From positions 6,634,001-6,698,000 of the forward strand of contig OZ038527.1 in the NCBI GenBank assembly GCA_964036665.1: a stretch of 64,000 nucleotides of DNA. Direction: 5' to 3'. The notes under the pieces are model-generated. The model was given only the letters and a program-made list of their open reading frames with translations, searched no databases and was not told the origin of the DNA. The position numbers were made by a program, and so were the translations under genes. This DNA comes from Gordius sp. MW1. Its lineage: Eukaryota; Nematomorpha; Gordioida; Gordea; Gordiidae. Below, one piece after another: positions 1 to 64,000 of this stretch. Positions within the stretch are counted from its first letter, which is position 1. Each line of letters begins with the position of its first letter.

Positions 1-3394
<3,394 letters not shown>

Positions 3395-5593
3395 CTTTTA
3401 ATGTAATTAATATATTAGTGAAACAAAGCTAAGATTTTAAATTTAACGCCAAGTTGCAACGGCCTCATAGGGACATTTGTTTAATGACAAAATTTAACTG
3501 ATCGTAATTTTTTTAAATTTAAATAGCCCCTTAAAATGATTTTAAGGCTACAATATATATATTATTAGAATCAAATTATTTTAAATTTGGTATAATTAAG
3601 TCTTCAGTGAATCTGAGATTGTAAAATTTTTATTAAACTTTTCTATGATTTCTTAATAAGCTTGGTATTTACAATTCATATGTGAAAGAGGTAATAAGAC
3701 CTGAATTTTTATTTTAGACAAACATCACATTATAAAATTTTATATTATAAAATTGATAACAACGCTATGTTGCATATCATTGTATAGCGTATTATAAGGC
3801 TTAGCTATTATCCCACTGCGCTATAGTATCTAAGAATGAATATTTTAAAATAAGACGATTTATAATTTTAAGGAACAATATGCATCTTATTGCTATACAA
3901 TTATAAGGACTTATTAAGCAGAAGTCGAGCTTAGCTATATCTAATAGTAAGAGTCAAAATGCTTTGCTTTTGCACAATTGCACCATAATAGTCGCAATAA
4001 TTAATATGGTCTTATTGATCCTCAACCTACACTCTTTTAATTTAGAGGTTCTCCTATTAAAAACTTTTTGGCGGGAAACAACCTTAACCGGTTTTTATAA
4101 CTTTGTTTAGACTATACACAAAATATTTTCATTCCTTCGAACCAACTGTTATTTTTCCCTCTTAACTTAAAATATTCTACCAATAGGAACTATGGAATAC
4201 AAATATAATCAATATGAAGAGAGGTCTGGATTTACGACGCATGGTATCCGCGAATCAAATAATTCTAATTTTTATGCCATTTAGTTTAAATTTTGAATTG
4301 GAAACTAATTTGGCTAAACTTATTCCTATCTTTATTAGCACGTGGCTCGAAAATAATAACAACGTTTTCGCTCTTATTGGGGCTCATCAATATGCCATAG
4401 TTAATTTTCTAATTACATACTAATCGAGATAAATATAGGTTTAGTTTACTTTTATGGTTGTTAAGGATAAATCTTTGGATAAACCCCCATAATTGTGGTG
4501 CAAAGAATATTTTTTCTGTAATATTTAAATAAGGGTTAAAAACGATTCCGATTCATTATTATGAAGAGAGGTCCCGATTTATTTTTCCATAAAGTAATTA
4601 ACAACCAAGCGACCCTAACTTATGCATGCTACGCAAATTAGCAACATAAATGTATGGGCAAGCTATATATTTATATGAAGCATTCGACAAGTTATTGGAG
4701 CTATAATAGTTTAGAAGAGTTATTGATTGCATTATTTAAATTTAAAAATGGATCTATAAACATAATAGATATATTATGAATGTTCCTAGATTCTTATAAA
4801 TTTAAAAGATGCTTCTGACGGGTATGCAGAATTGCCAATTTACAATCAGACCAAGTGTAATTAGACCAACGTACAATTAGTTTTAAATTTCTTATCCAGC
4901 TTTTTAAATTGTATAACTGTTTATATTTGTACATATTTTTGGAATGTATACATAATTTTGTGTTATCTAGTGACTGCAGATAATTTTATAACTATAGCGC
5001 ATAAGGACACTCACAATTATTGGTTTATTTGTATCAAATTCTTTAAGGATATATTTAGGTTGTAAAAATTATAAGTTTTTAAGATAGTATAATGTATATA
5101 GGGAATTAAGTTGTAAAATATTTTATATAAATAATTGGCATATAAATCCTGAGCGCCCTTTTGTTATTATAAATTTTCTTAATTTTTTTTTAAATATTTA
5201 AATTTAGAGAACTACCCTTATTGGACAATTATCAAATACGATTATAACTGAAGGTACAAATATTTAAATGTAATTTAATCAAAGTGTAAAAGTATATAGT
5301 GTCTTTCAAAAAAACTTTTTGATGCGCTATTTAAATTAAATAATTTTGAAATAATTGACAAAGATTAATAAAATAAATCAATTATTATTCATAAGAAATC
5401 ACTAAACTATATCTTACCAGTTACAAACTATGAATGAAGTTAAATATTAGATTATATTATATTTTCGATATAATAGAATGACATGTAAAACGTTCCATGC
5501 TAATTTGTGATAATAATAATTTCGTAGTTGCGAGTTAAATGTTCTTACATTTATTATTTTGATGAATAAAAAATCCATGGCTTATGGATAAAC
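3395..5593. other. AT-rich intergenic DNA, nothing recognised
   Basis: Between the PLK start and the possible secretory exon. Only short chance frames are present and I see no conserved motif, RNA or mobile-element end. The PLK promoter should lie at its left edge, but no clear element is visible. Confidence 0.5.
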
Positions 5594-5677
5594 ATGAAGA
5601 ATTATATTATTTTGGTTTTGAGTTTTACAAGCCTATTTAATGCCCAACAACGATCCCTACTAGAAAACCAAAATCAG
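5594..5677 (+). CDS. Possible first exon encoding a signal peptide
   Basis: An ATG opens a 28-codon frame reading MKNYIILVLSFTSLFNAQQ followed by a polar stretch, then a plausible splice donor (CAG|GTATTA). The profile (Lys, hydrophobic core, small residue before Gln-Gln) is that of a cleavable secretory signal. No convincing second exon was found in the following kilobases, so the gene may be broken by the many insertions to its right, or this is chance. Function unknown. Confidence 0.3.
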
Positions 5678-7963
5678 GTATTATATAAAATTTGTACTCA
5701 ATTATTATAACTTTAACGATTTTAGATAACAAAACTATATATATATATAAATATGTCTATAAACGTAAAATTTTAAAAAATTTTGTGATTTATAAAAAGT
5801 CTTATTTATTTCATGGTTCCGCTATTTTAGTGAAACCTAAATTTATCTATTCAATGCATTACAAAATTAAATACATAAAATGATTGCGTGTACTATTAAA
5901 ACTTAGTTTTTTTTATGAACACACATAATTTGTTAAAAAAATTATGTACATAATGAAAAAATTATGTATGTTCATATATTCGAATTAAAGATTAAATGCT
6001 TATTAGTGGTCTCTAGGCCTGACCTAATCGGACTCGACGCCTCAGCCGCAAAAATATGTAAAATTGTATTAGGCGGGTGGGATCGGGCATATATTTTTCC
6101 TGGCGCCTCGGCATAAATTATCTTTAAAAAACCACTTCATGTTCATCTCCTTTAGCCTAATTTTATTTTTTGATATTTTCTGCTCGAATTTATAAAAATT
6201 AATTAAAATGCTGATGCGAAAAGTCAGAATTTTAAGCCAGCAATTCATAAATTTTAACACCTGCACTGATAGCACAACATCCAGCAAATGCTTAACAGAA
6301 GAAGTGGTGCTGAATGAATAATTTTATCTCTCATGTGGTTTCGTACTTGTATATCACTCGGTATTATTAATATGAATCATTTATTATATAAATAATTTTA
6401 ATAATTTAAAGTGAATTATATATTTATTGTAAAACTTGCAAAACTTAAGTTAAAGATTGGCTGTTAAAATATTTCGGTTAATTTTAATATCGGGCGGGTC
6501 GGGATCGGGTGGGGCAAAATGAAGACGGGAAGGGCTGGGTTCGGGCTTAAAAATTGTCTATTTGCAGACATCGGATGCTTATATATCCATTCAAAGTAAA
6601 GATGACAAATATGGTTGATGGAATTCCCAATATTTATAATATTGCTTTATAAACCTTTCCTAATAGTTATTATAGAGGATACATAGTAGTAAAAGAGAGT
6701 AATAATAATTTACTATTGTGTAAACAAAGATAAAATAAATAAAAATGACCACAATTATTTTTTTTATCAAAGGGCCATCAAGGGTTCGGCTCGCATTGAT
6801 ATGTTAAAACTATCATAATCGAGCTGGCCCATGGGCTAGTCTGACCCGATAGCTAACTGACCCTTAAAAACAAGTTTTTTTTAAATTAACTTAACTTTTA
6901 ATAATAATAATAAAGGCTCTAAGAGCGTTTATAGTATATAGCTTTTACATCACTTTACTAGCCCCTTTTCGCTTTCTATAATAACTTTTTTGTGTAAAAT
7001 TGTAAAATATTTTCTCGTTTTTTAAAAATACAGTATATAAAAATTCTTGTTTGCGAAAAATGAAATAACTTTGATAACAAATAATAACTCAAAAAGTCTA
7101 TTAAATTATTAAAATGAAAAAAATGCAGTTAAAAACCTCGCAATTGAAATGTTGCAATATAAGCTCTGGCAAGTGGCAAGGGCTTCGGTTGGGCTTAAAA
7201 TAAATATTTTTCTTCAACGCAGATGTAACAATTACAAAAACATATGGCTGGGGGGGGGGTCAAGATCGGGCCAATAATTGGCCCTAACGTTTGCTAATGT
7301 TGATGTTTTATTTATCTATAAATGTCAACCTACAAGCATTAACTGCTGTCGAGTTGAATAGGTAGAACAACTGAAGAATGATCATATAAAGGATTTTACC
7401 TGGACGTCAATATGGTTCTAAAATTTTTGTTCCCAAAATAAATTTACGACATACACTGCAGAGCAATGGAACTTCATGCTAGATAACATAGAATTTTGAT
7501 GAATAAGTATTTTTGATACATACAGTCGAAACTTCTTAATCGCAAAATCTTTTAATCGCGAAATTAACCGCCATTTTGTTTTTTTAAACGATAATATTAA
7601 CAAAAACATCGTTTATTGACAAATCGCTTAATAGTACAATATCGGATATTCACAAACATTTTCTAGTCCTTAAATCAACCAGATAATTATATAAAATATC
7701 GTTTTATAGCGAAGCGTAAGAATTGAATATAAAATATAATGTACATATACTTTTATTTCCATCATTTAATCGCGAAATATCGGTTAATCGCGAATTTTTT
7801 CTCAGGCCCGAGGCTTTGCAATTAAACGGTTTTGACTGTATTAGAAAGGATGGAGTATAAATTCAAGCTTTTGATTAGCTTCTCTTACATTTCCTTGTCA
7901 TATGCTTAAAAATGATTAAACTTTTAGAATAAGGCTTGTCAAAATTATGAGTTATAATATATG
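5678..7963. other. Intergenic DNA with G+C-rich repeat scraps
   Basis: Mostly AT-rich. Patches such as GGGCGGGTCGGGATCGGG (about 6060-6110, 6488-6550, 7240-7270) resemble the CCCGA-type low-complexity arms of the hAT-like elements at 19.3, 48.8 and 51.3 kb, so decayed copies are likely. No gene seen. Confidence 0.4.
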
Positions 7964-7965
7964 TA

Positions 7966-8873
7966 GGGGAGACCGGGGCTAGTCTTAGCCCGGGATTACT
8001 ATTATCTTTGTAATTATTTTTTAAAATAATAAAGACATGTAATTAAAATTTAAACCATATGTGTGTTTTTTCATAAGGTATAAGTGAAAAAATTTTTGTT
8101 TATAAAAAATAGAATTTAAAATTTTTATGGAGGAAAAACGATTTTTCGGGGCTATTAGTAGCCTTGACAAAGTTTTGTATTTTAAACATAAAATTATTTG
8201 GCTGTATATTTTGTTTTAATTTAAGTTCTGTCTTATAAAGGATATTATATAAAAACCGTCTAATGATTAAATTTTTATTGGCGATTTAACATGTTAAATT
8301 ATTAATCGTTTATAAAAATAGGGGTCGGGGCTAGTCGGAGAGGGGCTAGTGCTAGCCATTTTCATTGCGTAGACAAATGTCAAGATTTTAAAAATAATAA
8401 TTTTGTTTAATCATAATTTATCTTAGTGTAATTTGGAATATTAATAGACTATTTAAGGATTTTTTCCATTGCAAAATTTGTCTTTTATTGGTACCTAAAT
8501 CAGATTGTCATTTTGACCCTTTTTTATTTGTATTATGTAAAATATAACCATATTACATTTGCACTCTATATGTTTTTTTATAATAAAACAATGTTTTTAT
8601 TGATTTGAGTTACATACACAAATAAGAAGTGAAAACGTAAGGGATAATCTATCCCCCGAAAGGGGCTATGACTTGCCCCGTTGTAAATTTTTGGGTTTTT
8701 GTTTTTTTTAAATTTAATTTGTGAAAAAACTATTAATTTTTTCAATCCAAATTTTTTTCCTATAGTAATAGACCTTAAAATTACGTCCCATCAAAAAAAT
8801 TGGAAAAATAATTTTTAGTTTTTTTTTAAAAAGCGATTTAGTTTTTTATGGCTATTTAGTCCCTGGTCTTCCC
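7966..8873. mobile_element. TIR element with TA flanks (GGGGAGACCGGGGC type)
   Basis: Left end GGGGAGACCGGGGCTAGTC, right end TTTAGTCCCTGGTCTTCCC, inverted with a few mismatches over about 20 bp and flanked by TA on both sides (7964-7965, 8874-8875), as expected of Tc1/mariner-like insertion. Further GGGGCTAGT/TAGCC motifs recur inside (about 8149, 8325, 8341, 8661). No transposase frame; a non-autonomous element of about 0.9 kb. Confidence 0.6.
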
Positions 8874-9136
8874 TACATACTTTTTTATATTTGTTTTTTA
8901 TACATCTACCCCCCCCCCCCGCCATTGTTATATTGCGTATGCCAGCCCCATAAAAAATATATTAGACTCTTCTTGCAACCTAAACCAACCTTTAATAAAT
9001 AAAAATTTTAAAATTAACGCGCGGAGCTCCAGAGTTAAAGCCGCTAATTTTACCTTCTAACCTACCTAAATTTTTTACAATAAAAATGAGATGGGAATGA
9101 TTTTAAACCCAAAACTATAAACTCTTTATGTTTATA

Positions 9137-10870
9137 AATTGCTATGCAATTTATGGGCTCGTTTTTGGCTATCCGTTGATGTCCGTCCGTTTACCCTCCA
9201 ATGTATATATTTACTTAAATTAATATTTTGTTCTTGTTAATACCATTGATAATATGACTTTTTGACCGTCCACAGGCTACTGACCATTGAAAAAAATGAC
9301 CATTGGCCAAATAAATCGAATTTTTTTTTCGTTTTTGAATAGGTTAACATTGATAATTACCCTATGCCCTCCACTACAAGAGCCTATGCATCTACTGATA
9401 TGGGTCCCTGTACCCCTATTTAATTAAATGCTATGCAATTTATGGGCGGGCTCGCTTTCCATTTTATTGCTATGCAATTTATGGGCTCACTTTCCATTTT
9501 GTTTGTCTGCCTATTCGGCGTGCTACACCGCATGTCTTGTGCTACACCGAATGTCTTGTCACGCACCGAATGTCTTGTTTTGTTTACTTTTAATTTTTGT
9601 TAATTTAACTAGTTTTTAGGTTCGAATACCGGAGTTTTTTTTGACTCTTATGATTGTTCCTGTTACTACCATTGCTATTATGACTTTTTGGCCGTCCGTT
9701 GCCTGCTGACCAATGGAATGAAATGACCACTGGCCAAAGTATGATTCGAAAATTATTTTTTTCGTTTTTTTTACTATTATGATTGTTCCTGTTACTACCA
9801 TTGCTATTATGACTTTTTGGCCGTCCGTTGCCTGCTGACCAAGAGAATGAAATGACCACTGGCTAAAGTATGATTCGAAAATTATTTTTTTCGTTTTTTT
9901 TGACTAATATTGACAATTACCCTATGCCCTCCCCTAGTAGAGCCTATGCCTCTACTGATATGGGTCCCTATGCCCCCCCACAAAAGCCTATGCCTCTCCT
10001 GATGTGGGTTCGAATCCCGGAGAGGCCAAATTTTTATTTTATTTTTTTGTTTAAATTTATATATTGTTCTTGTTAATACCGTTGATAATAAGACTTTTTT
10101 GCCGTCCGTTGGCTGCTGACCAATGGAAAAAAATGACCATTGGCCAAAATGTTAATCGCAATTATTTTTTTCGTTTTTTTCTACTATTATGATTGTTCTT
10201 GTTACTACCATTGATAATATGGCTTTTTGGCCGTCCGTTGGGTGCTGACCAATGAAAAAATGACCATTAGCCAAAATGTTAATCGCAATTATTTTTTTCG
10301 TTTTTTTTTGACTATTATGATTGTTCCTGTTACTACCATTGCTATTATGACTCTTTGGCCGTCCGTTGGCTGCTGACTAATGGAATAAAATGACCATTGG
10401 CCAAATAAATCGAAATTTTTTTTTTCATTTTTTTTGACTATTATGAATTTATATCCACTTTTACCGTGTCCTGGCTGCTGACCAATGGAAAAAAATGACC
10501 ATTGGCCAAAATGTGATTCGAAATTTTTTTTTCGTTTTTTTTACTCTTATGAATTTATATCCACTTTTAACGTGTCCTGGCTACTGACCAATGGGAAAAA
10601 TGACCATTGGCCAAATTTTGAATCAAAATTTTAATTTTTTTTTCTATTTGGAATTGGTTAACATTGCTAATTACCCTATGCCCGTCAGTCCAATTATTTT
10701 GAATTTAATACCCCCCTATAGGCATTCTCGCCCCTTCCCACCTTTCTCGCCCATAAATTGCATAGCAAATATGCTACATTTATACGGAGAATAGATGAGT
10801 CGTCCCCCCTTCCCTTCCCCTCCTCCCCTTTCCCTTCTCCCCCTTCCCACGTGGGCCGAAGGCCCGAGTT
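9137..10870 (-). mobile_element. Family X element, copy X1 (reverse orientation)
   Basis: Read on the minus strand it starts with the hairpin end ACTCGGGCCTTCGGCCC, then a purine-rich GGGAAGGG tract, GGTGGGAAGGGGCGAGAATG, a series of 110-150 bp repeats containing CCAATGGTCA...CCATTGG, and ends at ATTGCATAGCAATT. It holds a GGTTCGAATCCCGGAGAGGC motif (about 10007-10026, plus strand). Seven copies or fragments occur in this window. Its 5' end lies about 30 bp before the first visible exon of the gene at 10902. Open frames inside it (FHWSAANGRPKS-like) are by-products of the repeats. Confidence 0.75.
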
Positions 10871-10901
10871 AATTATTTAATTTTAATTTATATGAACAAA
10901 G

Positions 10902-13358
10902 GGTCGAGATACCGAAATAATATTGGATTTGGTAAAAGAAAAAGGTGTCCTTTACATTGTTAACGATTATCAAAATCATTTGGCCTGCTTGATCAACAAA
11001 ATTTACAGAAGAGAAAACTCGACGAAAGAAATTCAAAATTTATTATCTGACTCACCCAAGTCAGCAAATAAATCGATGCTCAATTACATCGTCAAACTCA
11101 ATGACCAACTCAAAGGTGATCATATTTATACTAATTAACTTACATAAATATTTATTTTATTTATATTTGTGATAGGCAACTTAACCATATATCATAAGGA
11201 CATAGACAAATTAATAGATGATTTTATCGAAATTCGTAATCACTTGAAAAATCATAAAAACAAAAATATGGGCAAGATTAGTGTATTTACCGATGCGGAT
11301 AATATTTTAAAAATATTGGAGGCGGTGGAAAAACATTTAGACCTTTTAAAAATCAATAAATTATCCGAAAACAATGATACGCTGGAAAAAACTTCCATTT
11401 TTCAAATATACGATAATATCTTGATGCTAAAAGGCCTTTTGGAAAACGTAATTGGAGATAGATCCTCATCCCAAATGGCGGATCAATACAATCAATCGGC
11501 AAACCAAAGAATATACAAAGGTGTTACACAAATCTTTACGCCAGATTTCGCCGTGGGTCCTAAACTCGAAGCAGGAAATACTTTTACTAATGACGCTGAC
11601 ATTGATATCCCCGAGGAAGCTAAATGGCGCATCAGAAATTTAATGGGTGCCTCAAAAGAGCCCGAAAAAAATATGTACCTCTACATGAGAGGGGTAGGAC
11701 TCGATACCAATAATAGCTTACAAAAGCTAAACAGTGTACCTTTTAACTTTCCTATTCACAGTAAGGATCGTCCATTAAATTTACCGCTTAATTTGATGGA
11801 GTCGATAATTTCTCATGATGGCAAAAGTGTACACGATATTGAAGCTGGTAACGTCGACGACGCTGCACCATTCCTAAAGTTGCTAGCACAATACACGAAA
11901 AAATTAAGAGAATCATCGACTCTCACTACGTTGGTGTTTGAAGAAGCCATGGAAAAGTATAAGTTGGAAGCGGAAAAAAATGCTCGTCAAACCTCCCCAC
12001 TCACCCAAATACCCTTCAATTTCGCTAATCTACGCCCTGCTACTCCGGGCCCTTTGCAAGGAGATGATGACTTCGCAGCCATACTAGCACAATTTACCAA
12101 ACCCAAACGTGCCACTCAAACTACTCTGTCATTTGATGTAGCTTTAGCACAATTGCAAGCATCCATCCCTAACACCGAAGCCGCTAAGCCTTACACCCCT
12201 TTCGATTTCGCTTCTCTACGCCGTGCTACTCCAGCACCACTACAAGGTGGTGAAGACTTTGCGGCTATATTAGCACAATTTACCAAACCCAAGCGTGTTA
12301 CTCAAACTACGCTAGCTTTTGATGCAGCGCTCGCCCAACTCCTATCATCCACTACCCAAGCAGGTTTAGCTGCTAAACCATATACACCTTTCAATTTTGA
12401 CGCTCTCAAGGGAAAGCCCTCGGCTCTATTAGGTCCCCCTGACATCTCTAACCCTCAAACTGTTATCAAACATTTTGACGATGTGCACGTGGATGCATAC
12501 TTTGGAAGTCCAATTACTACAATTGCCAAGGACAATGCCATTCCCGTCAGACATTACGCAGTTCGACCCGAAAGTTACAACCCGGAAGTTAGTATTATAT
12601 TAGATACTCAAAAGGTCCAGGCCTCCACTCAACCTATCACCACCTTAACTCCCTTAAATACGACAAACCTAGTAAGCACTTCGATATCTACGAAGAAAGC
12701 TGAAATTTCGACGCCCTCCACAATCATCTCATCTTGTGCCTCAGCTACCATCCCCACTAACCTCATTGTAATAACCACAACCACCTTAGCTTCAAAGAAT
12801 CGCGATCCTCAAATCATAGCACCCCCAAAGGGAAGAGGTAGCCTCAAATTTTCCAGCTCAAAATGGATGGCCGCTAATCACATGCTACCCGACGATAGGA
12901 TGGGTTGGTCCAATGTAAACAAAGCAGGTCCTAACGAACGAGATTTGGGTTCCTTTTTTGAAGGCGATCGACCAGTTATAAACACACTTGAGCAGTTGGC
13001 TAAAGTCTTCCCAACAGAGATGTTGACACGAATTGACCAAAATGTCATATTAGAAAGTCCTGAAATAAAAGAGTTGCGAGATAGGCTCAAGGCTACAACT
13101 TATCAGTTTTCCAATTATCGTGGACCCACGCTGGGCAGTGGTATTAGTTGGAAAGAAATCAAGGATTGGATTACCACCTTAACTACTCCTTCCGCTTACG
13201 CAACGGATCCCATTTATAATACACCTTTAAGTTCCCTTCCTGCTAATGATTTGAACTGGGGTGCTGCTAAGCTTTTTGAGAAAAAAGGTCCCCTCAAAGG
13301 GATAAACCAAGATTTTTTCAATAGAATGTTTTGGCTTCACCGTCGAAATAATCGTTGA
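10902..13358 (+). CDS. Unrecognised two-exon protein with internal 62-63 residue repeats (5' end missing)
   Basis: Visible exons 10902-11115 and 11176-13358 joined by a 60-nt GT-AG intron (AAA G|GC AAC keeps frame). The open frame runs back to a stop at 10893-10895 without an ATG, so a first exon is missing or lies beyond the X1 insertion. About 800 residues. N-terminal ~200 residues are helical and charged. Then come three units: a weak one (about 11740-12011) and two strong ones at 12012-12197 and 12198-12386 with FAAILAQFTKPKR and TQTTLxFDxALAQL, plus a partial fourth. A Ser/Thr-rich stretch follows (about 12600-12790), then a folded-looking C-terminus ending RMFWLHRRNNR. Base composition is clearly richer in G+C than its surroundings. 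No signal peptide, membrane span or known family was recognised. Confidence 0.7.
12012..12386 (+). repeat. Tandem coding repeat inside the unrecognised gene
   Basis: Two in-frame units of 62 and 63 codons, each starting PF(N/D)FA(N/S)LR and containing QG(D/G)(D/E)DFAAILAQFTKPKR. The units keep amino acids while differing at many third positions, which argues that the protein is, or was, under selection. Confidence 0.8.
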
Positions 13359-14470
13359 TACAATGCTTTAATTACCCATTATTGAATCCCGTCAATCGTC
13401 TTTTAGACGAATATGGTTTTGTATCCTCAACAAATGAATGTTAATAGTGTGTTTTATTCTGTATTAGAAGCATAGATAGACTACAATTAGAAGTCGATTA
13501 GTTATGTTTATAATAGATCGTGTAGATTAAATAATAAATAAATTGTCCCAAATTACACTAATCTCTTACTTGCAAGCAAAAAATATTACTTAAACACGGG
13601 AGATTTAAATTTATATTAGCAAAAAATATAGACGAACTTAACCAGAATAGATCATCCCATACTATGCTTATTTAATATTACTGAAAAGAAAATAAAGTAA
13701 ATCAAAAGCAACTTGTAAGCAAATTATAATTCCGCACACTACTTATCAAACTATTTTAAACAATGCCTAACAATGTTCTTCATAGATTTATTATCGGGAA
13801 TGTTAGAGGGTGTCAAAAACAAATTATAATTATTATAATGTTTTGTCATTATATAGGAATCGTCAGAAATATTAAAAACAAAATAAATGTAAATAAAATA
13901 GAATATAAACTAAAGATAATGTTCTTATGGAAGTGACAAGTTTCTGAATCTTTTAAAATGCCTAAGAAATTAATGCATTATTTAAAAGTATATGAAAATT
14001 TATCTATAAATCATAATGCGAAATTAAAAATAACATGCTTATTAATCCCAATCAATAAATCAAAATAATAATAAAAAGTCATTCGGGCTTGGGCAGAAAA
14101 AATTTCATTTTGCAGAGCTCTATGCATAGCCAATATAAAATTATTTGTAATTTGAACTTTCTAAAACAGGTAAACTAATTTCAAATAAACCAATACGCAC
14201 AGCAAAAATAACACGTTTTTTGAAACTCAAATTCGGCACATTCTTTTTACGTGATATATATAAACAGCAATTCGATACAACGCTATGTACAATAACTTAT
14301 ATAAATAGCAGAAATAAATTTAGTGATATTAACAGTAGATTATCTCGGTGCCCTATCAACTCGCCGAATTTAATGTCCCCCGGTTAAAAAATGTCCCCCA
14401 TTTAACCAATCACAAAATGTCCCAGGGTGGATTCGGCGAGATGGTTTTCGGCAAGTTGACGGGCCACCGA
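13359..14470. other. Intergenic DNA with a hAT MITE end fragment
   Basis: AT-rich spacer between two convergent genes. At about 14085-14121 the string CGGGCTTGGGCAG...TTTCATTTTGCAG followed by AGCTCTA matches the right end of the hAT MITE at 51319-51998. Nothing else recognised. Confidence 0.45.
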
Positions 14471-16537
14471 TTATCTCGCGTTGCCACCACTCTCTGGATT
14501 CATTGCACCAGAGAGGAGGACAAACACGAAGAATATAACGATGTAGAGCCAATATTTGCCCAGGAAGGAATTCTTTTCTCCGTAGGCACTTTTCGTTTTT
14601 TCCGCCTTTTCCAGTTCAAGCCGTTGGAGCCAGGTTTGAGTGTCGGGTACTGGACCTGACACCATTTGCTGTACAAATGCCCGAATATTTGTGGCCGTGT
14701 CTGGCTTAGCTTCTTCATTAGGGCTATAAAATATTGACGTTACAAATGTTAAATTTTATAAAATAGATTTGAAAGGGAGTTATTGTAAGCTAGTTAAAAA
14801 ATCCTTTGTTAAAAAGTAATATAAAGGAAACACTGAAACATTTCGCTCCTGCTCATCTCGACTAAAACGCAGCTCAACTAAGATTAAAACGCAGCTCAAC
14901 TAATCGTATTATAATTGGGTTAGGGTTAGGATATATTTAATATCTACATATGTTATAGAATATAATATATGTGTATATAATATATAAAGATATATATAAT
15001 AAAATAATATTAGCAGTTACTGAATGTTAAACATTCATTCATACTTTAAATATCTAAGATTGGTGTTTTAGGTGGGCTGAGTTTTAATTGAGTTGAGTAC
15101 AATTCAAACATTTGTAAGAGCAAAGTCAATGCCAAGTTACACCAATTGGTAGGAAATCTGTCATTCCTCACATATACGTTATTGAACTGATATAATTTAT
15201 TTTATTTATAATTGAAACAGGCACATGGGCATGGCGTAGCAAAGGGGGGGAGGGACGCAGGAAAGGGTAGCTGCTCCCCTAATTTATTAAAATTATGGTA
15301 AAATTTCAAAAATGATCATTTTGGCCCTCCCTAAATCATTATTGCCCCCTTCTAATTATAATGCTAGCTACGCCTATGTAACAAGTTAAATAAATTTAAC
15401 CCAAGGGTTTTCAATTTTATATATAGAATATTTGGTTTTATTTATCCAGGCTACATGTACCATTAATTAGAAAGAAATACAAACATTTTTAATACAAAGA
15501 TTTATTGCAGATTTTTTACATGATTGTTTTTTGAATATCACAATTGTTTATATATTCTACAAAACACAATTAAAAAATATAAAATTATTAGTATTTTGGG
15601 ACAAATTCAGGCTGGGCAAGGGCTTTTAAAACGAGAATTAAGTTCAATCTTAAATTAAAAAGGCATAAAGCCTTTAAACGTTATTATTCAATGCATTATA
15701 TTATTAACATACATACATTGACTATTATAATGCAATTTATATAGTTAACTATAATAAACACATAAATATAAAAATAAACTATGCAATGGGTTAACAAGCT
15801 AAAAACAAACAATTTTTATTCGTTACGCTTTTTAGTAAGATAATTAAAATAGATGTTATATACTAATGTAAAAAGGGTTTTGTTAAAAAAAATTAAGCAA
15901 TATACAAACTTTTAAATAAGTATATTATTAAGGAATATCAAATTAGTTAATTATTGGCTTACATTGGTAAATGGTTGACAAGGTCATTTTTTTGATTTTT
16001 ATGGGCAGGACTATAAAAATATGGATTTTTTATGTTAGCACTGATTAAATGACCCAATTGATTGAAGGTTAAGCATATGGAACAAGTCACATTAGACTGC
16101 ATCAATAGACAAGATTTAGTCATTGTTTGGACAATTTTAGGGTCTGAAATAATTTGTAAATTATTTTCTCTCGGATATTCAGGATTTAAAATAATTATGT
16201 GAAAAAATCCATCATCAAGGCAACTGCTTGAGAGATCTGACCAAAACTTGTTATTTAATGATCCAGCATGTGGAACAAATGTTGCAGCTAAATTCACGTT
16301 TTCGCCCGGTTTAAATCCACCGACTACAATATCATTTTTTATAGACAGTGTATCTGAAGGCATGATATGGCTTGGATTATTACTTAATTTGTTGACATTT
16401 ATGTCACCTAAAAGCACTAAGCCATTTTCAACATTGTCAATGAAGTAATATAAATTGAAAGATGTCTGTGAAGCACTCTCTTGCGCAACTAGGTAACTTA
16501 CAAGATAAGTAAGCGTCGCTAATTGTAAATTAGCCAT
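14471..16537 (-). CDS. EMC10: ER membrane protein complex subunit 10 (EMC10)
   Basis: EMC10 is a membrane-anchored luminal subunit of the EMC insertase of the ER. Two exons: 16537-15963 and 14723-14471, joined CCA AT|C CCT across a 1239-nt intron with donor GTAAGC and acceptor TTTATAG; total 275 codons, close to the ~260 of animal EMC10. A signal peptide opens the protein (MANLQLATLTYLVSYLV). The motif VNLAATFVPHAGSLNNKFWS matches the luminal SSFVPACSLVESHLSD region. The C-terminal DTQTWLQRLELEKAEKTKS, then NSFLGKYWLYIVIFFVFVLL, matches the family's final coiled stretch and single membrane anchor (KSFFAKYWMYI type). The start is the first ATG of the open frame. The intron carries short repeat elements. 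Confidence 0.92.
14845..15400. repeat. Repeat fragments in EMC10 intron, including a GGGTTA core
   Basis: GGGTTAGGGTTAGG at about 14928 lies between imperfect inverted stretches CAACTAAGATTAAAACGCAG (about 14877) and TGGGCTGAGTTTTAATTGAG (about 15073). A second small element with GGCATGGCGTAGC (about 15230) and GCTAGCTACGCC (about 15362) in inverted orientation surrounds a GGGGGGGAGGGACG tract. Both look like MITE remnants. Confidence 0.4.
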
Positions 16538-17369
16538 TATATATTAAAAAATTGCATAAAAGTACATGATTCAACATATGTCCATTGACTAGCTTATGTC
16601 CAAGTGGCTCCGATTGTTTTTGAGATTCGCTTATATTGCTATCTTTTAATTAATATTTGATTAAAATTGGGCTAAATATAGTTGTAAAAGTAATTCCATA
16701 TTCAGAATTAGATAATGTTAAAATTTGACTTAGTTTTGTGCAAAGGCTTCAGGACTTTGAAAATACCATCATAAATTAATATATGTGTACTATAAATTTA
16801 CAGCAAGCAAAAAAGTAGCTTATATCCACCTTAATAGCATAAAAGTTAAGGATATAAGCATTTGTCCTAAAAAAATTATCAATGCCTACTAGGCATGATT
16901 TAATAAATAAGGGTACAAAAATATCTTCTGATATACAATTTTAAAAGAAGCTGTTATCTTCTAAATAAATATTAATGCATGCTCAACCATGATTTATTAA
17001 ATTTCATCATTAAATACCTAGTTGACTAAAATTTTGGTTGTCATTATTAAAAATAAAATTACCCACGACAGTCCGAAGTGTGTGTGCAAAAAGTGGAGGG
17101 TTGGCGTAAGGTCTTATATCGGATATAAAAACCTACTCCATCATAATATTTATAAACGGAACCTTGCAACAAAAAGCTTGGGCGTCTTCCATAACCTCCG
17201 CGCACTGCATATCTCGCCCGTGCAATGTAAGAAATATATTAGGGTTACCATCTGACTCACAACAAAGACAATTAATGAATTTAGTTGCGGATAGAATGTA
17301 AATAACAAGCAGGAATGTGGGCAGTTGATGGGAAAGAGAATCTAAATTACACAAATTCTTAAAAGAAGA
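16538..17369. other. Intergenic DNA upstream of EMC10, nothing recognised
   Basis: AT-rich; would contain the EMC10 promoter. No motif, RNA gene or mobile element could be supported. Confidence 0.45.
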
Positions 17370-19215
17370 AAGGTACGCATCGCGTGCTTACAAGAGACGA
17401 CGTGGCATGGAATTATAGCTAGGGATACAAATACAAGTTATTCTACAGTTGAACACCAAATCGTAGAAAGGGGGTTGTTATCATTTTAAACGAAACGTTC
17501 AAGGACAAAGTGGTGGAAGGCAAGCATTGTTTAAAAAAGTTAATGTTAATGAAGACTGGAGATCAATGGGGCCTACTAACCGTTATGTGTCTCCCAATTA
17601 GGTGTATAAAATCAGAGAGGCATTTCTTTGATCAATTGGTAAAGGAAATACAGGGAATGGGATAAATGCTAATTATCAGCACAAACTTCAACGCCCACGT
17701 AGGGAAAGATCGCCTCGGGTATGAAAATCATGGAGGCTGAGCATGGTCTGAAGAACAAAGAAAGGGAAGACTTCTCCAAGTATCCCAAGCATACGACATG
17801 GCGATGAAGATCATATTGTGGCTTATAGAAGTTCTGCTTATACAGTTAAAGGATTTATCGCCAGGTAACATCGTCCACTTGTTATGGATCCCAAAAAAGG
17901 TTTTTGCAGAAAGAAGAAAAGTATAAACCTCGAATTCCGATATGTAAGGCCAAAGTACATCGACGCACGATAAATATTATCAAAATGCCTCAACTCTTGG
18001 GTGCCAGGAAGTTGGAAAGGGACGTAGACAAAGATTGAAGACGCTAACTGTGGACATAAAGAAAACAGCAGTTCAGGATCTAAGACAGACCAAAAGAGGC
18101 AAAGTTATAAATAGGGAACTTGGGGGGGGGGGGGAGTGAGAGCAATCGATTGTGGCTTTTATGGAACGAGAAAAAAATATTATAAATAGACGGTGGCATA
18201 AATCATAAAAGTCGGATGATTATCGAGAATATGTGGAGGCAAAGAGAGTCGCCAAAAAGACCGTTGCAATCGAATGCTGCGTACACTGAGATGGCTAACA
18301 AACTGGATCATAAAGGGGGGGACAGGCTTATTTATAAATTGGCCAAGATAAGGGAGTAGAAGCGATGTAGGAGTCCTTAAAATAGTCAAAAAAGATAATT
18401 GTCATAACTTATTTAAGCCGAAGGAAGTAATGGAAATGTTTTAAGGAACTTATGAACATTGCAAATGACAAAGATTCCTTCCCGATTTTGAGCCAAACAT
18501 AAACAGTAACTCTTTCAGGAAAATGTTGGGACACAAATGAACGAGATGCAAAAAGTAAAGGCTAATGGCCCAGATAGAATTCTTATGGAAGCATAAGTCG
18601 GATGCCGAAGAAGGAGTCACCACCATGATGAATCGTTTTAACAAAATATTGGTAGAAGAGCGAATTCCTAATCAATGGACAGCCAGCAAGATTTAACTCT
18701 GATTTAAAGGCAAAGGAGGTCCTCAGGAGTTTGGGAATTACATAGGTATAAAGCTAAATTGTCACTTCTTGAAGCTTATGGAAAGGAACTTAGTAAAAAG
18801 GCTGAAAAAAGTGGGAAATATCGGCTAACACATTCAAAGTTGTGGCCAGGAAAGCTATTACAAGCCACAGAGATGAGAATGATACAGTGGAGCTTGGAGT
18901 ATACTAAGCTCGACCCTATGACGAATGACTTTCTTATAACAAAAATGGTTATTAAACCTATGGCGAACATGATTAACGAAAATCGGCTAAGATAGTATGG
19001 GCCCATACTAAGAAGGGAGACGAATGACGTAAATCGAAAAGTGCTGGACATGGAGGTACCGGGAGGAGAGGAAGAGGACGACTCCGTGTCACGTGGAAAG
19101 GGCAAGATAAAGTTATGAAAACAAAAGAGATTAGTCAAGACATGGCACTCACCCGGTCAAGAGGGGAAAAACATAATAAAACAAGCCCCACAACTATATG
19201 GCCAAATAACTGATA
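17370..19215 (+). pseudogene. Dead RTE-like LINE with deleted reverse-transcriptase core
   Basis: Fragments in several frames match the endonuclease/reverse transcriptase often annotated 'craniofacial development protein 2-like'. They are, in order: CLQETTWHG (about 17384); GVVIILNETFKDKVVEGK; NFNAHVGKDRLGYENHGG, the endonuclease DFNAHVG motif with Asp changed; EYVEAKRVAKKTV (about 18229); GNYIGIKLNCHFLKLMERNL (about 18732); then directly the distal part EMRMIQWSLEYTKLDPMTND and PGGEEEDDS. The catalytic YVDD portion is missing, so there is an internal deletion near 18780. The 3' end is an ATAACTGATAGAAGAAGAAG tail. Many stops: inactive. Confidence 0.75.
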
Positions 19216-19268
19216 GAAGAAGAAGATATTTGAGATTAATTAAATTGCGGGCTTGTTAATAATTAGAA

Positions 19269-20297
19269 TAGAGAATTGCACGGATGACCCGAGACCCGAC
19301 CTGATATCAGGTCGGGTCGGGTTCCAAAGAAAATTTTAAAATGTCTTCGGGTTGGGTTCGGGTTGAAAATTTTGAAATGCTTTCGGGTCGGGTTCGGGTT
19401 GAAAATTTAAATATGCTTTCGGGTCTTGTCGGGTTAGTTTTAAAGTGTCGGATCATGGGTTATGAATCTTACATTGCAGAATACACGGGGCATGTCTTGA
19501 AAAATAATGCCATTATGTATAATATTTTTTAATTAACATCGAAATGTATAATTGAAGATCATTCATTAAGTTAAAATTCCTTTTGTTTTTTTAAATCTGA
19601 TTCTTTTAATTTGGACGCAAACTTAAATTTGACCCGTGAAAGGTAAAATATAACAACAAAATAATATTTTTAAATTGTATTTAAATAGCGTGAAGTTGTA
19701 ATTCATTATTAATTTAGTCTACATAAAAATATATTCATAAAACAAATAAGATTATGTTTAAATTTATTAAATGATTCATTTGCAAAACTCTATATTTTAA
19801 ATTGAATGTGACCAGATACTGTGTGCTATCATATATATATATGTTTATAATAAATCATTAAAATAAATTCAAAATCTGTAGAATCAATTAATTTCATAAA
19901 TCGCACTTTAATTTGTCGATTAAATTTTAGCACCCTCAGGAAGTAGCCAGGAAAGAAATTAGAGGGGGGTAGTAATGATTAAGGGACTATTTTTTATATT
20001 TTAGCCATAATTTGATAAAATGTATAAAAATTTTGGATTTAGAGGGGGAATCCGCTCGATTCTGCCACCCTCTGGCTACGCCCATGCACACCGCAATTTT
20101 TCTTACTCTCGCGTTGGATACCAAAATTTAAAACACGTTCGAAAGGGATTCGGTTAAAATTTTTTAACGCTTTCGGGTCGGGCCGGGTCGGGTTGAAAAA
20201 TTTAAAATGCTTTCGGGTCGGGTCGGGCTGCAAATTTTAAAATAAACTTCGGGTCTGGTCGGGTTCGGGTTGGAAAAAAGTGACTTTGCAGTTCTCT
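19269..20297. mobile_element. hAT-like non-autonomous element, TAGAGAA(C/T)TGCA ends, copy A
   Basis: Left end TAGAGAATTGCACGG, right end TTTGCAGTTCTCT(A), flanked by AATTAGAA on both sides (19261-19268, 20298-20305), an 8-bp target duplication. Both arms consist of variants of TTCGGGTCGGGTTGAAAATTT, so the ends resemble each other as low-complexity inverted arms. A smaller MITE with AGTAGCCAGG...CTGGCTACGCC (about 19937-20085) sits inside. A second copy is at 48764-52332. No transposase visible. Confidence 0.65.
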
Positions 20298-20305
20298 AAT
20301 TAGAA

Positions 20306-20619
20306 AATAATAGTCTCTAATTAAAATTGCCTATAGATGGCGCTAATTGAGTACTTTAAAGTTAATTGCGACATTCCTAAGTGGCGTATTTAATTTCTTC
20401 TTCAAGGTAAAATTTTTAATTCGAACAGTTATAAAATACATATTTTTATCATAAGTTAAAATAGGTGATATATGTTAAGGACATACTTGGGGTCAACGCA
20501 TCTTTTATTCTAAAAAGATTCCATATATATTGGTTGGAATATAAAACAATGTGTTAGTTAACCTTAATCTATCAAATTGATAAAACACAAAATAATCTAA
20601 ATTTTTGTTCATTTAATAA
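20306..20619. other. Short AT-rich spacer, nothing recognised
   Basis: No motif or reading frame of note between the hAT-like element and the CACTGGTC terminus at 20620. Confidence 0.4.
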
Positions 20620-20876
20620 CACTGGTCAACAAATAATGTACTTGTGAAATCAACAGGCAAACTGTTACTTAATTCCTAGTGTTAAAGAGAAGGGAGGGAG
20701 ACCTCAAGTCTGGGGTAATTTGTCAATGTAAATAGATAGGGATAAGTTAATTTTGTTTATAATTTAAAAAGTTAATGTGATACGATTAAAAAAAACTTGT
20801 GAATACATTCCTAACCTTTTATCTAAGAATTAAATTTACTAAATAATTTTTACAGATTAATTTGAAAGTTATTGAT

Positions 20877-22739
<1,863 letters not shown>

Positions 22740-22775
22740 CGCCATTACAACTTGCACAATTGGTATATTTCAACT

Positions 22776-23087
22776 ATGCCATTTTGTGCTGTTCCATTTT
22801 GTTCTCCTAGAAAAACTCGGGATAAATATTCTTATAATAAAAGTAACAATAGATAATATATTTTAAAGTTTTTTTTAGCAATTTTACATAATTTTTTTTA
22901 ATTTTAGGTTACCAATGAAAAATACGAAGTCCTGGATTCAGAAGATAAAAAGGGAATTCCAACTCAATCCATTCTAGGATCTGTTCTTGTCATTATTCCA
23001 GGGACATATACTATCCAACTTCAAAAAAATATGATAAATTGAGAGAAAATGCCATTCCAACAATTTTTGATTTTCCAGGACAAGAAG
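22776..23087 (+). pseudogene. THAP zinc-finger domain, frameshifted (transposon-derived)
   Basis: Exon 1 (22776-22842) starts MPFCAVPFCSPRKTRDKY, giving the first two Cys of the C2CH finger, and ends at a GT donor. Exon 2 (from 22908 after TTTTAG) continues LPMKNTKSWIQKIKREF with the conserved Trp. After a frameshift near 22973 comes RICSCHYSRDIYY, which supplies the third Cys and the His, and then KYDKLRENAIPTIFDFP, which carries the AVPTIF-type signature closing the THAP fold. All four zinc ligands and the signature are present, so the identification is firm. The frame breaks make this copy dead. Likely DNA-binding domain of a transposase. Confidence 0.8.
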
Positions 23088-23611
23088 GTTTGAATAATAT
23101 AAAAAAATGCATTATTTCTTGTTTTAAAGCAGGCCCAGAATCTGGGTCAATTTTTTGGTCATAATGAAAAGATGATAACATCACCTGCTTGTTTTTTTTG
23201 GAATATAAGATACTAACATTAGATTTTCTTGAAAAAGATTCTTATATACATATTTTGTATAATAGTGAATCCTAATTATGTAATTATTTATGTGCTAGGT
23301 TATCATCAGGTTGAGCTTGATTTTACCAAAAAAATAGTTTAGGCTTGTTAATAACTTTAAAAGGGCCCTATAAAACCAAACTAAATCTAAAACTGCGTAT
23401 ATGATTTTAAGTTATAATACTGTGGGGTTTCTCACACCCAGTACTCTTAAGGGTTAATAAATACAATTAACAATTCTCCTTTAAAAATTTTGATTTTTAT
23501 CATGCCACTTATCTTTTATCCAGAATAATTTTTGTGGATCTATATATTGTTTTGTATTAAACGCCACTCCAGCTTTGTATTAACTATTTAATTTTTATTG
23601 CCCACTAAAAT

Positions 23612-23921
23612 GACCAATATTACACGATCCAAATTCTTGTACTGTATAAGCGATCTCATATTCCTTTTTCTTATTCGATCCAAAAGAAGAGCCGATTTGT
23701 GTTTTTCGCATTCGGAAAAACACAAATCGTAAGAAATAAACAAAATTTCTTACTCACGTTTTCATATTGTGATTTCGGTCTCGCAAGGGCAGGTTTTGTA
23801 GGGTTGGGTTAGGGTTAGGTCATTTTAGGTTCAAGATACATAATTACTTTCTTTGGATCGAATAAGAAAATGGAATGTCAGCTCGCTTATACAGTACAAG
23901 AATTTGGATCGTGTAACAGTT
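23612..23921. mobile_element. TIR element with GGGTTA core and long target duplication, copy A
   Basis: About 310 bp. Inverted ends of about 65 bp: TTACACGATCCAAATTCTTG at left and its complement at right, extending through TACTGTATAAGCGA and TTATTCGATCCAAA. Flanked by GCCCACTAAAAT on both sides (23600-23611, 23922-23933), a 12-bp direct repeat. The core holds a small hairpin (TGTTTTTCGCATTCGGAAAAACA) and GGGTTGGGTTAGGGTTAGG. Sister copy at 56563-56870. Confidence 0.8.
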
Positions 23922-23933
23922 GCCCACTAAAAT

Positions 23934-25112
23934 ATTAAAAAACAATATAGCATTACAATTTATGGTTCCCCCTCATAATCCCGAAAACGCAGAATCCCGA
24001 ATTTCGAAACTACGTTTCGCCGATTTCATCATATGGGAAATTTGGAAAACTCCTTAACTATTGCAAATCAAGATAACAAGGACAATATAACTAAGCTTTA
24101 TTATGCAAGTATACACATATTGTTATAGGTTTTAAAAAATCTAATAGAAAAAATGATATAGTCACTTTCAAAAAACTTTGATTATATCAAGATCAGAGCA
24201 GGTAAGATGGGACAAGTATACTATAAGTGCAGGCACTACAGTATATGTAAATGCACAGATAGAGCTGTCCTTAGATATAATAATTTTATGATAATATCAG
24301 AACATTCCCAAAATTGTATACAAAAACAAAATCTCCAAAGTAAGAAACTTAAAAGTTTTTTAATACAAATTTAGCTTTGAATGAAAAAACAACAAGTGTT
24401 ATGGTTATAGAAAATATCTCTACACCCATAGAAAATCAAGAAATTAAGATATGTCTATAATTTTTTGAATTTTTTTTAAGATTCTAGTCAAGGTGCAATT
24501 TTATAAAACTCATTGGATGATATAATACCACGTAATGTCACATGATTGATTATCTAGTTACTATTAACAATTAAATTTATTGTAAATAGATTCTAACAAT
24601 AATGCCCTAAATGTTATGGAACTTTTTAAGGTTGCTATTTCCATTTTTCACAAGCAATAATTGGAAAATCAGAAATTGGGTCTTACTAGAGATTATATTA
24701 AAGTTCAAACAATTCGTACAATTATAAAACAAATTAACCCTAACCCCGGGCATAACCACCAACAACCACTTGGAAGGTTATCACAGTGCCTTAAAAAAGA
24801 TAGTGAAACAACCACATCCTAATATCTATAGTTTTATACAAATGATAAAGGAATATCACAGGAATACTGAAACAAAAATAATACAAATCAACAATTGTTA
24901 TGAATTTTTAGATACTATATGTAATTATATAAAAATATGAACAATAAAACATGTAATAAAAGCAATAAGATTAGTACTAGCAACAATGGAATTGATATAT
25001 TTTTGCAAGGCTCTGAATAATGTTCAACATGTAAATAATTCACAATATGCGGATAAGAAAAAATATCATTTTTAAAATAATGATTCAACAACTTCAACTA
25101 ATGATATCATTT
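23934..25112. other. AT-rich region, possible decayed THAP-element tail
   Basis: Short frames and runs of A only. It could hold the remains of the transposase that belonged to the THAP domain to its left, but no motif supports that. Confidence 0.3.
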
Positions 25113-25436
25113 TTTCTAATCTTGAAATAATTTATTTTCCTTAGTTAATGGGTAAGATATTAGCATCAGTTATTTCTTGAAGGGCTAACAAATTATCAAT
25201 AATTTTCTCTTAATACAACAATTTATATGATTATTATATAAGGTTACTTGTGAGATGAATTGAAAAATATGATTTCATATTTTCTAATCTTGAAATAATT
25301 TATTTCCTTAGTTAATGTGTAACATATTAGCATCAGTTATTTCTTGAAGGGCTAACAAGTTTTCAATAATTTTCTCTTAATACAACAATTTATATGATTA
25401 TTATATAAGGTTACTTGTGAGATGAATTGAAAAATA
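25113..25436. repeat. Two-copy tandem duplication of about 165 bp
   Basis: The stretch from TTTCTAATCTTGAAATAATT to GTGAGATGAATTGAAAAAT occurs twice in direct order (about 25113-25270 and 25280-25436) with few differences. No coding content. Confidence 0.8.
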
Positions 25437-26345
25437 ACATATGGTAATTTCAAATCGTAGCCATAGCCTTATCGTAGTTTCGGGATTGTGCCGTTTCGGG
25501 AAATTATGCGGGGTTCCCCAATTTATTATATGCTTGCTTATATTCATTAACTAATCACAAAGTTACCTTTATACACTTATAATATAGGTATTCGTATGGC
25601 TAAAGACGTTATGTTAAATTAGAAAACAATATATTGTTACAATTTATTATATGCTTGTATAAATTCATTAACTAATTACAAAGTTACGTTCAATAATAGT
25701 TAATTTACCTTTCTCACTAGTTTATAATAAATTTGAACGAACGTCAATAAATTAATATAATACATAATATAGATGGCGCTATATTTATTAAACAAACATG
25801 ATATTTATTTTAAAAAGCTGTTTTTGATATCTACCCAATTCATTATTTTTTTATTTACCTTTTTAAGATTATTTAATTTGCGAAAATTACGAATTTCTAT
25901 ATAATCACCACTTTACAATGTGCCAGTCAAGATGGCGGAAAAAAGGGTACACATTTTGTGCGTTGATAAGCAAGCAGTCTATCTAGTCGCTTGTTATAAT
26001 CTTGCTTATATTACTATTTTTAAGTAAAAATTTTTTTTGACAAATAATAAAAAACTTTCTTGTTTGACCTTATGGGATATATGAAACCCCAAACGCTTAT
26101 ATATCAAAAAGTATTGATTTTAATAATTTGTAACTAACACACATTTAAAAATTTTAATTAATTTAATAGTTTCGAAAAATCTTAAAATTCTTTTACATAA
26201 TCATTCCCGTAATATAAATTAAGAATTAATATAAGAAATATATTAAATAAAAATGTTTTATATTTAGGCCAATAATTGTAAATTTACCTTTCTCACTAGT
26301 TTATAATAATTTGAAAGAACGTCAATATATTTATGTTATACATAA
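25437..26345. other. AT-rich spacer with a dispersed short repeat
   Basis: TTTACCTTTCTCACTAGTTT with flanking DNA occurs near 25708 and again near 26286. No gene or element end recognised. Confidence 0.4.
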
Positions 26346-27156
26346 CTAGATGAACCCGGCAAACGTTGTTTTGCCATTTACCCGGGTGTATTAGCAGAAT
26401 ATATATCAACTTATAGATAAATTTCAATAGATTAAGAATATATCAAATATAATTGGTAAGTGTTTATTAGGCAAAAAAATTTAAACAAATAGTTAAAGAG
26501 GGTCCAAGGCGCAAGCCCACCCAAGAGAGAAAACCTGGCCCTCCAAGGGAAAAATCTTTGGCCCTTCAAGCAATTTTTTTTTAATTTTTTGTATTTAAGA
26601 AACAATATCATAATTATAATTATTTGTTTCTGATTAAAACTTTTAATTCTGAATTTAATAATGTCCGAAGAACTGAGATATATCAACATTTATTGGCACT
26701 TTGTTAAAAGTATTTTCATTTTTCTCCTTATTTAACGCGCAAAAAATGACAAAATTAGATTTTTTTAATTTATTTAGCCACGCAGGAGGGAACACGACCG
26801 TCCTATAATAATAATAATTGACGTGAAAAATAAGAAAAAGAATAACATTGATTTTATGTTTCAAATCGTAAAAAAGTTTCCATTTTCCGCAGCACATGCC
26901 TACATTTATCACACTACAAACGATAGATACGCAGTACGTCATGAAATGGCGTTAGATTGACATTTTATTAGACGTCAAAACGTATAAAACAAACTCAAAA
27001 ACTACTGGACCGATTTGGCTCGAACAAATCTTAAAACATGCTCCGGAGTGTCAGAAATAAACTGTGAAATTTTGAGCCAAATCGGTGTGGTAGTTTTCTA
27101 AAATTGGTGGCCGCATACATACACACACACACATAGTTTCATTTTTATATATAAGA
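26346..27156 (-). mobile_element. Non-autonomous Helitron H1
   Basis: On the minus strand it starts TCTTATATATAAAAATGAAAC and ends with the hairpin GGCAAAACAACGTTTGCC followed by GGGTTCATCTAG. The flanking bases are A before TC and T after CTAG. These are the hallmarks of Helitrons: 5' TC, 3' hairpin plus CTRR, insertion between A and T, no target duplication. About 810 bp, no Rep/helicase coding. Confidence 0.85.
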
Positions 27157-27158
27157 TA

Positions 27159-29554
27159 CTAGCTGAACCCGGCAAACGTTGTTTTGCCATTTACCCGGGT
27201 ATATTAGCAGAATATATATCATCTTATAGATAAGTTTCAATAGATTAAGAATATATCAAATATAATTGGTAAGTTTTATTATGCAAACATTTTTGAACAA
27301 ATAGTTAAAGAGGGTCCAAGGCCCACCTAAGAGAGAACTGGCCCCATGCCCCCCCCCAAGGGAAAAATCTTTGGCCCCCTGGCCCTTTAAGAATTTTTTT
27401 TAATTTTTTGTAATTAAGAAACAATATCATAATTATAATTATTTGTTTCTGAATAAAACTTTTAATTCTGAACTTAATAATGTCCGAAGAACAAAAGGCA
27501 AATACGGATACGCATATAGTTTATTTAACGAAAAATAACAAATAATTAATAATTTTAAGATAAAGTGTGGCGTTGTGCAAAATTCTGCACCTTTATTCTG
27601 CACCTTTGCCCCATCCCCAAGGAAATTTTTTTAAGTCAAATTTACCTATAATCAAAAATTAATCATTAAATTTTGGATACATTTTTTTAAAGCTATCGCT
27701 AGAGACCTACAAAATGGTATTTTTTGAGGTCATAGTCTGGCCCAAGGCTCCCCCCCCCCCAAGGGAAAAATCTTTGGCCCTCTGGCCCTTCAAGGAATTT
27801 TTTTTTAATTTCTTGTAATTAAGAAACAATATCATAATTATAATTATTTGTTTCTGAATAAAACTTTAAATTCTAAACTTAATAATGCCCGAAGAACTGA
27901 GATATATCAACATTTATTGGCACTTTGTTTAAATTATTTTAATTTTTCTCCTTATCTAACGCGCAAAAAATGACAAAATTAGATTTTTTTACTTTATTTA
28001 GCCACGCAGGAGGGGAGACGACCGTCCTATAATAATAAAACTCGGGCCTTCGGCCCTCGTGGGAAGGGAGGAAGGGAAGAGGGGAAGGGAAGGGCGAACT
28101 CTTCTATACTCTGTATAAAAGTAGCATATTTGCTATGCAATTTATGAACGAGAAAGGTGGGAAGGAGCGAGAATGCCTATAGGGGGTATTGCAAAATGAT
28201 TAGTTAATTATTTATACAAAAAGAGTCAAAAAAAACGAAAAAAAACTTCGTTTCACAGTTTGGCCAATGGTCATTTTTTCATTGGTCAGCAGCCAGTATA
28301 CGGTAAAAGTGGATATAAATTCATAAGAGTCAAAAAAAAAATTCAATTCACAATTGGCCAATGGTCATTTTTTTCCATTGGTAAGCAGCCAGGACACGGT
28401 AAAAGTGGATATAAATTCATAAAAGTCAAAAAAAACGAAAAAAAAATTTCGATTCACATTTTGGCTAATGGTCATTCATTCCATTGGTCAGCAGCCAACG
28501 GACGGCTAAAAAGCCATATTATCAATGGTATTAACAAGAACAATCATAATAGTCAAAAAAAACGGAAAAAAAAAATTTCGATTCACATTTTGGCCAATGG
28601 TCATTTCATTCCATTGGTCAGCAGCCAACGGACGGCCAAAAAGTCTTATTATCAATGGTATTAACAAGAACAATATATTAATTTAAACAAAAAAAATAAA
28701 AAATAAATTGGCCTCTCCGGGATTCGAACCCACAGGAGAGGCATAAGCTTTTGTAGGGGAGGGAGGCACAGGGACCCATATCAGTAGAGGCATAGGCTCT
28801 GCTAGGGGAGGGCATAGGGTAATTATCAATGTTAGCCAAAAAAACGGAAAAAAAATTTCGATTCACATTTTGGCCAATGGTCATTTTTTCCATCGGTCAG
28901 GCGCCAGCGGACGGCCAGAATGTCATAATAGCAATGGTAGTAACAGGAACAATCATAATAGTCAAAAAAACGAAAAAAAACTTGGATTCACATTTTGGAC
29001 AATGGTCATTTTTTTCATTGGTCAGCACCCAACGGACGGCCAAAAAGTCTTATTATCAATGGTAGTAACAAGAACATCATAAGTCAAAAAAAAACCCGGG
29101 ATTTGAACCCAAAAACTAGTTAAATTAACAAAAATTAAAAGTAAACAACGTGACAAGACATTCGGTGCAAGACACCGAATAGCGGGACAAAACAAAATGG
29201 AAAGGGAGCCCATAAATTGCATAGCAATTAATAATTGAAGTGAAAAATAAGCAAAAAAATGACTTTGATACACAATGTTTCAAATCGTAAAAACGCACAT
29301 GCCTACATTTATCACACTACAAACGATAGATACGCAGGGTGCGTTTGATTGACATTCAATTAAACGTTAAAACGTATAAAACAAAATATCTCAAAAACTA
29401 CTGGACCGATTTGGTTCAAACAAATCTTAAAACATGCTCCGGAGTGTCAAAAATAAACTGCGAAATTTTGAGCCAAATCGGTCTGGTAGTTTTCCAAAAT
29501 TGGTTGCGGCATACATACATACACACATACATAGTTTCATTTTTATATATAAGA
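27159..29554 (-). mobile_element. Non-autonomous Helitron H2, interrupted by X2
   Basis: Same ends as H1 (CTAG at 27159-27162, TC at 29553-29554 on the minus strand). Follows H1 after two bases and abuts H3 directly, so the three form a head-to-tail row. An X element (28039-29231) is inserted in it; comparison with H1 shows no bases duplicated or lost at the insertion point. Confidence 0.82.
28039..29231 (+). mobile_element. Family X element, copy X2
   Basis: Starts AACTCGGGCCTTCGGCCCTC and ends CATAAATTGCATAGCAATTAA. The host site in Helitron H1 reads CCTATAATAATAATAATTG; here CCTATAATAATAA and TAATTG flank the element, so insertion left no target duplication. Contains several CCAATGGTCAT...CCATTGGTCAGCAGCC units and one complement of the GGTTCGAATCCCGG motif (about 28715). 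Confidence 0.8.
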
Positions 29555-30347
29555 CTAGCTGAACCCGGCAAACGTTGTTTTGCCATCGGGTGTATTAGCA
29601 GAATATATATCATCTTATAGATAAATTTCAAAAGATTAAGAATATATCAAATATAATTGGTAAGTGTTTATTATGTAAAGATTTTTAAACAAATAGTTAA
29701 AGAGGGTCCAAGGCTCAGGCCCACCCAAGAGAGAAAACCTGGCCCATCCTCCACAAGGGAAAATCTTTGGCCCCCTGGCCCTTCAATCAATTTTTTTTTA
29801 TTTTGTGTAATTAAGAAACAATATCATAATTAAATTATTTGTTTCTGAATAAAACTTTTAATTCTGAACTTAATAATGTCCCAAGAACTGAGATATATCA
29901 ACATTTATTGGCACTTTGTTAATAGTATTTTCATTTTTCTCCTTAATTAACGCGCAAAAAATAACAAAATGAGATTTTTTAATTTATTTAGCCACGCAGG
30001 AGGACACGACCGTCCTATAATATTAATATTTGACGTGAAAAATAAACCTTAATTTTAAATATTTTTTAAAGGGCATGGGCAAAGGGGGCCTCAATTTAAA
30101 AAAAGGTTTTAAAAGAGTGTTGCAAAATAGTGGATCAGTTATAAATTTTCATGCTCGTTAATCAAATAAAAATATCGCGCCTGCCTTTATGATAAAATAT
30201 AAACAAAAGGCGGATACGGATACGCATATAGTTTATTTAACGAAAAATAACAAATAATTAATATTTTTAAGATAAGGATCGGTCCGGTAGTTTTCCAAAA
30301 TTGGTGGCGGCATACATATATACATAGTTTCATTTTTATATATAAGA
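29555..30347 (-). mobile_element. Non-autonomous Helitron H3
   Basis: CTAG at 29555-29558 and 5' TC at 30346-30347 (minus strand), same terminal hairpin and internal sequence as H1 with some deletions. Its 3' end touches the 5' end of H2. Confidence 0.82.
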
Positions 30348-31573
30348 TTTATAAACTACCTCCTCCAAGTGCATTTGTCCATGGGTTTATAAACAATATA
30401 TTTGCAAACATGTCGTTGGGTTGGCAATTTAACTTAAATTTTGCCAACCACCTAAAGAAGCCAAAAGTGTGCCTATAGGGCAAAAAAGAAAGCGAGGCAG
30501 ACCCTCAAAGACTAAATCAGCCTTTATTGTTCAGTAATGGTAAGTTTAGATTATTTAACATTGCTTATATAACAAATTTTAGGTTTTTGAAATGAAAGTT
30601 GTCTCCAGCGAAATTTGTCTATTTTTCATTTTAAATTATTATTATTTATCTGTATTTGTAAATATTTGTGATTATTCAAATAAAAATTTTATATTTTCCC
30701 TTTATAAAGTTTAAGATTGATAAATCTCAACAAAATTTGCAAAAAAAATACATTATAAACATGTAAAATTTAAGAAGGCACAGCATTTTAGAATGGGAAT
30801 TATAGGTCATTACTTTTCATAGCTTTTTTAATTTGCCATTTATTTATTTGAAGGGAGAGAAGGGAGGACTTAAAGGGAAAAAATTCAAGACACTAAGATA
30901 CCTTATAACCTTTAAAAATTTGGTCTCCAATCTATTTAATTTAGCCAAAATAAACTATTTCAATTTCCACACACTTAATTTAACTTTATTTTTACAAAAT
31001 ATTAGTGCTAAATAGATTAAGATTGAGTAATATTTATTAAAATTACTGAGCATTTTTTTGAAATTACTGAGCATTTTGGATTTATAACAGAGCAATATTA
31101 AGATTATTTACTGAGCATTTTTGAATTTTTTACTGAACACATTAATAAAATACTGAGCATTTTTGATTTTTTTCCCGAGCATTTAAATAACATCCTTAAT
31201 TTAAGTTAAGTTCAACAGGGGGGGGGGGGGCAAAACAATTTTTTTAATTTTTAAGGGTGTATGAATTCTTGGTTACCTACGCATTATATTTTGGTAGTTT
31301 GAATTAGTGGTTATAATATTAGCCCAAAAGGCTTCCTTACTTTTAAACGGCTTGTGGCCCAAGGGATCCCGCTTGACCAAGGAATATCACGAAAATAATA
31401 ATGCAAAATATCAATTTAACTATAAAATATATTTTTTAAAATATTGACTTTATGTTTTAATGTTGATCATATATATTATAGACCAAAAGCTGACATAGTA
31501 TTCGATGCTTAATGACATAGCATTTGTTCATCACATAATTTAAGTTAAACAATTGATTTTCAAATTGAAACAC
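30348..31573. other. Intergenic DNA with a short tandem motif
   Basis: Contains the possible exon at 30448 and, at about 31045-31185, five degenerate repeats of TACTGAGCATTTTTGA. A run of G near 31217. Otherwise nothing recognised; the 3' flank of STX18. Confidence 0.4.
30448..30537 (+). CDS. Possible exon with AT-hook-like RGRP motif
   Basis: A 29-codon frame ending in a stop reads PPKEAKSVPIGQKRKRGRPS and closes KTKSAFIVQ. The KRGRPSKTKSAxIVQ pattern is reminiscent of the C-terminal tails of FLYWCH/MULE-type transposon proteins, and is a typical AT-hook. The upstream frame is short and no complete gene can be built, so it is most likely a transposon scrap. Confidence 0.3.
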   Translation, partial: PPKEAKSVPIGQKRKRGRPSKTKSAFIVQ

Positions 31574-33511
31574 TCAAGGATTGTACCAATCGAGAAACAG
31601 CAGGGAAAATGTAAGTACGATTAAAATGAATAGAATCCACACCCGAAATCCTGCTTTGTGCTGAAGGGCCTATAATTATTAATAATATTCTTTTAATAAT
31701 AAAATTTACAAACTTATTGAAGTAGTTTGCTAGAATGAACTTTAATAAAACAAAATAATTAGAAGAGCTATAATATACCTCGAGCAATTCAACATTGGCT
31801 TGTTTAATATTTTCAGTAGTGTTAATGGTATTTTGGGCAACATTATCAACACTCTCTTCCTAAAAATGGGACAATAGTTTAATTTATAGTAAAAATCATA
31901 CATTTGCAAAAAAAAATATTTGTTTAAATACTTGTGTCATAAGGTTTTCAGTCAGTATATCCTGCAACCTTGAAATTTCAACCATTTTCGTTTCAATGGA
32001 TCTAAATTGATTGCATGGAATGTATAAAATAGTAGAAAAATATTATTACTGGATTTCATCTAGAGAAGAAGTGAATTCTTGATACATCCTATCATTCTCC
32101 TCTTCAAACTAAAATAACATTCATAAAATTATTATAGCAAGTTTTTGGATAATAAAAAACATATGTACAAGTTGAACCTAGAATATAACCTCTTGAATTT
32201 CTTCCTTTGTAAAATCCGCCTCATTCGTTTTTTCAGAATAATTCTCAAAGTCACCAGAAATGTTTGGAAAAGATTTTGGTTTTGGTTCCTCATCTAAGCA
32301 ATCGTTTTTATGGTCCTTTGTAGAGTATTTGGAATGTGAGTGTCTGTGACGTACACCATTTTGGGTTTTAGAATGATCTATTTTTTGTTTAAAATACCCT
32401 CATTAGTTTGAATTTCACAAATTAATAATAGTTCACAAAATAGAAAATTTTATAATTAAAATTCAATATTATAATTATAAAAATACTAATATTTTTTATA
32501 TCATATAGGTTCAAATTAAATCCATTGATTGTATAATGCAATTTACATTGCTTACCTGATGAGTATCCTATATGCTTTCTGTGCAAACGCGATCTAATAA
32601 AGTAAAATGTTCAAATGTTGCTATAAATTGAATGGAAATTTAGTATTACATGTCCATATGTTCCATTACTCTTTGTGCTCTCAATGTGCGCTCTTGCACT
32701 AATGATTGACATACATCTATAATATTAAACATTTTTGTAAGTATAATATCTTATCGTGAGTTTAAATATATTTATAAATCTTTTCCATTAATGCAACCCT
32801 ATTTTAACATATCTTTGGTCAAACAGTATAAGAAGCCCAAACTATGGACATAAAGAACTTTTTTTATTCCCTATTTAACTTTATAAACTTAGCATCAAAC
32901 AATACAAAGAATATTTTTTTTTTAAATCTTAGTATGATTCTCATATATTGATGGTACACCTCTAATATTAGACACATGAATAAATAATTTACTAAAAAGT
33001 CATTTGATGTTTACTTTTTAAAAAGGTTAGCATTGATTCACAGACAATTTCTCTATGTTGGGTTTGTTGAAGAGACAGATTTTCACTTAACATGTCTTAT
33101 AAATAAAAACAAACCTTTATAAAACTTACAATTTTGCTTGAGTTTGGATATTTTGTCAAATGAGGAACTGATAAAGTGATTTACCAATGAATCAATATCA
33201 TTTTCTTTAGTTTCATTAACAACAAAACTCTTTAATTTCCTTTGTATAATAATATTAATTAATGTTAATTATAAAATAAACAATTATATTACCTAACATC
33301 TTTATTTTGGTCACTGCAGGCAATTATCATATCACTTAATTTATTGATTGCTCCTAAACAGATTAATTATGTGAAAACATATTATACCTATAATTTCTTG
33401 GGATTCTTTAGAAAAGGCGGTGCTTGCCGGCAAATAATTTTGTTTAACGCTAAACGATGGGGATTTGGTTGAAACCAAAGCCATAAAAGTTGACGTTATG
33501 TCCTTTCCCAT
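31574..33511 (-). CDS. STX18: Syntaxin-18 (ER Qa-SNARE, Ufe1 homologue)
   Basis: Qa-SNARE of the ER that receives Golgi-derived COPI vesicles. Eleven exons: 33511-33388, 33353-33293, 33239-33130, 33095-33015, 32716-32650, 32593-32556, 32377-32190, 32108-32050, 32001-31932, 31859-31779, 31669-31574. All introns are GT-AG and the phases agree, giving 324 residues (human about 335). N-terminus [13 protein letters not shown] matches MAVDITLLFRASV. Middle part has [39 protein letters not shown] and [16 protein letters not shown] match the stretch leading into the SNARE motif, which continues [15 protein letters not shown]. The tail is [20 protein letters not shown] then DWY, the membrane anchor typical of syntaxin-18. 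Introns are 34-298 nt. A TIR element lies about 65 bp upstream of the start. Confidence 0.95.
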
Positions 33512-33575
33512 ATGATAAATCTGATGGTCAGCTTTATGTTACAAGCATTAAAGCATTTGTGCATTGCATTATAAT

Positions 33576-33960
33576 CGTTTCTGTTTAAAAAGAAAGCTCT
33601 TCAAAATAAAAGCTGATCAGAATGAAAGCTAATAAATCATTTTTGAATATCCCATTGAGTGTTAAGGTTTCGGGGTAGTGTTTTAGGTCAGCGTTTTAGG
33701 TTAGGGTTAGGATTAGATGCACATCAAATTCCCTCCCCATTTGAGATTTAAAAATAAGATCTAATAATTAGATTTATTAATAAAATATCTAAAAATAGTA
33801 TAGATATTCAAAAATGGTATAAAAAATGGGATATTCAAAAATGATTGATTAGCCCTTTTTCTCTCAGCTTTTTTTTGAACAAATTTTAGGGTCTAAATAA
33901 TTTATTAGCTTTCATTCTGATCAGCTTTTATTTTGAAGAGCTTTCTTTTTGAATAAGAAT
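33576..33960. mobile_element. TIR element with GGTTAG core upstream of STX18
   Basis: 385 bp. Inverted ends of over 50 bp: AAAAAGAAAGCTCTTCAAAA ... GAATGAAAGCTAATAAAT at left and the complement at right. Flanked by CATTATAAT (33567-33575) and CATTATACT (33961-33969), an imperfect 9-bp duplication. The core includes TTAGGTTAGGGTTAGGATTA. No coding. Sits head-on to the STX18 start, between it and the rest of the upstream region. Confidence 0.75.
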
Positions 33961-33969
33961 CATTATACT

Positions 33970-34593
33970 CTATGATTATAATTAAGCCATTATCACCTTC
34001 AACATTTGACATGCTTTCAAAGCTTAATGTTGGATCACATCTCGTCGGTGTTTTTGCCAGTGTCGTATTTGATATGGCTAAATATAGTATTGCCCATTGC
34101 CACGGGTAGCAAAGGAAAATTTTTTTTTGGTGGGGGGGGGAATTTAAACTCGGTGACCAATTTTGTGAAAGAGTTATTGTTTAATTATAAAATAAAGATA
34201 AGGAGAAGGACCCTTCTGCTGAACCATAAGAGTTGTATATATAGGCATGGGCTTAGCCGGAGAGAGGGGCCCAAAATGTTTTTTTAAATTGCGTTCCAAA
34301 CAAGTGCTCCCCTTCCTAATTACACGTATCATTCCTTAATTTATACACTCAATGAATATTTGGCATTTGATTTGGCCATCATAAATACTTTCTTCAAAAA
34401 GAAAGTATATCAACTACTAATGACGTACAAAAGTGGGAATCTGTCTTCTTATATAGACTTCCTTTTAGTATGCGATTGTAAGGTTCTACCTGATGACATG
34501 AGCGTAACCAGGATTGTTATCAGAGGGGGGCGATAATGAATTAGAGAGGGACAAAAGGATGAGTTTTTAAAATTCAAGCCAAAATCATATCTT
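33970..34593. other. Intergenic DNA, MITE scraps only
   Basis: Contains a G-run near 34128 and a GTAACCAGGATTGTTATCAGAGGGGGG stretch (about 34505) like the small TAGCCAGG MITEs elsewhere in the window. No gene seen. Confidence 0.4.
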
Positions 34594-34640
34594 CTTGTTC
34601 TTCTTCTTTATCAGTTATTTGGTCCTACATTCGTGGGTTT
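34594..34640 (-). mobile_element. 3' tail of the RTE-like LINE
   Basis: The complement reads CCAAATAACTGATAAAGAAG followed by AAGAA, matching the 3' tail of the LINE at 19190-19215 (CCAAATAACTGATAGAAGAAG). A short 5'-truncated insertion on the minus strand; adjoining sequence is too decayed to follow. Confidence 0.5.
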
Positions 34641-34939
34641 GTTTTGATAAGTTTGTTCCAAATTATTTCCTAGATTTATATGTGGCAGCAGGCGGGTAGC
34701 CAGAATTTTCTCAAGGGGAGGGAAAGCTGCCAAAAAAATTTTTGGCCTATTTTATTTGTAATCAAAATAAAAAGTAGACACCCTAAAAATCGGGCCCGCT
34801 GCTGGGCCCACTCGGCCAAGGGGCCGGGAAGGAAACCGTCGTAAATTAAGATTTTCAATTAGGCCGCGGCGGGCACCATAACAATGAGATTTTTTTTATA
34901 GTTTACTATTTTTTTGTCATCTTTTTATTTATCTTAACA
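34641..34939. other. Spacer with low-complexity MITE-like sequence
   Basis: A GGGTAGCCAGAATTTTCTCA-type stretch (about 34694) is related to the TAGCCAGG MITEs; the rest is unassigned. Confidence 0.35.
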
Positions 34940-35315
34940 CTGTACTACAAGGTTGAGTAACCAGGTGAGCCCCATTGATCAAATTTATTAAGGTCACCGC
35001 CGAGCCTGTATTAATTTCAAAATTTAAAACATTGTCATTTACTTTCAATCCATAAAGTGGGCGTGAAGCATCTCCTTCCAATTGAAAATGGTTCAATGAC
35101 GAAACCTGTTTGAAACGGCATATCTTTCCAATATGACCTTTGTCCCTACCTGTCTAATGTAATGATATTTTGAATCGTTAATCAAACCTGTACTTATATG
35201 GATTGATTAAAATGTCTAATTTTTTTGAGCACCTCAGCAACCTCTGTGCCTGGCGAACGATCTTTTTCGAGAGCATCCTTCACTATTAGAAAAGACATTG
35301 AACAATGAGTCTGCC
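34940..35315 (-). pseudogene. Retrotransposon gag zinc knuckle / aspartic protease fragment
   Basis: Minus-strand pieces: ALEKDRSPGTEVAEVLKKI (about 35290-35215), then KGHIGKICRFKQ, the end of a CCHC zinc knuckle (about 35145-35105), and GLKVNDNVLNFEINTGSAVT (about 35055-35000), which matches the retroelement protease active site xFxIDTGSAVT except that the catalytic Asp is Asn. Stops and frame changes occur between pieces. Not part of the gypsy copy at 57.9 kb, whose protease differs. Confidence 0.6.
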
Positions 35316-36514
35316 AGGATTTTTAATTCAAATCATAATGGCACTCTGAAAATCTCAAGCGATAAATCACATTATGCTTTCGTTTTGCCATTTACATTAC
35401 CTTTCACATTATAATGGTAGGGTATAAATATTATGCAAATGATACGATTTTGCAAAACAATAAAATATATAAGCCTAAGCTTTATAAATAATAGTTTATG
35501 GCGAAATTATATAAATGGTATAAGTAAATATCTTGCGACATTTTATTAAACGGTTCTACACTATAATAAAATGATTTACCTTCTGAATATAAAAGTATTT
35601 GTTATGGAATTGTATAAGGGCAAATTATTAAAACCTCAAATTTTTTATGTTACTAATTTAGTAACATTGCTACTTTTATTTACAACTTTGTAATGTGATT
35701 CACTAATTACTAATATAATTAATAAGGATGAGAAGTAACCACCACACGCACCTTCGTGGTTGCTATGACAACATAATGTTAATAATAATTCCTTGGAAAC
35801 TAATTGTTATAGCTATATCAGTTTTTAAACATTAAGCTAAAGGCATTACTTATTTTTGTCGATGCTAACCAACGGTCCCAGACAGGTCAAATATGCAATT
35901 AAGTTAAATATAGGTAAACCTTTAATTTAGTGTATCTAAAATTTTAAACTTCTCTTATTAATCAAAAAAAAATTTATGTAGCGGCAAACAGGATAGTCTT
36001 ATAGATTTAATGACATTTTTTAAAATGTCGATATTATAAAAACTGTTTATTTTATTAATTGGCAAATAACTTTTTACACTTTATCGTAGTAGCGTAATAA
36101 TAACATGAATCTTTATTATTTAATTAAATTTGAAGTTGCAGACATTATAGGACAGATAATATAAAGACGAATAATATATGGTAAAGTGGTCCACAATCGA
36201 ATAACATGTTCATGAAGATTTCAAATAAAATAATGGTACGCCATTTAAATTTTTGTTTATATTATAATTTAGAAAAATTAGAGGGAAAATTTATTGACTA
36301 TAAAAAATTTATGAGCCGCAAGAATTCTCGTCGAGATAAGACCGAGATTTTTCTAACCCGAGACGAGACGAGTTTGAGATTCCCATAATGGCACCCTAGA
36401 CGGGATTTTGCTTTCGAGACCAAGACGAGATCGAAACACAATGCTCGAAGTGAAATGAATACAAAGAAACACATCTGCAAATCGATTACTGGTGTTTAAA
36501 AAGTAAGAAGAAAT
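35316..36514. other. AT-rich DNA with a fragment of the CGTCTCGT hAT element
   Basis: At about 36320-36440 GAGATAAGACCGAGATTTTTC and CGAGACGAGACGAG correspond to arms of the hAT-type element seen at 661 and 58455. The rest shows no gene. Confidence 0.4.
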
Positions 36515-36780
36515 TCAATCAAATATCTCGGTTTTAGTATACAATGTGAAGGGGGCATAAAAAGCGAAACTAAGGAAAAAATAAGCCCAGGTTGGATAAA
36601 ATTTAGGGAGTTGAGTGGTGTATTATGTGACAAACATACCACTCAATCAAAAGAACGACTACATAACGCTGTTATTGCAGCCATGGTAATGTATGGAGCG
36701 GAAACATGAGCGATTAAAGCAAAGAAAGAGCAAAGTTTGGCTATATGGAAGATGCGAATGTTAAGATGGATCTTGGGTTG
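36515..36780 (+). pseudogene. RTE-like LINE fragment (distal reverse transcriptase)
   Basis: One frame reads GGIKSETKEKISPGWIKFRE, then LSGVLCDKHTTQSKERLHNA, VIAAMVMYGAET and KMRMLRWILGW. This is the stretch after the YVDD motif in the same LINE class as 17370-19215, including the MLYGAE-type signature. It ends abruptly at 36780 where an X-like fragment begins. One stop interrupts it. Confidence 0.72.
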
Positions 36781-36932
36781 GTTTTTTTTAAATTGCTATG
36801 AAATTTATGGGCTCGCTTTTGGTTGTCCTGTCCAACTTGCAATTTTTAAATAATTGCCGTGGAAACTTATACGGGTTTTTAATGGCTGTGGACCTATGCT
36901 TTTGCAAATACAGCTAATGACCGCTGATAAGC
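36781..36932 (-). mobile_element. Family X fragment X7 (3' end only)
   Basis: TTGCTATGAAATTTATGGGCTCGCTTTTGG matches the 3' terminal part of X in reverse orientation. It is cut at 36932 by the LTR element, whose target duplication TAAGC is taken from it. Confidence 0.55.
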
Positions 36933-37400
36933 TATCGTATCCGGAGATACGAAGATGAAGATATCTTCCCACCCCCCCCCATCTCATCTTATTCAAAAGT
37001 TAAAGTTAAGAGTTCAACACGCGGTACAACTATTTTGATCTTACACATTGTACACTCATAGCGTAGACCATTATTCTTTTACATTTAATTTCTAGTACGC
37101 GTATGTTATCCCCCCCCGACGCTTATACGTGTGTGTTATTTATTTGTGATTTGTAATAAGGAGATTGATAAATTAATATAATTTTTCTTGTAATAAAATA
37201 GATTGGCGAAATGTAGAGCGGTAAATTTATCTTTATTTAGTGGCTTTAAGCCGGCCATCCCCCAATAGTTTATCGTTTTACGGCCCAATATTCCTTTAAA
37301 TTCCCCCAATTAATTCCTAATAATTCTTCCTTCAAATATTTGTAAATCGTGTTCCGCCCGGAATCCTTTTTTATTTATTCCGCGCCTCAGGAACGCGATA
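36933..37400 (+). repeat. Left LTR
   Basis: 468 bp; highly similar to 40273-40708 over the first ~345 bp, more diverged and longer by an extra segment near its end. Contains a C-run at 36971 and CCCCCCCGACGC at 37113. Confidence 0.88.
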
Positions 37401-37985
37401 TTTGGTGTCAGATATTCTACTCACGCCCGATGGAGGAAACCAGGAATTATTCTACAAAATGAAAAAGGAAATAATTTATACAGAAAGATTAATTTGGAAT
37501 TCAAATTGCCCCCCCCCCTTCTTCTGAATAGAATGGATAAAATTATTCGGATAAAATTATTCCAGGAACATCCCGTTTGCCATGAACAACCGTCACAGCG
37601 CAGGGATATTGGATAAAATTATTCCAGTAAAACAATCGAACCACTTCGTCGGGATTAAAAAGCAATCGAACCACGTACTAAAACAATCGAACCAATCCAT
37701 GATTCGGAAATATTGGGAGACGGAGGAAGAAAACAATTCCTTCGAACAATTGGCTACCAAATTTAAACCGCAAACATAATTCAGTGGAAATTCTAATATG
37801 TCTGAAAACAGATGGCAGAATTCTTCGAAAGAATGAAAATCCCGAAACTGATTTTAATCAAAATATCAATTATGCAGAATCATCCTAATTCTCAAGACCT
37901 AAATTCTTGATGTGCCGCTAAAATATTATTGTAAGACAGAATTATACACTTGATTTATTTACATATATTAATTATATGAAAATTA

Positions 37986-39896
37986 AACTCGGGCCTTCGG
38001 CCCTCGTGGGAAGGGGGAGAAGGGAAGGGAAGAGGGGAAGGGAAGGGGGGACGACTCATCTGTACTTCGTATAAATGTATCATATTTGCTATGCAATTTA
38101 TGGGCGAGAAAGGTGGGAAGGGGCGAGAATGCCTATAGGGGGGTATTAAATGCCTAATGATTAATTAATTATTTATACAAATTTTCCATTATAGGCAAAA
38201 TGTAATAAAGGCAAAATGTAATATAGGCAAGGGTTAGGGTTAGATTTAGTGTTTGCATCTAGTTGCGTATTACATTAGTTTTTATGGCCTTTAGTGATTA
38301 TGGGTCTAACAAACATTATATTATAAAACAACAGAATGTTAAGAATTTGCAGAATTGTTGGGAGAAATTTTTTGTTGAATTTGAACAATTTTTAATTAAA
38401 AAAATCAAAAATTTGGCCAATGGTCACTTTTTCTCTATTGGTCAGTACCAACAGATACTCTATAAGTCAATGATAGTCAAAAAAACGGAAAAAAAAATTT
38501 TGATGCTGACTTTGGCCAATGGTCATTTTTTTCCATTGGTCAGCAGCCAGGACACGGTAAAAGTGGATATAAATTCATAAGAGTAAAAAAAACGAAAAAA
38601 AAATTTTCGAATCACATTTTGGCCAATGGTCATTTTTTTCCATTGGTCAGCAGCCAGGACACGGTAAAAGTGGATATAAATTCATAATAGTCAAAAAAAA
38701 ACGAAAAAAAAGTTTTCGAATCACATTTTGGCCAATGGTCATTTTATTCCATTGGTCAGCAGCCAGCGGACGGCCAAAAAGTCATAATAGCAATGGTAGG
38801 AACAGGAACAATCATAATAGTCAAAAAAAAACGAAAAAAATAATTTCGATTCACATTTTGGCCAATGGTCATTTTTTCAATAGGTCAGGAGCCAGCGGAC
38901 GGCCAAAAAGTCATAATAGCAATGGTAGTAACAGGAACAATCATAATAGTCAAAAAAACACGAAAAAATAAACTCGGATTCACATTTTGGCCAATGGTCA
39001 TTTTTTTCATTGGTCAGCAGCCAACGGACGGCCAAAAAGTCTTATTATCAATGATAGTAACAAGAACAATCATAAGAGTCAAAAAAACTCCGGGATTCTA
39101 ACCCAAAAACTAGTTAAATTGCATAGCAATTAAAAGTAAACAACTTTTATTTATGTTTATTATATAACATTGGTCAGCAGCCAGCGGACGGCCAAAAAGT
39201 CATAATAGCAATGGTAGAAACAGGAACAATCATAATAGTCAAAAAAAAACGAAAAAAATAATTTCGATTCACATTTTGGCCAATGGTCATTTTTTTCATT
39301 GGTCAGTAGCCAGCGGACGGCCAAAAATTCTTATTATCAATGATAGTAACAAGAACAATCATAAGAGTCAAAAAAACTCCGGGATTCTAACCCCAAAACT
39401 AGTTAAATTGCATAGCAATTAAAAAGTAAACAACTTTTATTTATGTTTATTATATAACTAGTTAAATTGCATAGCATTAAAAGTAAACAACTTTTATCTA
39501 TGTTTATTATATAACAAAAACTAGTTAAATTGCATAGCAATTAAAAGTAAACAACTTTTATTTATGTTTATTATATAACTAGTTAAATTGCATAGCAATT
39601 AAAAGTAAACAACTTTTATTTATGTTTATTATATAATAGATAATTTAACAAATCTTATATATAACACACAGAGAGAGATAGAGATGAGGGGTGGGGCACC
39701 TCTTATGCATTAATTCAAAAAATAACACTGCGAGGGAGATAAAGATGAGGGGTGGGGCAACTCTTTCTCATCCATTAATTTAAAAAAGCGATAACCTAAT
39801 ATACCCAATGCAAATAGATAGGGAGGGTAACGGACGACGGACGACGGACGACGGACGGACACCAAAAAACGATCCCATAAATTGCATAGCAATTAA
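37986..39896 (+). mobile_element. Family X element, copy X3 (inside LTR element)
   Basis: AACTCGGGCCTTCGGCCCTC start, purine-rich tract, five to six CCAATGG hairpin units (38410-39040, 39170-39340), then four copies of a ~60-bp unit AACTAGTTAAATTGCATAGC...TTATTATATAAC (39107-39640), a (CGGACGA)n stretch (about 39832-39860) and the ATTGCATAGCAATTAA end. Nearly identical over 39000-39896 to 44660-45602. Confidence 0.8.
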
Positions 39897-40272
39897 TATT
39901 GTTAACCAATATTTAAACCCCCCTCCCCCGCAGTTTCTTTGACTATTATTTGACAGTCTGCGGGTGGGCAAGAAAGGATAATTTTCAAGATGGCAATTTA
40001 CACTCTATATTAATTATAAGTTTTGTCAAGGCTGTTGCTAGGTGAGTCACAGAGCTGGAAGAAAAATCCGTTAGCCATGACGTTGCCTTTTTATCACTGA
40101 TTTTTACATATATCAGTCGTGTGAGCAAAGGCCAGAGTTGGTATTCGATGCCAGATGTTTGAGACTTATAATGTTAATAACGCCGCCTTGATAGTTGCAC
40201 GCAACAACACGGAACTCTTAGAACTCTATCGAAAATACATTAAGTCTTCGACTTTTCAATAAAAGGGAAAGG

Positions 40273-40708
40273 TATCGTATCCGGAGATACGAAGATGAAG
40301 ATATCTTTCCACCCCCCCCCCCCCATCTCATCTTATTCAAAAGTTAAAGTTAAGAGTTCAACACGCGGTACAACTCTTTTGATCTTACACATTGTACACT
40401 CATAGCGTAGACCATTATTCTTTTACATTTAATTTCTAGTACGCGTATGTTATCCCCCCCCGACGCTTATACGTGTGTGTTATTTATTTGTGATTTGTAA
40501 TAAGGAGATTGATACATTAATATAATTTTTCTTGTAATAAAATAGATTGGCGAAATGTAGAGCGGTAAAGTTATCTTTATTTAGTGGCTTTAAGCCCGGC
40601 CATCCCCCAATAAGTCCTAATATTATTCCTGATGATGATTCCCCCTTCCTTCAAACCTTTTTGTTTATAGTTTTTAAATCGCATTCCTTTTTTTTCAGGA
40701 ATGCGATA
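40273..40708 (+). repeat. Right LTR
   Basis: 436 bp; pairs with 36933-37400. The difference in length comes from small indels near C-runs and the 3' part, showing that the insertion is not very recent. Confidence 0.88.
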
Positions 40709-40713
40709 TAAGC

Positions 40714-41200
40714 TTTATTTTTTTCGACCCCCGAGCCCAAATTCCATAATTGTTTTTGTACCCGCCTAAATACCTTTATCATTAATGAATTTTTTGGACA
40801 ATTTATATAGGGCTATTGCCATATCGCGGATAATTGCGAAACTGGCTAAATAATTTCCTGCCAATTAATGCTGACCGTCTTACTAGCACCTTATCTGACC
40901 CCGGCCAAAGATCAAAATTTATTTGTGCCTGTACGTTTTGGCATTTATGGTGTCTTAGCTTTAAATATACAAAAAATAATTTTTTTTGGTTGAAAATAAA
41001 TAATAATGACCCCTGGTTGGCTTTAATTTTTTTGACCTCGCCCGAGCCCAATATCCATTATTACCTATGGGTCCGACTTACCTTAGGTTATTGCTTTATA
41101 ACGGATGACTGTGGAACTAACGAAATAATTCACTGTAATTTAATGATGACCGTTGCCTGCTTTTACTTTATCTGATCCCCGCCAAAGATTAATCATTTTG
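40714..41200. repeat. Two diverged copies of a ~310-bp unit
   Basis: GAGCCCAA(A/T)ATCCAT..., GGCTATTGCCATATCGCGGATAA / GGTTATTGCTTTATAACGGAT, AATTTAATGATGACCGT and CTTTATCTGA(C/T)CCC(C/G)GCCAAAGAT recur in the same order near 40733-40915 and 41043-41190. Probably an old tandem duplication or part of a larger mobile element; no frame of note. Confidence 0.55.
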
Positions 41201-42898
41201 TCCTTTTTGTTGGTCGGGGCGGCTAACTTTTAGGCCAAATGTATAAATTTCTCTGGCCCCCTGCTTAGAGTTCGACCATTGCAGGGAGTGATTTGCCCGC
41301 CCCCTTTTTGTGACCTTTTTCCTCCACCCTATCCACCCCCACCACTTTTTTTAATCTCTCCTTCATCCAGAGGGGGGATGGGGGTGATTTGCCCCCCCCC
41401 CTCCCGTTTTTAACCCCTACTCCCTTTTTAAACCCCCCTTCCCCCGTTTTTCCACGCACTCTCTCCCCCAGAGCCTATCATATTAAATCATATCCGAACT
41501 TTTGCCCCCTACACACCTTTTATCTAATTTCAGCTATCGCCCATGAAAATAAAAATTAAGTTTATTAAGCAGTCCCTCTTGTGGGACTGGTATAGCCCCG
41601 ATCATTATTTATTTGTATTTTATTTGTGATTTTTTGTTGGTGTAGCCGGCTAACTTTTACCTTTATATTTAAGTTATTTTGGCAATTTTCCTAGCTTGTT
41701 GCTCTTCTTGTGTGAGTCTTTGTTGGTGTGGGCGGCTAAGTTTTAGGCAAACATGTATATATTCATCTGACTCCCTGCATTACCATTGCCCCCTCCCCCC
41801 TTATGCATTTTTGATCCTTCCCCCCGATTTCGCCCATAATTTGCTATACGGAGTAAAGTTTTGTAAAAGCAATACCCCAAAACTAGGCGCATGTACCAAA
41901 TCGAACTCTAAGGGCTTGTCTTAATATCAGATTCAGATGCAAATTGCGCGAATTTATCTGTGTCTAAATATCCGATTCAATTTCATGGGTTAAACTCGGT
42001 TGTAATTATTAATATTTTGTTTTTTGACAGTTAAAAACGTTTTAATTTTTTTGTTTATTTCAACTCTTGAGATTAAATCTAAACTTTGCTAATACCTAAA
42101 AAATTAAAAACATACAACATTTAAGCTTAGGAGAAAATTTGCATCTTACAAAATCGCTGTTATGTTATGCGTCTAAAATGCAAATTTGCTGTGAATTCGA
42201 AGTTAAGACACGGCTATGTTATAACCCATACGACGATTTATGCGCAGCAAAATCCGATATTAAGACAAGGCCTAAGTCGGACACTGGGCGGAGTGTACCC
42301 TCCCCCCTCACCAGGGGCGAAGCCGCTTGTTTATATAGAATGATATTTAATAAATGTTAATTTGCACCAATCACTTTAATCAAATAGTTTATATATTTAA
42401 ATATACATTACCTATTAATAAAAATATATTTGGTATTAAGCATGAAATATATTTTTTAGAATAATTATATTAAATCATTAATTATAAGAGAAATATATTT
42501 GCAGCAACTATTGCTTTTAAATTTGAGAAAATCCGAATTGCTTGTAATAATAAAACACTAAGGCTAAAATATAAAAAAATACTAAAAAAAATAGTACAAT
42601 GCAGCTTAATTTTACAAGTTGTAGATAAATATAGTATGATGAAACCTTTTTTAAATTACACAAATTGTTAAAAAAAATTAGTATTCAATTGTTATTTGTT
42701 ACCCTAGGCTTTATCACGACCCTCTCTTGCCTCCACAGCCCATTTAATCTTTTATTTCCCGCCATTGGTTTAAACTAATACTTAGCTTCTACAAAAAGTC
42801 TGTTTTATAACTTATTAAATTCAGTTTTTGCCATATGGATATGTCTAGTTAATTTATATTGACTGCTCTTAAAATAAAATTTGATTCGAAATAAGAAA
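41201..42898. other. Pyrimidine-rich then AT-rich spacer, no gene recognised
   Basis: 41250-41480 and 41780-41840 are C/T-rich simple sequence. Chance frames of up to 81 codons show no protein-like features. Nothing else could be supported. Confidence 0.45.
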
Positions 42899-43260
42899 AA
42901 CTCGGGCCTTCGGCCCTCGTGGGAAGGGGGAGAAGGGAAGGGGAGTAGGGGAAGGGAAGAGGGGAAGGGGGAACTCTTCTATACTCCGTATAAACGTAGC
43001 ATATTTGCTATGCAATTTATGGGCGAGAAAGGTGGGAAGGGGCGAGAATGCCTATAGGGGGTATTAGATGCAAAATAATTAGTTAATTAGTTATAGGCCC
43101 TTGTAGGGGAGGACATAGGGTAATTATCAATGTTAACCAATTCAAAAACGAAAAAAAATTTCGATTTATTTGGCCAATGGTCATTTTTTTATTGGTCAGT
43201 AGCCAGCGGACGGTCAAAAATTCATATTATCATTGGTATTAACATGAACAAATATTAATT
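42899..43260 (+). mobile_element. Family X 5' portion, copy X4
   Basis: AACTCGGGCCTTCGGCCCTC start, GGGAAGGG tract and GGTGGGAAGGGGCGAGAATG, then one CCAATGG hairpin unit. The continuation may be X5 at 44074 with intervening DNA inserted. Confidence 0.7.
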
Positions 43261-43288
43261 TAATTTAAAAAAATTAAAAAAAAAAATT

Positions 43289-43361
43289 TGTCCCCTCCCT
43301 GACTTGAACCCCACACCTCCAGTTCACAAGCCTGCGCTATAACCACTATACCATGCTGGCT
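43289..43361 (-). tRNA. tRNA-like pseudogene or tRNA-derived SINE head
   Basis: The complement contains a good A box (TGGTATAGTGGTTATAGCGC) and B box (GGTTCAAGTC) at tRNA spacing, followed by a T-run. The presumed acceptor strands (GCCAGCA and GGGGACA) do not pair and the anticodon stem is poor, with GTG in the loop position. So it is not an intact tRNA; a pol III promoter-bearing pseudogene or SINE head is the likely reading. Confidence 0.5.
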
Positions 43362-44073
43362 TTAAAATAGTAGAAGTTATTATGTTATTTATATAGATGA
43401 TGAAATTAATATGACTTTTTGACCGTCCGCTGGCTACTGACCGACGAAATATATTGATTTTCTAAACATAAAACACAACTATTAACAAAAACAAAATATT
43501 AATTTAATGTAAAAAAAAAATTAAAAAAAAAGTTTTTTTTAGTTTTAAAAAAGGGCTAAATTCTTAAACTACCAGCCCGATTCGCTCGAAACTTTACCCG
43601 TAGGTGCCCAGGGCGGCCGGGGGTAAAATAACCTTTTCAGATTCCTAAAATACCTTTTCATTTTAAAAATATCGGACATTTCCCTGCCACACGCGGTGTA
43701 ATATCTATGACACGTAGAAAAATTTTACTAATTATATAAACTTACGCGCGCCATCTAATAAAGTACAATTCGTGTTTGAGTTTAATAGTAGATTCAATTT
43801 AATTAGAAATAACGGGCTATGCTTATACCTTTGAAGGAGGTTTCGAATTTTGTGTTAGTTTCTATCGATATATTTTATCGTAAATTAGAATCTAATACCT
43901 ATATTATTTTTTTAAATATTACTTTTTAGGTTTTCTATGAAATCACAATCTAATTAAATGAAATATATTAACCCAATAAAAAAATATATATGCATTTATA
44001 AGGTTAAAAATATATATTACATAGTTGGCTGTCTGTTAGACCATCTATAATAAATTTTTAGGTTATATATAAA
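43362..44073. other. Unassigned DNA between X4 and X5
   Basis: One reverse-oriented X scrap (GACCGTCCGCTGGCTACTGACC, about 43419). The remainder is AT-rich with no gene. Confidence 0.4.
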
Positions 44074-45602
44074 ATTTGGCCAATGGTCATTTTTTTTCAT
44101 TGGTAAGCAGCCAGGACACGGTAAAAGTCGTTATAAATTCATAAGTCAAAAAAAAACGAAAAAAAAAATTTTCGAATCACATTTTGGCCAATGGTCATTT
44201 TTTCCATCGGTCAGGAGCCAGCGGACGGCCAAAAAGTCATAATAGCAATGGTAGTAACAGGAACAATCATAATAGTCAAAAAAAACGAAAAAATAAACTC
44301 GGATTCACATTTTGGCCAATGGTCATTTTTTTCCATTGGTCAGCAGCCAGCACACGGTAAAAGTGGATATAAATTCACAAGAGTAAAAAAAACGAAAAAA
44401 AAATTTTCGAATCACATTTTGGCCAATGGTCATTTTTTTCCATTGGTCAGCAGCCAGCGGACGGCCAAAAAGTCATAATAGCAATGGTAGGAACAGGAAC
44501 AATCATAATAGTCAAAAAAAACGAAAAAAATAATTTCGATTCACATTTTGGCCAATGGTCATTTTTTTCCATCGGTCAGGAGCCAGCGGACGGCCAAAAA
44601 GTCATAATAGCAATGGTAGTAACAGGAACAATCATAATAGTCAAAAAAAAACGAAAAAATAAACTCGGATTCACATTTTGGCCAATGGTCATTTTTTTCA
44701 TTGGTCAGCAGCCAACGGACGGCCAAAAAGTCTTATTATCAATGATAGTAACAAGAACAATCATAAAAGTCAAAAAAAACTCCGGGATTCTAACCCAAAA
44801 ACTAGTTAAATTGCATAGCAATTAAAAGTAAACAACTTTTATTTATGTTTATTATATAACATTGGTCAGCAGCCAGCGGACGGCCAAAAAGTCATAATAG
44901 CAATGGTAGAAACAGGAACAATCATAATAGTCAAAAAAAACGAAAAAAATCATTTCGATTCACATTTTGGCCAATGGTCATTTTTTTCATTGGTCAGCAG
45001 CCAGCGGACGGCCAAAAATTCTTATTATCAATGATAGTAACAAGAACAATCATAAGAGTCAAAAAAAACTCCGGGATTCCAACCCCAAAACTAGTTAAAT
45101 TGCATAGCAATTAAAAAGTAAACAACTTTTATTTATGTTTATTTATAACTAGTTAAATTGCATAGCATTAAAAGTAAACAACTTTTATCTATATTTATTA
45201 TATAACCAAAACTAGTTAAATTGCATAGCAATTAAAAGTAAACAACTTTTATTAATGTTTATTATATAACTAGTTAAATTGCATAGCAATTAAAAGTAAA
45301 CAACTTTTATTTATGTTTATTATATAATAGATAATTTAACAAATCTTATATATAACACACCGAGAGAGATAGAGATGAGGGGTGGGGCACCTCTTATGCA
45401 TTAATTCAAAAAATAACACAGCGAGGGAGATAGAGATGAGGGGTGGGGCACCTCTTTCTCATCCATTAAGTTAAAAAAAGCGATAACCTAATATACCCAA
45501 TGCAAATAGATAGGGAGGGTAACGGACGACGGACGACGGACGACGGACGACGGACGACGGACGGACACCAAAAAACGATCCCATAAATTGCATAGCAATT
45601 AA
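44074..45602 (+). mobile_element. Family X 3' portion, copy X5
   Basis: Starts within a CCAATGG unit and carries several more, four ~60-bp tail units (44800-45330), a (CGGACGA)n tract (45522-45566) and the end ATTGCATAGCAATTAA. From about 44660 on it is nearly identical to X3, pointing to recent mobility or duplication. Confidence 0.75.
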
Positions 45603-45823
45603 TAAACCGTAAAAGTTATTCTATTTTAAACAAGGTCTATTATAGCTATAAATGTCATTGTATAAAATCGGTGGATTTGAATTGATAGCGTAGGTAGAGG
45701 GAAATGGAACGCAATATTTCTGGCTATAAAAGCCCATCTTCAGGGAAAAAAAATTAAAACTAAAAAAAGAGAAGATGAGGTCTCGAAAAATTAAAAAAAA
45801 AGCTGTTTTAAAAATAAAAATTT

Positions 45824-45895
45824 TAGCAGAGAGTAGTTTCGATCTACCGACCTCTGGGTTATGGGCCCAGCACGCTTCCACTGCGCCACTCTGCT
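45824..45895 (-). tRNA. tRNA-iMet: Initiator tRNA-Met (CAT)
   Basis: 72 nt. Acceptor stem AGCAGAG pairs perfectly with CTCTGCT plus discriminator A. D-arm GGCGCAGTGGAAGCG, anticodon arm CTGGGCCCATAACCCAG with CAT, and T-loop GATCGAAAC carrying the A54/A60 features of eukaryotic initiators. The first pair is A-T, also diagnostic. It is followed by AAAATTTTTATTTTT, a pol III terminator. It differs from the animal consensus at only a few positions, all in the D-loop and T-arm. Intact by inspection. Confidence 0.95.
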
Positions 45896-45914
45896 TGTCT
45901 ACAAAGACAATAAA

Positions 45915-48183
45915 TCTTATATATAAAAATGAAACTATGTATATATATATATGTGTGTGTGTATGCCGCCACCAATTTTGGAAAACTACCAGACCGATTT
46001 GGCTCATAATTTCACAGTTTATTCCTGACACTCCGGAGCATGTTTTAAGATTTGTTTGAGCCAAATCGGTTCAGTAGTTTTCGAGTTTGTTTTATGCGTT
46101 TGACGTTTAATAAAATGTCAATCAAACGCAACCTCATGACGTATTGAGTATCTATCGTTTGTAGTACGCCTCTGGCTGGATTTCGAATCGAATCGAATAT
46201 TTTATTTTTGGTATTCGATTCGGATTCGAATTTTTTTTCAAAAAAAATATTCGATTCGAGATTCGACGAATATTAAAATGAAGATTCGAATTTGATTCGA
46301 AAAAAATTTAAGGATTCGAAATCGATTCGAATATTATTAGGTTTTTTTAATTATTAAAAAACACATTAAAAAGGCTACTATGAATATTAATTTGCATATA
46401 CATTTGAAAGATTTATTTAAAAGATATTTAAAAAAATACACACATCAAAAATAAAAATATTAAAAGCGATTTAAGACAATCAAGAATTTAGCCAACTTTT
46501 AAGGCAGATTATCTTCCTAACACTAGCTCTTTAAATGATATTGGTTCCGGTTAAAAATATTCTTTTGCACGGGGTAAATGATCCAGGTATAGAGAGAAGA
46601 TTTTTTGCCAATTTTTGAATGGCTGGAATACGTCGTTGATTCGATTTCCACCATTGTAAAGGCTCAACATTGAACGCCACACGTGGTTTGTGCAAAAATG
46701 TCTCCAATGATGACTACGCGTTTATGTTGCCCTTAATAAACGATCCAGTGTTGATGCTAGTTGATACAAAATCGGGCTGACATCATATAGCAGTTTTCCA
46801 GTCATCTTTAATTTCTCTACAGGATATGCCATGTACGTGAATCACCCCAGTAGTGATAAACACTCAAATTTTGAACCTTAAATCGACGACATTCGCTGAT
46901 AAGACTATCTTCTTATTGAATGCCATATATCTTCGATTTTCTGTTTGGCCATTTTAAAAGCATGATCTTCTGTGCCTGGTGGATAATATACCGGTAATAC
47001 CAAGTTAATTGTGGGATTTGCCCCCCGGATTTTTAATTAGTTGCACTGTAAAAGGGAAAAAGTATCAATTTAACCTTTTCAATTTGTTCCCATTCAATGT
47101 TGGATAGCAATTCCTCCTAAGAGGAATTTAAAGGCCAAATCCAATGCCTGCCTTACTAAAATAGCCTTTTCTATCATTATATAGGTGCTGTTCCACGTGA
47201 TTACCATGTCAAGTTTTGCCTTTATGTAATTAATTGGTGGGTCAAATTCTTAACATATAGCCTTTAATCGTAAAATATTTTTGTGCTATCTTGCAATTTT
47301 TTTTAAAGTCCATATTTTAATTAAATTATGATCCTCGTTCTCCATAACTTATGTAAGTTTGAAAAATTTTAAATTAAACTTTTTCAAATTGTAGCAGGAA
47401 AAATAACTAAAATGCGGTAAGATAAAAATAGCTAAATATTTGAATCTCGTCTATTTAAATTAAACTAAAAAAAATAATATTGGAATTTTCAAGGATTCGA
47501 TTCGGATTTTCGAATCCTAGCAGCGTAAATATTCGATTTGTAACTTACACATTTTCGAATCGAATCTCGAATATTTCCCAGAGGCGTAGTTTGTAGTGTG
47601 ATAAATGTAGGCATGTGCTGCGGAAAATGGAAACTTTTTACGATTTGAAACATTAAATCAAAGTCATTTTTTTGCTTATTTTTCACGTCAATTGTTATTA
47701 TTATAGGACGGTCGTGTCCCCTCCTGCGTGGCTAATAAATTAAAAAATCTAATTTTGTCATTTTTTGCGCGTTAAATAAGGAGAAAAATGAAAATACTTT
47801 TAAACAAAGTGCCAATAAATGTTGATATATCTCAGTTCTTCGGACATTATTAAGTTCAGAATTAAAAGTTTTATTCAGAAACAAATAATTATAATTATGA
47901 TATTGTTTCTTAATTACAAAAAATTAAAAAAATTGCTTGAAGGGCCAGGGGGCCAAAGATTTTTCCCTTGGGGAGGGGGCCATGGGGCCAGGTTTTCTCT
48001 CTTGGGTGGGCCTGGGCCTTGGACCCTCTTTAACTATTTGTTTAAAAAATTTGCATAATAAACACTTAACAATTATATTTGATATATTCTTAATCTATTG
48101 AAATTTATCTATAAGATGATATATATTCATTCTGCTAATACACCCGGGTAAATGGCAAAACAAAGTTTGCCGGGTTCATCTAG
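45915..48183 (+). mobile_element. Non-autonomous Helitron H4, interrupted by a hAT transposon
   Basis: 5' TCTTATATATAAAAATGAAAC after an A; 3' hairpin (GGCAAAACAAAGTTTGCC) and TTCATCTAG. Without the hAT at 46165-47588 it is about 850 bp and co-linear with H1-H3. It abuts H5 directly. Confidence 0.83.
46165..47588 (-). mobile_element. hAT transposon with decayed transposase
   Basis: TIR TACGCCTCTGG/CCAGAGGCGTA, flanked by GTTTGTAG on both sides (46157-46164, 47589-47596); the uninterrupted Helitron H1 has a single copy of that octamer, proving the insertion. Both ends are made of TTCGAATCGAAT-type repeats. Minus-strand transposase remains: KLDMVITWNSTYIMIEKA (about 47215-47155), matching the DVxTRWNSTYxML motif, and PLQWWKSNQRRIPAIQKLA then NLLSIPGSFTPCKRIF (about 46665-46560), matching the C-terminal hAT dimerisation region. 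Stops and frameshifts make it inactive. Confidence 0.88.
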
Positions 48184-48539
48184 TCTTATTATATAACCCA
48201 TAAATTGCAAAAATGAAACTATGTGTGTGTGTGTATATATATGCCGCCACCAATTTTGGAAAACTATTAGACCGATTTGGCTCAAAATTTCACAGTTTAT
48301 TCCGAGCATGTTTTAAGATTTGTTCGAGCCAAATCGGTCGAGTAGTTTTCGGGTATTCGTACGCGTTGCACTGTATACGGAAATAGAACGATAGATATAG
48401 AACATATAGACATCAAACTTTATTTTTACTTCAGTAATCGCTTTATCATCATCATATATGCCCTAAAATTCCAACATAATTTAATACACCCGGGTAAATG
48501 GCAAAACAACGTTTGCCGGGTTCATCTAGTAAGATATAT
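48184..48539 (+). mobile_element. Short Helitron H5
   Basis: Starts TCTTATTATATAAC immediately after the CTAG of H4 and ends GGCAAAACAACGTTTGCC-GGGTTCATCTAG before a T. Only ~356 bp: an internally deleted derivative. Confidence 0.8.
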
Positions 48540-49455
48540 AAATGATAAAGATTTTTAAAAATGAATGATGGTTATATAATGTTTAACCCTCGAGAGTAAT
48601 CCTGAAAATCCCGAACGCGAGAGTATTCGTGGGGTATAACTTTACCCCACTTTTAAACTTCTTATAACTTTCAAAGTATTTTTTTAAAACCTTTCAAATT
48701 AAGTTATTACTGCACTAGCGGTTAAAATATATCTGCCGTGCACCCGATTTTGTCATCATCCAGTAGAGAACTGCAAAGTCACTTCATTTCAACCCGAACC
48801 CAGCCCTTTTCAAATTTTCAACCTGAACCCGAAAGCATATCTAAGTTTTCAACCCGACCCTCCCCCCCCCCCCCCCCCGAAAGCATGTTTAGATTTTCAA
48901 CCCGAACCCCACCCGAAAGCATTTTTAAATTCTCAACCCAAACCCGATTCGACTCGAAAGCCTTTAAATTTATTTAACCGAATCCCTCCCGAATGCTTTT
49001 CAAATTTTGGTAGCCGACGTGAGAGTACAAAAAATCGCGGCGTTCAAAATTTTACCGACAAATTTAAGTGCGATATATGAAACGAATTGTTACCACAGAT
49101 TTTGTTTCCTATATTATTTAAATGATTTATTATAGGGGTGTATAAATATGCTAGCATCTTCAATATTGGGTAGCACTTAAATATAGAGTTTTGCAAATGA
49201 ACCATTAAATAAATTTTAACTTACTTTTATTTTGGTTTATGAATATAAATTTATGTAATTTAAATTAATAATGAACTACAACTTCACATTATTTAAATAC
49301 AATTTAAAAGTATTTTAAAGTTAATATATTTTATCTTTCACGAGTGGTATTTAAATTTACGACCAAATTAAAACAATCATATTTAAAATAAACAAAAGGA
49401 AATTAATTAATAAATGAATGATATTCAATTATATACATTTCAATATTAATTAAAA

Positions 49456-52157
49456 AACTCGGGCGGAAAGGGGGAGGGGGGAAGGGAAGAGGGGAAGGGA
49501 AGGGCGAACTCTTCTATACTCTGTATAAAAGTAGCATATTTGCTATGCAATTTATGGGCGAGAAAGGTGGGAAGGGGCGAGAATGCCTATAGGGTATTAA
49601 ATGCAAAATGATTATTTAATCATTTATACAAAAAGAGTCAAAAAACGAAAAAGAAACTTCGTTTCACAGTTTAGCCAATGGTCATATTTTCATTGGTCAG
49701 CAGCCAGGATACGGTAAAAGTGGATATAAATTCATAAGAGTCACAAAAAACGGAAAAAAAAATTTTCGATTTACATTTTGGCCAATGGTCAATTTTTTCC
49801 ATTGGTCAGCAGTCAGGAAGGACACGGTAAAAGTGGATATAAATTCATAAGAGTCAAAAAAAAAACAAAAAAATTTCGATTCACATTTTGGCTAATGGTC
49901 ATTTTTTCCATTGGTCAGCAGCCAACGGACCAAAAAGCCATATTATCAATGGTATTAACAAGAACAATTATAATAGTCAAAAAAAAACGAAAAAAAATTT
50001 TCGATTCACATTTTGGCCAATGGTCATTTCATTCCATTGGTCAGCAGCCAACGAACGGCCAAAAAGTCTTATTATCAATGGTATTAACAAGAACAATATA
50101 TTAATTTAAACAAAAAAAATAAAAATAAATTTGGCCTCTCCGGGATTCGAACCCACATCAGGAGAGGCATAGGCTTTTGAAGGGGGGGGGGACAGGGACC
50201 CATATCAGTAGAGGCATAGGCTCTGCTAGGGGAGGGCATAGGGTAATTGTCAATGTTAGCCAAAAAAAACGAAAAAAATAATTTCGATTCACATTTTGGC
50301 CAATGGTCATTTTTTCCATCGGTCAGCAGCCAGCGGACGGCCAAAAGTCATAATAGCAATGGTAGTAACAGGAACAATCATAATAGTCAAAAAACGAGAG
50401 AAAAAACTTGGATTCACATTTTGGCCCATGGTCATTTTTTTCATTGGTCAGCACCCAACGGACGGCCAAAAAGTTTTATTATCAATGGTAGTAACAAGAA
50501 CAATCATAAGAGTCAAAAAATATTATCAATGGTATTCACAAGAACAATCATAAGAGTCAAAAAAAAGACGAAAAAAAAATTTCGATTGACATTTTGGCCA
50601 ATGGTCATTTCATTCCATTGGTCAGCAGCCAACGGACGCCAAAAAGTCTTATCAATGGTATTAACAAGAACAATATAGTAATTAAAAAAAAAAAAAAAAA
50701 TTTGGCCTCTCCGGGATTCGAACCCACATCAGGAGAGGCATAGGCTTTTGTAGGGGGGCACAGAACCCATATCAGTAAAGGCATAGGCTCTGCTAGGGGA
50801 GGGCATAGGGTAATTGTCAATGTTAGCCAAAAAAAACGAAAAAAATAATTTCGATTCACATTTTGGCCAATGGTCATTTTTTCCATCGGTCAGCAGCCAG
50901 CCGACGGCCAAAAAGTCGTAATAGCAATGGTAGTAACAGGAACAATCATAATAGTCAAAAAAAAAGGAAAAAAAACTTGGAATCACATTTTGGCCAATGG
51001 TCATTTTTTTCATCAGTCAGCATCCAACGGACGGCCAAAAAGTCTTATTATCTTGGTGGTAACAAGAACAATCATAAGAGTAAAAAAAACCCGAGATTCG
51101 AACCCAAAAACTAGTTAAACCATAAATTGCATAGCAATTAATTACAATTAATAATAAGCGTTATGGGTGCGTTACACGTTCGGTGCGGACGCGTTCGGTG
51201 CGTTACCGTGACTTCGGAAAATGGAAAGCGAGCCCATAAATTGCATAATAATTAAAAATTAGCCTCCCCGGGATTCGAACCCACATCAGTAGATGCATAG
51301 GCCTTTGTAGGCGGTAGCTAGAGCCCTGCACGGGCCGTCCGAGGCCCGGCCCGACGGGCTTTCGGGCCGAACTCGGGCAGAATTGTATAAAACAATCGGG
51401 CCTCGGGCTCGGGTCGGGCCTGATGCGGCGGCCCGACCTGAGGCCCGAGCCCGAATTGAATTAAAGCAAATTAATCTTTTATAAAATAGGATTTAAATCA
51501 ACTCAACTCAATATTAATAATTATCTTCGCGCAGCCTACATTATATAGCTTCTAAACTTCAGCTTATTTCCCTTGTCTAATATAATATAACTGACCTGAA
51601 TTGCAAATCTTACTATATTTTATAGAATCATAGTAGCTGTTACAACTTTAGAAATAAGAAAAGTAACTATTTCAAAAAGTTTTTTATTTGAAACTGTTAA
51701 AAATTTATTTTATATAGTTAAATTTTTAGCTTTAAATGATTAGCTGAATAAACTCTAACGAGTGGAAACGGATTTTTTATTTCAAATTCATTCTAGTTGT
51801 AAATTAGGAGTAATAACAATGTAATGCATTTTATATCTAGATGGTGAAAAAAATTCGGTAATATATTTTTTAAAAAATTTTATTTAGAAAATCGGGTCTC
51901 GGGCTCGGGCCTAAAATAAAAAAGTCTTTCGGGCTCGGGCAAAATAAAAATTGAAAAGTCGGGCTCGGGCCGAAGAAATTTCATTTTGCAGGGCTCTAGC
52001 GGTAGCACAGGGTATCGTACTCAAAATGGCTTATTCGAATTCCAAGCGGTCTCAGTGGTAAACACAAACACGCCGAAAAGCATTCGGTGCGTGACACGAA
52101 GAGCGTTACGTGACTTCGGAAAATGGAAAGCGAGCCCATAAATTGCATAGCAATTAA
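49456..52157 (+). mobile_element. Family X element, copy X6, with nested hAT MITE
   Basis: Begins ACTCGGGCGGAAAGGG (the 5' hairpin is damaged), then the GGGAAGGG tract, about ten CCAATGG units and two complements of the GGTTCGAATCCCGG motif with the surrounding GAGAGGC hairpin (about 50130-50170 and 50700-50745), a third near 51262, and ends at ATTGCATAGCAATTAA. Internal copies of the terminal hairpin (51125, 51235) suggest partial tandem duplication. Confidence 0.75.
51319..51998. mobile_element. hAT MITE (TAGAGCCCTGCA ends)
   Basis: TIR TAGAGCCCTGCA/TGCAGGGCTCTA with exact 8-bp target duplication GCGGTAGC (51311-51318, 51999-52006). The arms are CGGGCTCGGGCC-type low-complexity repeats; the middle is AT-rich and non-coding. 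680 bp, nested in X6. Confidence 0.88.
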
Positions 52158-52340
52158 TATTATACATAATACATTAATTTAAAAGATATGTCCCGTGTAT
52201 TTTGCAATGTAAGATTCATAACCTTTGACCAGACACTTTAAATCCAACCCGATCCTAAAGCATTTTAAAATTTTCAACCCGAACACGATGTCGGCTCTGA
52301 GTCAGGTTTTGGGTCACCCGTGCAGGTCTCTAACATTCAG

Positions 52341-53863
52341 TGATATTCATAGTAAACTTAGGAACAAACTGTCGAATGAATAGATTCGCAAAATTATGGC
52401 AATAAGACACAATATAAATCTAAACCGCGTTATGCTAGTTCATCTTCAGAACCTATAGAGGAAGATGTTAAAAAATAAATTTTTGAGCATACATCATTAC
52501 TTACACAGCATATATTAAATTTCTTGATGCGTGTTGTTATATTATTTTATTTTAATACAAAATCAAAAAATAAGAATGAGTTGGATGTTAAATGGGTTCT
52601 TTTTTATTTTAGTTAATTCTTCCCTTAAGAAATTCAACCCTTGTGCTGGGGAAAATGTTGTCCATAAATTGATGTTTAAATCTTAGAAAATGGCCACCAT
52701 AAGCTCTAAAATAATAGATACATATACAATCCTCAAACACTGCTGTAGATCAATGTATAAGTTTTCCGAAATAAAAATTGAATTTAATTGAATAATAATT
52801 AAAAGATAATATCCTAGTCAATTATTCTCAATATTTTTTCCCTTTTACACTCGCCTAATGCGCATTTCATCTTTTGAGGCGTTGCTAAATAATTAACTAA
52901 AACAAATTTACATTATAAAAATAATAAAATAAACTACGTAAACAAAATTTTTATTTAAAAGCCATAATATTGTACAAAGGTAATGGAACCAATCGAACAT
53001 ACCTTTTGAAATGTGTTTATTGGTAATAGACTAAACAATAATTATATCTTTAAAGTTTTAAATTACGACAACAATCCATAAAATAATATTCGCATTCATA
53101 GTAGTAAAGGAAGAAAGATAAATTAGTTATTTACAATAAAAGAAGATAGCGAATTATTGCAGCTTAGATAAACACCGAAAATTTCAATAGGAATATATTA
53201 AAATTAGATTTTGGCTCGCTACAATTTCTATCTTTTTCTCCTTAAATCTTCCACTGCCACATCCAAATGCGCCTCTAGTACAACGTGCTCGCATTCCTTT
53301 ATGTTAGTAAAAAGGTTAATTAATATAAGAGGTTTCAATATCAATTTTGTATTAAAACATCTATATGTTAATATCAACAAAAATCAAGTTTTAGATAAAT
53401 ATAACAACGGTTATTAAATTTCCAGATCCGAACTTGGGTGTTATACTAGATCCATGATGATTTACTAGCCTAGCAATACATACTACAGAAAACTAAGTAA
53501 CATAGAGTTCCGGCCAATTTTCATCTATTTTGAGCCCAAACGTTATAATATGATAATTAATTTATTAAAAAGGTATCAGAACAAAAACTCATCTAAGGGA
53601 TATGCAAGAAAATCTTAAGTCATACAAAGTCATGATTTTGCAAAAAAAATTAATTCAAAACATTGATACAACCACCTTCCAACTTGATTCAACTCAAAGA
53701 CCAACAATAATTGTCACCTAAAATCGTGATGAAAGAACCTAGGCACCATTTACCTTAACTATAAACAAATATTTTCAAGAGACGTATCCTTCTTTGTGTA
53801 GTGTTGTAAAAACGGCTGGGTTTTGTTTGGTCAACCTTTGGTTCAACTAAGACTAACCCGTTT
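52341..53863. other. Intergenic DNA downstream of STAMBP
   Basis: Mostly AT-rich. Two protein-like stretches lie in 53220-53620 (listed separately); nothing else recognised. Confidence 0.4.
53469..53618 (+). CDS. Possible terminal exon of an unrecognised gene
   Basis: After TTTACTAG a 49-codon frame reads PSNTYYRKLSNIEFRPIFIY then FEPKRYNMIINLLKRYQ and ends in a stop. Composition looks protein-like for this AT-rich DNA. A stretch at 53222-53303 also reads plausibly on either strand (plus: LPLPHPNAPLVQRARIPL; minus: ECEHVVLEAHLDVAVEDL). No splice chain linking them could be settled and no family was recognised. Could be chance. Confidence 0.22.
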   Translation, partial: PSNTYYRKLSNIEFRPIFIYFEPKRYNMIINLLKRYQNKNSSKGYARKS

Positions 53864-56534
53864 TTACAAAACTACCTTATTGTGAAATGTATGAACATGT
53901 ATGTAATGTAAAACTTGGTATAGGGGAGGATCTTGGGGATGGTAGTGGAATCCTGATTCCTTACACGTAGCCAACACGTTCATCCCATAGTCGGGGGTTA
54001 TGGTAAATATTTTAGTCCTTCAAATAGTATACATTTAATTTCGTTTAAATCTTATTATACATATATATTTTCTTTCATAATTTTTAAATTATAATTAATT
54101 CCAATTTATCAAAAAATTAATCACTGGTCGTGAGAGGGGGCACATACGATCGCGACGTATTCCGGGAGTAATTGTTGGTTCGGGAACTGATTGTGAAGAT
54201 CTACGCTGGATAGAAAGGCTGTTTGTGAGGGATGCGTCTGCGAAGTATAAAATTTATTTTCAATTTGAAACATTACGTCGAAAGAAATATTTTTTAAGAA
54301 AGCGATATAAATGATTTATTGCCAAACAGGGAAGAAATATTTATAATTAATTCTGTTATTAATTGGGCTCTCGTAAATTAGAATCGTCTCTAAGCATGCT
54401 CGCTCTTTTTGGCAAACACAATTTATTTCAATCGCTCAGAATTGACAACACTTTTCTAAAAGCCTATACCCGAACAGCAAATCTTTCATGGGCGTGGTCG
54501 GGATTTGAATGAGAGGGATGAGGGGGGTAAAAATTGAAATAGGTCCAAAATTATGGTGTTTTTTATCTTTAAAAATTATTTGAGACTTAAGAGGTTGTTA
54601 ACATCGACCATTCCTGCCTTAATCTGGCTAAGCCCACAACTAAAATTTAATTGAAAATTTAATTTACGACGTATTGGCCAAGCCTTTACATTTAATAATT
54701 ACTATATATATATCGTTTTAGCCAAATATTTATCCCAAACATGCAACTTGTCAAAAAAATAGACACAATTTAAAAACATATTAAGATGTGACATCAAATC
54801 AAAGCTAAATAATCCATAAAACATAAGATGAAATTATTTATAGCAAAATAATTGACAAATCCTGGAATTAACAACAAATTTATTGAGGAGGGGAACTGGC
54901 CTAAGCAGCAAACTAAATCTAAACCCCATCTAAAAAACAATAGCCTAACTTAGATTAAAACAGTAGTGTTGGAAATACATTATATAGTTTATTTATTTTG
55001 CACTAGAGACATAAACTAAACTTAAAATTTAAGCATATTGCTCTCCATTTATTTAAAATTACATGTATCCAACCGAGAGTTAGCAAATTTTTGGCTTCTT
55101 TAAAATCAACCATTTCTTCCTCGTTAATAGCTGAGAATGAATCAGATTTGCCACTTTGTTTAGGAATGACCAGATGTGTGATCGTAAATACATTTTGAGA
55201 CTGGTGTGCAAACATTTTAAAAAATATATTGATAATTTAAAAATTAGCATAATTTAGATATTTATATCCTTAAATACCAATTTTCCAAAAAGGTGGCCCC
55301 CAGTTTCAATGTTCTTTTCAGTATTTGATTCTGCTAGGGATAAAAATATTGCTGCAAGATTTTTAGGTATCTTCACAATTCTCAATTGTGAAGTATGATC
55401 CCTAAAAATAGTGAGTAAACAGTTTTGTAATTACAAATAAAAGGTCTTAAAAAGATAACAAGCACATATTATATAATTGTTTTAATATTAATAATCTTAA
55501 ACTAAGTGCAAGAAATAAAACTCTGTTAATGTTTTTAGGTTTAATTTATATACAACCTATAATTTAGCTATAAAATAAAACATAACTATTTTAAAATATT
55601 CTATGCATATATAATAAAAAGGTTACCTATAAACTTCATCATTCATATTACCATTAACATCTTTGGGCTTTAGACTACGAGAAGGAACTATAGGTGCGAC
55701 CATTTCAGTTTTGGTTAAATCATTATTTAGATTAAATTCATCTTTGTTAAACTCATTGTAAGGATTGCAAAAATGATTGCTATTGAAATTATTATGAACT
55801 ATAGAATTGGAAATATTTGCAGTTTTAGGAATGTTAGTGTACGAGTCTCTAGGTTTATCTATCTTGGTTTTTTCATGCTCAATTTGCTTAAGTAATTCAT
55901 CTTCCTCATTCTTCTTTCTTATAGATTCTTCAACTTCTTTCTATATATCAATGGGTCAAAGCTTTATATAATACATTGGTATTTTATAAAGATATATGTT
56001 CAATTTAATTATTTTGTTTTATCAATCTAAATTTAACATATAATTAAAAAGTTCTCAATAATATTTTTTATTGGGCTTAAATTTAAAATATGTATTTTTA
56101 AAGGCTACCTGAGATTTAATAAGATTTTCATACTCTTTGCTATATTTATTTAAAACCTTTAACTTTAATTCTTCTGCCTTTGGAAGCACTTCTTTTAAAA
56201 CCTTTGAAATTATAATTTAAATTGCTTTTTTTACTTCTTTGACATTATGCTTCTCAATGGAAGGAATGGTTTTGTACTGTGGGAGAGATGGCAATTTTTC
56301 TAGAAACAATCTATGATTAGATATATCAATGTTAAAACAGCTATACGTTATATATTTGTAATAGAGCATAAAAGCCCTTTCAAGATCTCCTTCTTTTTCG
56401 TATGTCTTTGCCATGGAAATCATTTCTGGTCCCGAACGAAAATATCGTATTAAAGGACAATCAGGAATAATCTCTACGTCTTGGAAAAGAGATTTCAACC
56501 TATGATTAGGTTCAAAATAGTTTTCTTTATTCAT
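53864..56534 (-). CDS. STAMBP: STAM-binding protein / AMSH, K63-specific JAMM deubiquitinase
   Basis: Zinc metalloprotease that trims K63-linked ubiquitin on endosomes with STAM/ESCRT. Eight exons: 56534-56347, 56310-56235, 56201-56109, 55940-55627, 55401-55278, 55200-55063, 54237-54125, 54017-53864; all GT-AG and in phase, 399 residues (human 424). N-terminal MIT-like domain: [20 protein letters not shown] and [19 protein letters not shown]. Then [20 protein letters not shown], a low-complexity linker, and the MPN+ domain. The domain has [11 protein letters not shown] (Glu256), [38 protein letters not shown] (His311, His313, Asp324; the motif is split by an intron of 825 nt) and [12 protein letters not shown] near the C-terminus. 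Catalytic residues are all present. Introns of 36 and 33 nt. A TIR element ends 29 bp upstream of the start. Confidence 0.95.
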
Positions 56535-56562
56535 TTCAATGGGGGCACATCTGATTTTGAGA

Positions 56563-56870
56563 CCAATGTTACACGATCCAAATTCTTGTACTGTATAAGC
56601 GATCTGACATTCCATTTTCTTATTCGATCCAAAAAATAACGAAGCGCCGATTAGTGTTTTTCGCATTCGGAAAAACACAAATCGTAAGAAATAAACAAAA
56701 TTTCTTACTCACGTTTTCATATTGTTCGGACTCGCAAGGGCAGGTTTTGTAGGGTTAGGGTTAGGGTTAAGTCATTTTAGGTTCAAGATACATAATTACT
56801 TTTTTTGGATCGAATAAGAAAATGGAATGTCAGATCGCTTATACAGTCCAAGAATTTGGATCGCATTGGT
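56563..56870. mobile_element. TIR element with GGGTTA core and long target duplication, copy B
   Basis: About 308 bp, same family as 23612-23921. TTACACGATCCAAATTCTTG at left and the complement at right; CTGATTTTGAGA flanks both sides (56551-56562, 56871-56882). The core has AGGGTTAGGGTTAGGGTTAAG. It lies directly upstream of the STAMBP start codon, and an in-frame ATG inside it (56678) could add 48 residues to STAMBP. Confidence 0.82.
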
Positions 56871-56882
56871 CTGATTTTGAGA

Positions 56883-57600
56883 ACATATTAATTTAATCAA
56901 ATTTCTTTAACACGCCGCAAGAGTAATAACAGGGGAAAATGGGATTAAAATATTATTAAATAAAAATTTATGCTAAATTTATCTAAAAAATTTTGGTAGT
57001 AATCATTTTAAAAATTTATTATTTATTCCCGTTAATAAACAAGATCTTCTTCCAGCATGCAATTTGCCGTTGAAAAAATGTTACTAGACAAGTAGCAGGG
57101 ATATATCATAAAACATATGTATATGTGGAAAACATAAGTATTTTGAAATCAATATTTAAGCTTAAAATTTGTTAAGAACAATTTACCTTTTTTGCTTTTC
57201 AGGTAGATTATTTTATGACTGATTGGTGATGGATATAATCGTTTAGAGAAACATTAAAAAATTGTAAGTTTTCATAAAATACATCATATAAAATACACTA
57301 TGAAGCAATTTCAATGTATACATACAGTCGAAATATATAAGTGATAATCGAATAAATTTTAATGTTTTTCAGTGATAGGTAACCGCGATGTTTTGAGCAC
57401 ACAATTACGCTAATTTTGCTTATAAATAATAATTGCATAAATATATAGTATCGGATGAGTGGCGAAAATTTAAGCAAAAATTATAATTTTTATAAATATA
57501 TTCTGGTATTTGGGTGATTATACTATTTTATATATATTATAATTGTTGATAGATAGAAAATATATCAAAAAAAATTAAAGTTTCAGATAAAAGAAATTTG
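56883..57600. other. AT-rich spacer, nothing recognised
   Basis: Lies between the STAMBP upstream element and the gypsy element. No motif or frame of note. Confidence 0.4.
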
Positions 57601-57941
57601 GCGGAAGAATAAAATGTTGGTATGATGATCCTATATAGGATATGTAATGCGACTCAGTTCACCAATGCCTCTAAAAACTTGGGTCTCAATAAATAGTAGG
57701 TTTGTTTTTCAAAAGTACTTTTGCTTTCAACTATGATAAAGTAGGAATTGAGATAAATGTAGAGAGGTATAGAGTGCGAAGTGCCTCGGGCGATAGGTAA
57801 ATTACCGAATGGTAAAGAATGCCTCGAGTGACAATTAAATTACCGTTAATTGGGTTTAGCGTATATTGTCTTTCCGTATATACGATTATTTACTTTTTGT
57901 ATCACTTCGTAACGTGTTTTGAATAATATTCCCGTCAACAG
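57601..57941 (+). repeat. Probable 5' LTR end and primer-binding site of a Ty3/gypsy element
   Basis: GTCAACA is followed by TGGCGTCGTCAAGG (57942-57955), which has the position and TGG start of a gypsy primer-binding site just ahead of gag. The left LTR border and a matching 3' LTR were not found, so the extent is a guess. Confidence 0.4.
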
Positions 57942-58349
57942 TGGCGTCGTCAAGGAAAAACCTACGCGGTCATGCAGAAGCATAAGATAACTGATAACAT
58001 CGACGTTTTTTTAACACAATATAAGCTTTTCTTAAGGAGCCTGAATAAACCTGAGACAGACGAGAAAAAGCGGCGTCACTATTAACCAGCCTTGATGGGG
58101 AGGCATTCCAATTAATATTAGAGAGACCCTAAGATTTGACAGCAATTACATACGAAGAAGCCAAAAAACGGCTAAGAAAAATATACCAGAGGGATTCATG
58201 CGTGAGGGCAAAGAGATATAAATTCTCAAAGGCTCAATAAGGACAGGGAGAGACGATAGACGTGTACGCTAATAGACTTAAGGCCGGAGCTAACAGCTTC
58301 AACTTTGGAAATGATGAATTGCAAAACAGAATTGCTGACCAATTGATTA
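57942..58349 (+). pseudogene. Ty3/gypsy gag, interrupted
   Basis: Frame fragments VFLTQYKLFLRSLNKPETDE, AITYEEAKKRLRKIYQRDS and GETIDVYANRLKAGANSFNF-GNDELQNRIADQLI match gypsy gag. Stops and shifts occur. The frame resumes at 61233 as IGLRDRSLQARLLAEHY after removing the element inserted at 58350-61229 and one copy of TTA, so this is one gag split in two. Confidence 0.72.
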
Positions 58350-58454
58350 CACTGGTCTACAAATTAAGGTCTTGTGTAATCAACCGGGAAACGGTTAACA
58401 TATTCTGATAGAGTTTTTTGTGGTGAACACAAACATGTTTTTCGTTGTTTTCCT

Positions 58455-59928
58455 TAGTGTTTCGATCTCGTCTCGGTCTCGAAAACAAAATCTCGTCTCG
58501 TCTCGGGAGCGATTATAAAAATCTCGATCTCGTCTCGTCTCGGTCTAGAAAAATCTCGGTCTCGTCTCGACGAGAATTCTCGTCTCGTCTCGACTTTAAA
58601 AAAAACGGAATAAAAATTTCCCCTTTTTTATTAAAAAAATTAAATAAGTGTTAATAAATTCAAACGCAAACTTTTATATATTTTGAAAATAATTCACAAG
58701 CTTTTTAAAGATATAGCGGACCACGACATGTCCTTGACAATATGAAGATATAAATTAATTCATAAAGATAACATTTTCTATGGAAAGTGCAGACTAAAAA
58801 AACTAAAAATAAAGTTGAAATATAGAAAATTAAATTTTATTGTGTTAGAAAATTATAACATTTGTATCAAATTCACTGTGTCTCTCAACTATACATACTT
58901 CAAAAATTATAAGTTCGCTTATAGTTGGCTTAGTTGCATAATTGAACAAATTGAGACCCTTTATTAACCCTGGTTAAAGTTTTCAGAGTACACCTTAACA
59001 TATTTAATGCAAACGTTTAAGTCCATTAATATTACCATCATCAATTACAGACCATAATGTTTATTGCATGTTTAATAGTGATAAACGACAAAGTGTGAGT
59101 GACTTTTAATGATAATATTATTATTGATAGAATTGATAACTAGTTGCACATATTAAAACGTTGTAAAAACAACAATAAAAGCAGCATTATTATAGGATTA
59201 AAAACATAAAGTTTTAAACTATAAATTAAGGTGCACGTATTTAAATCTATAACAAAAATCATTATAATAAAATTTATACTCCAAATAATTAACTTCCAAT
59301 TCCAACTAACTTTGCCATTAAATAGTTATTTATAAAATACAGCATAGGGTCGGGTATTTATTTTATATTGCACAATTATAGAAATTATAGTAAATTTGAA
59401 TGCACCTGCCAACCCAGCATATAAAGTGAAAAGTGACGCATATGACAAAACTATAATTTGGGAGGTATACTGTTAGTTGAAGCATAAAAACGTTTAAAAA
59501 ACTCATGATTTAAGATTTAATCGATTACGGTGTCATTAAATATTCCATTGAACTTTTGAGATCGTTAGGCGGGTGCTCAAAAATCTCAAGCCACCTTAGT
59601 TTAACTTGTATAATTGAAACTGATTGAACACTAATTTATAATTACCGCATCATGCAGGATGAGTAACTGCAAAGTTCAAATATGCTTTAGTAATATTTAC
59701 TATTCCATCATAACTCATTCTAAGCCTAAAATTTTAGAATCTATTGACCAATAAAAAGTCGAGATCTCGCCGAACAAATCTCGTATCGTCTCGTCTCGAC
59801 ACCAAAATTCTCGTCTCGATCTCGACTCCATTTTTCAAATTCTCGTCTCGTCTCGTCTCGTCTCGTCTCGGTTTTTCGAGACGAGACGAGACGAGACCGA
59901 GATTTTTCTCGGTTTTTCCGCATCACTA
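58455..59928. mobile_element. hAT-type element with CGTCTCGT ends, second copy
   Basis: Same family as 661-1808: TAGTGTTTCGATCTCGTC start, CGGTTTTTCCGCATCACTA end. The flanks GTTTTCCT (58447-58454) and GTTTTCCT (59929-59936) form an exact 8-bp duplication. No transposase. 1474 bp. Confidence 0.85.
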
Positions 59929-59936
59929 GTTTTCCT

Positions 59937-60665
59937 ATACGTCAAGTTTTTAAGATATTTTGATTCAAAGTTGCGAAAATGACCGTTTTCGACCCTTTTC
60001 GACGCTCAATAGAGCGATATTGAATAGCTAAAAAAAAAATTAAACCTCTAAGTGGTAGAACCAACTTAGGGTAAAACATTGAAAAATGATTTTTTACCCT
60101 ATTGTTTTTACTTTTTCTAATATATCAAAAATGCAATTAGTCCCTATGCGAAATCGCGGCATCCTTTGACCCTCCCTCCCTCTCTATCTAATTGGCTTAT
60201 ATGCTTATATAACACTATACCCTGTAAGTGATTGATGAGTGTGGTGGGTGCAAGGGGAAGTGGGTTAATACGAACTATTCCTACTACTACGCCTGTCCTC
60301 CTCCCTCTATACTAGAGGAATAGCTCGTATTACGCCACTACTCTTACACACCCACACCCCCACATCATCCATCAATCACTCACATGCACCAAGAGTATAG
60401 TGTTATAAACCCATTTAGATAGAGAGGGAGGGAGGCTCAAAGGATGCCGCTTCGCATAGGGACTAATTGAAATTCGATATATTGGAAAAAGTAAAAACAA
60501 TAGGTAAAAAATCATTTTTCAATGTTTTACATTAAGTTGGTTCTACCACTTAGAGGTTTAAAATTTTTTTTAGCCATTTAATATCGCTCTATTGAGCATC
60601 GAAAAGGGTCAAAAACGGTCATTTTCGCAACTTTGAATCGAAATATCTAAAAAACTTGACGTATA
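59937..60665. repeat. Large palindrome (first foldback arm pair)
   Basis: ATACGTCAAGTTTTTAAGAT at left is answered by AACTTGACGTAT at the right end, and motifs in between (CGCAACTTTGAATC, CCTATGCGAAATCGCGGCAT / GATGCCGCTTCGCATAGGG, GGGAGGGAGG) recur in reverse order around a centre near 60260. Copies differ by scattered substitutions, so the palindrome is old. Confidence 0.85.
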
Positions 60666-60808
60666 GGAAAAAAAAAACGAAAAACATATTTGTGTTCACC
60701 ACAAAAAACTTTATCAGAATCATAGACTACATAGACTGCTCATCACGGTATACAATGTGTGTGTGTTTTTCCGCCATTTTGATGAACACTACCGTCCTAT
60801 ATCACATA

Positions 60809-60880
60809 ATGGCGTTTTGCGCTGTGCCGTTTTGTTCGAACAGGAGAGGTAAAGAAAAAAGGTTTCGATTCCATAAATAA
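60809..60880 (+). pseudogene. THAP domain first exon remnant
   Basis: Reads MAFCAVPFCSNRRGKEKRF-RFHK, the first part of a THAP finger (C-x4-C then basic stretch), ending at a stop next to a GTAAG donor. An inverted copy lies at about 61014-61083 on the minus strand. No second exon is present in this element, so it is not functional alone. It is close kin of the MPFCAVPFCSPRK exon at 22776. Confidence 0.65.
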
Positions 60881-61232
60881 GTAAGATATTACAAAATACA
60901 TAATATTTTTAAAAAATTTATTATTGACACATTTCATAAAAATTAAAAATGTAAAAACTGTAATGATATTAAAATTTTTTAAAAATATCTTTTTTTTGTA
61001 TTATCTTACTTATTTATGGAATCAAAACCTTTTTTCTTTACCTCTCCTGTTCGAACAAAACGGCACAGCGCAAAACGCCATTATGTGATATAGGACGGTA
61101 GTGTTCATCAAAATGGAGGCAAATTTCACACACAATTTGCCATATGGAACATATGACATGGGCAGTCTATGTAGTCTATGATAAGAATATGTTGACCGTT
61201 TCCCGGTTGATTTTTTTTGTAGACCAGTGTTA

Positions 61233-61544
61233 TAGGATTACGCGATAGAAGCCTACAGGCAAGGCTGTTGGCAGAACACTACATGAAATGGGACCACCTA
61301 CGACTGGCGTTAACGGCTAAGACGATAAATGGGGGGGGGGGGCTAAGCACCTTGCAGGACGTGTCCGAAGAGGCGTGTAGCGTAGTGACAAGACGAGAAG
61401 CGTGGCCTGGGACGGTCCGGATTCCCAGGTTAAACCATGCTTTAGATGTGCTAACAGTAGATGTATATATTAATAACGAATTGTTCCAATTTATCTTCAA
61501 TACTGGCGCTACGGTATCGATAATACCGGCGTGAAGATGGGCGA
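61233..61544 (+). pseudogene. Ty3/gypsy gag end and aspartic protease
   Basis: IGLRDRSLQARLLAEHYMKW continues gag; then a G-run (61331-61341), and DVYINNELFQFIFNTGATVS-IIPA, the gypsy protease active-site region with the catalytic Asp of DTG replaced by Asn. Ends in a stop. Dead copy. Confidence 0.75.
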
Positions 61545-61747
61545 AGGAGATCCCACGCAACAAAGAGCCCGTCCCGACGGTGTACGTTTACGGCCACGAG
61601 GAAATAAAGATCGTAGCCAAAGTGCAAGTCGATCGAATGGGTAATATGAGGATACAGCTGCCGTTATTGTTAGCATACGTAGCGGGATCGCCGTTGTGCG
61701 GGATCGATTGGATCTAAGAGTTCGAGCGGCGAAGAATATGTTGGAAC

Positions 61748-63425
61748 TTGAGAGCAGCGGCTGAACAGTTCGCGGTCAATTACGTGGAAAAACCGAAAGA
61801 TACCAAGTCCGCAATCCAGCACGCTATGAAGCAATGGGAATACCAGCTAAACGAATTCCCAAAAGCAGCAAAGGGTGGAACTGGAAGTACAGTTAAAAGC
61901 GGTCATAGATCCCGTTTTTATCCACGCAGGAAGGGTGCCGAACCCGTAAAGAGAAGCGATGAAAGTCTACGATTATGCATCGATTACCGGTTTACGATTA
62001 ATAAATATGCACAAGGTTTATTGTACCCCTTACCAAAAATCAATGATTTGTTAAATAAACTCGATAACGCGTGTTGCTTTTCTAAGCTGGACCTAACTAA
62101 AGATTACCTACAGCTATAGTTAGGTTTAGAGACGAGCCAACGATTGACGAACTCCATGCACAAAGGCTTATTTAAATAATCGAATGCCTTTTGGTTTAAA
62201 TTGTGCCGCGGCTATTTCAAAAAAACAATGGATCAAATATTAGGAGGCATGGAGGGAGTAGCGGTATATATCGACGAAATACTAATTGCAGGGGAAATGG
62301 AAGAAGTCCACAACGAGCGGCTACTCAAGGTACTGGAAACGTTACAAAAGTGGGGGTTAGTGCCAAACATATCCAAGAGCATATTGTGGGCTAAGGAAGT
62401 AACATTTTTGGGATACTTAATAAGGAACAAGGGGTTTAAATCAACTATAATAAAGCCGAACTAGTCACGCAATGAAAAAATTTAACAAACAAAAATCAAA
62501 AAAAAATCGTTTCTTAGGTTATCATCATATTTTTCAAAGTTCATTATGGACTACGCCAAAATCGTGCACCCTATTTAGAAACTCATGAAAAAAACGTGAC
62601 GTACCATTGGGGTGGAGAACAACAAGTTTTATTTGACGCTATCAAGTCCGCGCTTACGAAGGCCCCCGTACTAGCATACTTTAATGGAGATTTGGAGACA
62701 GGCCTGGTCGAAGACGCCTTGGGTACAGGGTTAGGGGCTATCTTACAGCAACGAGCACCAGGGGAGAATTGGAGAGTGGTGGCTTATGCTTCAAGAGAGT
62801 TAAACGATAATGAAAGCCGATATTTGACGATCAAGCGGGAGGCACTGGCGGTGGTCTATGGGCTAAAAAAGTTCAATGAATATATACAAGGACCAAGTGT
62901 TGCTATAATGACGGATCATAGACCGCTAGTATATATATTTGACCAAGCAAAAGGGGCATGGAACAATGGTCACCACGTCTAATTAGATGGGCCTCATGGT
63001 ATCAGGTTACACGACCAAGTTTGAGTACAACAAGGGATCCGAAAACGCGGCAGATTTCTTGTATAGAAAACCGAATGAACACGCGTATCTTGTTAGCGAG
63101 GAAATGCCAGAAGTCTCTACAAATCCATTTATATCATTGGACGTGGTGAGACAACACACCTTGGACGATCCAGGGCTACGTCAATTAAAAGAGTGGATAA
63201 GAGGTAAATAAAACACAATGGTCACTTATGGTCTAAAACGCTCCTACGAAAAACACCTGCCCAAGTTACACGAGTCAAAAAACATAATATTTTACAAAGG
63301 GCGAGGAATAATAATTCCGACTAAATTAAAATGAGCCGTACTCCAAAGATTACATGGGGGCCACGTGGGTATCAAGCGAATGCAAGAAGTGGTCTGGCAG
63401 TATATATGGTTAGTGATGGGAAGAA
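61748..63425 (+). pseudogene. Ty3/gypsy pol: reverse transcriptase, RNase H, start of integrase
   Basis: Order as in Ty3/gypsy. RT: LRLCIDYRFTINKYAQGLLY-PLPKI, FSKLDLTKDYLQL, then VAVYIDEILIAGE with YIDE in place of the catalytic YIDD. RNase H: YHWGGEQQVLFDAIKSAL, LGTGLGAILQQ, YASRELNDNESRY, MTDHRPLVYIF. Tether and integrase start: KGSENAADFLYRKPNE, HGGHVGIKRMQEVVWQYIW (63354-63410), the HHCC zinc region. Several frameshifts and stops. Coding ends at about 63425 where an unrelated AGGTTA-rich stretch begins, so integrase core and 3' LTR are missing. Confidence 0.85.
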
Positions 63426-63429
63426 GTTA

Positions 63430-63690
63430 GGTGGGGTTGACGCCCAGGTCAACCTTAGGCTAGGTTAGAGGTTCATTGAAAACCTTGAGGTCTTTTAAAA
63501 ACGCTAACCTCTGCCTCGAAATTAGAGGTCAAAATTAACCTAAAAACCTCGAGGTCAATTAGAAGCTTAGAGCTTAGGTTAGAGCGTTTTATTAACCTAA
63601 ACGCTTAGGTTAATATAGACCTAGCCTAAACCTTTAGGTTAATTAAGCATTAGGTTAATTACCTAAGGTCAATAATGTTTTATATACTGT
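63430..63690. repeat. AGGTTA/TAACCT-rich low-complexity stretch
   Basis: Dense, irregular AGGTTA, TAACCT and GAGGTC words in both orientations, partly palindromic. It truncates the gypsy integrase on its left. The remaining 63690-64000 is AT-rich and unassigned. Confidence 0.55.
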
Positions 63691-64000
63691 AAAATTTCAA
63701 CTCAACTACGGTCTTTTAGAACTTTGTCTGCTTAATTTTGATTATATATAATATAAAATCGAAATTTTAAAATTTATTCCAATTAAAAGTAAGGCAAATT
63801 AAACTAAAAATATAATATAATTTTAATTTGATTTAAATCTTTAATTCTTAAGAAAAAATTTCGATTTGGGTTTTTATTACATACCTACCTCTATCGAGTG
63901 TTTTATTTTTGATTGCCACCATTTTGTAACACATTCTTTTTGTGTCCTCCAAAGTAGCGTGACTAATAGTGGTTGTATTTCACAACAAATTATTTGCTAA

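Follow-up and report, generated by a model that had tools for sequence, protein, structure and literature searches.

A high-copy transposon family in the Gordius sp. MW1 genome is very probably of the non-autonomous Helentron type

To which class of transposon does family X belong, a repeat with hairpin ends and CCAATGG tandem units, one copy of which (X2) lies in the 64,000-nucleotide stretch of DNA analyzed here (the window)? A preliminary description placed it with the Helentron-like HINE/DINE-1 elements, and our analysis upholds this class call: X is very probably a non-autonomous rolling-circle transposon of the Helentron/Helitron2 type (a HINE, DINE-1-like). Its anatomy fits the published description after strand reversal, it targets TT with no target duplication of fixed length, and Helentron-type Rep/helicase genes are found in the genome. 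Family X is a high-copy, partly young addition to an already known transposon type.

The window contains five copies of X and one fragment (Table 1), where seven copies or fragments had been claimed; the entries at 42899 and 44074 are a single element (X4), because L018 and L020 each align to it unbroken over the supposed gap. The CCAATGG...CCATTGG tandem units are real, with periods mostly of 96-130 bp, and overlapping tandem-repeat rows cover 9634-10632, 28238-29093, 38473-39087, 44144-44780 and 49639-51089. In X2, the 5' palindrome overlaps the 5' subterminal inverted repeat (29208-29227), and the flanking Ts (As on the plus strand) at 28037-28040 and 29230-29231 may belong to either element or target.

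Table 1. Features of family X, neighboring features of the window and Helentron-type loci of the genome. Positions without a contig prefix are those of the window.
Feature	Position	Strand	Remark
X2, copy under study	28041..29229	-	Very probable non-autonomous Helentron (HINE); 5' end 29229, 3' end 28041
X2 5' terminal palindrome AATTGCTATGCAATT	29215..29229	-	6-bp stem, 3-nt loop
X2 central tandem units	28238..29093		~96-130 bp; most with a CCAATGG...CCATTGG inverted pair
X2 3' subterminal inverted repeat	28130..28146	-	17 bp kept
X2 polypyrimidine tract	28057..28100	-	Purine-rich on +; between 3' subterminal repeat and 3' hairpin; limits by eye
X2 3' hairpin GGGCC-GAA-GGCCC	28043..28056	-	Near element 3' end
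X1	9137..10868	+	Same family; extra internal 5'-end-like repeats
5'-end fragment	36791..36805	+	One palindrome mismatch; given as 36781 in the preliminary description
X3	37988..39894	-	Full copy
X4	42901..45600	-	One full 2.7 kb copy
X5	49458..52155	-	Damaged 3' hairpin
tRNA-like stretch in X4	43281..43380	-	By eye
tRNA-Met gene	45824..45895	-
CTAT tetranucleotide array	20879..22739		About 464 copies
Helentron-type loci	C6:2706861-2709113; C8:4088256-4090508; C2:7809966; C2:7826462
Convergent Rep pair	C2:7809966/7826462	+/-
Convergent Rep pair	C8:31247508/31256893	+/-
Convergent Rep pair	C8:5355581/5365271	+/-
Convergent Rep pair	C6:10958558/10992499	+/-

Within the window, the hairpin end CGGGCCTTCGGCCC occurs four times exactly and five times with up to two mismatches (0.02 expected by chance), AATTGCATAGCAATT 26 times with up to two mismatches (chance 0.64), and CCAATGGTCAT 38 times with up to one mismatch (chance 1.2); both end motifs and the last of these lie far above shuffled expectation. 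The preliminary description called for a collection of ends across the genome, which was carried out here with exact end motifs: in 211.8 Mb on 12 contigs, the hairpin end has 3,919 exact copies and the other end, GAGCCCATAAATTGCATAGCAATT, has 6,382, each with a reversed control of 0. If most of the exact hairpins represent copies near the median of ~1.85 kb, X would by our estimate occupy a few percent of the genome. Thousands of repeat ends are now assigned to a named transposon class, with their true orientation fixed. The exact X-end patterns had no match in viral contigs, nor in a prokaryotic genome collection from which records near the source genome were possibly left out.

The structure of the element was established from 20 stretches around the first listed contig 1 copies, a non-random sample chosen by the exact hairpin. 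Automatic pairing gave 26 end pairs. Six needed correction: in three the partner was an internal repeat, in two the outer hairpin of a nest had been matched with the 5' end of the inner copy, and one was mispaired. Five were re-paired and one was dropped, leaving 25. The element reads in order on the strand opposite to that first proposed, with AATTGCTATGCAATTTATGGGC as its 5' end and GGGCCGAAGGCCCGAG, on the transposon strand, as its 3' end. The direction originally reported is inverted: the hairpin taken for the 5' end is the 3' end of the transposon, and the supposed 3' hairpin end is the 5' terminal repeat. From 5' to 3', X comprises a 5' palindromic repeat, GTCY repeats, CCAATGG tandem units, the inverted copy CCATAAATTGCATAGCAAATA, a polypyrimidine tract and a 3' hairpin, and its ends read AATTGC...GGCCCGAG(TTT). 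Of 35 five-prime ends, 28 have the 5' repeat followed by two or more GTCY units, which either adjoin or are separated by a 3-base unit; the seven ends without them include X2 and X5 as well as one internal repeat. Common to both ends is a 20 bp subterminal inverted repeat, TTGCTATGCAATTTATGGGC, which begins 2 bases into the 5' end (HINEs have at least 11 identical bp, with the 5' repeat at the terminus). Across the 25 pairs, 98-158 bp (median 116) separate its 3' counterpart from the 3' end, owing to the intervening polypyrimidine tract. The GC-rich 3' hairpin, GGGCC-GAA-GGCCC, was detected 29 times with up to two mismatches in the examined stretches.

When folded as single-stranded DNA, the 5' palindrome reaches -3.4 kcal/mol (8 of 200 shuffles as good) and the 3' hairpin -5.2 kcal/mol (6 of 200); the CCAATGG unit is likewise equaled by 6 of 200 shuffles. 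The 25 pairs span 1,189-4,480 bp, the longest with nested copies or additions. Among the 58 hairpins listed for contig 1 up to 2.93 Mb, 46 could be joined, within 15 kb, to a five-prime end from the first 100 in the list (median 1,852 bp); for the other 12, those 100 ends include none within that distance. The 3' module of the commonest subfamily (18 rows, 128 columns) has a median pairwise identity of 98.4% (minimum 80.5%), and all 26 rows together 89.1% (minimum 72.7%), values unaffected by the flaws in end pairing. As a separate observation, exact 5' ends outnumber exact 3' hairpins genome-wide, and extra 5'-end motifs are clustered, e.g. at C1:324424-325083 and in X1.

The insertion sites of X are strongly biased. 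In a de-duplicated set that is independent of end pairing, and in which fragments and an internal repeat (window 9464) are counted among the 35 five-prime ends, TT stands to the left of 33 of the 35 and directly follows 28 of 29 three-prime hairpins on the right, against a background share of 0.137 of dinucleotides. Moreover, 29 of the 35 are preceded by T, A or T, T, T, while the hairpins are followed by TTT in 26 of 29 cases and by TTTT in 21. Five junctions were compared with uninterrupted sequence: X2 was set against four host-repeat copies (in L017 and in the regions of window 26760, 29975 and 47600), the L010 copy and X5 each against two empty copies, and a pair of nested insertions against parental X sequence. 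No host base was lost at any of the five, and the junctions carry surpluses of 4 (X2, A/T bases), 5, 2, 4 and 5 bases. These are Ts, save one G or A in the 5-base cases, and when the L010 copy is compared with window 19480-19575 non-T bases also fall in the gap. It had been stated that X2 inserted with neither loss nor duplication of host bases; the first half is borne out, and the second holds only if the four extra A/T bases belong to the element. Over the five junctions, a 2-bp TT duplication aside, the empty sites show no target site modification, as is characteristic of HINEs; a TT duplication with extra Ts supplied by the element is a formally possible alternative reading of these junctions.

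Both sides of the element carry TT in 23 of the 25 corrected pairs, which, together with the 20 bp inverted repeat near both ends, recalls a MITE derived from a cut-and-paste (DDE) transposon, bearing inverted repeats and duplicating a TT target; DINE-1-like elements were formerly annotated as MITEs, according to PMC4067079. This origin is nevertheless highly improbable for X, whose inverted repeats are asymmetric, one terminal and the other 98-158 bp from its end, whose surplus at the junctions ranges between 2 and 5 bases, and whose flanks share 3 bases in six of the 25 pairs, 5 bases in two, and 6, 7 or 8 in none. X5 and the L010 copy (4321-5986) occupy the identical position of one host repeat, empty versions of which lie at window 19480-19575 and L017 810-910. 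Either this is a preferred site, or the host repeat was copied with X inside.

The non-autonomous Helentron reading agrees with the anatomy of described elements, with differences at the 3' end. As described in PMC4067079, HINE/DINE-1 elements resemble X in their 5' palindromic subterminal repeat, the inverted copy before the 3' end, the 3' stem-loop, a TT target with the variable number of Ts noted for HINEs by Thomas and colleagues, a microsatellite plus central tandem repeats, high copy number and the absence of protein-coding sequence. They differ in that the autonomous partner of X is a presumed one, and in spacing: the mite HINE places its 3' subterminal repeat 38-60 bp and its hairpin 8-35 bp from the 3' end, whereas the repeat of X lies outside that range, at 98-158 bp, and its hairpin stands 3 bases before the terminal Ts. 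The Pacific oyster Cg_HINE, as portrayed in PMC7492417, likewise has two HINE modules that enclose satellite-like repeats, the left one with GTCY/GTCC microsatellites, and it shares the T-rich target, the lack of target duplication and an unlinked partner; it belongs to a different host and apparently lacks a polypyrimidine tract, and the two are likened by description. Family X adds one more case of a HINE spreading satellite-like tandem units. With Helitron2, as characterized in PMC3627910 and PMC5148889, X shares asymmetric terminal inverted repeats, the 5' one hairpin-forming, hairpins at both ends and a T-rich target; the Helitron2 3' repeat lies about 20-30 bp from the end, against 98-158 bp in X, and the studied X copies show no transposase. 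Since Helitron2 (20-30 bp) and the mite HINE (38-60 bp) themselves disagree, this spacing is not uniform within the class; X, with its polypyrimidine spacer before a near-terminal hairpin, departs from both.

The genome is rich in canonical Helitron genes. The Helitron Rep profile PF14214 yielded 150 scored domains out of 714 candidates, and the 30 loci fetched from these form one cluster. Among the 50 of the 150 listed domains that were examined (the 30 loci and 20 short stretches), 48 have the canonical L in motif 2 (L048 and L077 are unreadable) and none has the Helentron S. Canonical Helitrons (Helitron1) share with X the rolling-circle class, a 3' hairpin and the lack of target duplication, and so abundant a machinery could in principle mobilize it. 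We consider this very unlikely, as X lacks their TC start, their CTRR end and their target between A and T, and instead inserts at TT and possesses inverted subterminal repeats. The analysis supports the preliminary description in setting X apart from the canonical Helitrons.

Helentron-type genes are also encoded. With approximate Helentron-like Rep and helicase sequences as queries, the former matched 22 places, with a best value of 2.1e-19 and four or more of the weakest being canonical Helitrons, and the latter 89, of which the strongest share loci and frames with several of the Rep matches, including those on C6 and C8, while many of the weaker coincide with canonical Helitrons. Rep and helicase occur in one frame of 1,767 aa on C8 and of 1,580 aa on C6. 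The C8 locus reads RIEFQHRGSPHAHILLWL, which fits the Helentron signature, an S between G and P, given in PMC4067079, and C8:4090101-4090220 reads the Helentron-type motif IEFQHRGSPHAH (RGSPHAH). A 40-residue C8 query found 19 loci of at least 68% identity among 40 listed (150 of 186 candidates scored), the C6 copy being 100% identical over the 40 residues; these 19 Rep loci apparently form three groups, with the motif read at C8 only. Neither the PF14529 endonuclease (41 matches; 150 of 265 candidates scored) nor the OTU domain PF02338 (22 matches; all 55 candidates scored) has a match beside the Helentron-type genes; the missing endonuclease suggests that these may be Helitron2 genes, not Helentron proper. 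No X module appeared in 20 samples, each of 42 bases, taken on either side of the C8 gene (8 upstream and 12 downstream, some of which may fall inside the gene), and none of the longer contig 1 end pairs coincides with any Helentron-type gene. For the Rep/helicase element with X ends that the preliminary description had proposed to seek, the Helentron-type genes are candidates, and the autonomous partner of X is accordingly a presumed one.

Two further features of these loci were recorded. Among the ~19 Helentron-type Rep loci, eight are arranged as four inverted pairs that converge over 9-34 kb, which may reflect either palindromic duplication or an assembly effect. At C8:4091700-4092931, the eight upstream 42-base samples resemble repeats of a single sequence arrayed in tandem, carrying a reading frame such as MSTDTPEDVEARL.

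Taken together, the anatomy, the TT target with no fixed duplication and the Helentron-type Rep/helicase genes suggest that X moves by rolling-circle copy-and-paste in trans. By analogy with the known class, the Helentron-type Rep/helicase would nick the 5' end of X inside TT, one X strand would be peeled off and replaced by host synthesis, the 3' subterminal repeat and GAA-loop hairpin would act as the stop signal, and the displaced single strand would be inserted at another TT. As in the oyster Cg_HINE, the CCAATGG tandem units would be passengers; they would expand and contract. It is conceivable, if rather doubtful, that X represents a Helentron/Helitron2 sub-lineage with a rebuilt 3' terminator, comprising a near-terminal GC hairpin with a GAA triloop and a polypyrimidine spacer of tens of bases, served by an endonuclease-free Rep/helicase and able to pick up tRNA-like sequence. 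The near-identical X copies and identical long Rep/helicase frames make this a usable system for the end-signal requirements of Helentron proteins.

Some copies contain tRNA-like stretches. One in X4 has A-box- and B-box-like motifs and a T run; it recurs at L018 5441-5540 and L020 2441-2529, with a weaker partial match in L017. A second, the stem GCCTCTCC...GGGTTCGAATCCC...GGAGAGGC, resembles a tRNA T-arm plus acceptor stem and folds as DNA with a z of -4.9; the window and the 20 stretches together hold 10 occurrences of it (window 9987, 28711, 50134, 50705 and 51262, and five in loci). Such internal stretches could indicate a SINE-like retroposon, an idea that is scarcely credible for an element that has both ends conserved and shows neither an A-rich tail at a fixed end nor a long target duplication (none of the 25 pairs shares 6, 7 or 8 bases). 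Nor is a tRNA identity upheld by Rfam, which at E up to 1 returns no tRNA in either stretch; the T-arm-like stem has one sub-threshold lncRNA match (score 12, cut-off 90). ARAGORN reports no tRNA in the window besides the tRNA-Met gene, which lies outside X4, some 220 bp past its 5' end. Elsewhere, the window contains a long CTAT tetranucleotide array (Table 1).
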